From contig NZ_VWSF01000027.1 of NCBI RefSeq assembly GCF_008629685.1, forward strand, positions 1-64,000: a DNA stretch of 64,000 nt. The letters are read 5' to 3'. Shown piece by piece: positions 1 through 64,000 of the stretch. The notes under the pieces were generated by a model that ran no database searches, was not told the origin of the DNA, and worked only from the letters and a program-made list of their open reading frames with translations. The position numbers and the translations under genes are program-made. The stretch is from Adhaeribacter rhizoryzae. GTDB lineage: Bacteria > Bacteroidota > Bacteroidia > Cytophagales > Hymenobacteraceae. Positions within the stretch are counted from its first letter, which is position 1. Every line of letters starts with the position of its first letter.

Positions 1-117
1 TTAGGCGGGTGGAAACCCCACGAAAAGCAGGCGGGGGTGATTACCCTTTTGCGCGGTTGGAATTACTTCCAGCATATCTTGCACGGGTGGACCCTGGCCC
101 AAAAATTTGTGTCCTAA
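1..117 (+). pseudogene. C-terminal end of an IS4-type transposase (cut by the window edge)
   Basis: Frame 1 is open from the first base to a TAA at 115-117 and encodes 38 residues that begin LGGW, contain AGVITLLRGW and end in a GW.LA segment. Known family pattern: IS4 (Tn5-like) transposases end in a C-terminal domain with LGG, then PGV.TLWRG, then a helix rich in aromatic residues, and this short stretch fits it in order and spacing. The catalytic DDE part would lie to the left of the window, so I cannot tell whether the element is intact. No terminal inverted repeat can be assigned, although C/G-rich inverted repeats follow within 130 bases. The call rests on a short motif match. Confidence 0.55.
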
Positions 118-122
118 TCGTA

Positions 123-256
123 GGGGGGTAGGGGGAGGATTACACATGTAGTATATCCAGTATCCGGAAGCAATACTTACCCAAACAGATGGTTATAAAC
201 CTTATATTTAATCTTCAAAATAATAGAACCTCCCCCTACCCCCTCCAAAGGGGGAC
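123..256. repeat. Inverted pair of C/G-rich repeats
   Basis: A G-rich arm at 123-138 (GGGGGGTAGGGGGAGG) is the inverse complement, over about 15 bases, of the C-rich arm at 229-243 (CCTCCCCCTACCCCC). The right arm continues into a small CCCC/GGGG hairpin at 240-255. The arms flank about 90 bases of A/T-rich DNA with no gene. The position just after a transposase end suggests an insertion-related or dispersed repeat, but no IS boundary can be fixed from this window. The rest of 1-346 holds nothing else I recognise. Confidence 0.55.
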
Positions 257-346
257 TTTTCCTGGTTATTGGAGCAAATATATTCAGGTGTGTTTTATGG
301 CAGAACCAGAAGCTAACAACTTTGGGTAAACCCTACCACAATAGCA

Positions 347-1552
347 TTATTTACCTTTACTCGTATACGAAGCCAGCATTTGGGTTACAGCCTCATCGCC
401 CATTACGGCGTAGCTAGGGCGGGGATGTTGGGTATTAAATACCCGCAAGGTGGCTTCGGGCTCTACTTTTACAAAGCTCTCGTCAATTTCGCCGGCAGCG
501 TTGGTTACGGGTTTTAAAGATAAACCCAAGTGTTTGGCTAAAAACTGGTAGGCAGCTTTTCTTTTATTAATGCCGTAATCGTGGCCTTCGTTGGGCAGGT
601 GTACGTTTTGCACCAGGTTTTCTTTTTTATAGAAAGCGTAAATATTGCGGATATACGGGTATTCTACATCGGGTGTGTTTTTTGTCCAGTCTTTGCCATC
701 CGAAATCAGCAACATGGGGCGCGGAGCAGCCAGAGCGGCAATTTCTACGTTGCTGGTTTGGTGGTCGGCACTTTTATGAATAGGCATGCCGCTCTCGCAG
801 GCACAACCGCCAAAAAAATGCGCCGAAACCATTACTACAGGCACCGACACGGCAATTCTTTTATCCAGTGCCGTTAATAAAAAAGTTTGGGTACAGCCAC
901 CCGATTCGCCGGTTACGCCAATCCGTTTGGGATCTACGCCGGGTAATGTTAACAGAAAATCTACGGCTCGCTGGCTGTTGCGACTGAGTAAGGTTACGGC
1001 CTGCGGAAACTTGTGCGTGTTCTGGTCCGATTCGCCCATGCCGGCCATATCATAAGCCAGCACCACGGCACCCATCCGGGCCAGCGTGGCGCAGCGCTTT
1101 TGCACGTACTCCTGAAAACGCGGATTATTGCCGTGGCCGTGCGGCGCCAGAATAGCTGCATACGATTTTTGCGGCTGGGTAGGCCGGTATAAATTACCCG
1201 TAACAAAATAGCCGGGTAAACTCTCGAAAGCTACGTTTTCTACCGTGTACCCATCGTAAGTTCTTTTGCTGTGCACAATGGGTTTTAAAGGCGTATTGGC
1301 CGGTAAAACTTTCAGGTTAGCGCCTTCTATTATACCGCGGCGAATGCGTTCGGCCCTTTTCTCCCAGCTTTTCTGGTCGTAATAGGTGGCGGCAAATTGG
1401 GTAAGCGCAGCTTTACCTTCGGCTTCGGTAAAATAATTGCCCTGGCACAGCATATTGGGGTTAATAGTTTGCTGTGCCCACAGGCGGCCGGGCAAGAAAG
1501 TAAATGCCGCTATTAAAATAATTGCCCCAAGAATATCAATTTTCAGATGCAT
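347..1552 (-). CDS. Secreted alpha/beta hydrolase, acetylxylan esterase-like
   Basis: This predicted serine hydrolase has an alpha/beta fold. The chosen start (cat at 1550-1552) gives 401 residues with a signal peptide at 1-26 ending in WAQ. A longer in-frame start would put 30 polar residues before the signal peptide and is unlikely. The nucleophile elbow is GESGG at 215-219 (Ser217), an HGHG oxyanion-type motif is at 138-141, the acid is probably Asp285 or Asp288, and the catalytic His is probably His324 in NEGHDYG. It resembles secreted carbohydrate acetyl-esterases common near Bacteroidota polysaccharide loci, but no glycoside hydrolase is nearby, so the substrate is unknown. It stands alone and points away from the amine oxidase gene. 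Confidence 0.75.
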   Translation of the reverse strand: MHLKIDILGAIILIAAFTFLPGRLWAQQTINPNMLCQGNYFTEAEGKAALTQFAATYYDQKSWEKRAERIRRGIIEGANLKVLPANTPLKPIVHSKRTYDGYTVENVAFESLPGYFVTGNLYRPTQPQKSYAAILAPHGHGNNPRFQEYVQKRCATLARMGAVVLAYDMAGMGESDQNTHKFPQAVTLLSRNSQRAVDFLLTLPGVDPKRIGVTGESGGCTQTFLLTALDKRIAVSVPVVMVSAHFFGGCACESGMPIHKSADHQTSNVEIAALAAPRPMLLISDGKDWTKNTPDVEYPYIRNIYAFYKKENLVQNVHLPNEGHDYGINKRKAAYQFLAKHLGLSLKPVTNAAGEIDESFVKVEPEATLRVFNTQHPRPSYAVMGDEAVTQMLASYTSKGK

Positions 1553-1733
1553 AGTGGTGGTCGGATAATAGCTGAAGCTAGTAGGTCTGGTAAAGAGAGT
1601 AATATACTTAATTTTTAGAATACAACTGTTTTGGGTAACCAATTAATCTGCAGCAGTAATAATTATTGGTTGGTTAAGAACTATTCCGGAACAAAAAATA
1701 ATCATTGCTTTAATACCTGCGTAAAAGTCGGCT

Positions 1734-3041
1734 ATGAATAATTTGGACGTAATTGTAGTAGGAGGCGGCGCCTGCGGATTAATGGCTGCCCAGGAATTGG
1801 CCAAAGCCGGTAAACAGGTACTGGTGCTGGAAGCCCGCAACCGGTTAGGTGGCCGGATTTATACCGCTCGCTTAAATGATTTTTCAATACCCGTAGAAGC
1901 CGGGGCCGAATTTATTCACGGCGATTTGCCACTAACCCAAAACTTGCTGAACAGTGCCGGTGTAACGTATGCTTTAATGAAAGGAACCTCTTACGAAGTT
2001 AAGCACGGCGATTTACACGAATCCGGCGAGTTTATCGAAGATTTTGAAGTACTGCTGGAAAAGCTGGAAACCTTAACCGAAGATTTACCGCTGGCTGCTT
2101 TTTTGGATAGATATTTCAGCGAAGAAAAATACCAGGATTTGCGTAATTCGGTTACGCGGTTTGCCGAAGGCTACGATGCCGCCGATACCCAAAAAGTAAG
2201 TACGTTGGCTATTCGGGAAGAGTGGAAAGCCGGCGGGGCCGCTATTTCGTATCATCCGCATGGCGGTTACAGCCAATTAATAGATTTTCTGGCTACGGAA
2301 GTCAAAGCCGCTGGTGTAACGGTTGAGCTAAATACGCCAGTGCGGGAAATTAGGTGGGAGCCGGGTAAGGTTAAACTGGTTACCAGCAGTGGAGAAACTT
2401 ACGTAGCGCAGCAAGCCTTAATAACAGTATCTATTGGTGTACTGCAAGCCCAACCCGAAAGTGCCGGTTATATTAATTTTGTGCCCGAACTACCCGAAAA
2501 AAAGCAAGCCCTAGCCCAAATGGGTTTTGGTGCAGTTATTAAAGTTTGCCTGGAGTTTAAAACTGCTTTCTGGCAAGATGAAGCTTTTTCCGCCCAGAAT
2601 ACCAAACAAGCCCCGGACCTGGCCTTTCTTTTCTCCGATACGCATCTTTTTACCGCCTGGTGGACCCAATTGCCTGACCAGACTCCTTTGCTTACCGCCT
2701 GGCTAGCCGGTCCGCCCGCCGAGAAATACAAAAACCTACCCGACGAAGCGCTCATAACCGAAGCATTAACCGCCGTGGCCGATATGTTTAACACCTCGGT
2801 AGCAATATTACTGGAGCACTTAAAAGCCAGTGTAGTGTTTAACTGGGCTGCCGACCCTTTTGCCCGCGGCGCTTATGCTTATGCCACCGTGGCCGCCTCC
2901 GAAGCTGGGGCCATAGTAGCCCAACCTGTAGCCAATACCTTGTTTTTTGCCGGCGAAGGTTTATACAAAGGCCCTGAAATGGGAACCGTAGAAGCAGCGT
3001 TGGCTAGTGGTTTGGCTACTGCAAAGGAAATATTAGGCTGA
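1734..3041 (+). CDS. FAD-dependent amine oxidase family protein
   Basis: This is a 435-residue flavoprotein of the flavin monoamine oxidase family. The dinucleotide-binding motif VVGGGACG is at residues 8-15, followed by an acidic strand end and the family signature ARNRLGGR around 35-42. The C-terminal FAD-contacting segment FAGEGLYKGPEMGTVEAA lies near residue 403 onward. The family oxidises primary or secondary amines, or polyamines, to imines and aldehydes with release of H2O2. There is no signal peptide, so it should be cytoplasmic. Length is normal for the family. It begins about 180 bases from the divergent hydrolase and is probably monocistronic. The actual substrate cannot be read from the sequence. 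Confidence 0.8.
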   Translation: MNNLDVIVVGGGACGLMAAQELAKAGKQVLVLEARNRLGGRIYTARLNDFSIPVEAGAEFIHGDLPLTQNLLNSAGVTYALMKGTSYEVKHGDLHESGEFIEDFEVLLEKLETLTEDLPLAAFLDRYFSEEKYQDLRNSVTRFAEGYDAADTQKVSTLAIREEWKAGGAAISYHPHGGYSQLIDFLATEVKAAGVTVELNTPVREIRWEPGKVKLVTSSGETYVAQQALITVSIGVLQAQPESAGYINFVPELPEKKQALAQMGFGAVIKVCLEFKTAFWQDEAFSAQNTKQAPDLAFLFSDTHLFTAWWTQLPDQTPLLTAWLAGPPAEKYKNLPDEALITEALTAVADMFNTSVAILLEHLKASVVFNWAADPFARGAYAYATVAASEAGAIVAQPVANTLFFAGEGLYKGPEMGTVEAALASGLATAKEILG

Positions 3042-3219
3042 ATAAATGAATTCTGTTAATTAACCATTAAAGCATTTATTATAAGATAATATCCAGTTGC
3101 CTCTGCGTTATAGGGTTTTCTTAAAATTTAAGCCTAACTATTACTGTAAACTAATTAGGCCAGAGAAATCTATTCTAAAAGCCTCAATCTCTTTGTTGGG
3201 TAATAGCACTTACTTATGC

Positions 3220-3780
3220 TTAATACTTGTGTGAAAGCAGGTCCCATTCTTCTTTTAACATAGCAAATTGGTATTCACTACCCCAATTACCTTTGAAAAA
3301 AATATTCTTAATAAAATGGCCTTCTTGTCTGAACGATAAACTTTTAAGTAAGTTAACAGAAGCAATATTTTCAACATCTACCGTTTCAACTACCCGGTGC
3401 AGTCCTTTTATGTTAAAAAGAAAATGTAAAATTCCAGTAAAGGCTTCTTTGGCGTAGCCTTGTTTTTGGTGTAAATGCGAAATCGTAATGCCTACTTCGG
3501 CTATTCTGGAATCATCAGCGGTAAGTTTAATGGCACAATCACCAATCAGCTCTTCGGTTAACTTGTGCGCAATGCCATACTGTACCCATTCGCCCGGATT
3601 TCCAAACAATTTATTCTTTTGCTCCAGAATAAAATTGCGGGCTTCCTCTTTTGTCATTACCTCAAACCCCTGGTATTTGGTTACTTCGGGGTTAGACCGA
3701 TAAACATAAAAAGGCTCCAGGTCTTTCGGTTGGAGGTTTCTTATTTGCAGTCTTTTCGTTTCTATAAATAGTGGTTCCAC
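3220..3780 (-). CDS. GNAT N-acetyltransferase, RimJ/RimL type
   Basis: This 186-residue protein has the RimJ/RimL-like GNAT layout: an N-terminal strand ETKRLQIRNLQPKDLEPF, a central AEVGITISHLHQKQGYAKEA acetyl-CoA motif (the Q-x-x-G-x-A version of motif A) and a late NIASVNLLKSLSFRQEG motif B. This subfamily usually acetylates N-termini, spermidine or small amine substrates; the target here is unknown. It is cytoplasmic with no signal peptide. The 178 bases between it and the amine oxidase gene hold no visible feature. Confidence 0.82.
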   Translation of the reverse strand: MEPLFIETKRLQIRNLQPKDLEPFYVYRSNPEVTKYQGFEVMTKEEARNFILEQKNKLFGNPGEWVQYGIAHKLTEELIGDCAIKLTADDSRIAEVGITISHLHQKQGYAKEAFTGILHFLFNIKGLHRVVETVDVENIASVNLLKSLSFRQEGHFIKNIFFKGNWGSEYQFAMLKEEWDLLSHKY

Positions 3781-3908
3781 TTAATTATTGATGTTTGGTT
3801 TGGGCGGCTTAATTAGAAAATAATAATTTGTGGAGCAGATTTTCAATTTCGCTCCTCGTTTGGTGCCCTCACCAGCCGAAAGCAAGCCAGTTTTCAGTGT
3901 TATTCATT

Positions 3909-3931
3909 AGGTCTGTGAGGGCACAGACCTT
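3909..3931. repeat. Short perfect hairpin
   Basis: AGGTCTGTG is followed by a few bases and CACAGACCT, giving a 9-bp stem 12 bases past the stop codon of the leftward gene ending at 3943. It lacks a clear T-run on either strand, so it is at best a weak terminator. Confidence 0.4.
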
Positions 3932-3942
3932 GGTAGAGGATT

Positions 3943-4338
3943 TTAATTTTTCAATTTATAAAATATTTCTTTCATGGTATCCGCGTCTAGTGCCTGCATG
4001 TCTATCAGTTTAAGCGATTTTACCATTTTTAGCGTAGTGGTTTTATATTTCTGAAAATGCGGCGTTTTTAAATGTGCCGCATAAGCTGTCTGGTTAGCAT
4101 ACATTTCCAAAATTCTAATCTGGTTCGGGTGTTCTTTCTGATACATGGGAAAAATAGAAATAACCCCTGGTTCTAATCGCACGGATGCTTCCGCTTCTTC
4201 CTGTAGAATTTTATTATATTCATTAAGGTATTTCGAATCAATCTCTATTTCTGAAATACGAATTATCATATCAGTTTTCTGCGCGAATACACTAATATTT
4301 GACAGTAGAATTGATAATACAATTACAAAATACTTCAT
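3943..4338 (-). CDS. Exported antibiotic-biosynthesis-monooxygenase (ABM) domain protein
   Basis: The preferred start at 4338 gives 131 residues with a clear signal peptide of about 20 residues (MKYFVIVLSILLSN... ending VFAQ). The mature part has the ABM/dimeric alpha-beta barrel pattern: a strand ISEIEIDSKYLNEYNKIL, a long helix rich in Glu, then RLEPGVISIFPMYQKE and a final helix AAHLKTPHFQKY. The EPG turn and the H.....F.KY helix are typical of YgiN-like quinol monooxygenases. Most relatives are cytoplasmic, so the signal peptide marks an exported subgroup common in Bacteroidota. A start 39 codons upstream would bury the signal peptide and overlap the neighbouring gene, so I rejected it. 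Confidence 0.7.
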   Translation of the reverse strand: MKYFVIVLSILLSNISVFAQKTDMIIRISEIEIDSKYLNEYNKILQEEAEASVRLEPGVISIFPMYQKEHPNQIRILEMYANQTAYAAHLKTPHFQKYKTTTLKMVKSLKLIDMQALDADTMKEIFYKLKN

Positions 4339-4408
4339 AATATTAAAATCTTTTAAGTTTATAGGCGTAACGTGCTGCGTGTATGTTGTGAAGCTATCAG
4401 CAAGTCTT

Positions 4409-4882
4409 TCAATTAACATAACCTCCTTTACACCAATTTTTAACCGTACCCGCATCGTTCATTATTATATGATAGGTAGTACCACTATATTCATGCATTT
4501 CCACTATTGTAACAATATTTTGGTCCTTCTTTTTACTAAAAGAAATTGTTGAATAAACTATTGGGTAATTTTCTTCATTTCTTTCTTTTATTCTAAATCT
4601 TTTATCTTGTCCTAAATCTATTTTTGTTCGATTTGATGTATTAAGGGCCAATGTATCTGTAGAATTTAATCTGAAACCCAAATCTGTTAAACAATGAGTA
4701 CTCCACAAAAAAAAATGTTCCCTTTCTAAATCTTGTCGAAGGGTTATTTTCTTCTTTAATGGATATTGTTTTAGAATGGTATCTTTATAATAATCAAATG
4801 CAATCTGTTCAAAAGGAATTTCCCTTTGACCAAAACTAATGAAGGGGACTAAGACAAGAAGTAGAATTAATCTTATTCTCAT
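4409..4882 (-). CDS. Small secreted protein of unknown function
   Basis: The start at 4882 (MRIRLILLLVLVPFISFGQ) gives 157 residues with a signal peptide of about 19 residues; longer in-frame starts add a non-hydrophobic leader and look wrong. The mature protein is rich in Lys, Thr and Tyr and has no domain that I recognise. It contains two cysteines (in STHCLTD and KNWCKGG). Its DNA is noticeably more A/T-rich than the genes around it, and the same is true of the next leftward gene, which may mean recent acquisition of this pair. A bidirectional terminator at 4970-5006 separates it from asd. Confidence 0.55.
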   Translation of the reverse strand: MRIRLILLLVLVPFISFGQREIPFEQIAFDYYKDTILKQYPLKKKITLRQDLEREHFFLWSTHCLTDLGFRLNSTDTLALNTSNRTKIDLGQDKRFRIKERNEENYPIVYSTISFSKKKDQNIVTIVEMHEYSGTTYHIIMNDAGTVKNWCKGGYVN

Positions 4883-4969
4883 TTTCTGACTTGCTGTCGA
4901 CTGTTGTGTTTGGGTAATTATTCCTTTTATTCTTCCAAAAGTGGAACCTAATCGTAAGATAACCAAAAC

Positions 4970-5006
4970 AAAAAAGCCACAGCTAATTGCCGTGGCTTTT
5001 TTGTTT
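4970..5006. terminator. Bidirectional intrinsic terminator
   Basis: AAAAAAGCCAC, an 11-base loop and GTGGCTTTTTT form a stem with A-run and T-run on opposite sides. It lies 17 bases past the asd stop codon, which reads leftward, so it terminates asd. Confidence 0.85.
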
Positions 5007-5022
5007 TTAACGGATTAATATT

Positions 5023-6012
5023 TTACACCAAGTCGTGCTTAATTAAATATTCGGCAATTTGTACGGCGTTGGTAGCGGCACCTTTGCGGAGGTTGTCGGC
5101 TACAATCCACATGTTAATAGTGCGGGGTTGGGTTTCGTCCCAACGTACGCGGCCAACGAGTACTTCGTCTTTTTGGTGGGCATCCATCGGCATCGGGTAT
5201 TTCAGGTTTTTTACGTCATCAACTACCAGTACACCTTCGGTTTGTTCCAGAATCTGGTATACTTCATCCAAAGTAAAATCCTTTTCAAACTCTACATTCA
5301 CCGATTCGGAGTGACCACCCATTACCGGAATCCGGACAGTAGTAGCGGTTACTTTTACGCTATCGTCGCTGAGGATTTTTTTGGTTTCGTTCACCATTTT
5401 CATTTCCTCTTTGGTGTAACCGTTTTCGGTAAACACATCAATGTGCGGCAACACGTTCAGGTCGATGCGGTACGGGTAAGCCATTTCGCCTTCTTTGCCG
5501 GCCCGCTCGTTCATGAGCTGGTCCACAGCTTTTTTACCGGTACCGGTTACCGATTGGTACGTCGAAACTACTACCCGCTTCATTTTAAAAGCTTCGTGCA
5601 GTTTGTGCAAAGCCACCACCATCTGAATGGTAGAACAGTTGGGGTTGGCAATAATTTTATCGTCTTTGGTTAATTCTTTTGCGTTAATTTCGGGCACTAC
5701 CAGTTTTTTGGTTGGGTCCATGCGCCAGGCCGAGGAATTATCGATTACGGTAATACCAGCTTCGGCAAAACGAGGAGCTTCTTTGGTAGAAGTGCTGCCA
5801 CCCGCCGAAAAAATAGCAATATGGGGTTTGGCCGCAATAGCCTCTTCTACACCAATAACAGTAATTTCCTGGCCCTTAAAAGTCTTCTTAGTACCCTTCG
5901 ATTTTTCGGAGGCAACCAATAATAATTCATCTACGGGGAAGTTTCTTTCCGCCAGTACTTTTAAGATTTCACCGCCTACCAGGCCGGTGGCTCCTACTAC
6001 TGCTACTTTCAT
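5023..6012 (-). CDS. asd: Aspartate-semialdehyde dehydrogenase
   Basis: This enzyme reduces aspartyl phosphate to aspartate semialdehyde with NADPH, the branch point to lysine/diaminopimelate, threonine and methionine. The start at 6012 (MKVAVVGATGLVGGEIL) places the Rossmann motif GATGLVGG at residues 7-14; the upstream in-frame extension has no family support. The catalytic cysteine is Cys126 in NPNCSTIQ, and the catalytic-site histidine is in MGGHSESVNVEF. At 329 residues the length is normal. It appears monocistronic, with a promoter at 6038-6068 and a terminator at 4970-5006. Confidence 0.95.
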   Translation of the reverse strand: MKVAVVGATGLVGGEILKVLAERNFPVDELLLVASEKSKGTKKTFKGQEITVIGVEEAIAAKPHIAIFSAGGSTSTKEAPRFAEAGITVIDNSSAWRMDPTKKLVVPEINAKELTKDDKIIANPNCSTIQMVVALHKLHEAFKMKRVVVSTYQSVTGTGKKAVDQLMNERAGKEGEMAYPYRIDLNVLPHIDVFTENGYTKEEMKMVNETKKILSDDSVKVTATTVRIPVMGGHSESVNVEFEKDFTLDEVYQILEQTEGVLVVDDVKNLKYPMPMDAHQKDEVLVGRVRWDETQPRTINMWIVADNLRKGAATNAVQIAEYLIKHDLV

Positions 6013-6037
6013 TTTTTTTGATGGATAAAAATTAAAA

Positions 6038-6068
6038 AAATTATATAACCTGCTGCTCCTAACCAAAA
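6038..6068 (-). promoter_or_regulatory. Promoter for asd
   Basis: On the minus strand TTTTG (6064-6068) lies 23 bases upstream of TATAATTT (6038-6045), matching the Bacteroidota -33 TTTG / -7 TAnnTTTG arrangement with one mismatch. The predicted transcript start falls about 20 bases before the asd start codon. Confidence 0.5.
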
Positions 6069-6165
6069 CGTTTTACTTTTTTTTCGTATTTAGTAACCCG
6101 TACCCGGTTCGGGTTCAGCTAATTGGGGCGCAAATTAAAGACTTTTTCAACAGCTATAACTATGT

Positions 6166-8754
6166 ATGCGGAAAATTTTGCTTCTGTGGTTGATTTTATG
6201 TCAATTTTACACTTATGCGCAACTACAGGAAAATTTTTCGGACGGTGACTTTACCCATGACCCTACCTGGACCGGCGATACTGATTATTTTACCGTAAAC
6301 GCCGCTGGGCAACTCCAAACCAACGGCCCGGCCGTAACCGGCACCGAACTACAACTGGCTACCCCTTGCCAGGCCGTAACCGGCACTACCTGGGAATTTT
6401 TTGCCCGACTAAATTTAGCTACTTCCTCGGGTAATTACGCCGATATATTCCTGATTTCGGACTCCGCCAACTTTAAAGGCCGAAACAATGGGTATTTTGT
6501 AAGAATTGGCGGCACGCCCGATGAGGTAAGTTTGTTCCGGAAAGATGCAGGCGGTAATCCGGTTTATATAATTAATGGCCGCGATGGCACTATTGGCGCT
6601 ACTACAAATAACGTGGTTAAAGTAAAAGTTACCCGCGACTCAGAATCGCGCTGGACGTTGTGGGTAGATGTATCCGGCACCGGCCAAAACTACCAGGAAG
6701 AGGGGCAAGCCATAGATGCTACGTACCAGCAGTCGGGTTACTTTGGGGTTTTAGTTAAATATTCCTCGGCTAATAACCAGCGTTTTTTCTTCGATGATTT
6801 TATTATAACCGATAACGCGCCGCCACTGCTTCGGCAAGTGCAGGTAATAAATAATCTGGCAATTAATATTTTGTTTAACGAGCCGGTAGCTTTACCAACT
6901 GCCCAGAACCCCGAAAATTATTTACTACAAAATATTGGCCAACCCTTGGTAGCTGTAAGAGATGCCACTAATCCGGCTTTGGTACACCTTACTTTTGCGC
7001 AAGCTTTTCCGGCTGGTACACATACGCTTATAGTTTCGGGTTTAACAGATTTGTATGGCAATAAACTGGTAGCGCCCCAAACCACTACATTTTCTTATAA
7101 CCCCCCTGTAGCAATAAATTACCGCGAAGTCCGGATTAACGAAGTACTAGCCGATGTAAACCCAACCGTAGGCTTGCCGGCGGCTGAATTTATTGAACTG
7201 TATAACAACAGCAGTAAAACCATAAACCTGCAAGGCTGGCAATATGCCGATGCTACCACCGCCAGAGGTACTTTACCAGCTTATATTTTAACACCCAACA
7301 GCTACGTAATATTATGCCGGGTTACCGATACAACTGCTTTCCGGCCTTTCGGCAACGTGCTAGGGCTTTCAGTTTTCCCAACTTTAAACGATAGCGGCGA
7401 TGAAGTACGGCTTTTTAATAATACTGGTCAGTTAATCGATAAAATAATTTATACCACCGCCTGGTACCAGGATGCCCGCAAAGCCGAAGGCGGCTGGAGC
7501 CTGGAATTAATTAACCCGCTCTTAAACTGTTCCGAAGCTACTAACTGGATAGCGGCCACTGACCCCAGCGGCGGCACACCCGGCAAACAAAATTCGGTTT
7601 ACAGCAACACGCCCGATACGCAACCGCCAACCTTGCTCAAAACCGAAGTAATGGCTGGTAACCAACTAAAACTAACTTTTTCGGAAAACCTGGATAGCCT
7701 GACTGCCCGGAATATTGCCGCTTACACTGTTTCGCCGGCTATAAATATTACGGCAGTTACGTTTACAGGTAAAACTTACCAGCAAGTGCTGCTGACCCTC
7801 GCAAATAATTTACAACCCAGGCAGGTTTATGAAATTACCGTGCGCCAGGTGCGCGATTGTGCCGGAAACTTATCTAGCGAAGCCAAAGCTACTGTTGTAC
7901 TGCCGGAACCAGCGGCTATTGGCGATGTCGTTATAAATGAAATATTGTTTAACCCGCGCAGCGGCGGCGTTGATTTTGTGGAAATTGTTAACCGGTCTAT
8001 TAAATATATCGATTTAAAAAACTGGCAACTGGGTAATTTGCAGCCCGATTCCGCTTCGGATAAGAAAATTATTACGGAGGAATCGCTGGTGATGGCGCCC
8101 GGCGAATATTTACTATTAACAACTCGCCCCGATGTAGTACAGGCGCATTATCCGGCGGCCAAACCAGAAGCTTTTATAAAAATGGATCGGCTGCCTTCTT
8201 TCCCCGACGAGCAGGGTACCGTTTTATTAATTGAGGCAAACCAAAAGCTAATGGACCGTTTCGCTTACCACGAAGATATGCACTTTAAGCTGCTCGCCGA
8301 TGTAAACGGGGTTTCGCTGGAACGTATCCGGTTGCAAGGCGATAGCAGCGCCACTAACTGGCATTCGGCGGCCAGCTCCGTAAATTATGCTACGCCGGGT
8401 TATAAAAATTCGCAATATTTTGAGCAAACGCCTTCCACCCAATTTTTCAACATCGAGCCTAAAATATTCACCCCCGACGAGGACGGCGAAAATGATTTTA
8501 CCACCATTAATTACCGCACCGAAGCGGCCGGTTTTGTAACCAATATTACCGTGTATGATGCCAGCGGCCGGGAAATAAAAAGGCTGGTAAAAAACGAATT
8601 ATTGGCCCAAAACGGATTTTTCCGGTGGGATGGTCTGGATGATCGTGGTCGTAAAGTGCCGGTGGGTTATTACGTGTTGTTTATTGAGCTTTTTAACTTA
8701 CAAGGCCAGGTTAAAGCTTATAAAGAAACCGTGGTAGTTGGCACCAGATTCTAA
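6166..8754 (+). CDS. Large secreted lamin-tail-domain surface protein with FlgD-like C-terminus
   Basis: This 862-residue exported protein starts with a signal peptide at 1-19 ending YAQ. Residues 20-215 look like a beta-sandwich (concanavalin-like: NFSDGDF, FFDDFIITD). Ig-like SusE/Big-type modules follow at about 220-315 and 490-575. Two lamin-tail domains are visible, one at about 320-440 (VRINEVLADV... EFIELYN) and one at about 585-720 (VVINEILFNP... DFVEIVN). The last 100 residues (NIEPKIFTPDEDGENDF ... GFFRWDGLDDRGRKVPVGYY) are a FlgD-like domain of the kind found at the C-terminus of surface and type 9-secreted proteins of gliding Bacteroidota. A structural or adhesive surface role is likely; no catalytic motif is visible. 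Confidence 0.75.
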   Translation: MRKILLLWLILCQFYTYAQLQENFSDGDFTHDPTWTGDTDYFTVNAAGQLQTNGPAVTGTELQLATPCQAVTGTTWEFFARLNLATSSGNYADIFLISDSANFKGRNNGYFVRIGGTPDEVSLFRKDAGGNPVYIINGRDGTIGATTNNVVKVKVTRDSESRWTLWVDVSGTGQNYQEEGQAIDATYQQSGYFGVLVKYSSANNQRFFFDDFIITDNAPPLLRQVQVINNLAINILFNEPVALPTAQNPENYLLQNIGQPLVAVRDATNPALVHLTFAQAFPAGTHTLIVSGLTDLYGNKLVAPQTTTFSYNPPVAINYREVRINEVLADVNPTVGLPAAEFIELYNNSSKTINLQGWQYADATTARGTLPAYILTPNSYVILCRVTDTTAFRPFGNVLGLSVFPTLNDSGDEVRLFNNTGQLIDKIIYTTAWYQDARKAEGGWSLELINPLLNCSEATNWIAATDPSGGTPGKQNSVYSNTPDTQPPTLLKTEVMAGNQLKLTFSENLDSLTARNIAAYTVSPAINITAVTFTGKTYQQVLLTLANNLQPRQVYEITVRQVRDCAGNLSSEAKATVVLPEPAAIGDVVINEILFNPRSGGVDFVEIVNRSIKYIDLKNWQLGNLQPDSASDKKIITEESLVMAPGEYLLLTTRPDVVQAHYPAAKPEAFIKMDRLPSFPDEQGTVLLIEANQKLMDRFAYHEDMHFKLLADVNGVSLERIRLQGDSSATNWHSAASSVNYATPGYKNSQYFEQTPSTQFFNIEPKIFTPDEDGENDFTTINYRTEAAGFVTNITVYDASGREIKRLVKNELLAQNGFFRWDGLDDRGRKVPVGYYVLFIELFNLQGQVKAYKETVVVGTRF

Positions 8755-8820
8755 TAATTATTGCCCTTCTTTAACTTATACTATTATAAAACAGGTTCTG
8801 CGCTTAAGTTTACATTATTG

Positions 8821-8901
8821 GTCATCCTGAGCTTGTCGAAGGATCTATAACAGCATCAATAAAGGTAATTATTAGATGTTTCGACAAGCTCAACATGACT
8901 A
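8821..8901. repeat. Dispersed palindromic repeat, copy 1 (REPIN-like)
   Basis: The unit has a left arm GTCATCCTGAGCTTGTCGAA, a spacer of nearly 40 bases, and an imperfect inverted right arm TTCGACAAGCTCAACATGAC. Its first 36 bases (8821-8856) occur exactly, in inverted orientation, at 54223-54258. It lies between two rightward genes and lacks a T-run. The rest of the 291-base gap (8755-9045) shows nothing else. Confidence 0.85.
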
Positions 8902-9045
8902 CAATAATTTAAGCGTATAAATTGACTAACAGTGGTATTATTTTCCTGCCGGCTTTAAAAATATATTTTTGCGCAGGCAACGGTTCCGGCTTACCCTTTG
9001 TCTACTCCTCATAAACCCGATCTTAAAACGCCACTTATTTGAGCT

Positions 9046-9741
9046 ATGATGAAAAAGTTTAATATTTATAAGCTGATAAGCCTGTTAGCCAGCGGCTTAT
9101 TCTTTTTTTTAGGTGGTTGCGATACTTACGAAAGCGATGTGGTACCGTTATCTTTTCAGCAGTTCGAGTTAAGAAGAGATTCGGCTTTTACTTATAACCG
9201 GAAAGAAGCCACCGATTGGCCGCTTTTAATAAATCCGTTGGCAAACGATAGCTTGCAAGTAAAAGCCACCGTTACTTACGGTGAGCCGCGGCACGGCAAA
9301 ATAATTCAGGAAGATAACTATGTGTATTACGAGCACGAATTAAATTACGTAGGTTTAGACAGCCTGACGTACCAGGTTTGCTCCGAAAATATTTGTAAAA
9401 CCGAAAAAATAATATTTGTAATAGAACCTCGCCTGGACCCGAATAACTGCACTACCCGTTTAACCCCATTTACCGTCGAAACTTTAAAAAATACCCCAGT
9501 AGATATTAGATTACATCGGAAAGATATTATTTGCCCAACAACCGGCAGTCGCACCTATTTTAAACCCCAACTAGGGAATTACGGCGATTATCATTATTCT
9601 GGTAGCCCCAAAGCTACCGTAATGGTGTATTATCCGCCCAAAGACTTTGTAGGCGACGATACTTTCCGGTACCGGATTTATACCGATAATACCAATTACC
9701 TCGAAAATATTATAACCCTTCGGGTGAAAGCCACTCCGTAA
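9046..9741 (+). CDS. Lipoprotein with a cadherin-like/Ig-like repeat
   Basis: This 231-residue protein has a lipoprotein signal peptide with lipobox LGGC, so Cys25 would be lipidated. The segment around residues 78-125 (VTYGEPRHGKI, then YVYYEHELNYVGLDSLTYQVC) has the pattern of cadherin-like domains of secreted adhesins, G.(V/I)....YTP...Y.G.DS.TY.V. A second copy ends in YYPPKDFVGDDTFRYRIYTD. A cell-surface structural role is likely. It ends about 80 bases before the ECF sigma gene and may be read separately. Confidence 0.65.
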   Translation: MMKKFNIYKLISLLASGLFFFLGGCDTYESDVVPLSFQQFELRRDSAFTYNRKEATDWPLLINPLANDSLQVKATVTYGEPRHGKIIQEDNYVYYEHELNYVGLDSLTYQVCSENICKTEKIIFVIEPRLDPNNCTTRLTPFTVETLKNTPVDIRLHRKDIICPTTGSRTYFKPQLGNYGDYHYSGSPKATVMVYYPPKDFVGDDTFRYRIYTDNTNYLENIITLRVKATP

Positions 9742-9823
9742 AATATTGCCTTTGCCGGCTTTGCAGCTATTTTGAAAAAACCAGGAAAACGCTAACTTAA
9801 AGGAACAAAGGTACTCACGCTAC

Positions 9824-10372
9824 GTGCACGCAGAAGACGAAATAATTGCCGGGTGCAAACAGGAAAAACCGCATTTCCAGGAAAAGCTATACCAGCTTTA
9901 CTCCCGGCGAATGATGGCCATTTGTGTGCGTTATACCAATAATCGTTTTGAGGCCGAAGATATTTTTCATGAGGCTTTTGTAAAAGTATTTAAATTCATA
10001 AACACCCACGAAGGCGGCTCTTTTGAAGGCTGGATGAAACGAATATTTGTGAATACCGCCATTAACCACTACCACAAAAACCGCAAATACCAAGCACAAC
10101 TCGATTATAGCGCAGTAGAAGAAAGCGTACCGGCCGCCGACGATGTGTTAAGTACTATTAGCAGCCAGGAGCTATTACTTTTAATAAATAAATTGCCCGA
10201 AGGATACCGGGTTGTTTTTAATTTGTACGTGATTGAAGGGTACAACCACCGCGAAATCGGCGAGATGCTAAATATAGCCGAAGGAACGTCTAAGTCGCAG
10301 TTAGCGAAAGCCAAAGGCTTGTTAAAAAAATTGCTGCAACAATATTCAATTTCCGACCATGTTATCAGATAA
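9824..10372 (+). CDS. ECF-type RNA polymerase sigma factor (module A)
   Basis: This 182-residue ECF sigma factor has region 2 at about 20-90 (YQLYSRRMMAICVRY, FEAEDIFHEAFVKVF, FEGWMKRIFVNTAINHYH) and region 4 at about 115-175 (LINKLPEGYRVVFNLYVIEGYNHREIGEML, then EGTSKSQLAKAK). The only sensible start is a GTG at 9824. It overlaps the following gene by 14 bases, so the two should be translationally coupled. It is closely similar to the sigma factor at 49539-50114, which has the same kind of partner. The promoter it recognises cannot be read from the sequence. Confidence 0.9.
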   Translation: MHAEDEIIAGCKQEKPHFQEKLYQLYSRRMMAICVRYTNNRFEAEDIFHEAFVKVFKFINTHEGGSFEGWMKRIFVNTAINHYHKNRKYQAQLDYSAVEESVPAADDVLSTISSQELLLLINKLPEGYRVVFNLYVIEGYNHREIGEMLNIAEGTSKSQLAKAKGLLKKLLQQYSISDHVIR

Positions 10373-11810
10373 AGAATTTGAAGATTTAATTCGCCAGAAA
10401 ATGGCGGCGCACGACGAAGCGTCGCCAACCGATGGCTGGAAAAAAATTGCCGCAGATATCAGGCCGCCCAAAAAACGCCGGCCCATCTGGTGGTGGGTAG
10501 GGCCGTTGCTTTTACTCCTGACGGGTTCAGGAATTTATTACATTTATAATAAGCCAGTTGTAAAACCCGCCGAAACAGCCACAACTGTTAGCAATAAAGA
10601 AGATAAAACCGGTGCATCCGCTTCGGCCAATGTAAACCCTGAACCGGAAAAAAATAACAGCAGCACGGCTATCAACAGTAATCAACCTAAACAAAATAAA
10701 ATTACGGAACCAGGTTCAAGAGCCCAAACACCACAACCAATTGCCAATGCAGATAACCTTACAAAACCAACAAGAAGAAAACCGGCTGTAAAGTCGGGCA
10801 GCAGTCGGTCTTATAGCTCCGCTGAACAGGTTGCCAGAAACAGAAATAACAAACCAACTGCTCCCGTAAATATTGGTGGGTCCATTCCGGGTACTTCTTC
10901 GAATTCAGAAGTACCCCAAAAGGAACAGCCGCAAACGGTTACCGCCAACCCTATTACCCCCAGAACCGCTGCAACTGATTCGGTTAATAAACAACCCGGA
11001 ATAATTAAGCCGGATACTGCCCAAATATCCACTAAGCCAGATTCAGTTGCGGCGGAAAACAAGGCATTGGCCCAGGAACAGGAAACAGACAAAAAGAAGA
11101 ACAAACCAAAAACGTGGGAGGCCGGCTTTACGTTTGCCACACGTTACGCTTTCCGGAAATTTACCCCCAATGCTACCGATAATATTTTTATTACGGATAT
11201 TAACACCCGCAACCAAAACCAGCCCGAACGGTTAGGCTATGAGTTTGGCTTTAATGTAGCGCGGGCGCTCACCGATAATTTTTTTGTAGAAACCGGCATA
11301 GCCTGGCTGCAATTAAAAGAAAACCTGACTTATACTTACACCACCGGCACCATCGATACTATTGTGGTAACCGCAACGCCGGGCCAGACCAATATAAACC
11401 CGGTTTATAAAATGGAAGAGCGGCAGCTTGCCAGTTCTTACGCCTACGGCGGCTGGCGGCTGGGTGCTACTTATTATTTCTGGAACAACGGCCGGCAGCG
11501 CTTTAATTTTAGCGTAGCCGGCGGCGTTAATTTGCTGGTAAGAGGCGAAACCGAGGAATCCCGGAACGGGCAGTTTTCCAGAAAAGTGGTGTTTCCTTCG
11601 CGGGCCAATATTTTAGAGCAAGCCAATTATAATTTGCTGGTGGGCGCTGGCTACAATACCCGCCTGGGACAAAAATTAGATCTTATGCTCATGCCGTCGC
11701 TTAATTATTTCATGGGTTCTACTTTTAAAGAGCGGGAGCCTTTGGGCTTGCGGCCGTATTCGCTGGGTTTAAATATTGCGTTAAAGCGCCGTTTTAGCCG
11801 CCAGAACTAA
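10359..11810 (+). CDS. Predicted trans-envelope protein: cytoplasmic segment, TM helix, long linker, outer-membrane beta-barrel (module A partner)
   Basis: This 483-residue protein has four visible parts. Residues 1-43 are charged and contain SPTDGWKKI, resembling the short sigma-binding segment of Bacteroidota anti-sigma factors. Residues 44-63 are a single TM helix (WWWVGPLLLLLTG). Residues 65-250 form a linker rich in N, P, T, Q and K with no hydrophobic segment. Residues 252-483 alternate like beta strands (WEAGFTFATRYAFRKF, FGFNVARAL, YGGWRLGATYYFW) and look like an outer-membrane beta-barrel. There is no cleavable signal peptide. The gene overlaps the sigma gene by 14 bases. I infer a membrane-anchored regulator of that sigma; a plain porin is the alternative, but the TM anchor argues against it. 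Confidence 0.7.
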   Translation: MLSDKEFEDLIRQKMAAHDEASPTDGWKKIAADIRPPKKRRPIWWWVGPLLLLLTGSGIYYIYNKPVVKPAETATTVSNKEDKTGASASANVNPEPEKNNSSTAINSNQPKQNKITEPGSRAQTPQPIANADNLTKPTRRKPAVKSGSSRSYSSAEQVARNRNNKPTAPVNIGGSIPGTSSNSEVPQKEQPQTVTANPITPRTAATDSVNKQPGIIKPDTAQISTKPDSVAAENKALAQEQETDKKKNKPKTWEAGFTFATRYAFRKFTPNATDNIFITDINTRNQNQPERLGYEFGFNVARALTDNFFVETGIAWLQLKENLTYTYTTGTIDTIVVTATPGQTNINPVYKMEERQLASSYAYGGWRLGATYYFWNNGRQRFNFSVAGGVNLLVRGETEESRNGQFSRKVVFPSRANILEQANYNLLVGAGYNTRLGQKLDLMLMPSLNYFMGSTFKEREPLGLRPYSLGLNIALKRRFSRQN

Positions 11811-11818
11811 TATATTTG
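11791..11818 (+). promoter_or_regulatory. Promoter for the TauE/SafE-like permease gene
   Basis: TTTT at 11792-11795 and an exact TAnnTTTG box (TATATTTG, 11811-11818) are 19 bases apart start to start. It overlaps the end of the preceding gene. Confidence 0.5.
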
Positions 11819-11840
11819 CCGAAATTTTTAATTCGGGTAA

Positions 11841-12617
11841 TTGGACACTGCTTTAACCACCGACCTGGTATTTCTTTGTTTTTTTGCTTTCCTGGCTGGC
11901 TTTATCGATTCTATTGTGGGCGGGGGCGGACTCATTCAGACGCCGGCCATGCTGGTATTTTTACCGCACGTGCCTATTCCTACTTTGTTTGGAACCGGTA
12001 AAGTTTCGGGTATTGCGGGTACCACCTCGGCTTTGCTGCAATACGGGCGTTCTGTAAAAATTAACTGGCCTTCTATTTTGCCGGCGGCTGTGGCGGCATT
12101 TATTTTCTCTTTTATCGGGGCCCGGGCGGTCAGTCATATTCCAACCGAGGCTTTGCGGCCGGTAGTTTTGGTGTTGCTGGTAAGTGTGGCTATTTATACT
12201 TTTATCAAGAAAGACCTGGGCGCATTGCACGCCCCCAAATTAGCCCCGGCCAGAGAGAAATTGTACGCGGTTTTGTTAGGCGTAGCTATTGGTTTTTACG
12301 ACGGTTTTTTTGGCCCTGGTACCGGTAGTTTTCTTATTTTTGCTTTTGTGGGCTTATTCGGGTTTAGTTTTCTGGCCGCTTCGGCCTCGGCTAAATTGGT
12401 AAACGTGGCTACGAATTTATCGGCGCTGGCTTATTTTGCTTACACCGGGCAAATATTATATCACATTGGTATACCTATGGCGGTTTGTAATATTCTGGGT
12501 TCGCAGGTAGGCGCGCGGCTGGCCATAGCCAAAGGTAGCGGGTTTGTGCGCATCTTCTTTCTGATTATTGTGAGTGCCATTATTTTCAAGTTCGCCTATG
12601 ACTCTTTTCTGAAATAA
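11841..12617 (+). CDS. Sulfite exporter TauE/SafE family permease
   Basis: This 258-residue polytopic inner-membrane protein has about seven to eight hydrophobic segments in two halves. The N-terminal half carries the family signature FLAGFIDSIVGGGGLI followed by TPAMLVF and FGTGKVSGIAGT; the second half carries the matching GFYDGFFGPGTGSFLIFAFV. Known members move sulfite, sulfoacetate or other organosulfur anions, but substrate cannot be assigned from sequence. The start is a TTG at 11841; no ATG is better placed. It is transcribed from its own promoter and ends shortly before the thiamine operon promoter. I see no functional tie to thiamine synthesis. Confidence 0.85.
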   Translation: MDTALTTDLVFLCFFAFLAGFIDSIVGGGGLIQTPAMLVFLPHVPIPTLFGTGKVSGIAGTTSALLQYGRSVKINWPSILPAAVAAFIFSFIGARAVSHIPTEALRPVVLVLLVSVAIYTFIKKDLGALHAPKLAPAREKLYAVLLGVAIGFYDGFFGPGTGSFLIFAFVGLFGFSFLAASASAKLVNVATNLSALAYFAYTGQILYHIGIPMAVCNILGSQVGARLAIAKGSGFVRIFFLIIVSAIIFKFAYDSFLK

Positions 12618-12628
12618 AGCTTTTTTTA

Positions 12629-12660
12629 TTTTGTAGAATAAAATATTAAAACTAGTATTG
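12629..12660 (+). promoter_or_regulatory. Promoter of the thiamine operon
   Basis: TTTTG at 12629-12633 and TAGTATTG (12653-12660, one mismatch to TAnnTTTG) are 24 bases apart start to start. Transcription would start close to 12665, at the first base of riboswitch helix P1. Confidence 0.5.
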
Positions 12661-12665
12661 ACCCA

Positions 12666-12746
12666 AACTTTAGGGGTGTCCCGTTGCCGGGGCTGAGATT
12701 TTACCCTTTGAACCTGATGCTGTTCATACAGCCGTAGGAAAAAGTT
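12666..12746 (+). promoter_or_regulatory. TPP riboswitch aptamer (THI element)
   Basis: Conserved THI-box blocks appear in order: GGGGTGTCC, CTGAGA at 12693-12698, ACCCTTTGAACCTGAT at 12703-12718 and GTAGGAA at 12734-12740. AACTTT (12666-12671) and AAAGTT (12741-12746) close helix P1. The aptamer binds thiamine pyrophosphate and lies 64 bases upstream of thiS, so it controls the whole operon. Confidence 0.95.
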
Positions 12747-12761
12747 ATGGCATCTTTCCTT

Positions 12762-12814
12762 CCTTTTCGCAAAAGGCCATTCCTAAAGTTTCTAAACTTT
12801 TTTTACAGGAATGG
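12762..12814 (+). promoter_or_regulatory. Expression platform: hairpin burying the thiS start codon
   Basis: CCATTCCT (12777-12784) is a perfect complement of AGGAATGG (12807-12814), which includes the thiS ATG at 12811-12813. Inside it AAAGTT (12785-12790) pairs with AACTTT (12795-12800). A small hairpin CCTTTT-CGC-AAAAGG (12762-12776) abuts it. CCTAAAGTTT (12782-12791) is also a perfect 10-base complement of AAACTTTAGG (12665-12674), the 5' strand of P1. This gives mutually exclusive structures: TPP-bound P1 leaves the start codon buried, and without TPP the P1 strand can open the hairpin. The T-run at 12798-12804 could add weak termination. Confidence 0.8.
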
Positions 12815-13014
12815 AAATACAAATCAACCAGCAATTACACACAGTTACCGACTTTTGTTCGGTGCGGCAGCTATTGCAAACTGTTTTACCGCAATCGCCA
12901 ACTGGTATTGCGGTAGCCGTAAATAATGCCATTGTGCCCAAATCCGAATGGGACCAATTCCTGCTTCAACCCTCCGATTATATTACCATTATTAAAGCAA
13001 CCCAGGGCGGGTAA
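12811..13014 (+). CDS. thiS: Sulfur carrier protein ThiS
   Basis: This 67-residue ubiquitin-like sulfur carrier ends in the required GG (IKATQGG). Its C-terminal glycine is adenylated by a ThiF-type enzyme and thiocarboxylated, then gives sulfur to ThiG for the thiazole ring. The family pattern is visible: start MEIQINQQ, the middle LPQSPTGIAVAVNNAIVPKSEW, and DYITIIKATQGG. It is the first gene of the operon and its start codon is sequestered by the riboswitch expression platform. The matching activating enzyme is probably the ThiF-rhodanese fusion at 19180. Confidence 0.93.
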   Translation: MEIQINQQLHTVTDFCSVRQLLQTVLPQSPTGIAVAVNNAIVPKSEWDQFLLQPSDYITIIKATQGG

Positions 13015-13041
13015 CTGCTGCTGTTGTTGTCCTACATTTAA

Positions 13042-14937
<1,896 letters not shown>

Positions 14938-15555
14938 ATGAAGTTAATTGTGATTTCCAGTCCGGTAGCGATAGCCGATGAGCCAGCTATTATAAACCGG
15001 TTGTTTGCTGCCGGACTGGAAATATTGCACCTCCGGAAACCAAATACCCGGGCAGCGGAAATAGCGACGTTGCTGAACCAGATTAACCCTATTTATTACC
15101 CGCGTATTGCCTTACACCACCATCATGGCCTGGCCGAACAGTTTGGGATTAGTCGCCTCCATTTTCCGGAACAGGAACGCCAACGTTTAAGTGTTTCGGA
15201 TTGGCAAAAAATACAGGCCGCTGGTTATAAATTAAGTACTTCGGTTCATCAGCTCGAAATAATTAAAATATTGCCGCCGGTTTTTGAATATGGGTTTTTC
15301 AGCCCGGTGTTTACCAGTATTTCTAAGCCCAGTTATCAATCTGTTTTAAACAATAATTATTATCTAAAGGCAGAAGATAAACCTTTCCCAGTAATTGCTT
15401 TGGGAGGAATATCAGCGAGCAAAATTAGTCAGGTTAGAAAGATGAATTTTGACGGGGCGGCTCTATTAGGAGCCATCTGGCAGGAGCCGGAAAAGGCTTT
15501 AGATAATTTTAAAATTATACAACACGCATGCAGCCAGATCGCCCTTACGTGCTAA
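14938..15555 (+). CDS. TenI-like thiamine phosphate synthase family protein
   Basis: This 205-residue TIM-barrel protein is a shorter, diverged relative of ThiE. It keeps LEILHLRKPN near the N-terminus, SPVFTSISKPSY in the middle and VIALGGIS near the C-terminus. It lacks the ThiE segments GADGLHLG and YIGLGPF that are present in the gene at 16271. TenI in other bacteria is a thiazole tautomerase that aromatises the product of ThiG rather than joining thiazole and pyrimidine, and that role fits an operon that already holds a true ThiE. The gene directly abuts thiC and overlaps thiD by 28 bases, so translation is tightly coupled. Confidence 0.75.
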   Translation: MKLIVISSPVAIADEPAIINRLFAAGLEILHLRKPNTRAAEIATLLNQINPIYYPRIALHHHHGLAEQFGISRLHFPEQERQRLSVSDWQKIQAAGYKLSTSVHQLEIIKILPPVFEYGFFSPVFTSISKPSYQSVLNNNYYLKAEDKPFPVIALGGISASKISQVRKMNFDGAALLGAIWQEPEKALDNFKIIQHACSQIALTC

Positions 15556-16274
15556 GTATTGCCGGTTTAGACCCTAGCGGGGGTGCCGGCGTATTAGCCG
15601 ATGTAAAAACTTTTGAGCAACACCAGGTTTATGGTTTCGGGGTTTGCTCTGCGCTAACAGTGCAAAGTGATAGTGATTTTCTCAGCGTAAAATGGTTAAG
15701 TGCTCCCGAAATCATCGCGCAGTTAGAGCCGCTGGTTACTAAATTTCCGCTGGCGGCTTGTAAAATAGGTATTATCCAGAACTGGGAAGTGCTGGACGAG
15801 GTGCTAAATTTTTTGAAGCAAATTAATCCGGATTTACCCATTGTGCTGGACCCGGTGTTGCAAGCCAGTGCGGGGTATATTTTCCAAACCACCGAAGCGG
15901 GTTGGCAGCAGGTGTTGCCCAAACTAAGCCTGCTAACGCCCAATTACAACGAGATGAAACAATTGCGTGCTGATAGCAGCCCGGAAGAGACCGCTTTAAG
16001 TCTTTCTGCTACCTGCGCGGTGTTGCTGAAGGGTGGGCATCATCCGGCTGCGCCGGGCACTGATTATTTATTCCAGAACGGCCACTTCCTGGCCTTTAAG
16101 CCAGGTTCCGCGGAAGTATTTCCAAAACACGGCTCGGGTTGTGTATTATCGGCAGCTATTGCGGCCAACCTGGCTTTGGGTTATGCTTTACCGGAAGCTT
16201 GCCGCCTCGCCAAAAAATATACCGAATTGTTTTTAAGCAGCACACCTGCTTTATTAGGTTATCATTATTTATGA
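15528..16274 (+). CDS. thiD: Hydroxymethylpyrimidine/phosphomethylpyrimidine kinase ThiD
   Basis: This kinase phosphorylates HMP and HMP-P to HMP pyrophosphate, the pyrimidine substrate of ThiE. The 248-residue ribokinase-fold protein shows the family N-terminus SIAGLDPSGGAGVLADVKTF, the segment GVCSALTVQ, LDPVLQASAG and the anion-hole/catalytic motif HGSGCVLSAAIAA near residue 203. It overlaps tenI at its start and thiE at its end (ATGA). Confidence 0.93.
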   Translation: MQPDRPYVLSIAGLDPSGGAGVLADVKTFEQHQVYGFGVCSALTVQSDSDFLSVKWLSAPEIIAQLEPLVTKFPLAACKIGIIQNWEVLDEVLNFLKQINPDLPIVLDPVLQASAGYIFQTTEAGWQQVLPKLSLLTPNYNEMKQLRADSSPEETALSLSATCAVLLKGGHHPAAPGTDYLFQNGHFLAFKPGSAEVFPKHGSGCVLSAAIAANLALGYALPEACRLAKKYTELFLSSTPALLGYHYL

Positions 16275-16912
16275 TTAGTAAACTACAATATATATCGCAG
16301 CAAACCGAAAGTTTATCGCACTTAACTGCCATGCAACGGGCACTGGCTGCCGGCTGCGACTTGGTACAACTACGGGTGAAAAATCAGCCCGAAAGCACGG
16401 TTTTAGCGCTGGCTCAGGAAGCGAAAAAGTTATGTATGCAATACAAGGCCAAATTAATTATTAACGACTATCCGGAAGTAGCTTTAGCAGTAGGTGCCGA
16501 TGGTTTGCACCTGGGTTTAACCGATAAGTCTATTCCGGAAGCCCGGGCGTTGGTGGGCAAAAATATACTTATTGGCGGCACCGCGAATACCTTGGCCGAT
16601 ATCCGGCAGCGGGTAATTGAAGGTGCGGATTACATTGGGTTAGGTCCCTTTCGGTTTACCCAAACCAAAGAAAAATTAAGTCCGGTGCTGGGTTTAGCCG
16701 GGTATAAAATATTGCTGCAACAGGTAAAAGCCGAAAATATTACCCTACCCATTATTGCCATTGGCGGCATTGGTCTGGCCGATGTAGCTCCCTTGCTGGA
16801 AGCCGGTGTGTACGGCATTGCCATTTCCGGAGCCTTAACGCAGGCGGCTGACCCGGCTCAATTTGTACAACAGGTGCAGCAAAGTTTAAACCGGCCGGTA
16901 GAACATTATTAA
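16271..16912 (+). CDS. thiE: Thiamine phosphate synthase ThiE
   Basis: This enzyme couples HMP pyrophosphate to thiazole phosphate to make thiamine phosphate. The start at 16271 shares an ATGA with the thiD stop and gives 213 residues; a longer open frame reaching into thiD is out of line with the family. Family motifs are [59 protein letters not shown] and [19 protein letters not shown]. It is followed 10 bases later by thiG. Confidence 0.93.
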
Positions 16913-16922
16913 AGAAATTAAG

Positions 16923-17687
16923 ATGTTACAGATAGCAGATAAAATATTCCGTTCCCGGTTGTTTACCGGTACGGGCAAATTTAGTTCCTCGCGCCAAATG
17001 GAAGAAGCCCTGGTTGCTTCGGGTTCGGAGCTGGTAACGGTGGCCTTAAAACGGGTAGATATTACGAGCGAGCAGGACGATATTTTGCTCCATTTAAAAC
17101 ACCCGCACATTCATTTATTACCTAACACCTCCGGTGTACGCAACGCCAAAGAAGCGGTATTTGCCGCCCAACTGGCCCGTGAAGCTTTAGAAACCAACTG
17201 GATAAAACTCGAAATTCATCCGGACCCAAAATATTTATTGCCCGATCCCATTGAAACCTTGAAAGCTACCGAAGAGCTGGCGAAGCTGGGTTTTGTAGTG
17301 CTGCCTTACATTCACGCCGATCCGGTTTTGTGTAAGCGCCTGGAAAATGCGGGTACGGCGGTCGTAATGCCGCTGGGCTCGCCGATTGGCAGCAACAAAG
17401 GTTTGAAAACCGCCGATTTTCTGGAGATAATAATAGAACAAAGCAAGGTGCCGGTAATCGTAGATGCCGGAATTGGCGCGCCGTCGGAGGCGGCTAAAGC
17501 TCTGGAAATGGGTGCCGATGCTGTGCTGGTAAATACCGCTATTGCTGTAGCCGGAAACCCGGTGCAAATGGCCATTGCCTTTAAACTGGCCGTAGAAGCC
17601 GGTCGCTTAGCTTACGAAGCAAAACTGGCGGCTACCGGCAATTATGCCGAAGCCAGTAGTCCTTTAACCGCTTTTTTAGATGAGTAG
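16923..17687 (+). CDS. thiG: Thiazole synthase ThiG
   Basis: This 254-residue TIM-barrel enzyme makes the thiazole phosphate ring from deoxyxylulose 5-phosphate, ThiS thiocarboxylate and dehydroglycine supplied by ThiH. The Schiff-base lysine is in [10 protein letters not shown]. Other signatures are [12 protein letters not shown] at the N-terminus, [48 protein letters not shown] and [15 protein letters not shown]. It overlaps thiH by 8 bases, consistent with the known ThiG-ThiH complex. Confidence 0.96.
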
Positions 17688-18792
17688 TTTTAAGGCTATT
17701 TTCGATTCGTACAGCTGGGACGAGGTAAAGAAAAGTATTTATGCCAAAACCGCTGCCGACGTGGAACGGGCTTTAGCCGCGCCTAAGCGCACCCTCGAAG
17801 ATTTTAAAGCCTTGATTTCGCCGGCTGCTACGGCTTACCTGGAACACATGGCCCAACTTAGCCAGCAACTGACCCAAAAGCGTTTTGGCAAAACAATGCA
17901 GCTTTACGTGCCGCTATATTTATCCAACGAATGTCAGAATATTTGCACCTATTGCGGTTTTAGTCTGGATAACAAAGTGCGTCGCAAAACCTTATCGGGC
18001 GTAGAAATAATGCAGGAAGTAGCGGCCATAAAAGCTATGGGTTACGACCATGTGCTGCTGGTAACAGGCGAAGCCAACCAAACGGTGCACGTAGAATATT
18101 TTAAAAAAGTACTCGAACTCATCCGGCCGCATTTTTCGCATATATCCATGGAAGTGCAGCCTTTGGAAGTAGCCGATTACGAAGCACTTATTCCGTATGG
18201 TTTAAATACGGTACTGGTTTACCAGGAAACCTACCACCAGGAAGATTACCGCCAGCATCACCCTAAAGGAAAAAAGTCAAACTTTTATTATCGTCTCGAT
18301 ACACCCGACCGATTGGGGGAGGCCGGTATTCATAAAATTGGTTTAGGCGTGCTGATAGGGCTGGAAGACTGGCGTACCGATTCTTTTTTTACGGCGCTGC
18401 ATTTAAATTACCTCGAAAAAACTTATTGGCAAACCCGGTATAGTTTGTCTTTTCCGCGCCTTAGGCCTTTTTCGGGTGGTTTGGAGCCAAAAGTAGAAAT
18501 GACCGATAAAGAACTGGTGCAGTTAATCTGTGCTTACCGCCTGTTTTACGAAGAAGTAGAATTGTCTATCTCAACCCGGGAATCGGAGAAGTTCCGGAAT
18601 AATATTATTAGGTTGGGTATAACCGCCATGAGCGCCGGTTCCAAAACCAATCCGGGCGGCTACGTGGTAGAACCGGAATCGCTGGAGCAGTTCGAAATAT
18701 CCGACGAACGCAGTCCGGCCGAAATAACAGCCATGCTAAAAGCCCAAGGCTACGAACCCGTTTGGAAGGATTGGGACCGGATGTATATTTAA
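17680..18792 (+). CDS. thiH: 2-iminoacetate synthase ThiH
   Basis: This radical SAM enzyme cleaves tyrosine to dehydroglycine (2-iminoacetate) and p-cresol. The 370-residue protein has the 4Fe-4S cluster motif C85-x3-C89-x2-C92 (CQNICTYC), followed by [14 protein letters not shown]. Further signatures are [27 protein letters not shown] and [13 protein letters not shown]. It is the last gene of the operon. No hairpin with a T-run follows the stop at once. The presence of ThiH, and no glycine oxidase, means thiazole is made by the tyrosine route. Confidence 0.95.
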
Positions 18793-18901
18793 TTATTATT
18801 TAACTTGCTATTTCCTAATGGGTTAATAAGCTGGGAAAACAAATAATTAATACTTAAAACTTAAAATCAACTGGAGAGGGTGCTAGTTACCATTGAAGCT
18901 A

Positions 18902-18927
18902 ATTTCCAAAGGAATTAGTTACCTTTG
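18902..18927 (+). promoter_or_regulatory. Candidate promoter for the ThiF-rhodanese gene
   Basis: TACCTTTG at 18920-18927 matches TAnnTTTG exactly. A -33-like TTTC lies about 17 bases upstream. A transcript from here would run through the palindrome at 18989-19055 before the gene at 19180. Confidence 0.4.
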
Positions 18928-18988
18928 CTTATAATAATCGATGTTACACAATATTTCCTTGTAAATAGAAAATTGGCCTAAGGAGTTC

Positions 18989-19055
18989 ACTACTGTCATT
19001 CAGGAGGAAACTATTTGGTTACCTGCTACATAGGTTCCTCCTGAATGACAGTAGT
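18989..19055. repeat. Long palindrome (22-bp stem)
   Basis: The left arm (18989-19011) begins ACTACTGTCATTCAGGAGG and the right arm (19034-19055) ends CCTCCTGAATGACAGTAGT. The arms pair over 22 bases with one extra A, and enclose about 22 bases. No T-run follows. The arms start with GTCATTC, similar to but distinct from the GTCATCC arms of the repeats at 8821 and 54181. Confidence 0.85.
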
Positions 19056-19179
19056 GGGTTACTTCGGCTTCTTCCTAACCTTTGTGAAGCATCAGTTAAA
19101 ATAAGTTTAGCCAATAGCTGTTTTTGTACAAGAGCTAAAGAAGGGATAATTTATACCGGGGAGAGATTTATAGAAAGCC

Positions 19180-20253
19180 ATGCTGGAGTCAGAAGAACTG
19201 AAACGTTATAACCGCCACTTGCTATTACCCGAAATTGGTTTTGCTGGTCAGGAGAAACTAAAAGCTGCCAAAGTGCTGGTAATAGGAGCAGGCGGCCTGG
19301 GTTGTCCGGTGCTGCAATATTTAGCGGCGGCCGGGGTGGGTACCATTGGAATTGTAGACGACGATGTAGTTGATTTTAGCAATTTGCAACGCCAGATATT
19401 ATTTGCTACCGTTGATGTAGGCCGCAAAAAAGCCGAAGTATCCGCCGAAAAACTCAAAGCCCTTAATTCTTTCGTTACCGTTCAGGTTTACCCGGAGCGA
19501 CTTAACTCAGAAAATGCGGCTGAACTTTTCCGACCGTACGATTTAATTGTAGATGGTTCCGATAATTTCCCGACGCGCTACCTCGTAAACGATACCTGTG
19601 TAGCCCTGAATAAGCCGCTTGTGTTTGGCTCGGTATTTAAGTTCGATGGCCAGGTAGCAGTATTTAATTACCAGAATGGCCCTACTTACCGCTGTTTATA
19701 TCCTACGCCACCCACCGCCGACGAATCACCGAACTGCTCCGATATTGGTGTTTTAGGTGTGCTGCCCGGCCTCATAGGCTTATACATGGCCAACGAAGTA
19801 ATGAAGCTGGTTTGCGGCATCGGTACTCCGCTGTCGGGAAAATTATTGTTGTTAGATGCCTTGGAAAACCGCACGAGTATTTTCACTGTCCGGCGCAGCG
19901 CGGCTGCCGACCAACCGGCGCCCGAAACGATTGCCCCGGAAAATTGCCAGGCCCCTAAACCCATAATTGCCCAGGTTTCTTTAATGGAACTAACCGATTG
20001 GCTGGAGCAGGAAGAAGACCAACTTTACCTGGTAGATGTGCGGGAGCCCCAAGAATTTGCTGCCTATAATTTGGGCGGCGTAAATATTCCGTTCGCTGAT
20101 TTACCAAATAAATTAACGCAATTGCCCCAGGATAAAACAGTTGTGTTTTGTTGTGCTACCGGCCAGCGTAGTTTGGCGGCGGCAACCTTGGTGCAGGATG
20201 CTGGTTTTACCGGTGAGGTGTACAACCTGCGGGGTGGTGTTTTGGGCAGCTAA
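19180..20253 (+). CDS. ThiF/MoeB-type adenylyltransferase fused to a rhodanese domain
   Basis: This 357-residue fusion has an E1-like ThiF/MoeB domain at residues 1-245, with the ATP-binding motif VLVIGAGGLGCPVLQYLAAAG, the DDDVVDFSNLQRQ segment, and zinc/catalytic cysteine areas (TYRCLYPT, SPNCSDIG). A rhodanese domain follows at about 265-357 with the loop CATGQR, active Cys325. This fusion can both adenylate a ubiquitin-like carrier and deliver persulfide sulfur. The nearest carrier is ThiS at 12811, which makes it the likely ThiF for this thiamine operon. MoeB or cysteine-carrier activation remains possible because no moaD is present. It has its own promoter and lies 387 bases beyond thiH. 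Confidence 0.88.
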   Translation: MLESEELKRYNRHLLLPEIGFAGQEKLKAAKVLVIGAGGLGCPVLQYLAAAGVGTIGIVDDDVVDFSNLQRQILFATVDVGRKKAEVSAEKLKALNSFVTVQVYPERLNSENAAELFRPYDLIVDGSDNFPTRYLVNDTCVALNKPLVFGSVFKFDGQVAVFNYQNGPTYRCLYPTPPTADESPNCSDIGVLGVLPGLIGLYMANEVMKLVCGIGTPLSGKLLLLDALENRTSIFTVRRSAAADQPAPETIAPENCQAPKPIIAQVSLMELTDWLEQEEDQLYLVDVREPQEFAAYNLGGVNIPFADLPNKLTQLPQDKTVVFCCATGQRSLAAATLVQDAGFTGEVYNLRGGVLGS

Positions 20254-20389
20254 TTTATTAACCAGCGTTACGATAGTTTAGGATTAAGACTCGCTAATTA
20301 ATAGCCGTAAATATTAATAACATTATTTATACAGCGAACTAATATGCTAAAATGCTTTCTAATGTTTTGTGCACAGTAGTTTGTATTCG

Positions 20390-20995
20390 TTATTTATTTT
20401 CAAATTCAATTAGTTTGCTTAGGTAAGCCTCCGAATTTTTTAATATCTGGTCATATTTTTTGTAAGCTTTCTGGCTTACAGCTATCATAACCGTAAGCAC
20501 TACTACAGAAATCAAAACAAAGATTGAAAGTGCTTTAGGATTGCTATATACAGGTATTTTGTAAATATATTTTAAATAGATTGGTGCTAAAGTTAACAAC
20601 CAGAATGCTACAATAGCAATATCGTATTTAGCATTAGCGGCCATATGAATTCTAAAGTTGCAGATGGTTTTTTGTAGCTGAACCAATGAAACCGTATAAT
20701 TAGGTTTTTCTATAGCCAGATGAGATACAAAAGACCAGAGCATGGCTAAACCACCCATAATAGCCGGTAAACTGTACGCAATTTCCTCAATTATCATTAC
20801 AGCCGTTCCTATAGAAATAAAGCAATAAAGTAAAGCTAAATTTCTGCCTATTAAAGACTTATTTATAATCTTGTTAATCGCTCCGGTAGTATTTTCCAGG
20901 TTCATTTTAAGCAGCAGGTTTTCATTAAGTCTAATTTTATTCTCTAAATGCTTATCTTCTTCTTTCCAGGTATTTTTTAATTCATCAAGATTCAT
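20390..20995 (-). CDS. Four-TM membrane protein coupled to an ECF sigma factor (putative anti-sigma)
   Basis: This 201-residue protein starts at 20995, 4 bases after the sigma stop codon. The N-terminal 48 residues are charged (MNLDELKNTWKEEDKHLENK). Four hydrophobic segments follow at about 52-71, 74-93, 124-146 and 155-174, then a charged C-tail. It has no recognisable catalytic motif. The N-terminal DELKNTWKEED pattern is common in small Bacteroidota membrane proteins encoded beside sigma genes. I infer an anti-sigma role from position and architecture only. It differs entirely from the barrel-type partners of the other two sigma factors. Confidence 0.65.
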   Translation of the reverse strand: MNLDELKNTWKEEDKHLENKIRLNENLLLKMNLENTTGAINKIINKSLIGRNLALLYCFISIGTAVMIIEEIAYSLPAIMGGLAMLWSFVSHLAIEKPNYTVSLVQLQKTICNFRIHMAANAKYDIAIVAFWLLTLAPIYLKYIYKIPVYSNPKALSIFVLISVVVLTVMIAVSQKAYKKYDQILKNSEAYLSKLIEFENK

Positions 20996-20999
20996 GTAG

Positions 21000-21512
21000 T
21001 TAATTATTTGCAATAGAAATGCTTTCTTTCAATTTCTTTTTAATCCGGTTTATTTTTGTGCCCACGTTGGTTTCGGTAAGTCCAATAATATCTGCTATTT
21101 CTTTATAGCTTTTATCTTCTAAGTAAAGAATAATTATTGCTTTGTTAAATTCATTTAATCTGTTAATAAACTTATACAACTGTTCTGTTTTACTTATATA
21201 TTCTTCTGAAAAATTAGCCTCTTCTGCTATCTGAAAGATTGTGCCGTCGTAGGGAATATTCGTTTTCTTTCGCTTAAAATCTTTTCGGTAATGTGATATG
21301 GCCACATTTAAAGCTATCTTGTAAATCCAGGTAGAGGGTTTAAAATCCTTATTGTAGTGCTTTAACGATTTCCATAATTGAATTATAATTTCTTGTTCCA
21401 AATCCTTTCTGTCTTCAGGGCTTTGGCAATAAGCATAAACTACCTTATATAAGATTCTTCTATGCTCCTTTAATATTCCAATAAACCATTCTTTTTCCGA
21501 TGCTGAATTCAC
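21000..21512 (-). CDS. ECF-type RNA polymerase sigma factor
   Basis: This 170-residue ECF sigma factor has region 2 (RILYKVVYAYCQSPEDRKDLEQEIIIQLWKSL, TWIYKIALNVAISHYRK) and region 4 (NRLNEFNKAIIILYLEDKSYKEIADIIGLTETNVGTKINRIKKKL). The -10 recognition segment EDRKDLEQEIIIQLW differs from the AEDI..EAFVK type of the two other sigma factors here, so it belongs to another ECF group. It is followed 4 bases later by a four-TM protein. Confidence 0.88.
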   Translation of the reverse strand: MNSASEKEWFIGILKEHRRILYKVVYAYCQSPEDRKDLEQEIIIQLWKSLKHYNKDFKPSTWIYKIALNVAISHYRKDFKRKKTNIPYDGTIFQIAEEANFSEEYISKTEQLYKFINRLNEFNKAIIILYLEDKSYKEIADIIGLTETNVGTKINRIKKKLKESISIANN

Positions 21513-21889
21513 TTTAAGATTTTGGTTTATATATTATTCGCAAGACTTACAAGAAAATCACAGAAAAGCCGATGTTTTTTAAATAAAAAATGGATGCGTG
21601 TTATTACAGGTGCGTAGCGATTACAAAACCTACCAAGCTGGTGCCTAAAAGTGACAGGATAAACGTAGTTGGCGGTTTAAACCAAATATTAAAAGAAGAA
21701 TGATTATTCTGTTCTTATTAAGTATTTCTTTAAATCTAAATTAAATATTCTGGCAAAACAATCGTCCAGAATTTAACTTATTGCAACTTATTGTTAAGGC
21801 CACGCAGTATAGGCTCGCTGCAGAAAAAATATTCTCCTCTTTATAATTTATAGAATTTAGGTATCTTGAATCCGCTATAAACATAAATT
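21513..21889. other. Divergent intergenic region between ECF sigma and penicillin acylase genes
   Basis: This A/T-rich 377-base region has no clear gene. On the minus strand 21604-21711 an open frame with no usual start codon encodes about 35 residues ending in a hydrophobic stretch (TFILSLLGTSLVGFVIATHL). It may be the remnant of a small membrane-protein gene, but evidence is weak. Confidence 0.4.
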
Positions 21890-24322
21890 ATGAAGTGGCT
21901 CCGGGCGATTCTTTCCTTAATTATTCTTTTAGCTTTAGTTTATGCATTAAATACCAAGTTTGGCGATGTGCCGCCCGTAGGAAAGTTTTTGAGCCCATTT
22001 ACCGGTTTCTGGCAGCAAGCCGAAAGCAAAGACCTGGCCGCTGAAGAAGAACTAACCTTACCGGGCATACAGGATAATGTTACCATCCTGTTCGATAAAA
22101 GCCGTATTCCGCACGTTTTCGCCCAAAACGACCAGGACCTTTATTTTGCCCAAGGCTACTTAACGGCACGCGACCGGTTGTGGCAAATGGAGTTTCAGAC
22201 GCACGCGGCGGCCGGCCGTATTTCCGAAATTATTGGCAGCAAAGCCATCGATTTTGATAGGTTTCAGCGGCGCATGGGCATGGTGTACGGGGCGCAGCAA
22301 TCGCTGGCCGGTATGATGGCCGAGCCTACTACCCGTACCATGCTCCAAAGTTATACGGCCGGCGTAAACGCCTATATTGCCCAACTATCGCCCAAAACTT
22401 ACCCCCTGGAATATAAATTATTAGATTACGCCCCTGAACCCTGGACGCCGCTGAAATGTGCCCTGCTGCTGAAAGTAATGGCTTACGATTTGGCAGGCCG
22501 CTCCAACGATTTGCGCATGATCAATATTCTGCGAAAATATGGCCCGGAAGTAGTTAAAGATTTATTCCCGAATTACCCGTTTCGCGAAGATCCTATTGTG
22601 CCGGTGGGTACCGAACTCGATTTTAAGCCGCTAAATATTCCGGCTGCGCCTGAAAATTTTATGGCAGAATTTTCGAACAAAGTACTGGAAAAAGAGCCGC
22701 CCGCCGAATTAGGCAGTAACAACTGGGCCGTAGCCGGCAACAAAACCACTACGGGTTTCCCCATGCTGGCCAACGACCCGCATTTGCAGCTTAATTTGCC
22801 GTCTATCTGGTACCAAGTGCAACTGGTAGCACCGGGCGTAAATGTGTACGGCGTTTCTATTCCGGGTGCGCCGGGTATTATTATTGGCTTTAATAAAGAG
22901 GTAAGCTGGGGCGTAACCAACGTAGATGCCGATGTGATGGATTGGTACCAGATAAAATTTAAAGATGCCACCAAAAAAGAATATTTCCACGACAACCAAT
23001 GGAAACCGGTGCGGCAGGTAATAGAAAAAATAAAAATAAGAGGCGGTGCTATCCGCAACGATACTGTTTATTATACCCACCACGGCCCGGTGGTATACGA
23101 CCGCCCGGAAGAAGTTTTTAACAAGCAAACGCCGGTAAGCCACGCCATGCGCTGGATTGCCCACGATAAATCGAACGAGCTGCGTACGCTTTACCTGCTT
23201 AATCGGGCGCATAATTACCAGGATTTTCAAGAGGCCTTGCAATACTGGGTAGCCCCGGCCCAAAACTTTGTTTACGCCGATGTGCACCAGGATATTGCTC
23301 TGTGGCCCAATGGTAAATTTCCGCTGAAATGGAAAACCCAGGGCAAATTTACCCTGGATGGCAGTAATAAAACCCACGATTGGCAAGGCTGGATTCCGGC
23401 CGCACAAAATCCGCACGTGAAAAATCCGGCGCGGGGTTTTGTGTCTTCGGCCAACCAGTTTTCGGCTGGCCCGGATTACCCGTATTATATAAATTGGGAG
23501 TTTGCCCCCGCCGATCGGGGTATCCGGATAAACCAACGGCTTGCGGCCATGCAAAAAATATCGCCGGACAGCATGCGCGGCCTGCAAAACGATAACTTTA
23601 ATATTAACGCCCAAACTGTATTGCCCACGCTGTTGGCTCAGTTAGATAAAAATAAATTAAACCAAACCCAGCAACAAGCATTTCTGGAACTTTCAAAATG
23701 GCAATATTATAACCACCCAGACCAACTCAGCCCGACAATATTTGAGGTGTGGTGGCAAGCTTTAAGCAAAGCTATCTGGGACGATGAGTTTGGGAGCAAA
23801 ACCGGGTTAGAAATGCGTTACCCTAACCGCGACCGCACCTGGCATTTAGTTTTGCAGGAACCCCAGGCCAAATGGTACGATAATATTCATACGCCCGCCA
23901 AAGAAACGCTGCCCATGCTGGCCCAACAAACTTTTGTTGCTACTATTGATTCGCTGGCAAAACAGCACGGCGCATTAGGTAAAAAGTGGCAGTGGGCCAA
24001 CCACAAAGCTACTTCGGTGCAGCATTTGGCTAAATTGCCGGGCTTTGGCCACGAAAATATATTTGTTGGCGGTGGTCGCAATATTGTAAATGCCACTTCG
24101 GAGCGAAACGGGCCATCGTGGCGCATGGTAGTGGCCTTGGGGCCGCAGGTAAAAGGCTACGGCATTTACCCCGGCGGCCAGTCGGGCAACCCCGGCAGCT
24201 TTTACTACGACAACCTGCTGGAAACCTGGCGACAAGGCAAACTTAATGAATTGGTGTATTTGCAATCTCCAACTGATGGTAATGCTCAGTTCGTATCTAA
24301 ATTAAGCTTGCGGAAAAAGTAG
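21890..24322 (+). CDS. Penicillin acylase family (Ntn-hydrolase) protein
   Basis: This 810-residue Ntn-hydrolase precursor has a hydrophobic N-terminus (residues 5-20) for export or anchoring. The alpha chain includes IPHVFAQNDQDLYFAQGYLTARDRLWQMEF. The autocleavage site is ELG-SNNWAVAG, making Ser276 the N-terminal nucleophile of the beta chain. Downstream, NDPHLQLNLPSIWYQV, PGAPGIIIGFN and WGVTNVDADVMDWYQ match the beta chain, with a C-terminal region GQSGNPGSFYYDN that is very typical. The family hydrolyses beta-lactam side chains, acyl-homoserine lactones or other amides; substrate here is unknown. The following small membrane protein gene is 66 bases away. Confidence 0.9.
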   Translation: MKWLRAILSLIILLALVYALNTKFGDVPPVGKFLSPFTGFWQQAESKDLAAEEELTLPGIQDNVTILFDKSRIPHVFAQNDQDLYFAQGYLTARDRLWQMEFQTHAAAGRISEIIGSKAIDFDRFQRRMGMVYGAQQSLAGMMAEPTTRTMLQSYTAGVNAYIAQLSPKTYPLEYKLLDYAPEPWTPLKCALLLKVMAYDLAGRSNDLRMINILRKYGPEVVKDLFPNYPFREDPIVPVGTELDFKPLNIPAAPENFMAEFSNKVLEKEPPAELGSNNWAVAGNKTTTGFPMLANDPHLQLNLPSIWYQVQLVAPGVNVYGVSIPGAPGIIIGFNKEVSWGVTNVDADVMDWYQIKFKDATKKEYFHDNQWKPVRQVIEKIKIRGGAIRNDTVYYTHHGPVVYDRPEEVFNKQTPVSHAMRWIAHDKSNELRTLYLLNRAHNYQDFQEALQYWVAPAQNFVYADVHQDIALWPNGKFPLKWKTQGKFTLDGSNKTHDWQGWIPAAQNPHVKNPARGFVSSANQFSAGPDYPYYINWEFAPADRGIRINQRLAAMQKISPDSMRGLQNDNFNINAQTVLPTLLAQLDKNKLNQTQQQAFLELSKWQYYNHPDQLSPTIFEVWWQALSKAIWDDEFGSKTGLEMRYPNRDRTWHLVLQEPQAKWYDNIHTPAKETLPMLAQQTFVATIDSLAKQHGALGKKWQWANHKATSVQHLAKLPGFGHENIFVGGGRNIVNATSERNGPSWRMVVALGPQVKGYGIYPGGQSGNPGSFYYDNLLETWRQGKLNELVYLQSPTDGNAQFVSKLSLRKK

Positions 24323-24388
24323 CGCAGCTGGTTTTAGAATTATTAATTTATAATAAATAGATCTTAACTGTTTAGCCAAACTAAATTT

Positions 24389-24730
24389 ATGCGTTTATTT
24401 TTATTGCTGTTAGTTTTAAGTTTTGCCTTGCAGTGGGTTTTACCCTGGTGGATTTTGGCCATAGTATCTTTTGTTCTGGCTTTTTGGTTGGCTAAAAAAG
24501 GTAGCGGCGCCTTTTGGGCAGGCTTTGGTGCTATATTTTTGGGCTGGCTGGGTTTAAGCTTATTTTTTCATTTGCGCAACGATGGCATCTTAACCAGCCG
24601 GGTTGCTACACTTTTTACGTTGCCGCAACCCTGGTTGCTCTTGTTGGTTACCGCGGTGGTGGGAGGCTTGGTTGGTGGTTTAGCGGCTTTAACCGGCTAT
24701 TTTTTCCGTCGGGCTTGGGTTCAAAAGTAA
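24389..24730 (+). CDS. Small membrane protein of unknown function
   Basis: This 113-residue protein is almost entirely hydrophobic, with three to four TM segments (residues 2-32, 37-60, 75-108) and a short basic tail RRAWVQK. It contains no enzyme motif that I recognise. Such proteins often follow a penicillin acylase gene in Cytophagales, but this is recollection and not visible here. It may be co-transcribed with the acylase, since only 66 bases separate them. Confidence 0.6.
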   Translation: MRLFLLLLVLSFALQWVLPWWILAIVSFVLAFWLAKKGSGAFWAGFGAIFLGWLGLSLFFHLRNDGILTSRVATLFTLPQPWLLLLVTAVVGGLVGGLAALTGYFFRRAWVQK

Positions 24731-25930
24731 TATTCATACGGTTGCAAAAGCGCTACCTACCCGATTGGCTGAACGCATTCCATTCAGGTTCTCTTGTTCT
24801 TAAATCAGCAATAATATAATTGTTTTTGTAGCTGTTAACCCCAACAGCCTGCTTGTTTGGGCGCTAATTTAATCCAACGGATTAAAGCAAACTTGTGATG
24901 CTCCTGTTTTTACAGTTAGCATTAGCGCTTCTGGCGTCTAATATATTCCAAAATATCGTTGCTCTTACCAGATGTTGCCATAGGTTATTATGGCTTTATA
25001 ATCAGCTAGCGCCTAAAAAATTGGGTATTTATTACTTTGCCACAATCTTGTATAGCTAAGGGTTTTTACAAGTATCATCAGAATGCTATTTGTAAATTGT
25101 TGATGGATATTTGTAGTATTCCAATAAGTATTTGCTTGAATATTTTAAATGCAATGAAAATTATAGAAATTTAATATTTTAAATAAATTTAAATAACCTG
25201 GCAATACAAGTTTAAAATAGGGCAGTTTTAACTAAAAAGGCTTTTTGTTATGGTTTAATATTATGCCAATTTATTCAGATAAAATTTAATGTATAAGCTT
25301 AAGTGTTGAGAATATTTAATCATAATGCAGTTATAATAAATTATAATCACCAAAACTTGTTCCTGGAGATGAGGAGAAAAATTTAAAAATTTTAAAAACA
25401 GCCTTCACATTAAATATATTTTACAATTGGGTTGATATAAGCAAATTGATTTAAAATATTTCAGGTTTAGGTTATTAATATTAAATATTATTTAATCCTG
25501 AATATGATATAATTCCTGTTTTAAGGATGAATTATTTTTTTATATACAATATAACTTTAATTTTGATATTGTAAACTGAACTATCTAACAAACAAACAAG
25601 CTATTATGACTTCTAAAGCAAACTTTCGTTCCCCCTATCTTTTATAGTACCTGTCCCTACCGTTTAGTTTGGGAAGAATCAGCTTGAAATTAACTGATGC
25701 TTCAACGTTGGTGGGTTAACCGGCATTTGACAATATTGTTGAACCAGCCTGGGTAAGGTTAAACAAATATTGTAACTGGTTGTTGATTAACCAATTGTGT
25801 GGTTGAGTGTTAAACTAAAACAATGCTGCCTATTTTCAAACTACTATCCTGAATAAGCAAAAGAAAGGCGTAAGCTTTGCCTCTTGTCTATTTTATTTAA
25901 ACAAACCCTTACAAACAACAAACAAACCTT
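24731..25930. other. AT-rich 1.2-kb region upstream of susC
   Basis: I see no supported gene over these 1,200 bases. The part from 25040 to 25590 is strongly A/T-rich with many ATTTAA/TTTAAAT runs. At 25606 an ATG opens a 13-codon frame ending in TAG, preceded by AACAAACAAACAAGC. The same kind of leader (ACAAACAAACCTT) precedes the susC ATG at 25931, so 25606 may be a leader peptide or the remains of an older susC start. Confidence 0.5.
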
Positions 25931-25999
25931 ATGACAAAATTTTTATTCATGAAATGCATGCTGCTGCTTTTCTTAATAAGCGAAGTAAGCGCGCAATAG
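25931..25999 (+). pseudogene. Signal-peptide segment of susC ending in an in-frame TAG
   Basis: ATG at 25931 opens 22 codons for a canonical SusC signal peptide (MTKFLFMKCMLLLFLISEVS, then AQ) followed by TAG at 25997-25999. The frame continues without a break as RPISGTVTDG, which is the normal start of the mature SusC carboxypeptidase-like domain. A single C-to-T change (CAG to TAG) would explain it, giving AQQRPISGTV in the ancestor. Confidence 0.85.
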
Positions 26000-26044
26000 C
26001 GACCAATATCGGGTACTGTAACCGATGGCGCTTCCAGACAAGGC

Positions 26045-29000
26045 TTGCCTGGTGTAACAGTTCTGGTAAAAGGTACTTCTACCGGTACCAGCACCGATGT
26101 GGATGGTAATTATACCATTAATGTACCTGCTTCAGGTGTTTTAAGCTTCAGTTTTATTGGTTACACTACCGTAGAGCGGGCTATTGGCAATGCTACTACC
26201 ATTAATGTAACCTTAAACGTAGATGCCGCCCAGTTAAACGAAGTAGTTATTACGGGTTATTCTACGCAAACCCAACAATCTTTTACGGGTTCGGCCAAAG
26301 TAGTTAGCGGCGAAAACTTAGAAAGAAAGAATGTTTCTAACGTTTCGCAGGCTTTAGCTGGTGAAGTAGCCGGGGTGCGGGTTATTAACACCAGCGGTCA
26401 GCCTGGTTCTACCGGCACCATCCGTATCCGGGGTTTAGGTTCGGTAAACGGTAACCGCGATCCTTTATATGTAGTTGATGGCGTGCCTTTTACCGGTAAC
26501 CTTAACGCCATTAATCCCGCCGATATTGAGTCGGCTACGGTACTGAAAGATGCGGCTGCTACGGCTATTTACGGTTCCAGAGGCGCCAACGGGGTAGTGG
26601 TAATTACTACTAAAAGCGGCAAAGGTAAAGCTTCTTACATTGAGGCTGATGCCAGCACGGGTACCAACATGGCTTTGCTGCCCCGCTACAGCACCATTAA
26701 GTCGCCGGAGCAATATATTGGCTTAGGCTGGGAGGCTTTGTACAACCAAGGTGTGGCCTTAAATAATGCCAACCCTACCAACTTCGCCAACACCCGGTTA
26801 TTCTCTACTTCTGGTATCCGGACCAATTATAACATGTGGAATGCCACAGCTGCCGAATTAATTGATCCGGCTACCCGCACTGTAAGACCCGGCGTTACCC
26901 GGAAATACACTCCGGAAAACTGGGAAGATTTTGCTTTCCAAAACGCGGCCCGCAACGAGGTAAACGTTAAGTTTGGCGGTTCTACCGGTAAAACAAATTA
27001 TTATTCTTCTTTCGGTTTCTTAGACGACCAAGGCTATATTATTAACTCTGATTTCCAACGTTTATCGGCCCGTTTAAATGTTACCCAGGAAATTAAAAAA
27101 TGGTTAACCGGCGGGGTAAACTTTGGTTATGCCAGAACCGAAAGCAATAATAACGGCCAGTCAGAAGATTCAGGTAGTATTTTCTGGTTTGCCGATAACA
27201 TGCCGCCCATTTATCCTTTGTTTATGCGCGATGGCGAAGGTAAATTACTCACCGACCCAATATTTGGCGGTAACCGCTTTGATTACGGTGGTGGTTCTAA
27301 TGCTACTTCCCGTGGTTTTGGTGGTTTAACCAATGCTATTTCGGATGCTACTTACGATGTAAACCGGAATAACCGGAACGAACTGAACGGTAGCGCCAAC
27401 TTAAACTTTAATATTCTGGAAGGCTTAACCTTTGAGAACCGCTTGGGTTTGCAGTATTACAACGATAAATATGTAAACCGGGGTAATAAATATTACGGCA
27501 GTTCTGCTTCTCAGAATGGTAGCCTTTATACCGAAAGAGAAGAGTTAACGTCTTTTAACTTATTAAATTTATTAAGATACAATAAAACTTTTGGCCAACA
27601 CGGTATAGAAGCTTTAGCCGCGCACGAAGCCAGCAACTGGCGCCGGAGCCTTTTAATTGCTTCGGGTTATAACCTGGTAGATCCGGATTTGTTAGACTTG
27701 AGCAATGCGGTGGTATTTAACCCATCTAATTCTTACACCAATGCTTATTCTTTAGAAAGTTACTTCGCGCAGGTTAACTACGATTTCTCTAAAAAATACT
27801 TCTTATCCGGTACTATCCGGCGAGATGGTTCTTCCCGGTTCCGCGAAGATAAATGGGGTACGTTTGGTTCAATAGGTGCTGCCTGGTTAATATCCAGCGA
27901 AGATTTTATGAGCAATCTGCCTATTCTAAATAATTTAAAATTAAAGGCTAGCTACGGCTTAATCGGCGATCAGGCGGGGGTAGGTTACTATCCGGGGTAC
28001 GATTTATTTAACGTTGATAACTTAAACGATGCGCCGGCTTTCTCTTTCTACACCAAAGGTAACCCCAATTTAACCTGGGAAACTTCTAAGATGTTCCAGA
28101 CCGGAATTGAATTTAGTTTAGGCGAATTTTTAGACGGTTCATTGGATTATTATATCAAAAACACCGACAACTTAATATTCGAAAGAAGAGTTGGGCCTTC
28201 TATTGGTTATGCCTTATTGCTGGTAAACGACGGTAAATTAAGAAACCGGGGCTTTGAATTTGATTTAACCGGCCATGTGCTGAAAACCGAAGATTACCGT
28301 TTAGACCTGAATGTAAACGGCGAAATTTTTGATAACGAGATTACCGAAATGCCTTTAGACCCGGTTACGGGCAAGCAAAAACCCATAGACGTGCAAGCGC
28401 CTTACGGTTGGTCGGTAGGTCATTCTATTTTTGATTTTTACATGCGCGAATATGCCGGTGTTGATAAAGTAGATGGCAGAGCTATGTGGAATGTAGTATA
28501 CAACGACGCAAATAATAATAATACAGTAGATGCCGGCGAAGGTATCGCTGACTTAACCAATTATTTAGCTGGTAATCCGGATGTGCAGGAATCTGACCTG
28601 AAGACCACTACTACCAAAACCTACACCAGTGCCACTCAGAAATACATTGGCAAATCGGCTATTCCTAAAATAAGAGGCGCCTTTAACTTAGCTGGCGGTT
28701 ACAAAGGTTTTGATTTAAGTGCGCAGTTTATTTATAGCCTGGGTGGTTATGCTTACGATTACCGCTATGCTTCTTTAATGGGCAACGGTTTAATTGGTAG
28801 CAACAACTGGCACACCGATATTTTAAACAGATGGCAGAGCGCCGATGCACCAGGCGATGGCGTAGTTCCGCGTCTTTCTAACAACGCCGATTTAAACGCA
28901 GCCGGTGCTTCTACCCGCTTCCTGACCAAAGCCAATTACCTGGGCCTGAACAATGTGCGCTTAAGCTACACCGTTCCGGCTAACTTAACCGAAAAAGTTG

Positions 29001-29176
29001 GTTTAGGTGGTCTTACCGTATGGGTATCCGGCGATAATTTATGGATTAATACTGCTCGTAAAGGCTTTAACCCTGCTATTTCGGAGGCTGGTAGCTCTAA
29101 CCGCGATAATAACCAAAGCAGATACCAGTACAATCCTTTATCTACCTTAACCGGTGGTTTACGCGTTAAATTTTAA
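26045..29176 (+). CDS. SusC/RagA family TonB-linked outer membrane transporter (body; N-terminus cut off by TAG)
   Basis: SusC proteins are TonB-dependent barrels that import oligosaccharides or peptides with a SusD lipoprotein lid. The frame runs from the TAG at 25999 to 29176 (about 1,058 codons after the stop); the TTG at 26045 is the first possible start after it. Visible parts are the carboxypeptidase-like domain (GVTVLVKGTSTGTSTD), the TonB-box/plug region (LNEVVITGYSTQ, then IRIRGLGSVNG), the ALKDAAATAIYGSRG-type plug signature (VLKDAAATAIYGSRG), and a long beta-barrel ending LRVKF. Apart from the TAG it is intact, so the lesion is probably recent, or the gene is read through. Without its signal peptide the product would not be exported. 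Confidence 0.85.
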   Translation: MPGVTVLVKGTSTGTSTDVDGNYTINVPASGVLSFSFIGYTTVERAIGNATTINVTLNVDAAQLNEVVITGYSTQTQQSFTGSAKVVSGENLERKNVSNVSQALAGEVAGVRVINTSGQPGSTGTIRIRGLGSVNGNRDPLYVVDGVPFTGNLNAINPADIESATVLKDAAATAIYGSRGANGVVVITTKSGKGKASYIEADASTGTNMALLPRYSTIKSPEQYIGLGWEALYNQGVALNNANPTNFANTRLFSTSGIRTNYNMWNATAAELIDPATRTVRPGVTRKYTPENWEDFAFQNAARNEVNVKFGGSTGKTNYYSSFGFLDDQGYIINSDFQRLSARLNVTQEIKKWLTGGVNFGYARTESNNNGQSEDSGSIFWFADNMPPIYPLFMRDGEGKLLTDPIFGGNRFDYGGGSNATSRGFGGLTNAISDATYDVNRNNRNELNGSANLNFNILEGLTFENRLGLQYYNDKYVNRGNKYYGSSASQNGSLYTEREELTSFNLLNLLRYNKTFGQHGIEALAAHEASNWRRSLLIASGYNLVDPDLLDLSNAVVFNPSNSYTNAYSLESYFAQVNYDFSKKYFLSGTIRRDGSSRFREDKWGTFGSIGAAWLISSEDFMSNLPILNNLKLKASYGLIGDQAGVGYYPGYDLFNVDNLNDAPAFSFYTKGNPNLTWETSKMFQTGIEFSLGEFLDGSLDYYIKNTDNLIFERRVGPSIGYALLLVNDGKLRNRGFEFDLTGHVLKTEDYRLDLNVNGEIFDNEITEMPLDPVTGKQKPIDVQAPYGWSVGHSIFDFYMREYAGVDKVDGRAMWNVVYNDANNNNTVDAGEGIADLTNYLAGNPDVQESDLKTTTTKTYTSATQKYIGKSAIPKIRGAFNLAGGYKGFDLSAQFIYSLGGYAYDYRYASLMGNGLIGSNNWHTDILNRWQSADAPGDGVVPRLSNNADLNAAGASTRFLTKANYLGLNNVRLSYTVPANLTEKVGLGGLTVWVSGDNLWINTARKGFNPAISEAGSSNRDNNQSRYQYNPLSTLTGGLRVKF

Positions 29177-29186
29177 TTAAACAGAA

Positions 29187-30749
29187 ATGAAGAAAAATAT
29201 ATATTTAATGGGTGCAGTTGCTCTTTCGTTTTTGGTGAGCAGTTGTAAAGATGATTTTCTGGATGAAAAACCAACCCAACGGTTATCGCCGGAACAAATT
29301 GCCAAAGCAGCGGAAAAAGACCCTACTTTGTTAAATGGCAGTATTGCGGGTTTATACGCTACCATGTATAATACCGAAACTGGCGGTACCACTAACCACG
29401 ACGATTTCGGCCAAAAAGGCTACGATATTTTCAGCGATTTTCTGGTATCGGATGTGGCTTTGGCCGGTACAAATTACGGCTGGTATACCACCGTGGTACG
29501 GTATCAGGCTACTAAAGATTTTACGGGTAACCCGGCTTACCAACCGTGGCGGTATTATTACCGGCTTATTTTGGGCGCCAATACCGTAATAGATGCCTTG
29601 GGTGGTTCAGATGCCGAGCAAACCTTACCGCAAAACCGTTATACCATGGGCCAGGCCAAAGCAGTTCGGGCTTACGCTTACTTTTACCTGGCGCAGTTTT
29701 ATGCAACCGGTTATGGTAATGGCACCGAAAAAATATTGCCTATCTACAAAGATACCAATTCGCCGAACCAGCCAAAAAGCACTACCGCTGAGGTTTATGA
29801 TTTTATCGTGTCGGATTTAACCCAGGCCATCGAATATTTAGACGGCTTTAACCGGGCTTCTAAAGACCAGATAAATCAGCAGGTAGCAAAAGGCTTATTG
29901 GTTTACGCTTTATCGGCAAGGGGTACAACCGCCGATTTAAATCAGGTAGTTAAGCTTACCGATGAAGTTATTGCCAATGGCGGTTTCCGGTTGTTAGAGA
30001 AAAACGAAGTAGTTGCCCAGATTGATCCGGCTACCGGCCGTGTGTTAAATCCGGAATCGGGCTTTAACAATGTAGCTAGCCCAAGCTGGATGTGGGGCGT
30101 AGACCTTACTTTAGCCAATAACCTCGACCTGGTATCGTGGTGGGGACAAATGGATATTTTTACTTACAGCTATGCCTGGGCCGGTGACCCTAAAACCATC
30201 GACAAAGGCTTGTATGATGCCATTCGGGCCGACGATGTTAGAAAAAATCAGTTTGATCCGGAAGATGGTGGTGTTGAGCAATTCTACGAAGAAGATGGCT
30301 ACGCCGAAGGCGACATGGACTTAATGCCGGTAAATAAATTCTTTGATCCGGCTCGCGTAATTGGTGGTCAGCGTAATGTGGTTACCGATTACGTGTACAT
30401 GCGCTTAGAAGAAATGTATTTATTAAACGCCGAAGCCAAAGCCCGGTTAGGCCAGGAAGGTGCCGCCAAAGACATTCTGAAACAACTGTTAGCCAAAAGG
30501 CTAACCAACGTTAATTATGTAGATGCTTTGGGCGGACAAGCCTTGCTAGATGAAATTTACCTGCAAACCCGCATAGAATTATGGGGAGAAGGCAAAGCTT
30601 ATTTAGCCATGAAACGCCTGAAGAAAACCGTTACCCGCGGTTCTAACCATTTGTTCGAAGCCGGGAAATCGTTTACGTATGACGCCGACGAATTAACTTT
30701 CCCAATTCCGCAGGCCGAAGTATTAAACAATCCAGTGCTGAACCAATAA
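29187..30749 (+). CDS. SusD/RagB family nutrient-binding outer membrane lipoprotein
   Basis: This 520-residue lipoprotein pairs with SusC as the surface lid that binds substrate. The signal peptide ends in the lipobox VSSC with Cys20. The family N-terminus KDDFLDEKPTQRLSPEQ is present, as are the TPR-like helices (GQAKAVRAYAYFYLAQFYATGYG) and the C-terminal RIELWGEGKAYLAMKRLKK segment. It starts 10 bases after the susC stop. An S9 peptidase follows, which suggests peptides as substrate, but this is inference. A strong terminator lies at 30806-30841. Confidence 0.95.
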   Translation: MKKNIYLMGAVALSFLVSSCKDDFLDEKPTQRLSPEQIAKAAEKDPTLLNGSIAGLYATMYNTETGGTTNHDDFGQKGYDIFSDFLVSDVALAGTNYGWYTTVVRYQATKDFTGNPAYQPWRYYYRLILGANTVIDALGGSDAEQTLPQNRYTMGQAKAVRAYAYFYLAQFYATGYGNGTEKILPIYKDTNSPNQPKSTTAEVYDFIVSDLTQAIEYLDGFNRASKDQINQQVAKGLLVYALSARGTTADLNQVVKLTDEVIANGGFRLLEKNEVVAQIDPATGRVLNPESGFNNVASPSWMWGVDLTLANNLDLVSWWGQMDIFTYSYAWAGDPKTIDKGLYDAIRADDVRKNQFDPEDGGVEQFYEEDGYAEGDMDLMPVNKFFDPARVIGGQRNVVTDYVYMRLEEMYLLNAEAKARLGQEGAAKDILKQLLAKRLTNVNYVDALGGQALLDEIYLQTRIELWGEGKAYLAMKRLKKTVTRGSNHLFEAGKSFTYDADELTFPIPQAEVLNNPVLNQ

Positions 30750-30805
30750 GTAGTTTTTAGATAGCTAATAAGCTATCCGGAAATTATAATTTAACTAATA
30801 GTATT

Positions 30806-30841
30806 ACAAGGGCTGTTCGCAAGAGCAGCCCTTGTTTTTAT
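30806..30841 (+). terminator. Intrinsic terminator of the susCD operon
   Basis: ACAAGGGCTG and CAGCCCTTGT form a 10-bp stem around TTCGCAAGAG, followed by TTTTTA, 57 bases past the susD stop. Confidence 0.9.
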
Positions 30842-30974
30842 TATCAGCAACCGCTATAGCGCGGATTTACTTCCGTGCATTTCTGAATATAAATAATGGC
30901 GGGTAAACAAGAGCAGCCATGCTGTTTTTATCAGAATTTTATTAAAACTTGTACCGAATTTATTTCCTCTTGCT

Positions 30975-33374
30975 ATGCTTCTTTCCAAACGGTTCAATAT
31001 TCTAATATTTACAGTTCTATCGGGTTTATTCTCCCAAACAGGTTTTTGTCAGGGAAACGCTACGGCCACCCTAACCATAGACCAAATAATGCAGGGAACG
31101 GCTTTTACCGGCACTTCGCCCAGCAATATTTCTTGGTCGGAAAATGGCCGGCAAATATATTTCCAGTGGAACCCCGATAACAACCGCCGCGATTCTTTAT
31201 ATACCGTTAATGCCGATGGCAAAAATATCCGGAAAGTAACGGCCTCGGCAAGCCAGTTATTGCCAACTAGTAACGGGGCTTATAACCGCAACTACACCCA
31301 AAAAGTGTATGAAAAAAACGGCGATATTTATTTGCTGGATGTAAAATCAGGTAAAATAGAGCAGCTTACCAATACCGTAGAGCGAGAATATTTGCCGGAC
31401 TTTACTTTCGACCAAAAGAAAATAGCTTTCCTGCAAAATAACAATTTGTTTTACTTGCACTTGGGTTCCGGCCAGTTGGTGCAGCTAACCGATTTTAGAA
31501 AAGGCCCCAAACCTACTGACCCGGAAGCGCCCAAAAGCGAACAGGAAAAATGGCTACGCAGCCAGCAACCCGCATTATTAAATATTGTAAAACTTCGCGA
31601 AGCTGATAAAGCCACAGCAAAAGCCCAGGTTAAAGCCAATACCCGAAATCGGCCCTTAACAATTTACCTCGGCGATAAAGCTGTAGATAATATAGTACTG
31701 AGCCCCGACGAACAATATATTACTTACCGTTTGTCTGCTTCGGTGGCAGCTAATACCCAAATAGCGCAGGTGCCAAATTTTGTAACGGGTTCAGGCTTTA
31801 CCCAAAATATTGCTACGCGCCCCAAAGTAGGTCATCCCCAGCCGGCTTACGAAATGGCTGTTTACAACCGCCACCAGGATACAACTTACCAAGTTCCTTT
31901 CACAGATTTGCCGGGTATAAACGAAGTACCAGCTTTCCGGAAAGATTATGCAACTAAAAAAGAAAATACGCCAAAGCCTCGCGCGATAATAGCTTACGGG
32001 CCGGTTTGGTCCGATAATGGAAAAAATGCCTTGCTGGTAGCGCGCGCCCAGGATAACAAAGACCGCTGGCTGCTTAGTTTTGAGCCAACTACCCGTACTA
32101 CCAAATTATTATACCGGCAACACGACGAGGCCTGGATTAATGGCCCTGGTATTGGCTACGGAGCCGGCGAAATTGGCTGGTTACCCGATAATGAGCACAT
32201 CTGGTTTCAATCGGAAGAAACCGGTTATTCGCACTTGTATACCGTAAATATTAAAACTGGCGCCAAAAAAGCTTTAACCCACGGCAACTACGAAATATCA
32301 AACCTGCAGCTATCCCGTAATAAAAAGTACTGGTATTTTAATGCAAACAAAAACCACCCCGGCGATGTTCAATTTTACCGGTTGCCCCTACAGGGCGGCG
32401 AAGCCATTGCTTTAACGTCTTTGCCCGGCAGCCACGAGGTAACTTTATCGCCGGACGAGAAAACGCTGGCCATCCGGTATTCTTACAGCAACAAGCCCTG
32501 GGAATTGTATTTGCAGGATAATCGGCCAGGGGCTAAACCCAAGCAAGTTACCAATTCGTTACCCCCCGCTTTTAAGGCCTATAACTGGCGCGAACCCGAA
32601 GTATTATCTTTTAAAGCCGCCGATGGCGTTAATATTTTTGCCCGATTATACCGCCCGGCCCAAACCGTTGCCAAAGGCCCAGCGGTAATTTTTGTACACG
32701 GAGCCGGTTATCTGCAAAACGCGCATAAATGGTGGAGCCAATATTTTCGGGAGTACATGTTTCATAATTTTTTGGTTGACCAAGGTTATACCGTACTGGA
32801 TATTGATTACCGGGGCAGCTCAGGTTATGGCCGCGACGTACGTACCGGCATTTACCGCCACATGGGCGGCAAAGACCTCTCTGACCACGTAGACGGCGCT
32901 AAATTACTGGTAGATAAGTACGGCGTGGATGCCAAACGCATTGGTATTTATGGCGGCTCGTACGGTGGCTTTATTACCTTAATGGCCATGTTTACGCAGC
33001 CTGATGTTTTTGCAGCGGGGGCGGCCTTGCGATCCGTTACCGATTGGGCGCATTATAACCACGGCTATACTGCTAATATTTTAAATGAGCCTTTTACCGA
33101 TAGTCTCGCTTATGTAAAGAGTTCGCCGATATATTTTGCTGAAGGCTTAAAAGGTGCCTTACTCATGTGCCACGGCATGGTAGATACCAACGTGCATTTT
33201 CAGGATATTGTGCGGTTGTCGCAGCGGTTAATTGAGCTTAAAAAAGAAAACTGGGAATTAGCCGTTTACCCCGTAGAAGACCATGCTTTTACCGAACCGA
33301 GCAGTTGGGCCGACGAGTACAAACGCATTTTTAAACTCTTTGAAACAAACTTAAAACCTGCTGTTAAGCCTTAA
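30975..33374 (+). CDS. Secreted S9 family (prolyl oligopeptidase / dipeptidyl peptidase IV-like) serine peptidase
   Basis: This 799-residue exported peptidase has a signal peptide ending FCQ at about residue 26. Residues 30-540 form a beta-propeller with repeated YTVNADGKNIRKVT and YLLDVKSGKIEQLT blades. Residues 545-799 are an alpha/beta hydrolase domain: FVHGAGYLQNAHKWW, DIDYRGSSGYGRD, nucleophile Ser662 in GGSYGG, Asp737 in GMVDTNVHF and His770 in EDHAF. It cleaves short peptides from their N-terminal side, likely after proline. Its neighbours upstream are SusCD, from which it is separated by a terminator, and a GNAT gene starts 14 bases downstream. Confidence 0.9.
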   Translation: MLLSKRFNILIFTVLSGLFSQTGFCQGNATATLTIDQIMQGTAFTGTSPSNISWSENGRQIYFQWNPDNNRRDSLYTVNADGKNIRKVTASASQLLPTSNGAYNRNYTQKVYEKNGDIYLLDVKSGKIEQLTNTVEREYLPDFTFDQKKIAFLQNNNLFYLHLGSGQLVQLTDFRKGPKPTDPEAPKSEQEKWLRSQQPALLNIVKLREADKATAKAQVKANTRNRPLTIYLGDKAVDNIVLSPDEQYITYRLSASVAANTQIAQVPNFVTGSGFTQNIATRPKVGHPQPAYEMAVYNRHQDTTYQVPFTDLPGINEVPAFRKDYATKKENTPKPRAIIAYGPVWSDNGKNALLVARAQDNKDRWLLSFEPTTRTTKLLYRQHDEAWINGPGIGYGAGEIGWLPDNEHIWFQSEETGYSHLYTVNIKTGAKKALTHGNYEISNLQLSRNKKYWYFNANKNHPGDVQFYRLPLQGGEAIALTSLPGSHEVTLSPDEKTLAIRYSYSNKPWELYLQDNRPGAKPKQVTNSLPPAFKAYNWREPEVLSFKAADGVNIFARLYRPAQTVAKGPAVIFVHGAGYLQNAHKWWSQYFREYMFHNFLVDQGYTVLDIDYRGSSGYGRDVRTGIYRHMGGKDLSDHVDGAKLLVDKYGVDAKRIGIYGGSYGGFITLMAMFTQPDVFAAGAALRSVTDWAHYNHGYTANILNEPFTDSLAYVKSSPIYFAEGLKGALLMCHGMVDTNVHFQDIVRLSQRLIELKKENWELAVYPVEDHAFTEPSSWADEYKRIFKLFETNLKPAVKP

Positions 33375-33388
33375 ACCAGTTTCTATAA

Positions 33389-33871
33389 ATGTCAGCAGAA
33401 TATACCAAGGGCGATTTTATTATTTCCATTGATTCGGCTAAACTGCAGTTAGCGGTTATTTACGAATATTTAGCGAAAGAATCTTACTGGGCCGAAAATA
33501 TTCCTCTGGAAGTGGTTACGCGGGCAATCGCCAACTCTTTAAATTTTGGCTTGTACACGGCATCAGGTGAGCAAATAGGTTTTGCCCGGATTATTACCGA
33601 TTATGCCACGTTTGCTTATTTAGCAGATGTTTTTGTGTTGCCGGAATACCTGGGGCAAGGCTTATCTAAATGGTTAATGGAATGCATTATGGCGTACCCC
33701 GATTTACAAAACTTACGGCGCTTTATGCTCATGACCCGGGATGCCCATACTCTTTACACTCGTTTTGGCTTTACGCCGCTAAAAGATGCCGCTAATTGTC
33801 TGGAAATAGCACGGCCCGGCCTTTACAAACCAGAAACTGATACAGTAGAATTAGTTAGAGATCCAGCCTAA
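33389..33871 (+). CDS. GNAT N-acetyltransferase
   Basis: This 160-residue acetyltransferase has the motif-A segment YLADVFVLPEYLGQGLSKWLME, with the Q-x-x-G loop that binds acetyl-CoA, followed by RRFMLMTRDAHTLYTRFGF (motif B). It begins 14 bases after the S9 peptidase stop codon and is likely in the same transcript. The substrate is unknown. A terminator follows at 33914-33951. Confidence 0.85.
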   Translation: MSAEYTKGDFIISIDSAKLQLAVIYEYLAKESYWAENIPLEVVTRAIANSLNFGLYTASGEQIGFARIITDYATFAYLADVFVLPEYLGQGLSKWLMECIMAYPDLQNLRRFMLMTRDAHTLYTRFGFTPLKDAANCLEIARPGLYKPETDTVELVRDPA

Positions 33872-33913
33872 TATTTAAACCTATGCCGAATTGAATTAAG
33901 CTGCAGCTAAAAG

Positions 33914-33951
33914 AAAAACCTCACAGATCCCAAAGACCTGTGAGGTTTTTT
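33914..33951 (+). terminator. Intrinsic terminator after the GNAT gene
   Basis: AAAAACCTCACAG and CTGTGAGGTTTTTT pair in a 13-bp stem with an 11-base loop. It can act in both directions and also lies upstream of the leftward PAP2 gene end at 34066. Confidence 0.88.
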
Positions 33952-34065
33952 CATTTAGATACTTAAGGACGACAGTTTAACTCCTCAGATATAGCCGCAC
34001 TAAAAAATATTGAATTTTATTCCTTTAAGTTCAACAACCAATAACTAACTACTAACAACTTAAAA

Positions 34066-34887
34066 TCAGAACTTATAACTCAGCGCCATACCGTTCGAAA
34101 TCTCATCCATTACCGGCATAACTACTGGCGTAACAGAGAAGCCGGAAGCATTTCCTTTTTTGTGTAAGTGCGGTACCAAAATACCCACGGCGGTGCCAAT
34201 AGAATATCCGGTTATTACATCGCTTAAAAAATGCTTGCCGGCTTTAAGACGTAAATAGCCCACAGTGGCTGGTACAGCGGCAGCAGCTCCCCAAACAAAA
34301 GGTCGGGCCGGCGAATCGGGGTTAAAGTCATGAAAAACTTTGGCCAGGAAAAAAGTAGCCGAGGCGGTAGCGGCCGGGTGCCCCGCAAAAAAAGCATTGC
34401 GGGCGTTTTTGCTGGTTCGGTCCTTTAGGGGCGCTTCGGTGCCATATACCATGGGTCTTTTACGGTCTACCAGGCCCGCCGTCATGGCAAATAAAGTACC
34501 CGTTACCGACATGGTTTCGGCGTAAAGCAAAAATACCTGGGGCGCATTCTGGTAAACATCTTTGTCAAGGAGCAAGGCTAAAGGCGCTACAAAAGAACCG
34601 TAAAACGGAATATCGCTCGTTTTCTTAGCCGATTCGCTATAATAGCCCGCCGAAAACCGGTCGAAAGAATTTATGTCGTTTTTAGAACGGGAAAGCGTTA
34701 GGGCCTGGGCTTCCGGAATACTTTCTTTCTGACTGATAAAATAAACACCCAATCCGCTTAAACCAACACCGGCTATGGTTACCGGCAAATCTACTTTCAG
34801 ATTGGTTTTGTAAGGCGAATTGTCTTGGCCAAAAGAAGCAAAAGAAACCTGCAATAAGGTAAACAGAAGTAATATTTTATTCTTCAT
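34066..34887 (-). CDS. PAP2 family phosphatase
   Basis: This 273-residue exported membrane-associated phosphatase has a signal peptide ending SFGQ. The PAP2 catalytic motifs appear in order: KRP (in VDRKRPMVYG), AGHPA (in FFAGHPAATASATF) and RxxxxxHFLSD (in RLKAGKHFLSDVITG). The histidines in motifs 2 and 3 form the phospho-enzyme and acid/base pair. The family dephosphorylates lipid phosphates such as undecaprenyl pyrophosphate or phosphatidic acid. The AGHPA form is a common variant of SGH. It stands alone between terminators and a divergent gene. Confidence 0.88.
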   Translation of the reverse strand: MKNKILLLFTLLQVSFASFGQDNSPYKTNLKVDLPVTIAGVGLSGLGVYFISQKESIPEAQALTLSRSKNDINSFDRFSAGYYSESAKKTSDIPFYGSFVAPLALLLDKDVYQNAPQVFLLYAETMSVTGTLFAMTAGLVDRKRPMVYGTEAPLKDRTSKNARNAFFAGHPAATASATFFLAKVFHDFNPDSPARPFVWGAAAAVPATVGYLRLKAGKHFLSDVITGYSIGTAVGILVPHLHKKGNASGFSVTPVVMPVMDEISNGMALSYKF

Positions 34888-34995
34888 AAAAGTTTATATC
34901 GTTTTTTTAATACTTGAGTGGTTTTGAAACGGTAAACCTGGGGTAAAAGTTTTTAGATGCAGCCTGGTATGCCCCGCAAGCAGGGTACCCGAACG

Positions 34996-35030
34996 GTTGT
35001 TGGTAGAAAGAAGCATTAACCGTATCTTTG
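34996..35030 (+). promoter_or_regulatory. Promoter for the membrane protein at 35050
   Basis: TATCTTTG (35023-35030) is an exact TAnnTTTG box; TTGTTGG at about 34997 lies at -33 spacing. Transcription would begin about 15 bases before the start codon. Confidence 0.5.
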
Positions 35031-35049
35031 GTGGCAGAAACCTACCCGC

Positions 35050-35724
35050 ATGGCGCCAAATAAAATATCTAAACCCGAAGCCTTTATTCTTTACATTACT
35101 TTCGGGCTGCTTTTTTTTGGCATTGTGCTATCGCGCACCGACCGTTATTGGTTCGATTTTACTTACACCGCCGAAGATGGCTTTATTGAATGGGTGACGT
35201 TGCTGCCACTAATAGCAATGATGGTTATTAGCGGAAAACGAATAATTAAATTATACCGGGTACGCCGGCCTTTGTTTTTAGGTGCTTTGGCCGGGTTTAT
35301 GCTGCTTTGCTTTTTTTTAGCCGGCGAAGAACTTAGCTGGGGTCAGCGCTTTTTAAATTTAGAAAGCTCCGAATTTTTTAAAGCCAATAATTCGCAGAAA
35401 GAAACCAACCTGCACAACCTGGTAGTTGCAGGGCGCAGCATTAATTTAATTATTTTTTCCCGAACGCTGATTGTAGTTATGGCCGCTTACCTGGTAGCTT
35501 TACCTATATTTTACCAAAGAAGACCTGCCTTTAAAAATATAGTAAATTCGCTGGCTATTCCGGTACCACAGCTTTACCAAACTATTTGTTTTTTTCTGGT
35601 TTTCGGCTTAATAGCACTTTGCCCTTCGGGCCGCCGAGCCGAATTATTAGAATTTTGTAGTTGTTTTTTGCTTTTTCTCATCTTTAAATATCCCCGCAAT
35701 AAAGAAATATATAGGGTAACATAA
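35050..35724 (+). CDS. Polytopic membrane protein with a conserved EELSWGQRF motif
   Basis: This 224-residue integral membrane protein has about six hydrophobic segments (12-28, 45-60, 76-93, 133-155, 177-192, 198-212). It has one distinctive polar motif at about residues 97-106: AGEELSWGQRFLN, followed by a helix and ETNLHNL. The E-E-x-S-W-G-Q and N-L-H-N pair recurs in uncharacterised membrane proteins that I have seen in several phyla, but I know no function. Four or more polar residues inside a membrane protein usually mean an active site or ion path. It is monocistronic. Confidence 0.6.
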   Translation: MAPNKISKPEAFILYITFGLLFFGIVLSRTDRYWFDFTYTAEDGFIEWVTLLPLIAMMVISGKRIIKLYRVRRPLFLGALAGFMLLCFFLAGEELSWGQRFLNLESSEFFKANNSQKETNLHNLVVAGRSINLIIFSRTLIVVMAAYLVALPIFYQRRPAFKNIVNSLAIPVPQLYQTICFFLVFGLIALCPSGRRAELLEFCSCFLLFLIFKYPRNKEIYRVT

Positions 35725-35858
35725 GCATACGCTGGAGCACTTTAGCTACTCATTTTGGTTATAGGAAAATTAATAATCTGACCTATATCTGCCTGACAAC
35801 AAGGGGCCATTGCGTACTGAAATTTAGGTAAATAGGTTGTTCTTAAGTAAGAAATAAA

Positions 35859-35890
35859 GTTTTAACTCTGCCGGATTTGTTTTAGCTTTG
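35859..35890 (+). promoter_or_regulatory. Promoter for metK
   Basis: TAGCTTTG at 35883-35890 matches TAnnTTTG exactly; a GTTTTAA element lies 20-24 bases upstream. No SAM riboswitch was recognised in the metK leader. Confidence 0.5.
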
Positions 35891-35932
35891 CGATAACATA
35901 GATAATTAAATATATTTTACTCATATAAAGAA

Positions 35933-37186
35933 ATGCCATATTTATTTACTTCTGAATCCGTATCCGAAGGGCATCCGGATAAAATTGCCGACCAGATTTC
36001 AGATGCCCTGATTGATAATTTTTTAGCCTGGGATGCCGATTCCAAAGTAGCTTGCGAAACCTTGGTAACTACCGGACAAGTATTTTTGGCCGGCGAGGTA
36101 AAATCGCAGACTTATTTAGATGTGCAGAAAATTGCCCGCGAAGTAATTCAGAAAATTGGCTATACCAAGTCTGAATATATGTTCGAAGCAAATTCTTGCG
36201 GGGTATTATCGGCTATTCACGAGCAATCTGCCGATATTAACCAGGGCGTAGACCGGTTGAACCGGCAGGAGCAAGGTGCCGGCGACCAAGGTATGATGTT
36301 TGGCTATGCCACCAACGAAACCGATAATTACATGCCGCTGGCATTAGACCTGGCGCACAAAATATTAATTGAACTGGCTGCTATTCGGCGCGAAAATGGC
36401 GAAATTGATTATTTACGCCCGGATGCTAAATCGCAGGTAACCATCGAGTACAGCGATGATCATCGCCCCATCCGGATTGATGCCATTGTGGTTTCTACCC
36501 AGCACGATGATTTCGACAGCGAAGCAGCCATGCAGCAAAAAATTCGGGAAGATATTATTAATGTATTAATTCCGCGGGTAAAAAGTCAGCTTAAACCAGA
36601 ACTGCAAGCTTTGTTTACCGATGCTATTAAATACCACATTAACCCAACCGGTAAGTTTGTAATTGGTGGCCCGCACGGCGATACCGGCTTAACCGGCCGT
36701 AAAATTATTGTTGATACTTACGGCGGTAAAGGTGCGCACGGTGGTGGTGCTTTCTCGGGCAAAGACCCATCTAAAGTAGATCGCTCGGCTGCTTACGCTA
36801 CGCGCCACATTGCCAAAAACATGGTAGCTGCCGGCGTAGCCGACGAAATATTGGTGCAGGTTTCTTATGCCATTGGGGTTAAAGACCCCATGGGTATTTA
36901 TGTAAATACTTACGGTACGGCCAAAGTTGGTTTAACCGACGGCGAAATTGCCCAGAAAGTAGGTGAGATTTTCGATATGACGCCTTACGGCATTGAAACC
37001 CGTTTAAAACTGCGTAACCCAATTTATGCCGAAACTGCTGCTTACGGGCACATGGGCCGGAAAAATGAAACGGTAACCAAAACTTTTTCGGGTAATAATG
37101 GCGATAGCCGCCAGGTAGAAGTAGAATTATTTACCTGGGAAAAACTGGACTTTGTAGATCAGGTGAAAGCTGCTTTTAATTTATAA
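35933..37186 (+). CDS. metK: S-adenosylmethionine synthase
   Basis: This 417-residue enzyme makes S-adenosylmethionine from methionine and ATP. The family signatures are [21 protein letters not shown] at the N-terminus, [16 protein letters not shown] (methionine/ATP site), [21 protein letters not shown] and [19 protein letters not shown] (phosphate loop). Length is normal. It is flanked by its own promoter and a perfect 44-base bidirectional terminator that it shares with hpf. Confidence 0.97.
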
Positions 37187-37203
37187 GCCTGCTAATTACC
37201 TCT

Positions 37204-37247
37204 AAAAAAGAGCGGCCTGACTTCATGAAGTCAGGCCGCTCTTTTTT
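37204..37247. terminator. Bidirectional terminator between metK and hpf
   Basis: AAAAAAGAGCGGCCTGACTT and AAGTCAGGCCGCTCTTTTTT form an unbroken stem of at least 18 bp. It closes metK on the plus strand and hpf on the minus strand. Confidence 0.95.
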
Positions 37248-37266
37248 ATTTTATACAATCCTGTTT

Positions 37267-37566
37267 TTAATGCGTAGCTAACTTTTCTTTGTATTTTTTA
37301 ACCTGCCGCGATAAAATATCCAAGGCTTCGTCGGTTGCATTTTCAAAAGTAGCGCCTTCGGTTTTGGTAAAAAGCGTTTGCCCGGGTACAAACAGCTTAA
37401 CTTCTACAATTTTATTATTTACAGGATTATTATTATCAAGTCTTAAATATACCTCGCCATCTGTAATTCTATCAAAAAAAGTATCCAGTTTATTAAGTTT
37501 CGTCTGAATAAAATCTAACAAAGATTGGTCGGCATCGAAGTGGATGGAATACATCTGTAGCTTCAT
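37267..37566 (-). CDS. hpf: Ribosome hibernation-promoting factor, short form
   Basis: This 99-residue member of the HPF/RaiA family (ribosome-associated inhibitor) binds the 30S subunit in the A/P-site region and stabilises inactive ribosomes. The pattern is MYSIHFDADQSLLDFIQTKLNKLDTFFDRITDGEVYL and then KIVEVKLFVPGQTLF and DEALDILSRQVKKYKEKL. It lacks the long-form dimerisation tail. It lies about 20 bases downstream of the xerC-like gene and is read leftward with rpsU and xerC, an order common in Bacteroidota. Confidence 0.9.
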   Translation of the reverse strand: MKLQMYSIHFDADQSLLDFIQTKLNKLDTFFDRITDGEVYLRLDNNNPVNNKIVEVKLFVPGQTLFTKTEGATFENATDEALDILSRQVKKYKEKLATH

Positions 37567-37589
37567 AGTTTATTAATTTTAGGTTGAAC

Positions 37590-38468
37590 TTATGCTTTCG
37601 GATGCGCTTTATCGAAAATAGACTTCAGCTTTTCGATAGAGTTATGTGTGTAAACCTGGGTAGCCGCCAAACTCGTATGCCCCAACAAATCCTTGATAGC
37701 ATTCAGGTCGGCACCCTTATTTAATAAATGGGTAGCAAACGAATGGCGCAATACGTGCGGACTGGCGTGTTCGGAGGTGGTTATTAAACTCAGGTGTTTT
37801 TTCACAATTCTATAAACAAGCTTAGGATAAAGCGGAAGCGCTTTCTTAGTAACGAGCAGTTTTGCGGTTAAGTTATCCGGAAATTTGCTTTTTTTCTTTT
37901 CCAGGTATTTTTCAATGCTTATTAGAAGGGTATCATTGATTGGTACAATTCTTTCTTTGTTGCCTTTACCAGTTACCCGTACGGTTTTACCAGTCATGTT
38001 TAAATCTTCATCGGCAATGCCAATCAGTTCGGCCAGCCGAATGCCGGTGCCGTACAAAAATTCCAGAATAAGCTTATCGCGCTGTCCTTCAAAAGTATCT
38101 TCAAAGGCAAAAGCATCTAAATATTTATTAAACGTTTCTTCTGAAACAAAAGCCGGTAATTTTTTTGAAGTTTTAGGTGGTTTCAGCCGCAACATAGGAT
38201 TTTTGGTAATGCGGTTGTTGCGAAGTAAAAACTTGTAGTACGAACGTAAACAAGCTATTTTGCGGTTAACGGTGCGGGCATCCAGGTCTTTTTGCACCAA
38301 CGAAACAATCCAGGACCGAATAATTGCGTGGTCGGCTTCGGCCGGATCAGTTATATTGTAAACAGAAGCTAAGTAAGCAGAAAATTGTCCGAGATCGGTT
38401 TGGTACGAGAGCAGCGTATGGGGGCTGTAGCGTTTCTCGTACCGCAGGTATTTAAAAAATAATTCCAT
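37590..38468 (-). CDS. XerC/XerD-type tyrosine recombinase
   Basis: This 292-residue site-specific recombinase has an N-terminal SAM-like DNA-binding domain (residues 3-90) and a catalytic domain. The catalytic residues are visible: Arg in GTGIRLAELIG, Lys in GKGNKER, His-x-x-Arg in PHVLRHSFATHLL, His in LLGHTSLAATQVY and the nucleophilic Tyr in the same segment (VYTHNSIEKL). The position between rpsU and hpf in Bacteroidota marks a chromosomal copy, probably used in chromosome dimer resolution and not in a mobile element. A start two codons upstream is possible. Confidence 0.9.
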   Translation of the reverse strand: MELFFKYLRYEKRYSPHTLLSYQTDLGQFSAYLASVYNITDPAEADHAIIRSWIVSLVQKDLDARTVNRKIACLRSYYKFLLRNNRITKNPMLRLKPPKTSKKLPAFVSEETFNKYLDAFAFEDTFEGQRDKLILEFLYGTGIRLAELIGIADEDLNMTGKTVRVTGKGNKERIVPINDTLLISIEKYLEKKKSKFPDNLTAKLLVTKKALPLYPKLVYRIVKKHLSLITTSEHASPHVLRHSFATHLLNKGADLNAIKDLLGHTSLAATQVYTHNSIEKLKSIFDKAHPKA

Positions 38469-38473
38469 AAACA

Positions 38474-38503
38474 AGTGGCTGTGCCATATCCTACACAGCC
38501 ACT
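38474..38503. terminator. Hairpin between rpsU and xerC-like gene
   Basis: AGTGGCTGTG and CACAGCCACT form a perfect 10-bp stem with a 10-base loop. On the minus strand it is followed by TTGTTTATGG and not a pure T-run, so it may be an attenuator between rpsU and xerC, not a full stop. Confidence 0.6.
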
Positions 38504-38542
38504 AATTTATGGAATTAAACTATTAAAGCTAGTAGCTAAGTA

Positions 38543-38737
38543 CTAGTAATTTTCGGTAGCGAAAAGTTGTTGCTTGTAAACAGCTCTCTCTCTTTGTCTT
38601 TTCTTAGACACAGATGGTTTTTCAAAATACGTGCGGGCGCGTAATTCTTTCAGAACGCCGGTTCTTTCAAATTTCTTCTTGAATCTTTTAAGAGCTCTGT
38701 CTACTGACTCGTTATCTTTTACGTTAACAATTATCAT
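38543..38737 (-). CDS. rpsU: 30S ribosomal protein S21
   Basis: This 64-residue ribosomal protein S21 is basic and follows the family pattern: MIIVNVKDNESVDRALKRFK, then KFERTGVLKELRARTYFEKPS and KRQRERAVYKQQ. The start at 38737 is chosen because the upstream 15 codons have no family match. It is the first gene of an rpsU-xerC-hpf transcript. In Bacteroidota S21 contacts the 3' end of 16S rRNA and contributes to the weak use of Shine-Dalgarno pairing. Confidence 0.95.
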   Translation of the reverse strand: MIIVNVKDNESVDRALKRFKKKFERTGVLKELRARTYFEKPSVSKKRQRERAVYKQQLFATENY

Positions 38738-38769
38738 GTTTAAATATTTGTATTTTTCTTTCAGGATTG

Positions 38770-38799
38770 CAAATGTAAGCAATTAATACTGAAAATCAA
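38770..38799 (-). promoter_or_regulatory. Promoter for rpsU
   Basis: On the minus strand TACATTTG (38770-38777) is an exact TAnnTTTG -7 box and TTGATTTT lies at -33 spacing (22 bases start to start). It gives a leader of about 30 bases. Confidence 0.65.
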
Positions 38800-38865
38800 G
38801 GAGAAGGTTTAAATTTTAAATATTTTTAAACGCTACCTTTTACTTACCCTACTTACCCTCTATAA

Positions 38866-40005
38866 TTACCGCAGTACTTCCCGCGCAATCACCAGTTTTT
38901 GAATTTCGGAAGTGCCTTCGCCAATGGTGCAGAGTTTGGCATCGCGGTAATATTTTTCGGCTGGATAATCTTTAGTGTAGCCGTAACCGCCAAATATTTG
39001 CACGCCTTCAGTAGCCGCTCTTACCGCCACTTCTGAGGCATAATATTTAGCCATTGCCGATTCTTTAGTCGCATTTATACCCCGGTTTTTCAAATCAGCA
39101 GCCCGGTAAGTAAGCAGCGCTGCCGCTTCTATTTCAGTAGCAATATCGGCCAGTTTAAAAGAAATACCCTGAAAATGAGCAATAGGTTGGTTAAACTGCC
39201 GGCGTTGCTGGGCGTAGGCTAAAGCCGCTTCGTAAGCTCCCTGGGCTATGCCCAGGCTTAAAGCTGCAATCGAAATTCGTCCGCCATCCAGCACCTTCAT
39301 CGACTGTACAAAGCCGTCACCAACCTGCCCCAGAATATTGTCTTTATGCACCCGACAATCCTGCATAATCAGTTCGGTAGTTTCGGAGGCCCGCATGCCC
39401 AGTTTATTTTCTTTTCTGCCGTGGCTAAAGCCTTCGTGCGGTTTTTCTATTACAAAAGCCGTCATGCCGTGCGAATCGCCTACTTCGCCGGTACGGGCTA
39501 TAACTACCGCTATGTTGCCCGATTTACCATGGGTAATAAAGTTTTTGGCACCATTTAGTACATAATAATCGCCATCGGGCACTGCCACCGTACGCATATT
39601 GCCGGCATCGGAACCAGTGTTGGGTTCGGTTAAACCCCAGGCACCAATCCATTCGGCGGTTGCTAGTTTGGGTAACCAGCGTTGTTTTTGTGCTTCGTTG
39701 CCAAATTGCAAAATATGGCCGGTACACAAAGAGTTATGGGCCGCTACCGATAAACCAATAGAACCATCAATTTTGGCTATTTCGGCTATGGCCGTTACGT
39801 ATTCCGGATACCCGAAACCAGCGCCCCCGTATTGCTCCGGCACCAATACTCCCATCAGGCCCAGTTCGCCTAATTGTTTAAAAACTTCGATCGGAAATTT
39901 CTGGCTTTCGTCCCAGTCCATCATGTAAGGCCGAATATGTCTGGCTCCAAAATCCCGTACCATCTGGGCAATTATTTCCTGATTTTCCGTTTTAACTAAA
40001 TTCAT
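38866..40005 (-). CDS. Acyl-CoA dehydrogenase
   Basis: This 379-residue FAD enzyme oxidises acyl-CoA to trans-2-enoyl-CoA in fatty acid or branched-chain amino acid breakdown. It has the N-terminal helical domain, the middle beta domain ([30 protein letters not shown]), and the C-terminal helical domain with [26 protein letters not shown] segment and the catalytic-site signature IGEGTSEIQ. The catalytic Glu is in that segment. The length is normal. It appears monocistronic. Confidence 0.93.
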
Positions 40006-40035
40006 GTGGTGTTGCCTGGTTGTTGGTTACGGTGT

Positions 40036-40065
40036 TATTACAAGATAATAAAATATATAGTTTTG
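40036..40065 (+). promoter_or_regulatory. Candidate promoter upstream of the wza operon
   Basis: TAGTTTTG (40058-40065) matches TAnnTTTG exactly; the -33 element is poorly defined. It would drive the small frame at 40076 and the wza-wzc-cpsB genes. Confidence 0.45.
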
Positions 40066-40075
40066 AAAGGAGGAA

Positions 40076-40261
40076 TTGAAAAGATTTTTGCGGACATTAT
40101 TGGCCTTGTTTGTAAACCGTGCGCCAAAATACCGAAGATTAGAGCCAGTTGCAGACGAAATATTACCCGATGCCGGCACAATATCTTTTGATACCCGCCT
40201 GATTTTGTTTTACTTTGCAGGCGTTTTGTTAAAAATTAATTTAACAGAACCCAATATTTAG
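40076..40261 (+). CDS. Possible small protein with a strong Shine-Dalgarno, before wza
   Basis: A 61-codon frame starts at TTG 40076, six bases after AAAGGAGG (40066-40073), which is an almost perfect Shine-Dalgarno, unusual in this window. The encoded peptide is basic at its N-terminus (MKRFLRTLLALFVNR), has a short hydrophobic segment near the end (RLILFYFAGVLLKINL) and ends 23 bases before the wza ATG. I recognise no family. A chance frame remains possible, but the promoter, the SD and the spacing to wza all point to translation. Confidence 0.4.
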   Translation: MKRFLRTLLALFVNRAPKYRRLEPVADEILPDAGTISFDTRLILFYFAGVLLKINLTEPNI

Positions 40262-40284
40262 TTAACTCTTTTTTCTTGTATTAA

Positions 40285-41169
40285 ATGCAAGCTATTCTTA
40301 AGCCTAATTTACTCCGTCTTTTTATAATCCTTTTTGCCCTTTCTTTTTATTCCTGTCGCAGCTATAACCAGAATATTATGTTCCGGGGCGAAGGGAGTGT
40401 TAACCTGGATAAGCTAAAACAATCTTTGGCTAACGTAGAGCGCAATTATATTATTCAGCCGAACGATTACCTGGATGTACGGGTTTATACCAATAAAGGT
40501 GAACGGATTTTTGACCCGAATGGAGAGTTGCCTTTTGGTGCGCCGGGTGGAGGTGCTAGCCAGCGAGGAGGTAATCGAACTAGCGGGGGGCAAAATAATC
40601 AGATTAGCAACTCTCAGTTTTTGGTCCAATATGATGGAAGGATAAAGTTGCCGATGGTGGATTATGTGAAAGTAACGGGCTTGACCTTATTACAGGCGGA
40701 TAGTCTACTACAGACACTTTATGCAACGTATTATGTTGATCCATTCGTAACAACGCAGGTTACAAATAATCGTGTGTTCGTATTGGGCTCTCCGGGAGGG
40801 CAAGTTATCCCAATGACCAATGATAACATGAACCTGTTGGAAGTTATTGCTTTAGCTGGGGGAGTTGATGGAGGTAGAAGTGGAGGGGGAACTGCTCTTG
40901 GACAATCGCGATTTGGTCGTGCTGATAAAATAAAAATTATTCGGAATTACATGGATCATGACCCAATTGTGCAGGTGGTGGATTTAACCACAATTGCAGG
41001 ATTAAAACAGGCGAGCCTGCATATTGAACCAAACGATGTGATTTACATAGAACCAAACCAGCGGTTATTTTTTGAAGTTTTCCGGGAAATTGCGCCAATT
41101 GTGAGTACTGTATTAGGCACGGCAAGTGCTATTATTACTACTGTTTTATTAGTAAACAATTTAAAGTAG
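40285..41169 (+). CDS. Outer membrane polysaccharide export lipoprotein (Wza-like)
   Basis: This 294-residue lipoprotein forms the outer-membrane export channel for exopolysaccharide or capsule. It has a signal peptide with lipobox FYSC (Cys24), the polysaccharide export domain (YIIQPNDYLDVRVYTNKGE), a Gly/Arg/Asn-rich insert at about residues 85-112, an SLBB domain (VFVLGSPGGQVIPMTNDNMNLLEVIALAGGV), and a hydrophobic C-terminal segment (VSTVLGTASAIITTVLLV). It lies directly upstream of the Wzc-like kinase. Confidence 0.88.
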   Translation: MQAILKPNLLRLFIILFALSFYSCRSYNQNIMFRGEGSVNLDKLKQSLANVERNYIIQPNDYLDVRVYTNKGERIFDPNGELPFGAPGGGASQRGGNRTSGGQNNQISNSQFLVQYDGRIKLPMVDYVKVTGLTLLQADSLLQTLYATYYVDPFVTTQVTNNRVFVLGSPGGQVIPMTNDNMNLLEVIALAGGVDGGRSGGGTALGQSRFGRADKIKIIRNYMDHDPIVQVVDLTTIAGLKQASLHIEPNDVIYIEPNQRLFFEVFREIAPIVSTVLGTASAIITTVLLVNNLK

Positions 41170-41221
41170 TTCTGAGTAGGTATATTGAAGTTAATCAATA
41201 TTAATAAATATTAGCTAGTTA

Positions 41222-43648
41222 ATGGCATTAGAAAAATTCGCCGACATTGATGAACTCAACAGCAGAGTTACTGATACGGATTCAGAAGAGGAAGGCGGTA
41301 GTGACGTAGATTTTGTAACGCTTCTGGCTGTAGCCCGCAAAAGCTTAGTTTGGGTGATTTTACTCATTTTGCTGGGGCTTACAGCTTCTTATTTGTTTTT
41401 ACGATATACCAAACCAATCTACAAATCATCATCTATTATTAAAATAGACGAGCAATCACAAGCGGGTGCATTAGGTTTAGGTGGTCCTCTAAGTGACCAG
41501 CAAGCTATTTCTTCTTTATCCGGGGAAATAGAATTAATTAAATCTGATTTAATATACGAGAACCTGAAGCGGCGGCTTAATTTGAATGTAAGTTATTATG
41601 CATTGGGGAATGTATTAAGCGAAGAATTGTATAATAATTCGCCATTTAAAATTACGTATGATATAAAAGACGGAAGATTCTACAACAAAAAAATTAATGT
41701 GGATTTTCTGGATGCGAACCGTTTCAGGCTGTCGTATCTGGTGGGAGAAGAAGAAATTTCCGGCGATTACCGCTTTGGTGAAAAGATCGATAAAAAAGAA
41801 ATCAGCTTAACACTTTACCCCAACAATAATTTTGGCGAAGGTACCCTGGACGGTAAATATTACTTTGTTATAAATAGTGATGGTGCCCTGAATGCCTATT
41901 TTAACCAAAACCTTTCGGTAGAAATTGTTAATCCAGATGCCCATACCGTTGGTATTTTTTTTACCGATTTTAATCCGGCCAAAGCCCGCGATATTGTAAA
42001 TAAAATAGATTCGGCTTACCTCGAACAGAAGATCAGGCAAAAAAACTTAGCTACCAGTCAGATAGAACAATTTCTGAACGAACAGCTAAAAGAAACCCAG
42101 GATAACTTGGCTAACTCAGAAGGGAAAATGGAAAACTTTGTGCGTGAAAACAGAACGTACGATGTTAAAGCCGATGTAAGTACCCAAATAAGCAAGCTGG
42201 AAGAATTAGGCAAAGCGCGTCTGGATTTAAGTATGCGGATATCGCTCTTACGGGATGTAGCTCAGTTGATAAATAACGATAGTGAGTTGGATCAGGTAAT
42301 TCCGTCCTTAAAGGCCGTAGAAGATCAGGAGTTAAGCCAGCGAATAGCCGAACTCAGCGACATGCAGCTTTATTACAAATTGCTACTACGCTCTTATAAA
42401 CCCGAAACCGAAGCCGTAAAACGTGCCCAGAAAGAAATAAGCCTGACGAAAGAAGCTGCCAGTAAATTATTGGACCAGAATATTCAGCTGCTGGAAAAAG
42501 AAATAGCTACCATTAACGGCAACATGGGTACAATAGAAGGTAAGCTACAAAGTATGCCGCAAAAAGAAACCGAACGGGCCCGTTTAGCCCGGGTTTTTGG
42601 CCTTTACGAGAAATACTACCTGAGTTTGATGGATAAAAAGGTAGAATACGGTATTTCCAAAGCAGGTACAGTCGCTGACTTTCAAATTCTATCGCCGGCT
42701 TCGCTGCCCAGTAAGCCAATATCTCCAGACCGAATGATTGTATATGCCATTGGTTTAGCTAGTGGTTTAATGCTGGGCATTGGTTTAATTGCTGGTCGGT
42801 ACTTTATGCACAACACCGTTACGAGTGTGGCTGAGATTGAGCGTAGCACAAAAGCCGCTGTACTAGGAGTTGTACCATCTTATACCCGCGAAAAACTTAA
42901 TATTTCAAAACTGATTGTCGATAAAAACCCCAAATCGGCTATTAGTGAGTCTATCCGCTCTATCCGGACTAATCTGGAGTTTATAAATGCATCTTCTAAA
43001 AAGAAACGTCTAATATCGGTTACCTCTACCGTAAGCGGCGAAGGTAAAACTTTTGTGGCCGTAAATCTGGGGGGTATCATTGCTTTATCGGATCAGAAAG
43101 TAATTGTTCTGGACTTGGATTTACGTAAACCTAAAGTACACTTAGCTTTCGAAACCGAAAATATTATTGGAATAAGTACCATCCTGATAGGCAAACATTC
43201 AGTGCAGGAGTGTATCCAGCAAAGTAATATTCCTAATCTGCATTTTGTTTCGGCTGGCCCAACACCTCCTAATCCGTCGGAGCTAATTTTAAATACCCGT
43301 TTCGACGAAATGCTGGAGGAATTGTACCAACTGTACGATGTGGTAATTGTGGATACGCCACCGGTAGGGCTGGTAACCGATGGGATTTTAGTTATGCGCA
43401 AAGCCGATGTGCCTATTTATATTGTTCGGGCCGATTATTCGAAGAAGTCGTTCCTGAAGAATATAAACAAGATTATGAAAACAAATAACTTTACCCGACT
43501 TACTGTAATTCTGAACGATGCTAAAGGCATGGCTGCAGGTTATGGTTACGGTTATGGTTACGGCTACGGCTATGGTTACGGGAATGCTTACTACGACGAT
43601 GAAGTCCGGGAAAGTCCTTGGAAGCGTTTCAGAAGAACCTTTATGTAA
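41222..43648 (+). CDS. Wzc-like polysaccharide co-polymerase / tyrosine autokinase
   Basis: This 808-residue inner-membrane protein controls polysaccharide chain length and export and autophosphorylates on tyrosine. A Wzz domain with two TM segments (about 36-62 and 503-522) encloses a large periplasmic region with a long coiled-coil (about 280-460). The cytoplasmic BY-kinase has Walker A SGEGKTF near residue 605, Walker A' VLDLDLRKPK, and Walker B VIVDTPPVG. The C-terminal tyrosine cluster is a run of seven Gly-Tyr repeats followed by NAYYDDE, encoded by a 42-base hexamer tract at 43538-43579. The phosphatase partner is the next gene. Confidence 0.93.
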   Translation: MALEKFADIDELNSRVTDTDSEEEGGSDVDFVTLLAVARKSLVWVILLILLGLTASYLFLRYTKPIYKSSSIIKIDEQSQAGALGLGGPLSDQQAISSLSGEIELIKSDLIYENLKRRLNLNVSYYALGNVLSEELYNNSPFKITYDIKDGRFYNKKINVDFLDANRFRLSYLVGEEEISGDYRFGEKIDKKEISLTLYPNNNFGEGTLDGKYYFVINSDGALNAYFNQNLSVEIVNPDAHTVGIFFTDFNPAKARDIVNKIDSAYLEQKIRQKNLATSQIEQFLNEQLKETQDNLANSEGKMENFVRENRTYDVKADVSTQISKLEELGKARLDLSMRISLLRDVAQLINNDSELDQVIPSLKAVEDQELSQRIAELSDMQLYYKLLLRSYKPETEAVKRAQKEISLTKEAASKLLDQNIQLLEKEIATINGNMGTIEGKLQSMPQKETERARLARVFGLYEKYYLSLMDKKVEYGISKAGTVADFQILSPASLPSKPISPDRMIVYAIGLASGLMLGIGLIAGRYFMHNTVTSVAEIERSTKAAVLGVVPSYTREKLNISKLIVDKNPKSAISESIRSIRTNLEFINASSKKKRLISVTSTVSGEGKTFVAVNLGGIIALSDQKVIVLDLDLRKPKVHLAFETENIIGISTILIGKHSVQECIQQSNIPNLHFVSAGPTPPNPSELILNTRFDEMLEELYQLYDVVIVDTPPVGLVTDGILVMRKADVPIYIVRADYSKKSFLKNINKIMKTNNFTRLTVILNDAKGMAAGYGYGYGYGYGYGYGNAYYDDEVRESPWKRFRRTFM
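43538..43579 (+). repeat. Hexamer repeat encoding (Gly-Tyr)7 at the Wzc C-terminus
   Basis: Seven copies of GGN-TAY follow one another (GGTTATGGTTACGGT and so on). Loss or gain of a copy keeps the frame and changes the number of phosphorylatable tyrosines by one each. Confidence 0.95.
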
Positions 43649-43656
43649 TATTCTGA

Positions 43657-44400
43657 ATGTTAACGGCTTTTAAGAAGTTTTTCCGGAAAAATAATAACGG
43701 CAGCCCGTTTGCCGAAATAGCCGTAGATATGCATTCGCATCTTTTACCCGGCTTAGACGATGGCGCGGATACTATAGAAAAATCGCTGGAAATGATACAA
43801 GTTCTAGGCGATTTAGGCTACCGCAAGCTTATTCTTACCCCGCATATTATGGGCGATTTTTACCGGAATACACCTACTGGTATCCGGGAAAAACTAGCTT
43901 TGGTAAGAACGGCGGTAAAGGAAAAAGGCTGGGAAATGGAGTTGGATTGTGCCGCCGAATATTACCTAGACGAATGGTTTTTAGGTAAAATAAAAGCCGA
44001 AGAGCCGCTGTTGAGCTTTGGCGAAAATTACGTTTTAATTGAAACTTCCTACATAAATGAGCCTTTCAACTTTAAAGAAATTATTTTTTCGCTGAAAGCC
44101 GCCGGCTACATGCCGGTACTGGCACATCCGGAGCGGTATACATACTTATATAACCGACTAGATGCCCTGGAAGAAATGCATGATCTAGGGGTTTTATTTC
44201 AGCTAAACCTTAATTCGTTTTCGGGTTATTACTCGCAGGCAGCTAAAAAGGTAGCCGAAAAGTTGGTAGATTTAAAACTCGTACATTTTGTCGGGAGCGA
44301 TGCGCATGCGCTCCGGCACCTGGAAATATTACCCAAAGCCGCTGCCAGCTCTTATTTTAAAAAAGCATTGGCTTTGCCCTTGCGCAACCCGCAACTTTAA
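43657..44400 (+). CDS. CpsB-like tyrosine-protein phosphatase (PHP fold)
   Basis: This 247-residue metal-dependent PHP phosphatase has the family start DMHSHLLPGLDDGADTIEKSLEM, the KLILTPHIMGDFYRN segment, VLAHPERY and FVGSDAHALR, all of which supply metal ligands. It dephosphorylates the tyrosine cluster of the Wzc-like kinase encoded 8 bases upstream. Together the two set the phosphorylation level and so polymer length or export. Confidence 0.93.
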   Translation: MLTAFKKFFRKNNNGSPFAEIAVDMHSHLLPGLDDGADTIEKSLEMIQVLGDLGYRKLILTPHIMGDFYRNTPTGIREKLALVRTAVKEKGWEMELDCAAEYYLDEWFLGKIKAEEPLLSFGENYVLIETSYINEPFNFKEIIFSLKAAGYMPVLAHPERYTYLYNRLDALEEMHDLGVLFQLNLNSFSGYYSQAAKKVAEKLVDLKLVHFVGSDAHALRHLEILPKAAASSYFKKALALPLRNPQL

Positions 44401-44419
44401 TTTCTAAAACTTCCTGCCA

Positions 44420-45406
44420 ATGATTTTTATTACCGGGGGTACGGGCCTGATTGGCAGCTTTCTGATCCGGAAATTGCTGGCCGATGGGGCGTCGCTAAAA
44501 GTATTGTACCGGCAGCACATTCCCACCGAATTTAAAAACGAAAGCAGAATAGAATGGATTAAAGGCGACATTTTAGATACTACTTTAATGCGCGACACCA
44601 TCCGAGAGGTGAGCCAGGTTTACCATTGTGCCGGTTTAGTTTCGTATGCGCCCCAGGATGCCGCTTTGTTAAAGGAAATTAATGTAACCGGTACGGCCAA
44701 TATCGTAGATGCTTGTCTGGAAAACCCGGGTGTTAAGTTATGCCACGTTAGTTCAGTTGCCGCCATTGGGCACGTTAAAGGCAAACAAATTTTAACCGAA
44801 GAAACTAAGTGGGATTTGAATGCTGCACATTCGGCTTACGCTAATTCTAAATATTTCGGCGAACTGGAAGTGTGGCGGGGAGTTGCCGAAGGGCTGCAGG
44901 CCGTTATTGTAAACCCCTCGGTGGTATTGGGGCCAGCTTCCGACTGGAGCCGGAGCAGCACCCAATTATTTAAATACGTTTTTGAAGAACGTAAATTTTA
45001 TACCCGGGGCAGCGCGAATTTTGTGGATGTAAGGGATGTTATTAAGGCAATGACTGCTTTGATGCAGGCTGATATTAGCGGTGATCGCTTTATTTTAAAT
45101 GCCGGTTTGCTGTCGTACGAAGCATTTTTTAACCAGGTGGCCGGTTGTCTGCAGAAAAAAGCACCTTCGGTAAAAGTCCCCGGGGTATTAACCGAAATAA
45201 TTTGGCGGGCTGAGGCCGTACGATCTTTTTTTACCCGTAAAAGACCTTTAATAACTAAAGAAACGGCCCGTATTGCCAAAAAGAAACACATGTACAGCAA
45301 CGAGAAAATTAAAACCAAGCTTGGATTGGAGTTTGTACCGCTAACCCAAACCATTAATTGGTGCTGCCAGGAACTTAACCAGTTGCATCGGGCCCAATTA
45401 GCTTAG
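44420..45406 (+). CDS. NAD-dependent epimerase/dehydratase (extended SDR)
   Basis: This 328-residue Rossmann-fold protein has GGTGLIGSFL at residues 6-15, GDILDTTLM, CHVSSVAAIG and the catalytic YANSK. The C-terminal part (EGLQAVIVNPSVVLGP ... RGSANFVDVRDVIKAM) fits the extended SDR family. It is 20 bases after cpsB and probably in the same transcript. The substrate is unknown; both sugar nucleotides and other alcohols or ketones are possible. Confidence 0.87.
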   Translation: MIFITGGTGLIGSFLIRKLLADGASLKVLYRQHIPTEFKNESRIEWIKGDILDTTLMRDTIREVSQVYHCAGLVSYAPQDAALLKEINVTGTANIVDACLENPGVKLCHVSSVAAIGHVKGKQILTEETKWDLNAAHSAYANSKYFGELEVWRGVAEGLQAVIVNPSVVLGPASDWSRSSTQLFKYVFEERKFYTRGSANFVDVRDVIKAMTALMQADISGDRFILNAGLLSYEAFFNQVAGCLQKKAPSVKVPGVLTEIIWRAEAVRSFFTRKRPLITKETARIAKKKHMYSNEKIKTKLGLEFVPLTQTINWCCQELNQLHRAQLA

Positions 45407-45420
45407 GTTAAAAGTAATGC

Positions 45421-45450
45421 TTGTTGTTAGAAAAAGAGGCTGTATTTTTG
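45421..45450 (+). promoter_or_regulatory. Promoter for the TPR gene
   Basis: TATTTTTG (45443-45450) matches TAnnTTTG exactly; TTGTTG at 45421 is at the right -33 spacing (22 bases start to start). Confidence 0.5.
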
Positions 45451-45473
45451 CAGCGGAAAGGAGACCCCGATAG

Positions 45474-46871
45474 ATGGATGAACATTTTGAAGATAGAAAT
45501 GAGGAGTTGGAGTTAATAAATAAATTCGAAAATATGGTAAAAGAAAACGATACCATATTTTTTGATTTATCGGAATTCGAATTAATCATTGATCATTATA
45601 CTACTAATTTAAATTATACCAAAGCACTGGCGGCCTGCAATGCCGCTTTGGCACAATACCCCTTTTCTACGGAATTGCTAATTGATAAATCGCAATTGCT
45701 GGCTATGGGCGGTAAATTTGAGGAAGCGCTGCAATTGATTGAAGAAGTGGCGCAGATAGACCCCGACAATGCCGATATTTTAGTAACCCGGGGTGTTATT
45801 TATACCCAGAAAGGCGAATACAGCACGGCTATTGAATATTTTAAGAAGGCGGCGGCCGTAACCACCGATCGCGACGATATTTATTTTAACATTGGGCTTA
45901 CCTATCAAAGTTGGGGTAAATTTAAATCGGCTACAAAATATTACAAGCAGTGCCTGCAAATAAACCCCGAAAATGATTTGTGCATGCAGGAACTGCTGTA
46001 TTGCCTGGATATTACGGGTAACCTGGAAAACAACCTGCCTTTTTTTCAGGAGTTTATCGATGCCGACCCTTATTCCCATACAGCCTGGTATAACCTGGGT
46101 TTGGTGCAGTTTAGGCTGGAGCAGTACGAGAAAGCCCTGAGCGCTTTTGAATACAGCACCATTATTAAAGCCGATTTTGCCAATGGCTATTTACAGCTAG
46201 CTAATACCTACGTACAACTCGGCGATTTTGCCAAAGCCATTGACCACTTTAACCAATTTACCCAGCATGATGCGCCATCCGCGGATATTTACTGTAATAT
46301 TGGTGAGTGCTACGAAAAGCTGCGGCAATGGGACCAGGCCCGCAAATATTACCAGAAATCCATTGATTTAGATCCGAACATGGATGAGGCTTGGTTTGGC
46401 ATTGGCGTAATTTTAAATGCGCAAGCCAAGTGGTTCGAAGCCGTGCATTTTTTCCGGAAAGCCACCACCATTTACCCCGATAGTTCGGATTATTGGCTGG
46501 CCCTGGCCGCAGCCGAGTATAACGTGGGGCACATTGTATCGAGTATTGAGGCGTACGAAAAGGCCAGCGAACTAGCCCCTGCTAATAAAGATATTTGGTT
46601 AAACTGGTCTATTTTGCTGTACGAACAAGGCAATTACGAGGGCGCTATTGAGCTGATGGAGAATGCTATTGAGATTCAGCCGGAAGAAGCCGAATTGCAT
46701 TACCGCATGTGCGCTTATTTGCTTTCGGCAGGAAATTACAAGGAAGCCTATAATTATCTCGAAAATGCATTAATTTTGGACTTCGATAAGCACCACCTGC
46801 TTTTTGAATATTTTCCCGAACTGGAATCGCAGAAAGCCCTGGCCCGCCTGATAGACCAATACCGGAAATAA
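45474..46871 (+). CDS. Tetratricopeptide repeat protein
   Basis: This 465-residue protein consists almost wholly of TPR-type helix pairs, about eleven, from residue 35 onward. Typical repeats are ADILVTRGVIYTQKGEYSTAIEYFKKAA, DDIYFNIGLTYQSWGKFKSATKYYKQCL and DIYCNIGECYEKLRQWDQARKYYQKSIDLDPN. There is no signal peptide or TM segment, so it is a cytoplasmic scaffold for protein contacts. No partner can be named. It has its own promoter. Confidence 0.9.
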   Translation: MDEHFEDRNEELELINKFENMVKENDTIFFDLSEFELIIDHYTTNLNYTKALAACNAALAQYPFSTELLIDKSQLLAMGGKFEEALQLIEEVAQIDPDNADILVTRGVIYTQKGEYSTAIEYFKKAAAVTTDRDDIYFNIGLTYQSWGKFKSATKYYKQCLQINPENDLCMQELLYCLDITGNLENNLPFFQEFIDADPYSHTAWYNLGLVQFRLEQYEKALSAFEYSTIIKADFANGYLQLANTYVQLGDFAKAIDHFNQFTQHDAPSADIYCNIGECYEKLRQWDQARKYYQKSIDLDPNMDEAWFGIGVILNAQAKWFEAVHFFRKATTIYPDSSDYWLALAAAEYNVGHIVSSIEAYEKASELAPANKDIWLNWSILLYEQGNYEGAIELMENAIEIQPEEAELHYRMCAYLLSAGNYKEAYNYLENALILDFDKHHLLFEYFPELESQKALARLIDQYRK

Positions 46872-47021
46872 ACGACAGGCAGGGGCACTTAATAGTTTTA
46901 GTTAACTTAAATTATTTAATAGCCAATTTTAAATGATTTTTAAATAATCTGTAAGCTTCTTAATTATTAAATCATTTGGGCAACAACCATTCTACATTAG
47001 TTAATATAACAATAAATCTTA

Positions 47022-47795
47022 ATGAATTATACCCTGAACCATTTGCCTGAGCGGGATGCCAAACCGCGGGAAAAAGGATACACCATGGCCATGGATAAAG
47101 GCCTTAGCATCCGGGAGGTAGAAGATTTTATAGAAGTAGCCGGCGAGTACGTAGATATTGTGAAACTGGGCTGGTCTACCTCTTACGTAGTACCTAATTT
47201 GCAGGGCAAGTTAGATGTTTATAAAGCGGCCGGCATTCCGGTATATTTTGGCGGCACTTTGTTCGAAGCTTTTATTATTCGGAATGAGTTTGACGAATAT
47301 CGCCGGATTCTGGATAAATATAACCTGGAATACGCCGAGGTATCGGATGGCTCTATTGAGTTACCGCACGATGAGAAGTGTCAATATATCAGCACTTTGG
47401 CTTCGCAGGTAACGGTTTTGTCGGAAGTTGGCTCAAAAGACGATCAGAAAATAATTCCGCCTTATAAGTGGATTAGCTTAATGCAGGCCGAACTCGATGC
47501 CGGCGCCTGGAAAGTAATTGGCGAAGCCCGCGAAGGCGGCAACGTAGGTTTGTTCCGGTCTACCGGCGAAGTGCGGAGTGGTTTGGTAGAAGAAATATTA
47601 ACCAAAATTCCTTTCGAAAAAATTATTTGGGAAGCACCGCAAAAAGAACAGCAGGTTTGGTTTGTTAAATTATTAGGGGCTAATGTAAACCTGGGCAATA
47701 TTTCGCCGAAAGAGGTAGTGCCGCTGGAAACAATCAGGCTTGGTTTGCGAGGCGATACTTTTTTACATTTTATAAACCTGAACGAGGTTAAATAA
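47022..47795 (+). CDS. comA: Phosphosulfolactate synthase
   Basis: This 257-residue enzyme joins sulfite to phosphoenolpyruvate to give phosphosulfolactate. Family features are EKGYTMAMDKGLSIREVEDFIEVAGEYVDIVKLGWSTSYV at the N-terminus, GIPVYFGGTLFEAFIIR, EVSDGSIELPHDEKC, LSEVGSKDD and AREGGNVGLFRSTGEVR. The lysines and metal ligands of the barrel are in place. In Bacteroidota the reaction is a plausible entry to cysteate for sulfonolipids (capnine), although the later steps are not here. The sulfite-type TauE permease at 11841 is far away. A terminator follows at 47801-47848. Confidence 0.88.
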   Translation: MNYTLNHLPERDAKPREKGYTMAMDKGLSIREVEDFIEVAGEYVDIVKLGWSTSYVVPNLQGKLDVYKAAGIPVYFGGTLFEAFIIRNEFDEYRRILDKYNLEYAEVSDGSIELPHDEKCQYISTLASQVTVLSEVGSKDDQKIIPPYKWISLMQAELDAGAWKVIGEAREGGNVGLFRSTGEVRSGLVEEILTKIPFEKIIWEAPQKEQQVWFVKLLGANVNLGNISPKEVVPLETIRLGLRGDTFLHFINLNEVK

Positions 47796-47800
47796 TTGGT

Positions 47801-47848
47801 GGCCGGAATAGGTATAGTGGCAAATACCTGTTCTGGCCGTTTAGTTTT
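47801..47848 (+). terminator. Terminator after phosphosulfolactate synthase
   Basis: GGCCGGAATAGGTA and TACCTGTTCTGGCC form a 14-bp stem (two G-U pairs) around a 10-base loop, followed by GTTTAGTTTT. Confidence 0.8.
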
Positions 47849-47876
47849 AAATAAGTTTATATTTTAACCAGCCTAC

Positions 47877-48554
47877 ATGGAGCTGTTGCACAATTTTATC
47901 GATTTTTTTCTGCACCTGGATGTGCATTTGTCTCAAATAATTCATGATTACGGCATTTGGGCCTACCTGATTTTATTCCTGATTATTTTTGTGGAGACTG
48001 GTTTGGTGGTAATGCCTTTTTTACCCGGCGACTCGTTGCTGTTTGCGGCCGGGGCTTTTGCCGCGCCCCAATTAACCCAAGCCGGCGAACTGGTGCCGGG
48101 GCCCTTTAACGTTTTTTACCTGATTGGGCTCTTATTTGTAGCGGCTTTTTTAGGCGATACCCTTAATTATTACATCGGCGATTATATTGGCCCTAAAGTG
48201 TTCCGGCGCAACTACCGTTTCCTGAAAAAAGAGCATTTGCTTAAAACGCAGCATTTTTACGAGAAGCACGGCGCCAAAACCATTATTTTTGCCCGGTTTA
48301 TTCCTATTATTCGCACCTTTGCCCCCTTTATTGCGGGCGTAGGTACCATGAAGTACAGTAAATTTATTGCCTATAATATTATTGGAGGCTTTATTTGGGT
48401 GGCTTTGTTTGTGGCCGCGGGCTACTTTTTTGGTAATATTCCGGCCGTGAAAAAGAATTTCACCCTGGCTATTTTTGCCATTATTATTATTTCCATTCTG
48501 CCACCATTATACGAATTTGCCAAGCACAAGCTTAGCGCCAAAAGCCGCGTCTGA
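47877..48554 (+). CDS. DedA family membrane protein
   Basis: This 225-residue inner-membrane protein belongs to the DedA/SNARE-associated family of small lipid-carrier flippases. Visible features are FVETGLVVMPFLPGDSLLFAAGAFA, a re-entrant motif, NYYIGDYIGPKVF, and KHGAKTIIFARFIPIIRTFAPFIAGVGTM, which carries the conserved FxRFxPxxRxxxP pattern. It has four to five TM segments. Known members recycle undecaprenyl phosphate or transport phosphatidylethanolamine. It lies 41 bases upstream of aroE. Confidence 0.92.
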   Translation: MELLHNFIDFFLHLDVHLSQIIHDYGIWAYLILFLIIFVETGLVVMPFLPGDSLLFAAGAFAAPQLTQAGELVPGPFNVFYLIGLLFVAAFLGDTLNYYIGDYIGPKVFRRNYRFLKKEHLLKTQHFYEKHGAKTIIFARFIPIIRTFAPFIAGVGTMKYSKFIAYNIIGGFIWVALFVAAGYFFGNIPAVKKNFTLAIFAIIIISILPPLYEFAKHKLSAKSRV

Positions 48555-48594
48555 TAAACAAAACCCAAGCACCAATAATTTCTGAAGCAATAGC

Positions 48595-49329
48595 ATGAAA
48601 GCATACGGCCTGATTGGTTACCCTTTAACGCATTCTTTTTCTGAGAAATATTTTGCCGAAAAGTTTAAGGCCGAGAATATTACTGATTGTGTTTACAAAC
48701 TTTACGAGTTGCCGGATATTCAAGCGTTTCCGGCACTCCTAAAATCTATTCCCAACCTGCATGGCCTAAATGTAACAGTACCCCACAAGGAGAAAGTAAT
48801 GGCTTATTTGGATGAGGTGGAAGCAGAAGCAAAAAAAATAGGCGCCGTAAACGTTATAAAATTCCAGAATGGCCGCACTACGGGTTACAACTCCGATTAC
48901 CAGGGCTTTATTCAGAGTTTAGAGAATTTTTACCCAATTAAGGCTGGCGCACAGGCTTTAATATTTGGTACGGGTGGGGCGGCAAAAGCCGTGCTAGCAG
49001 CTTTGGATGCAATGGGAATTGCTTACAAAATAGTTTCGCGCCAGCCGCAACCTGGCCAATTGCATTACAACAACCTTACCACAGACCTGTTAACCGAATA
49101 TTCTTTGTTAATTAATGCTACGCCTCTGGGTACTTACCCCAAAGTAGATACCTGCCCGGATCTGCCGTACGAAGCGCTTACCGGTAATCATTATTTATAT
49201 GATTTGGTATACAACCCCGCCGAAACCTTGTTCCTGAAAAAAGGGCGCGAAGCTGGTGCCAAAACTAAAAACGGCCACGAAATGCTGGTGCGGCAAGCCG
49301 AAGTTGCCTGGGAAATCTGGAACCGCTAA
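48595..49329 (+). CDS. aroE: Shikimate dehydrogenase
   Basis: This NADPH-dependent enzyme reduces 3-dehydroshikimate to shikimate in aromatic amino acid synthesis. The 244-residue protein begins MKAYGLIGYPLTHSFSEKYF, carries the substrate-binding NVTVPHKEKV with the catalytic Lys, IGAVNVIKF, NSDYQGF, and the nucleotide-binding IFGTGGAAKAVLAAL. The C-terminal DLVYNPAETLFLKKGREAGA and NGHEMLVRQA are typical. It is a little short compared with the usual 270-residue enzyme, as in most Bacteroidota. Confidence 0.94.
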   Translation: MKAYGLIGYPLTHSFSEKYFAEKFKAENITDCVYKLYELPDIQAFPALLKSIPNLHGLNVTVPHKEKVMAYLDEVEAEAKKIGAVNVIKFQNGRTTGYNSDYQGFIQSLENFYPIKAGAQALIFGTGGAAKAVLAALDAMGIAYKIVSRQPQPGQLHYNNLTTDLLTEYSLLINATPLGTYPKVDTCPDLPYEALTGNHYLYDLVYNPAETLFLKKGREAGAKTKNGHEMLVRQAEVAWEIWNR

Positions 49330-49409
49330 GAAAAATTGCTGCTTCCGAAATATTCTTTAAACCGCTCATAACCACCTTTATTTAATATCATAAATATTTG
49401 TGCCGGCCC

Positions 49410-49440
49410 TTTCTATGTGCTGCCTTACATAGTATATTTG
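49410..49440 (+). promoter_or_regulatory. Candidate promoter for the sigma/TM-barrel module B
   Basis: TATATTTG (49433-49440) matches TAnnTTTG exactly; TTTC at 49410 is at -33 spacing. It lies about 100 bases upstream of the sigma gene start. Confidence 0.4.
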
Positions 49441-49538
49441 AAATAATTCTTTAAATAAATTTTCTCCTTGCAACCATTCCTGCTACTAGTGGGTCATGGG
49501 GGTGAAGGTTATAACTATTCAGATATTCGGACGTCTAC

Positions 49539-50114
49539 TTGAAGCTCTTTCGGAAAAGTCTTACAGTTGAGCAAGAACTGGTGCAGGGGTGCATAGCAGG
49601 TAAAAGAGCTACGCAAAAGGCCCTCTATGACCTTTATGCCAAAAAAATGATGGCGGTTTGTTTGCGCTACGCCAAAACCAGTTTTGAGGCAGAAGATATT
49701 ATGCAGGAAGCGTTTGTAAAGATTTTTGAGCATATAGCTACGTTTAAAGGCGAGTGCCCGCTAGAATTCTGGATAAGACGCATTATGGTGAATACGGCCC
49801 TGAAGCACCATCGCAAAAAAATGTATGTAAGCTCGGTAGCCGAAAGCGATAAAATCGAAAATATTCCGGAAGAAGAATTTGTTTTGTCGAACTATGCCTA
49901 CGAAGATTTATTGGGTATGGTACAAAGTTTGGCCCCGCGATATCAGCTCATATTTAATTTATATGCTATAGAAGGATATTCTCATAAAGAGATTGCCACC
50001 ATGCTGGAAATCTCCGAAGGAACCTCTAAATCACAATATTCACGTGCGCGTGCAATTTTAAAAAACATGTTGGAACGTCACGAAGAAAAGTACAATGAAA
50101 GAATTATCAGATAA
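49539..50114 (+). CDS. ECF-type RNA polymerase sigma factor (module B)
   Basis: This 191-residue ECF sigma factor has region 2 (YDLYAKKMMAVCLRYAKTSFEAEDIMQEAFVKIFEHI, WIRRIMVNTALKHHRKK) and region 4 (APRYQLIFNLYAIEGYSHKEIATMLEISEGTSKSQYSRAR). The only in-frame starts after the upstream stop are rare codons; I prefer the TTG at 49539. It is a paralog of the sigma at 9824-10372, with the same FEAEDI..EAFVK and EGTSKSQ segments. It overlaps the next gene by 20 bases and the overlap repeats the sequence TTATCAGATAAA seen in module A. Confidence 0.9.
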   Translation: MKLFRKSLTVEQELVQGCIAGKRATQKALYDLYAKKMMAVCLRYAKTSFEAEDIMQEAFVKIFEHIATFKGECPLEFWIRRIMVNTALKHHRKKMYVSSVAESDKIENIPEEEFVLSNYAYEDLLGMVQSLAPRYQLIFNLYAIEGYSHKEIATMLEISEGTSKSQYSRARAILKNMLERHEEKYNERIIR

Positions 50115-51792
50115 AAGCAAACCGCAGCGCCTGGAAGATTTATTCCGGACCCAGATGGAAGCGGCGGAAGCAACGCCGTCGGAGCGGGTGTGGGAGCGGA
50201 TTGAACAAGGGTTAGACCTGAAAGAAGCCGGTTATTACAAAGAGCGGGTTGTCTGGTACCGGTCGTTGGCAGCGGCTTGCGTTGCTTTACTAGTATGCGC
50301 GGCCGTGTACCTGTACTACGATGCAAATACGCAGCATCCGGCCAATCAGCAGGTAGCAACTTTGCCGCAAACCCAAAATAACCCCGCTAGTGCCAATAGC
50401 AAAACTTCTTCACCCGTAGCCTCCAGTCCGTTAAATAATAACAACAGCCAACCAACCGAAAATACAAACGCAACTGCCGAAGCTGCTTTGCCGGCGCAAC
50501 CTGCATTAGCCGCAAAAGAAGCAGGTTCTAAAAATAATGCTACAAATAATTATGCTATTAACTTGCCAGATAATCAGGTTAATGCAAATAAAAATTCAGC
50601 TAAAACGTATGCGGCTACGCAATTAAATAATAATAATGTAAATCAAGAAAATATTGGTTTGGCAACTGGTAATTTAAATAATACTAAAGGTGAAAATAAT
50701 CTGTTAACCGGAGCAAATAATATTTCCTTAGCCAGAAATGCGAAACGGGCAGTATTAATCGAAAATAGAGAAGCAAATAATGGGCTGGAACCACTCCAAT
50801 CGGTAAATGCCTGGGCTTTGAGCAAAGGAGCAACTCCCGCCGATTCTTTATGGAAACCCAAAGCCATTGATGCTACGCCTCCTGCTTTGGCCTGGCAACC
50901 AACCGTTACTCCGGAACCGGAAAAACCTAAAATGTCGCGGTGGAGTTTTAGTGCAAAATATGCTCCGCAGTACTTTAACCAAAATGTAGAACTGGCATCG
51001 GCAGCCGCACCGCAATATTTAATGGCGCCTGGCAACAGCAGCTTTAACGGCGCGCCGGCGGCTAATGTAAATACCTTAAGTTATACCGAAGCCTTGAATG
51101 AATATGACCGGAATACCTCCTCGGGCTTTTCGTACAATACAGCGGCCGCAGTAGGCTACGCGCTAAACGAGCATTGGTCTTTAGAAACCGGACTGCTCTT
51201 TACCCAAAATATTGCTACCAGCAAGTCGTCGTACGTTTTTAGTAACTCTTATCTGGCGGTTCGTTACAGTAATAATGATCCGATGGCCGGCCTGAACGAT
51301 ACTAAAAATGTGGCACAGGCCGCCGCTTTACCCACCACGGCGTTAGTAGCTTCTTTAGCCGGACAGCAACACCTGGGTAATGCGGCTGTAATTCAAACGC
51401 CTACTTACGAAACCGAATATCGGTACCGCTCGCTGGGCATGCCGCTTAAATTAAACTACCAGACCAAGAGCCGGAAATCGTTTTATTTTGCTTCGGTGGG
51501 GTTATTAACCAACTTGCTGGTGCAAGCCAATATTGTTTCCGAATCGGACCGGGTGCCTAATATGAAATTTGGCAGTAACACAGATTCGCCTTTCCGTTCC
51601 TGGCAATTTGCCACTGTATTATCGGCTGGTAAAGGATTTCGGGTATCAGAGTCTATTAGTTTAAAAGCAGGTTTAGAAGGCACCCAGTATTTAACCAGCC
51701 TGGCCGCTCATCCCGAAAATTTAAATAGTAAGCAGCGCAAACCCTATACCATTGGCCTTGCTTTAAGCTCCAGTTACACGTTGGGCAAGTAA
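50095..51792 (+). CDS. Predicted trans-envelope protein: cytoplasmic segment, TM helix, long linker, outer-membrane beta-barrel (module B partner)
   Basis: This 565-residue protein has the same four-part layout as the module A partner. Residues 1-52 are charged and contain TPSERVWERIEQ, matching SPTDGWKKI of module A. Residues 53-75 form a TM helix (SLAAACVALLVCAAVYLYY). Residues 76-279 form a linker very rich in N, A, T and Q. Residues 280-565 alternate like beta-barrel strands (MSRWSFSAKYAPQYF, LSYTEALNEYDRNTSSGFSYNTAAAVGYAL, YRSLGMPLKLNYQTK, TIGLALSSSYTLGK). It has no cleavable signal peptide. It overlaps the sigma gene by 20 bases and is followed by a terminator. I infer an envelope-to-sigma signalling role by analogy and context only. 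Confidence 0.7.
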   Translation: MKELSDKSKPQRLEDLFRTQMEAAEATPSERVWERIEQGLDLKEAGYYKERVVWYRSLAAACVALLVCAAVYLYYDANTQHPANQQVATLPQTQNNPASANSKTSSPVASSPLNNNNSQPTENTNATAEAALPAQPALAAKEAGSKNNATNNYAINLPDNQVNANKNSAKTYAATQLNNNNVNQENIGLATGNLNNTKGENNLLTGANNISLARNAKRAVLIENREANNGLEPLQSVNAWALSKGATPADSLWKPKAIDATPPALAWQPTVTPEPEKPKMSRWSFSAKYAPQYFNQNVELASAAAPQYLMAPGNSSFNGAPAANVNTLSYTEALNEYDRNTSSGFSYNTAAAVGYALNEHWSLETGLLFTQNIATSKSSYVFSNSYLAVRYSNNDPMAGLNDTKNVAQAAALPTTALVASLAGQQHLGNAAVIQTPTYETEYRYRSLGMPLKLNYQTKSRKSFYFASVGLLTNLLVQANIVSESDRVPNMKFGSNTDSPFRSWQFATVLSAGKGFRVSESISLKAGLEGTQYLTSLAAHPENLNSKQRKPYTIGLALSSSYTLGK

Positions 51793-51852
51793 ATAGCAAC
51801 TAAAAATTTAAAGAGGATTATTCTTTTACAATATTGTTTATTATAGCATACT

Positions 51853-51884
51853 AAACCTGCTTAATATTTGAGCAGGTTTTTTAT
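51853..51884 (+). terminator. Terminator of module B
   Basis: AAACCTGCT and AGCAGGTTT pair in a 9-bp stem with a 9-base loop, then TTTATTT. Confidence 0.85.
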
Positions 51885-52032
51885 TTAAGTATAGTAGTTA
51901 GTAATTAACCACTGATTTTCAGTTTAAAACATACTGTTGGGCTTAACTATTAATTAATAATTAGTAATCTATATGTAATATTTAGTAATTCAGCTAAATA
52001 AATTAGAACAGAGGCAACTAGCCGGGCGCAAA

Positions 52033-52068
52033 TTTTGTTACAAATTGATCTGAATATTTCTAACTTTA
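52033..52068 (+). promoter_or_regulatory. Promoter for uvrB, possibly giving a leaderless mRNA
   Basis: TTTTG (52033-52037) and TAACTTTA (52061-52068) have -33/-7 spacing. The predicted transcript start falls on or next to the ATG at 52073, so the mRNA may have no leader. Confidence 0.5.
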
Positions 52069-52072
52069 TTCC

Positions 52073-54103
52073 ATGGATTTTAAGCTAACATCGGAGTTTA
52101 AACCAACCGGCGACCAACCCAAAGCCATTGCCCAATTAGTAGAGGGCGTCAGAAATGGCGAACCTGCTCAGGTTTTGCTGGGTGCTACGGGTACGGGTAA
52201 AACGTTTACAGTGGCTAACGTTATTCAGGAGGTTAAAAAACCAACCCTGGTACTTTGCCACAATAAAACCCTGGCCGCCCAGTTGTACGGGGAGTTCAAG
52301 AGTTTCTTCCCCAATAACTCCGTCGAATATTTTATATCGTACTACGATTATTACCAGCCCGAAGCTTATATCGCTTCCACTAATACCTTTATCGAGAAGG
52401 ATTTGGCTATTAACGAAGAAATTGAAAAGCTGCGGCTGCACTGTACGTCGGCGTTGTTATCGGGACGGCGCGATGTAATTGTGGTGGCTTCGGTTTCGTG
52501 TATTTACGGTATTGGTAACCCCGAAGAATTTGGTAAAAACGTAATTTACATTCGGCCGGGCCAGCGGGTAAGCCGCAACCATTTGCTTTACCAGTTTGTA
52601 CAAATATTATACAGCCGCACCGAAGCCGAGTTTACCCGCGGTTCTTTCCGGGTAAAAGGCGATACCGTCGATATTTTTCCGGCCTACGCCGATTACGCGT
52701 ATCGTATTTATTTCTTCGGCGACGAAATTGAAGCCATCCAGCGAATTGATCCCGGCACCGGTAAAAAAATTGGCGATGAAGACCAGGTAGCTTTGTACCC
52801 GGCCAACCTCTTCGTAACGGGCCAGGACGTTATGCAGCAAGCCATTCAGGAAATTCAGTTTGACTTAATGGCGCAGCACAATTATTTTCTGAAAGAATTC
52901 CGGGAAGATGAAGCCAAACGTATTAAAGAACGGACCGAGTTCGACCTGGAAATGATTCGGGAGTTAGGCTATTGCTCCGGCATTGAGAACTATTCGCGTT
53001 ATTTCGACCGGCGGCAGCCCGGCGCGCGGCCATTCTGTTTATTAGATTATTTCCCCAACGATTACCTGATGGTGATAGACGAAAGCCACGTAACCACGCC
53101 CCAGGTGCGGGCCATGTGGGGCGGCGACCGCTCGCGCAAAACCCAACTGGTAGAGTATGGCTTCCGGCTGCCTTCGGCCATGGATAACCGCCCGCTTACG
53201 TTTAATGAGTTTGAGTCGATGATGCAGCAGACTATTTTTGTTAGTGCTACGCCCAGCGATTACGAACTGCAGAAAGCCGGCGGGGTAGTAGTGGAGCAGA
53301 TAATCCGGCCCACCGGTTTGCTGGACCCCGAAATTGAAGTGCGCCCGAGCATTAACCAGGTAGATGATTTGCTGGACGAAATAGATACCCGTATTAAAAT
53401 GGGCGACCGCGTTTTGGTGACTACGCTTACCAAGCGCATGGCTGAAGAATTATCCAAATATATGGACCGGCTGAATATTAAAGTAAAATATATTCACTCG
53501 GAGATTAAATCTTTAGACCGCGTAGAAATATTGCGGGAACTGCGCTTAGGCCACATTGATGTGCTGATTGGCGTTAACCTGCTGCGCGAAGGTTTGGATT
53601 TACCCGAAGTGTCGTTGGTAGCCATTCTGGACGCCGATAAAGAAGGTTTCCTGCGTGATCAGCGCTCACTTATTCAGACTACGGGTCGGGCGGCCCGGAA
53701 CAGCCAGGGCAAAGTAATTATGTACGCCGACCGCATGACGGGTTCGATGCAGCGCACCATTGACGAAACCAACCGCCGCCGGTCCGTACAAATGGCTTAC
53801 AACGCAGAACACGGCATTACCCCAACCACGGTATACAAATCGAAAGAAGAGATTATGGTACAGACTTCGGTTGCCGATGCCCGGAAAGAAGTGAAGATTT
53901 ATGCTGGCCCCGACGAAGCGGAAATGTCTTTAGCGGCAGAACCGGTAATTCAATACATGAAGCGCGACGAACTCGAAAAGCTGATTAAGAAAACCGAAAA
54001 GCAGATGGAAGCCGCTGCCAAAGATTTAGACTTTTTACAAGCTGCCAAATTCCGCGATGAGCTGGCTGAATTACGAAAGTTATTGAAAAGCAAACGAGAT
54101 TAA
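52073..54103 (+). CDS. uvrB: Excinuclease ABC subunit B
   Basis: This 676-residue DNA helicase-like protein verifies damage for UvrC incision in nucleotide excision repair. Walker A GATGTGKT is at residues 37-44, the beta-hairpin YYDYYQPEAY at 90-99, and the DESH motif (VIDESHVTTPQV) and helicase motifs V-VI (GVNLLREGLDLPEVSLVAILDAD, QTTGRAARN) follow. The C-terminal UVR domain that contacts UvrC covers about residues 636-672. Length is normal. A strong terminator follows at 54114-54136. Confidence 0.97.
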   Translation: MDFKLTSEFKPTGDQPKAIAQLVEGVRNGEPAQVLLGATGTGKTFTVANVIQEVKKPTLVLCHNKTLAAQLYGEFKSFFPNNSVEYFISYYDYYQPEAYIASTNTFIEKDLAINEEIEKLRLHCTSALLSGRRDVIVVASVSCIYGIGNPEEFGKNVIYIRPGQRVSRNHLLYQFVQILYSRTEAEFTRGSFRVKGDTVDIFPAYADYAYRIYFFGDEIEAIQRIDPGTGKKIGDEDQVALYPANLFVTGQDVMQQAIQEIQFDLMAQHNYFLKEFREDEAKRIKERTEFDLEMIRELGYCSGIENYSRYFDRRQPGARPFCLLDYFPNDYLMVIDESHVTTPQVRAMWGGDRSRKTQLVEYGFRLPSAMDNRPLTFNEFESMMQQTIFVSATPSDYELQKAGGVVVEQIIRPTGLLDPEIEVRPSINQVDDLLDEIDTRIKMGDRVLVTTLTKRMAEELSKYMDRLNIKVKYIHSEIKSLDRVEILRELRLGHIDVLIGVNLLREGLDLPEVSLVAILDADKEGFLRDQRSLIQTTGRAARNSQGKVIMYADRMTGSMQRTIDETNRRRSVQMAYNAEHGITPTTVYKSKEEIMVQTSVADARKEVKIYAGPDEAEMSLAAEPVIQYMKRDELEKLIKKTEKQMEAAAKDLDFLQAAKFRDELAELRKLLKSKRD

Positions 54104-54113
54104 TACTGTACAG

Positions 54114-54136
54114 AAAGAGCCGCAAGGCTCTTTTTT
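54114..54136 (+). terminator. Terminator of uvrB
   Basis: AAAGAGCC-GCAA-GGCTCTTT forms an 8-bp stem with a GCAA tetraloop and T-run, 10 bases after the uvrB stop. Confidence 0.92.
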
Positions 54137-54180
54137 GTTATTAATCCCATTATTAGGCAATTTATGCGCTTACATTATCG

Positions 54181-54259
54181 GGTCATATTGAGCCTGGCGA
54201 AATAGCTATTAATTACATTACAATGCTGTTATAGATCCTTCGACAAGCTCAGGATGACA
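54181..54259. repeat. Dispersed palindromic repeat, copy 2 (REPIN-like)
   Basis: A left arm GTCATATTGAGCCTGGCGAA and an inverted right arm TTCGACAAGCTCAGGATGAC enclose a spacer of nearly 40 bases. The segment 54223-54258 is an exact reverse copy of 8821-8856 (36 bases). The remaining bases of the 54137-54327 gap show nothing else. Confidence 0.88.
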
Positions 54260-54327
54260 AAACCATTGGAAAGCGCAGGTACTATTTGATGGTAGTAATA
54301 GTTATGGTTGTTTCGGGCTATCATCCT

Positions 54328-54696
54328 TTATTTAGCAAACTCACCAAAGTGCCACAATACACCTGATGGGTCATGCATAAATAATTCTCTGCCCCAATTA
54401 AATTGCTTAATTTCTGTAATTTTTACGTCTTGGAATTTACTCGTCAAACCTTTGCTTTGCAATTCGGCAGCGCATTTTTCAACGTCGTCTACTTCTAAAA
54501 ATATCATCGAATTATTTACCCATTCTTCCGCATAGTAGTCCTGCAAATAAAAACCTAAATTTTCGTTTACCTTAAACAAACACATTTTTTGGTCAATTAC
54601 AATTTCCTCAAAATCAAGTTCCCGGTAAAACGCTCTTGATTCTTCATAGTTTTTTGCGCCAATAAATGCGCGGATAGATTTTGGTTGGTAGTTCAT
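54328..54696 (-). CDS. VOC superfamily (glyoxalase/bleomycin resistance-like) protein
   Basis: This 122-residue protein has the vicinal-oxygen-chelate fold pattern: RAFIGAKNYEESRAFYRELDFEEI at the N-terminus, then FYLQDYYAEEWVNNSMIFLEVDDVEKCAAELQSKG in the middle and GRELFMHDPSGVLWHFGEF at the end. The start at 54696 fits the family; the longer frame starts with 16 unrelated residues. Members range from metal-dependent enzymes to drug-binding proteins; function here is unknown. It lies upstream in reading direction of nothing obvious and is probably independent of the MocA gene. Confidence 0.75.
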   Translation of the reverse strand: MNYQPKSIRAFIGAKNYEESRAFYRELDFEEIVIDQKMCLFKVNENLGFYLQDYYAEEWVNNSMIFLEVDDVEKCAAELQSKGLTSKFQDVKITEIKQFNWGRELFMHDPSGVLWHFGEFAK

Positions 54697-54788
54697 GTAA
54701 TGTAGTTTTTGCCGGTTGTTTACTATTATTCTTTTCGTAAACAACTGGTGGGTACCTGGTAATTTATTTACGGATGCAGGGTTATTAA

Positions 54789-55388
54789 TTATTCTACCCG
54801 GTGTTGCTGCAGGTCTTCGTAATCCTGGGGCGTATCAATATCAAAAGTGCCGAGCGGGAAGGTAATAGGAGTTACAACTGCGGCGTGCCGGAACAATAAT
54901 TTTTTAGCGCCTTCCTGGCCTTTTAAAGCTAATAATTCCGGGAAAAATTGTTTGTCGAATAAAGCGGGGGTACCTAGAGTGTTGTGGTACGAACAAGCAA
55001 TAATGCCGTGGCCATGCAATCTTTTCTGTTCTACGATGTCATTTAATAAAGCAGTAGTAACAAACGGCTGATCGCAGACCATAATAATGGCGCCGTCTAA
55101 ATCCGGTGCCATTTGGTTTAAAGCCAATATTCCTTGCCGAATGGAAGAGGCCATGCCTTCCTGCCAATCGGGATTAAAAATTGTTTGCACTGGTAAATCG
55201 TTCAGGCTGGCCTGGAAAGCTTCGGCGTTGGAGCCCAATATTACCAAAACCGGCTCGCACGAAGAGGCCAGGGCAGTTTGGATGGCACGTTGCAACAAAG
55301 GCTGACCTTCGTATAGTAAATTTTGTTTGGGTTCACCGAGGCGGCTGGAAGAACCGGCTGCCAATAAAATAAGTCCAACTGAAGCCAT
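54789..55388 (-). CDS. mocA: MocA-like molybdenum cofactor cytidylyltransferase
   Basis: This 199-residue MobA-like NTP transferase has the family motif ILLAAGSSSRLGEPKQNLLYEG, IMVCDQPFV and a final FPLGTFDIDTPQDYE. MocA transfers CMP to molybdopterin to make the cytidine form (MCD) used by the xanthine oxidase family. It lies downstream of an XdhC-type gene and the three subunits of a xanthine-oxidase-type enzyme in the same direction, which supports MocA over a guanylyltransferase. The pathway partner is the enzyme at 56746-60637. Confidence 0.8.
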   Translation of the reverse strand: MASVGLILLAAGSSSRLGEPKQNLLYEGQPLLQRAIQTALASSCEPVLVILGSNAEAFQASLNDLPVQTIFNPDWQEGMASSIRQGILALNQMAPDLDGAIIMVCDQPFVTTALLNDIVEQKRLHGHGIIACSYHNTLGTPALFDKQFFPELLALKGQEGAKKLLFRHAAVVTPITFPLGTFDIDTPQDYEDLQQHRVE

Positions 55389-55427
55389 TGTGCAAAATTT
55401 TTAAATATTCACTCCGGATATTTTCTA

Positions 55428-56588
55428 TTACGGCAAAAGCGTCACCTGGGTAATGGCTTCGTCCTGGCGGGCATGAATAACATCCGGTTTATCGCGGAGC
55501 AGACCACCCGTTTTACCAGCCAGCACGGCTTTTATTTCCGAAATAATAGATAAAGCAATTTCTTCCGGGTTTTCAGCGCCCAGTTCTAAACCGGTTGGCC
55601 CGTATATTTTCTGGAGTTGCGCCTCGCTGGGATTAATGCCTTCGTCCTGTAATTCGGCCAGCATCCGGTCGAGTTTCTTTTTAGGGCCTAAAGCACCTAT
55701 GTAAGAAATATTTAAATTAATTAGTTGCCGGAGCATGGCCAGGTCGTAATTGTAATTGTGGGTCATTAATACAAAAACAGTCTGGGCATCTACGGCTAAT
55801 TGCTCCAATACTTTTTCAGGTTTGGCAATTAAAACCTGGTCGGCTAACGGAAAACGTTCGGCAGTGGCGTAATTATTGCGGCCATCTACTATAGTAGTTT
55901 TCCAGCCTAAAACTTTGGCAATTTCCACCAGCGGCCTAATATCATTGCCAGCCCCAATAATGACCAAAGCTACCGGTGGTTTCAATAATTCTACAAAGGC
56001 GGTAAGGTTATACAGGCCGGTTACATACGTTTTTATAGCCGATGATTGGGTGGCAAAAACTTCGGCAGCATCGGTAGTTAACTGGTTTTGCAGGCGATCG
56101 TCCGATATAGAACCGGATAGTTGACCGTTGGCGAGTTGCAGCAAACAAGTCCCGGGTTGGGGTGCCTGCCGGTTTTGCAAGTTAAACAAAGTAACCAATA
56201 CGGCTTGCTGTCGCCGGGCTAGTACAGCTTTAAGCAACGCAATAGGGTTAACCGGATTGGCTGACTGAATGGGTTCAATTAATATTTGAATAATGCCGTT
56301 GCAGCCCAAACCCACGCCTAGCTTGGCATCGTCTTCGTCGGTGGTGTCGTAGGTAACCAGCATGGCTTTTTGCTGCACCATCACCAGCCGGGCTTTACGT
56401 AGCGCATCGCCTTCTAAACACCCGCCACTAATAGCGCCGGTAAGCTGACCGTCTTCGGTAACCAGCATACGGGCCCCGGGCCGGCGATACGACGAACCGG
56501 CTACGTGTACCACTGTGGCAAGGGCCGTCTGCTTGCCGGCCAACTGCGTTTCGTCGTAAGCTTTTACAATTTCCTGTATTTCCTTCAT
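55428..56588 (-). CDS. XdhC/PaoD-like molybdenum cofactor maturation factor
   Basis: This 386-residue protein has an N-terminal XdhC_CoxI domain (ALATVVHVAGSSYRRPGARML, GCLEGDALRKAR) and a C-terminal Rossmann domain (VIIGAGNDIRPLVEIAKVLGW, TVFVLMTHNYNYDLAML). The family holds the sulfurated cytidine cofactor and inserts it into the large subunit. It is encoded just downstream of the Mo subunit in the same direction. XdhC domains and PaoD share this architecture. Confidence 0.9.
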   Translation of the reverse strand: MKEIQEIVKAYDETQLAGKQTALATVVHVAGSSYRRPGARMLVTEDGQLTGAISGGCLEGDALRKARLVMVQQKAMLVTYDTTDEDDAKLGVGLGCNGIIQILIEPIQSANPVNPIALLKAVLARRQQAVLVTLFNLQNRQAPQPGTCLLQLANGQLSGSISDDRLQNQLTTDAAEVFATQSSAIKTYVTGLYNLTAFVELLKPPVALVIIGAGNDIRPLVEIAKVLGWKTTIVDGRNNYATAERFPLADQVLIAKPEKVLEQLAVDAQTVFVLMTHNYNYDLAMLRQLINLNISYIGALGPKKKLDRMLAELQDEGINPSEAQLQKIYGPTGLELGAENPEEIALSIISEIKAVLAGKTGGLLRDKPDVIHARQDEAITQVTLLP

Positions 56589-56745
56589 GAATGTAGTAAC
56601 AGGTAGTAGGTTTCAGAACTTTACTTTAACCGACCACTATATATTTCTTCCCAAAAAAAGATAAGCAAATTTACACATATTTAAACGAATAGGAGGGCGT
56701 TATTGATACCTGATACTTACTACCTGCTACCTGCTACTTTTTCCC

Positions 56746-58995
56746 TCAGATTAATTTGTCCGGCGTTATGGGTAGGTTCCGGATGCGTTTGCCGGTAGCG
56801 TGAAACACCGCGTTGGCAATGGCAGCAGAAACGCCCACAATGGCTATTTCGCCGAGGCCTTTGGCACCCACGGGGTTTACGTGCGGGTCGTGTTCGTCTA
56901 TAAAAAATGCATCTATTTGGGGCACATCGGCGTGAACGGGTACGTGGTAATTGGCAAAATCAGCGGTTACGTAGCGGCCAAAGCGGTGGTCCATTACCGA
57001 TTCTTCGGTTAAAGCCATGCCAATGCCGCCCACTATGCCGCCAATAGATTGGCTGCGAGCGGTTTTTAAATTAATTACTTTACCTACGCCGGCACACGTT
57101 ACTACCCGCTTAACCCGTACTTCGCCGGTAATTGGGTTTACATGCACTTCCACAAAATGCGCCCCAAACGCAGACATGGAATATTTCTGCCATTCGGCTC
57201 CGGGCTTCGATTCTTCGGTTACTTCCAGTTGGGGTAAGTTGTTTTGCTTTAATATTTCGGTATAAGTAATACTAACCGCTGGGTTCTGGGTTTTAAATAT
57301 TCGCCCATCCGCCACAGATAAATCTGCGGGGTTAGCATTGTATAAAGTTGAATGAGGGGAAGTTACAGCCAATTGCAGCAGCTTTTGTTTTAAGGCTTCG
57401 CAGGCCACTTTTACCGCCGAGCCTACGCTCGAAACCGTAGTAGAACCGGTTTGGCCGGGTGCATCGGGTAAAGTAGATTCGCCTAAATCGAAGCGGATTA
57501 GAGCAGGCGAAATGTTTAGCGTATCGGCGGCAATCTGGGTCATGGCCGTGCCGGTACCTGGCCCAATATCGCTGGTAGCACTTTGCACAATTACTTTGCC
57601 ATCGGCTTGCAAAACGGCCCGGGCTTTGGCATTATTCCGGTGTACGCCAAACATACTCGAAGCCATGCCGTACCCCACCAAAAACTGCCCTTGGCGCATA
57701 GAGCGGGGTTCTAAAGTACGTTTGTGCCAGCCAAAATGCTCTGCGCCTTTAGCGTAACATTCTTTCAGCGATTTGCTCGACCATGGTAAATTTTTCTCCG
57801 GGTCAGAATCGGCGTGGTTGCGTAGCCGCAATTCCAGCGGGTCTATTCGTAAGGCGTAGGCCAGTTCGTCGATTGCCGATTCTAAGGCATAAACCCCCGT
57901 AACTTCGCCGGGGCCGCGCATCCAGGTGGGTGTATTTACATCCAGGTTAACCAAGCGGTAGCGCGTTCGCACATTGGGGCAGGCGTATAATACGCGGGTT
58001 GCCAATACGGTTCTTTCGGTATGTTCTTCGTAGGTAGAGGTGTGAGCAATGGCTTCGTGGGTAATCGCGGTTAACCGGCCATCTTTGGTAGCACCAATAC
58101 TTAATTTCTGGATGGTTTCGGGGCGCGAACCAACCGAATTGAACATTAATTCGCGGGGCAGCGCCAACTTTACCGGCCGCTGCACTTTTTTGGCGGCCAA
58201 CGTAGCGGCCATTACGTGCGGCCACACCCGAATGCCCGAACCAAAAGCGCCGCCAATAAATTTCGCCTGCACTTTTACGTTTTCTATAGGCAGCTTAAAA
58301 GCCCGGGCCAAATTGCCTTGTGTGCCTTTTATTACCTGGGTTTTATCGTAAAGCGTTAATTTATCCGGCGCTTCCCAGTGCGCAATTAGGGCGTGGGGCT
58401 CCAGCGGATTGTGGTGTTCCGTAGGAATTTTGTAAGTAGCTTCAATTTTTACGGCAGCGGTATTTAAAGCTTCGGGGTTGCCCCGGTCGTAATCGTGGTA
58501 CCGCGAATTTTTATCTCGCTGCACGTTGGCGGGTAAAGCTGCCCGCGATATATTAGCTTCTAAATCGGTCTGGTGTGGTTCTTTTTCGTACTGCACCTTT
58601 ACCAGCGAAGCCGCGTATTTGGCTCGTTGCAAGGTATCGGCTACTACTACGGCTACCGGCTGCCCGCTAAAATATACCAGGTTATCGTGGAATACCCGCA
58701 GGGGCGTACCCAAAGTAGCACGCTCCGGCATGGCCGGCGACGAACCGTACGCCGGCACCCCCGGCGAATTTACATGACTAATTACCGCCAATATTCCCGG
58801 TGCCCGTTCGGCTTGTTTGCTATCGAGCGCGGTAATGAGGCCTTTGGCAATGGTGCTCGTTACCAGTACGGCGTGGGCAATATTGGGTAGCTGATATTCG
58901 GCGGCGTACGTGGCCTTACCGGTTACTTTCAAGCGCCCGTCTACCCGGTCTAAAGAATCATTAATATTATCCTGGTCGAAAAAAGCTTTTTCCAT
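56746..58995 (-). CDS. Molybdopterin-binding subunit of a PaoC-like aldehyde oxidoreductase
   Basis: This 749-residue large subunit of the xanthine oxidase family binds the Mo-MCD cofactor and oxidises the aldehyde. It carries NDSLDRVDGRLKVTGKATYAAEYQLPN (typical start), FIGGAFGSGIRVWPH, MRGPGEVTGVYALESAIDELA, SDIGPGTGTAMTQIAADTL, GQTGSTTVSSVG and the catalytic Glu at about residue 716 in GAKGLGEIA. It lacks a signal peptide and would be exported together with the Tat-tagged 2Fe-2S subunit. It is in tight order with the FAD and 2Fe-2S genes. The substrate is unknown; aromatic aldehydes fit the Pao type. Confidence 0.9.
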   Translation of the reverse strand: MEKAFFDQDNINDSLDRVDGRLKVTGKATYAAEYQLPNIAHAVLVTSTIAKGLITALDSKQAERAPGILAVISHVNSPGVPAYGSSPAMPERATLGTPLRVFHDNLVYFSGQPVAVVVADTLQRAKYAASLVKVQYEKEPHQTDLEANISRAALPANVQRDKNSRYHDYDRGNPEALNTAAVKIEATYKIPTEHHNPLEPHALIAHWEAPDKLTLYDKTQVIKGTQGNLARAFKLPIENVKVQAKFIGGAFGSGIRVWPHVMAATLAAKKVQRPVKLALPRELMFNSVGSRPETIQKLSIGATKDGRLTAITHEAIAHTSTYEEHTERTVLATRVLYACPNVRTRYRLVNLDVNTPTWMRGPGEVTGVYALESAIDELAYALRIDPLELRLRNHADSDPEKNLPWSSKSLKECYAKGAEHFGWHKRTLEPRSMRQGQFLVGYGMASSMFGVHRNNAKARAVLQADGKVIVQSATSDIGPGTGTAMTQIAADTLNISPALIRFDLGESTLPDAPGQTGSTTVSSVGSAVKVACEALKQKLLQLAVTSPHSTLYNANPADLSVADGRIFKTQNPAVSITYTEILKQNNLPQLEVTEESKPGAEWQKYSMSAFGAHFVEVHVNPITGEVRVKRVVTCAGVGKVINLKTARSQSIGGIVGGIGMALTEESVMDHRFGRYVTADFANYHVPVHADVPQIDAFFIDEHDPHVNPVGAKGLGEIAIVGVSAAIANAVFHATGKRIRNLPITPDKLI

Positions 58996-59006
58996 GATCT
59001 GTTTAT

Positions 59007-59990
59007 TTAGGCAATACCAGCAGCCGTTTTAAGCGCCTCTACCAAAATATTGGGGGCTAACTTTAGTTTATAAGCGTTGTGGGTAAAGGCTTGGGCACCA
59101 CGCATGGCTATTTCCGCAGCTTCCTGGAAAGTTTTCTCCGATACAGGTTTGCCTACTAAACTTTTCTCCGTTTCAGATAAACGCCAGGGCTTGTGCGCTA
59201 CGCCGCCCATAGCCAAACGCGCTGCTGTAATAATATTATTCTGGGTGGCTAAAGCCGCTGCCACCGAAACCAAGGCAAAAGCGTACGACGCCCGGTCGCG
59301 CACTTTTAAATAATGCACTTGCTGGGCAAAAGGCGTATCCGGAATAATAATATCTAATATTAATTCGCCTCTGGTTAAGGTCGTATCTTTTTCGGGCTGG
59401 TCACCGGGCAAGCGGTGGAGGTCAGTGAATAAAATTTGCCTTTCTCCTTGGGGGCCGGCCACTACTACGGTAACATCCAGGGCGGCTAAAGCCACGCTCA
59501 TGTCGCTGGGATGTACGGCAATGCATTTATCGCTATACCCAAAAATGGCGTGCATTCGGTTAAAGCCAGCCAAGGCACTGCAGCCTGAGCCCGGTTCGCG
59601 TTTGTTGCAGGGCAGGGCAATATCATAAAAATAAGGACAGCGGGTGCGCTGCAAAATATTGCCGCCCATGGTAGCCATATTCCGTAACTGACCCGATGCA
59701 CCGGCATTTAAGGCTTGCGCCAGTAAAGGTTGTTTTGCCAGCACCAATTTGTTATCGGCTACTTCGCTGTTTAGGGCTAGTGCTCCTATGCGCAGGCTAC
59801 TGTTTTCGTGGCTAATTTTCTTAAGTGGCAGTTTATTTATATCCACCAGCTTTTCCGGGGCCACAATGCCGTGTTTCATCAAGTCCAGCAAGTTGGTGCC
59901 GCCGGCAATAAATTGGGCGTTGGCGTTTTTGACCAAAGCTTCGATAGCGGCTTTTTGCTTGGTGGGCTGCACGTACTGAAACTGGTTCAT
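59007..59990 (-). CDS. FAD-binding subunit of a PaoB-like aldehyde oxidoreductase, with 4Fe-4S insert
   Basis: This 327-residue subunit has the FAD-binding PCMH pattern FIAGGTNLLDLMKHG and GNILQRTRCPYF. The start at 59990 overlaps the stop of the 2Fe-2S gene (ATGA). An insert near residues 118-156 carries Cys118, Cys128, Cys137 and Cys156, including PCNKREPGSGCSAL. This cysteine insert is a hallmark of PaoB-type subunits and holds a 4Fe-4S cluster. The protein is the middle link of the electron path from the Mo site to FAD. Confidence 0.9.
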   Translation of the reverse strand: MNQFQYVQPTKQKAAIEALVKNANAQFIAGGTNLLDLMKHGIVAPEKLVDINKLPLKKISHENSSLRIGALALNSEVADNKLVLAKQPLLAQALNAGASGQLRNMATMGGNILQRTRCPYFYDIALPCNKREPGSGCSALAGFNRMHAIFGYSDKCIAVHPSDMSVALAALDVTVVVAGPQGERQILFTDLHRLPGDQPEKDTTLTRGELILDIIIPDTPFAQQVHYLKVRDRASYAFALVSVAAALATQNNIITAARLAMGGVAHKPWRLSETEKSLVGKPVSEKTFQEAAEIAMRGAQAFTHNAYKLKLAPNILVEALKTAAGIA

Positions 59991-60637
59991 ACTTTTTGGC
60001 CTCCGTTTTTTACTTCCAGAATAGCATTTACAATGTTGGGGTAAGCGCCGCACCGGCAAATATTGCCGCTCATGTATTCGCGTATCTGACCTTCAGAATT
60101 AGCCTGGCCTTCCCGGACACAAGCCACCGCCGACATAATCTGGCCGGGAGTGCAGTAGCCGCATTGTAAGCCATCGTGTTTAATAAAAGCTTCCTGCATG
60201 GGGTGCAGCTTTTCGCCAGCGGCTAAACCCTCGATGGTGGTAATTTTTTTGCCATCCTGCATTACGGCCAGCGATAAACACGCTAAAACGCGCTGCCCGT
60301 TTACGTGCACCGTGCAAGCACCGCATTGGCCGTAGTCGCAGCCTTTTTTGGTGCCGGTTAATTTTAAATCTTCGCGCAATAAATCCAGCAACGTAACCCG
60401 GGGCTCTACGGCTAGTTTGTGCCGGTTGCCATTAATATTTAAAGTTATTTTTACTTGCTCGAAGGCCGCTGCTATTTTCTCGTCCATGCTGGCGGCTTTG
60501 AGTACGGTAGGCGGGGTAAGCGCCAAAGCCACCACCGCCGAAGTTTTTTTCAGGAAAGTACGCCGGTCTTCGTTTGGTAAACCGTTGTTGTTTTCTGCGG
60601 CCGGCTGATTATTACCCGCATTTTTATCTATAGACAT
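59987..60637 (-). CDS. 2Fe-2S subunit of a PaoA-like aldehyde oxidoreductase, with Tat signal
   Basis: This 216-residue iron-sulfur subunit begins with a twin-arginine leader, DRRTFLKKTSAVVALALTPP, with Arg25-Arg26. The plant-type 2Fe-2S cluster ligands are C100, C105, C108, C120 and the second cluster ligands C159, C162, C194, C196. The twin-arginine signal on this subunit alone suggests that the assembled complex is carried to the periplasm, as in E. coli PaoABC. It is the first gene of the operon. Confidence 0.92.
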   Translation of the reverse strand: MSIDKNAGNNQPAAENNNGLPNEDRRTFLKKTSAVVALALTPPTVLKAASMDEKIAAAFEQVKITLNINGNRHKLAVEPRVTLLDLLREDLKLTGTKKGCDYGQCGACTVHVNGQRVLACLSLAVMQDGKKITTIEGLAAGEKLHPMQEAFIKHDGLQCGYCTPGQIMSAVACVREGQANSEGQIREYMSGNICRCGAYPNIVNAILEVKNGGQKV

Positions 60638-60760
60638 AGCAATTTTAACATTAAATGTATTAGCCCGAAAAGCTTAGATCTGGCTCACAAACTAATAAAG
60701 TTAAGTAACGAATATTTAATATTATTGCCTAGTATTTTATTTAACACAAAATATCCTGAA

Positions 60761-61168
60761 ATGATAACCTACCGGCAAGGCAATAATTTAGATTTAGATG
60801 CGGTAATCGAACTTTACCGGGAGTCTACGCTAGGCGAACGCCGGCCCATAGCAGACCGCGCACGTATGGCGGCCATGCTGCAAAATGCCAACCTGGTAAT
60901 AACCGCCTGGGATGGCGTTAAATTAATTGGTATTTCCCGGGCGCTAACCGATTTCGCGTACGTTACTTATTTATCGGATTTGGCCGTGCACCAGGCTTAC
61001 CAAAAGCAGGGCATTGGCAAAGAGCTAATCCGGCGTACCAAAGCCGCCGCCGACCCACGGGCCAGCTTGATTTTACTGGCGGCACCGGCCGCCGAAAAAT
61101 ATTACCCGCACATTGGTTTTACCCACATGCCGCAAGCCTGGCGGATTAATGCAGATGAAAATATTTAG
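60761..61168 (+). CDS. GNAT N-acetyltransferase
   Basis: This 135-residue acetyltransferase starts at 60761 (MITYRQGNNLDLDAV). The acetyl-CoA motif is YLSDLAVHQAYQKQGIGKELIRRT with Q-x-x-G-x-G, and the C-terminal AAEKYYPHIGFTHM is motif B. It is divergent from the pao operon. Its substrate is unknown. A longer frame starting 12 codons upstream has no family match and is not preferred. Confidence 0.85.
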   Translation: MITYRQGNNLDLDAVIELYRESTLGERRPIADRARMAAMLQNANLVITAWDGVKLIGISRALTDFAYVTYLSDLAVHQAYQKQGIGKELIRRTKAAADPRASLILLAAPAAEKYYPHIGFTHMPQAWRINADENI

Positions 61169-61344
61169 TTTCATATTATTACGGCCAAACCATTATTTAG
61201 CATATGCAACAGATTTAAGTTTGCCAATTTAACGGTACTCACGCTATGCAGAAAAATGAATAGTTTGTAAATTATATAAGAATATTCAACAGAAATGGTA
61301 TTGCCGGGTTAGCTATTTGCCAGATTTAAAATAAGCAAAAATGC

Positions 61345-61374
61345 AGTGTTAAAACTTGCTTTCCTGTAGTTTTG
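61345..61374 (+). promoter_or_regulatory. Candidate promoter for the zinc-ribbon gene at 61402
   Basis: TAGTTTTG (61367-61374) matches TAnnTTTG exactly; the -33 element is weak. The remaining bases of the 61169-61401 gap show nothing. Confidence 0.45.
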
Positions 61375-61401
61375 CTTGCAAATTTGGTTAAAGTCCGCGT
61401 T

Positions 61402-61707
61402 ATGGCCTCTACCTTTAAATCATCTAAAAAATGCCCGCATTGTGGCGAATGGTCGGAGTGGAACCAGCACCCCACCGATACCTGCCAGTTTTGCGGGGCC
61501 TTGCTGGATGACAGAACCTTGCTGCGCGAAGCTGCCCGCGAAGCCGAATCCAAAAACAAGAAACAGCTTGAAATAGATATAATTGAAGTTTATCCGACCG
61601 ATTCTTTTTTTGTGAAAATTGGCAAACGCATTATTCAGGCCATTCAAATTTCGTTTATTGCCATTGTATCTTTTATAATTTGGTTCCTGACCATGCTGGC
61701 CGGCTAA
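61402..61707 (+). CDS. Small zinc-ribbon protein with a C-terminal TM helix
   Basis: This 101-residue protein begins with a zinc-ribbon CPHC ... CQFC (KKCPHCGEWSEWNQHPTDTCQFC) and then has a charged helix (REAAREAESKNKKQLEIDIIEV) and one C-terminal TM segment (QISFIAIVSFIIWFLTML). A cytoplasmic metal-binding head anchored in the inner membrane is the likely layout. It overlaps the next gene at TAATG. The function is unknown. Confidence 0.65.
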   Translation: MASTFKSSKKCPHCGEWSEWNQHPTDTCQFCGALLDDRTLLREAAREAESKNKKQLEIDIIEVYPTDSFFVKIGKRIIQAIQISFIAIVSFIIWFLTMLAG

Positions 61708-62096
61708 TGAACTGGTTCCAATATTTTTTGTTTTGGCTGGCGTTAAGCTTGTATTTACTAAACCGGTACGTGCTGGATTTTTTGGGTTTCACCAAATATA
61801 AAATTCCTTACCTGAACGATGTGCTGTGCTTGCCCGTGGTGTTGTGCGTGGCTTTATGGTTGCAGCAAAAGTTATTTCCGCGTACGGCCCGTTCCCGGCT
61901 AAATATTTGGCAGGTTATTTTTACGGTTATTTATTTTTCAATTTTTTTCGAAGGAATATTGCCCGCATTTTCTAATAAATACACCCGCGATTTTTGGGAT
62001 ATAGGCGCTTATGCCCTGGGCGGTATTATTTATTATTTCTTTTTAAATCCCAAACCCCAGTTGTTATCCAAACCGCATCAAACTTATATTTTTTGA
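61707..62096 (+). CDS. Small polytopic membrane protein
   Basis: This 129-residue protein has four likely TM segments (residues 2-22, 40-55, 67-85, 100-113) and a basic cytosolic end. The start ATG overlaps the stop codon of the zinc-ribbon gene (TAATG). Its own stop overlaps the TTG start of the next gene (TTGA). I recognise no motif beyond repeated Tyr and Phe; an NYVLDFLGFTKYKIPYLNDVL segment is polar and may be a loop. Function is unknown, but the translational coupling suggests a shared unit with its neighbours. Confidence 0.6.
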   Translation: MNWFQYFLFWLALSLYLLNRYVLDFLGFTKYKIPYLNDVLCLPVVLCVALWLQQKLFPRTARSRLNIWQVIFTVIYFSIFFEGILPAFSNKYTRDFWDIGAYALGGIIYYFFLNPKPQLLSKPHQTYIF

Positions 62097-62617
62097 ATAT
62101 TTCTGTAACAATCCGGGTGGCTACCAGCCAAGATAATATAGTTTTAGCCCAACTAGGCCAGGAAACTTTTGCGCAAGCCTTTGCCGCCGCCAATACACCC
62201 GAAGACATGGCCGCCTACTTGCCCGGTACCTTTAGCCCAGCTTTACAAGCCGCAGAACTAGCCGATCCGCAAAATATATTCTGGCTGGTTTATGCCGGTT
62301 CCGAGTTGGCTGGCTACGTAAAAATGAATACGGGTCCGGCCGCCGCTTGTATTACTGCTACAAAAGCCTTAAAGATTGCCCGGTTATATTTGTTACAGCA
62401 TTGGCACGGCCGCGGCATTGGTTCGGAAATTTTAAACCAGTGCTTTTGTTATGCCCGTGCAGCAGGTTTTGGCGCCGTTTGGTTAACCGTTTGGGAACAT
62501 AATTTGGGTGCGCTGACGCTTTACCAAAGATTAGGTTTTAAAATAATAGGCCACGAGGATTTTGTGCTGGGCCAGGATGTGCAACACGATTATATAATGG
62601 AGAAAGTTATTATTTAA
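62093..62617 (+). CDS. GNAT N-acetyltransferase
   Basis: This 174-residue acetyltransferase has the motif-A ALKIARLYLLQHWHGRGIGSEILNQCFCYAR with R-G-I-G-S and the motif-B ALTLYQRLGFKIIGHEDF. The best start is a TTG at 62093 that overlaps the previous stop codon; the longer open frame has no family match in its first 33 residues. It is likely co-translated with the two upstream small genes. Confidence 0.8.
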   Translation: MNISVTIRVATSQDNIVLAQLGQETFAQAFAAANTPEDMAAYLPGTFSPALQAAELADPQNIFWLVYAGSELAGYVKMNTGPAAACITATKALKIARLYLLQHWHGRGIGSEILNQCFCYARAAGFGAVWLTVWEHNLGALTLYQRLGFKIIGHEDFVLGQDVQHDYIMEKVII

Positions 62618-62686
62618 TAAATAAGCACGTATTTAAAACAATTTGTATATTTAATTAAAATCGAATTTCACTTAATCAACAAGATT

Positions 62687-62914
62687 ATGACGCTATATAT
62701 AGGAGGTTTAGGTGTAAGTGAAGTGCTGATTATTTTAATTCCCTTTGTTCTTTGGTGTATTGTTCTGGTTGATATAATCAGGAGCAATTTTAAAAACAAT
62801 ACAAACAAGATTATTTGGTTGCTCGTCGTTATTTTAATTCCTTTTGTAGGAGTTATTCTTTATCCTTTAATTGCCCCAAACCAGAAATTAAAAGCTTCCG
62901 GAAATGATTATTAA
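62687..62914 (+). CDS. PLDc_N-type small membrane protein (copy 1)
   Basis: This 75-residue protein has two TM segments (11-30 and 41-63) and a central basic loop DIIRSNFKNNTNKIIW that fits the phospholipase D-nuclease N-terminal (PLDc_N) family, which occurs alone in many small bacterial membrane proteins. No phosphodiesterase HKD motif is present. It is a tandem paralog of the next gene, with shared IGGLG..E start and DIIRS(N/D)FK loop. Confidence 0.7.
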   Translation: MTLYIGGLGVSEVLIILIPFVLWCIVLVDIIRSNFKNNTNKIIWLLVVILIPFVGVILYPLIAPNQKLKASGNDY

Positions 62915-62990
62915 ATAATTGACCCGGAGCAGTTAAATTTTAAAGAAGAAAAATCTGGACCAGCATCATGGTTAAACCTTAAACTGTATT

Positions 62991-63224
62991 ATGCTTTTAT
63001 TTATTGGTGGTCTTGGCTTGGTTGAAATAGTAATTATTTTACTATTTACCTTATTCCCCTTATTTCTGTTAATTTGGGCGTTGCTCGATATTATCCGGAG
63101 CGATTTTAAGGATAGTGTTACAAAATTAATTTGGGTAATTGTGGTAATATTTGTGCCATTTGCCGGCCCGCTTTTGTACCTCATCCTCCGGAAAGGCCAA
63201 AAGGCAAAACATAATCATATCTAA
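62991..63224 (+). CDS. PLDc_N-type small membrane protein (copy 2)
   Basis: This 77-residue protein has the same layout as copy 1 (FIGGLGLVEIVIILLF, LLDIIRSDFKDSVTKLIWVIVVIFVPFAGPLLYLI), two TM segments, and a Lys/His-rich tail. It begins 76 bases after copy 1. Roles of free-standing PLDc_N proteins are unknown; membrane-stress or toxin-related functions have been proposed for relatives, but nothing here shows that. Confidence 0.7.
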   Translation: MLLFIGGLGLVEIVIILLFTLFPLFLLIWALLDIIRSDFKDSVTKLIWVIVVIFVPFAGPLLYLILRKGQKAKHNHI

Positions 63225-63423
63225 TCCTTTTCCTTAAAACAGCAACAAACCTTTATCGCGTAGTAACAGACATTCTGGTTAGTATTGCTATAGCCCTGCT
63301 AGAGCAATGTTATGTAGTAGTTGTAAATAATTATTTATGGACGGCAAAATTTACGGCATTATATTCAAGAATTCTGGCAGCAACGTGCCGCTGCTGATAA
63401 GTAAAATCGCTACCGGGTAGCGT

Positions 63424-64000
63424 TTATTTTTGCGGCAAGTCCTTTATAATAAAATCAAGCCATTCGTTTTGTGGTTTATTTATAACTACATCGGGTTTAA
63501 ATCCGGTTTTGTCTATCGGGTTTTTATCTGTCCAGCTAGATTTTGAGATGGGTATGGTAAGCCTGAATTTTTCATAAGGGAGTGCAGTGGGAGTAGACAT
63601 GCCTTCATAATCCATCATGCCCAACGTATTGGTGCCGTAGCTAATTGTTTTTTTACTTTGTTTAGAAAGGTAAAAGAAATATTCAGCCGAACTGCCACAA
63701 AAGTCGTCTACAATGAGGGCTATTTTTTCCGGTTGCCGCGTTATAGAATCTAAGGGGAAATTAACGCTCGGTATCGGATAAAAACTCTCGCGGGCAATCG
63801 GTAATTCCTGGTAAGCTTTTTTATATGCATTTAAAATATCCGCAGGAAAATATTTTTGCATTTCCGCCGGTATGGGTTGGGTGGCAAAAGGTGCTATATC
63901 GTTTAATTTATGTTTTATATTCTCGGGTGTCAGGCGCAGATAGGTTGATTCCTGAATAATTGGATTGGTCATAAAGTAAGAAATAAAATGAATCCAGCCG
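63424..64000 (-). CDS. C-terminal part of an S41 family peptidase (cut by the window edge)
   Basis: The leftward frame is open to the window end, so its start lies beyond 64000; a Met at 63970-63972 is internal. The visible 191 or so residues carry the S41 C-terminal protease core: KIALIVDDFCGSSAEYFFYL with the nucleophilic Ser (SSAEYF), ISYGTNTLGMMDYEGM and IPISKSSWTDKNPIDKTGFKPDVV. S41 peptidases are often secreted or lipoprotein-type in Bacteroidota. The 199 bases between it and the PLDc_N gene hold nothing else I recognise. Confidence 0.78.
   Translation of the reverse strand, partial: GWIHFISYFMTNPIIQESTYLRLTPENIKHKLNDIAPFATQPIPAEMQKYFPADILNAYKKAYQELPIARESFYPIPSVNFPLDSITRQPEKIALIVDDFCGSSAEYFFYLSKQSKKTISYGTNTLGMMDYEGMSTPTALPYEKFRLTIPISKSSWTDKNPIDKTGFKPDVVINKPQNEWLDFIIKDLPQK

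Follow-up and report, generated by a model that had tools for sequence, protein, structure and literature searches.

Does a susC gene that carries a stop codon directly behind its signal peptide still give rise to a transporter, and how did the stop come to be there? The question is raised by a susC–susD pair in the window, by which we mean the whole stretch of 64,000 nucleotides of Adhaeribacter rhizoryzae DNA analysed here. The susC frame opens with an ATG at 25931 on the forward strand, meets a TAG as codon 23 (25997-25999), as the initial annotation had claimed, and then continues through 1058 uninterrupted codons of mature protein to a TAA at 29174-29176. The features of the locus are the following.

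21890-24322, forward strand: penicillin-amidase family protein, upstream of susC, with a relative in the Adhaeribacter MAG G007
25931-25996, forward strand: conserved susC signal peptide of 22 codons, 19/22 residues the same as in the A. aerolatus orthologue, dN/dS 0.070
25997-25999, forward strand: in-frame TAG, codon 23, found in neither of 2 congeneric orthologues and in none of 78 readable relatives
25997-26041, forward strand: 45-base stretch with an excess of divergence from the congeners and the TAG at its 5' edge, 13/45 bases being particular to the window
26000-29176, forward strand: frame of the mature SusC with CarbopepD_reg_2, Plug and barrel, uninterrupted up to the TAA, dN/dS 0.055 against A. 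aerolatus
29187-30749, forward strand: susD, intact, with PF14322 and PF07980, dN/dS 0.067
30806-30835, forward strand: intrinsic-terminator-like hairpin after susD, 13 pairs followed by a T-run, from a consensus scan only
30975-33374, forward strand: S9 prolyl-oligopeptidase/DPP IV-like peptidase, a neighbour kept in A. aerolatus

Both sides of the stop could be assigned by homology. With 19 of their 22 residues identical to the A. aerolatus orthologue, codons 1-22 are homologous coding sequence and no chance frame, in keeping with the signal peptide that had been proposed ahead of the TAG. Behind it, Pfam recognises CarbopepD_reg_2, Plug and a TonB barrel, and the gene scores 720 bits against the SusC/RagA family model TIGR04056 (cut-off 368.25) over profile positions 2-981 of 981, which bears out the mature SusC claimed there. 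SusD domains lie immediately 3' of susC, as befits a member of the SusC/RagA family. The accompanying claim of an intact susD and terminator also stood, since susD is unbroken and the consensus scan places a terminator-like hairpin behind them. In its order of signal peptide, CarbopepD_reg_2 extension, plug and barrel, followed by SusD, the pair resembles the SusCD and RagAB TonB-dependent "pedal bin" transporters of Bacteroidota, among which RagA, in a passage of PMC11817032, has a signal peptide of 20 residues followed by CarbopepD_reg_2. It differs from them in the stop after the signal peptide and in its peptidase and amidase neighbours.

Absence of the stop from relatives and paralogues

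The closest orthologue of susC, from Adhaeribacter aerolatus NBRC 106133, is 86% identical, matches over all 3246 bases and has the same length, and the TAG is the single lesion of the window gene, with neither a frameshift nor a second stop. In both congeneric orthologues, that of A. aerolatus and that of the MAG, the codon aligned to the TAG is a serine codon, and in wider relatives the residue at this position varies (S, T, E, D, N, Q, V, G and others). The CAG ancestor that had been suggested for the TAG is thus not the origin that the two congeners favour. The search returned 80 relatives, of which 2 were partial and left out, and the remaining 78, A. aerolatus included, could be followed in frame from the sequence ahead of the junction into the mature part; all 78 pass the signal-mature junction without a stop. 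This alignment with the nearest relatives had been proposed at the outset, and it leaves the TAG private to the window among the relatives examined. Absence of the in-frame stop from orthologues is what is expected of a recent nonsense pseudogene, whereas the conservation expected of a readthrough site was seen at 0/2 congeneric orthologues and 0/78 readable loci (A. aerolatus being counted in both). A virus-borne relative of susC was searched for and none was found; among plasmids, 27 records gave partial matches, none of them covering 80% of the query.

The genome itself holds at least 50 SusC genes above the TIGR04056 cut-off (56 scored of 100 candidates), and the 49 other full-length ones all lack a stop at the signal-mature junction. 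Together with the 78 relatives, these 49 paralogues rule out that the stop is a general feature of SusC genes.

Another full-length SusC gene of the genome, L068 (C7:96022-99135, minus strand), is interrupted by a single TGA inside its frame; the TGA falls at residue 209 of the match to the profile, a position at which the paralogue L067 keeps a sense codon.

Counting this TGA and the TAG of susC, 2 of the 50 SusC genes carry a nonsense codon. In the seven other genomes of the genus, the SusC genes among the matches listed (38 candidates scored per genome) are free of internal stops, in a count that leaves out the signal peptide region. The SusD-family matches of the genome, 46 in number and 45 of them over the cut-off, are all without a stop inside the match.

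Selection on the gene and the probable fate of its product

If the stop had long silenced the gene, the codons behind it should have begun to decay. With A. aerolatus as reference, the signal peptide (codons 1-22) has a dN/dS of 0.070, codons 24-40 one of 0.125 and the whole frame behind the stop one of 0.055, compared with 0.067 to 0.148 for five neighbouring genes, although dS of about 0.8 is close to saturation and makes any bound on the age a rough one. With a dN/dS of 0.055 and no second lesion, an old pseudogene can be discarded. A three-way comparison assigned 37 residue changes (the stop counting as one) and 107 synonymous changes to the window, and 32 and 135 to A. aerolatus; relaxation on the side of the window is not significant (Fisher P 0.17), and even less so when the residue changes of codons 23-36 are removed and the synonymous count is kept whole (P 0.48). 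Under our assumption of three residue changes per synonymous change in neutral drift, the neutral share of the window's branch could come to 4%, and at most to about 8%. Given the low dN/dS after the stop and the lack of significant relaxation, the stop is either of very recent date, or a sequencing error, or else tolerated and harmless to the product.

The reading that we consider likely is that the TAG is a private nonsense mutation of recent date, in a SusC gene with no other damage, and that it stops the export of SusC. This reading is supported by the private TAG, by the rest of the gene, which shows no decay, and by the TGA in another SusC gene. Two observations weigh against it: the intact signals of selection fit equally well a protein that is still being made, and a single point mutation does not explain the excess of changes beside the TAG. 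The mutation may also have arisen in the laboratory strain. Of the three options initially offered for the TAG, the recent nonsense mutation is thus the one favoured by a private stop in an undecayed gene, while programmed readthrough gained no positive support and error is weighed below.

According to the favoured reading, translation would halt at the TAG and leave only a signal peptide of 22 residues. The first in-frame start candidates past the TAG are a TTG at 26045 and a GTG at 26099, and since both lie 3' of the signal peptide, a downstream start is ruled out as a rescue of export. A restart, at TTG 26045 for instance, would yield a SusC that lacks the signal peptide and remains cytoplasmic, so the outer membrane would be without this SusC and the SusD lid would be left without its barrel. 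Such a loss is probably tolerated, because 49 other full-length SusC genes were found in the genome. For annotation, it would take one of fifty predicted transporters away from the genome, and automatic gene prediction may set the start of susC at TTG 26045, as a mechanical list of open reading frames does.

A precedent for single stops in selected genes is provided by Belinky et al. 2021 (PMC7918605), who in the portions of their article consulted report that in-frame stops are common in bacterial genes under selection (dN/dS <1), and mostly short-lived, and who infer frequent readthrough. The susC TAG is alike in being the single in-frame stop of a gene that is otherwise under selection, but their set required the stop in at least two species, whereas the TAG is known from one genome. 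That such stops are, in these portions, common and short-lived fits the account of a recent nonsense mutation. Searches for a SusC with a premature stop, readthrough or a nonsense mutation gave nothing relevant among the matches listed (passages of PMC11501099 describe such mutations for an anti-sigma gene and not for susC), and those for Adhaeribacter genomes gave no report on this genome among the matches listed.

Error or an exchanged patch as possible sources of the TAG

It is rather unlikely that base-calling or assembly introduced the TAG into this draft genome (53 contigs) and that the strain's real gene is intact. Such an error would account for a stop that is private in a gene whose remainder is undecayed, and it could also account for nonsense codons in 2/50 SusC genes here when the listed matches of the seven other genus genomes have none. 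The lesion is, however, a substitution and no indel, and stands amid several other private substitutions; the SusD-family matches of the genome, moreover, are uninterrupted in 46/46 cases.

The private substitutions beside the TAG have to be considered in their own right. From the TAG onward, 13/45 bases are specific to the window, against 168/3201 elsewhere in the gene (Fisher P 5e-7), and identity to A. aerolatus is 64% in 25997-26041 against 86% over the whole gene. Within susC, private changes are densest over the 45 bases that begin at the TAG, where the count of 13 exceeds the 99.9% point of 12 from 5000 uniform shuffles, which are a rough control under selection for a stretch that was picked after inspection. 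For the changes private to A. aerolatus and to the MAG, the corresponding maxima are 9 and 10. When weighted by the residue variability in 15 hand-picked relatives, the stretch shows 5 changes where 0.6 were expected (P 4e-4).

One could speculate that the TAG was brought in by a short foreign or paralogous patch, through gene conversion or short-patch recombination, instead of by a single mutation. Only the origin of the TAG is at issue here, and the idea is compatible, indeed overlapping, with a nonsense mutation as read above. The cluster of 13 changes and the lower counts in the two congeners speak in its favour, but the choice of the stretch was post hoc, over 12 bases the highest count in the window is 6 and remains under its 99.9% point of 7, and the tree that sets the MAG outside window and A. 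aerolatus, and so assigns the changes to the branch of the window, is supported at 0.61. A donor for gene conversion was not found either: with as many as 3 mismatches allowed in 30 bases, the stretch matches only itself in its own genome, none of the matches listed in the 49 paralogues exceeds 17 bases, and the longest exact foreign match listed in 204 family genomes is 21 bases (at most 4 candidates scored per genome). We regard the patch as distinctly improbable. Given the excess of changes at the TAG, the stop may have come in on a short exchanged patch, or else next to a burst of change confined to this spot.

Possible decoding of the TAG and the setting of the locus

Readthrough would have some ribosomes decode the TAG and produce full-length SusC at a low, perhaps regulated, level, in which case the dosage of SusC would be set by a stop codon. 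Purifying selection both before and after the TAG is consistent with it, as is the wide occurrence of stops in bacterial genes with dN/dS <1 that, in the consulted portions of PMC7918605, are read as frequent readthrough; the same portions, however, have most such stops living only briefly, on a time scale typical of polymorphism, and for the most part with no functional recoding behind them. The TAG is, moreover, unconserved in the 2 congeners and the 78 readable loci. At least 36 tRNA-family matches were found (150 scored of 376 candidates), and all 36 carry sense anticodons, so that there is no CTA anticodon, and hence no suppressor tRNA, among them. TAG serves as the terminator of 5 of 32 open reading frames that we picked out of the 57 listed for the window. 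Sense anticodons only in these 36 matches, together with the use of TAG as a terminator, rule out an alternative genetic code, and the code looks standard. The 100 bases 3' of the TAG fold barely better than shuffled sequence (z -0.76) and give no indication of a stimulating fold, the same stretch in A. aerolatus, which has no stop, reaching z -1.79; an Rfam scan of 24200-26100 gave no match at E up to 1. Neither a suppressor tRNA nor a stimulating RNA element was thus detected, by tests that weak or novel elements would slip past. Taken with the lack of conservation, this makes readthrough very unlikely. A combination of the two last alternatives, in which the TAG is a leaky translational valve that holds SusC low and arrived at the signal-mature junction as part of a short exchanged patch, is hardly credible.

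Between the penicillin-amidase gene and susC lie 1.6 kb (24323-25930) without an open reading frame of at least 120 aa and without an Rfam match. The MAG has a gap of 1.4 kb at the equivalent place upstream of susC, with little sequence similarity in the aligned part, and ahead of it a penicillin-amidase relative of equal length (810 aa) that is 82% identical. Over 21890-33871 of the window, the SusCD pair is grouped with the penicillin amidase, the S9 peptidase and a GNAT acetyltransferase. The neighbouring peptidase and amidase genes hint, as a guess at the substrate from context, at uptake of peptide, not glycan, by this SusCD pair.
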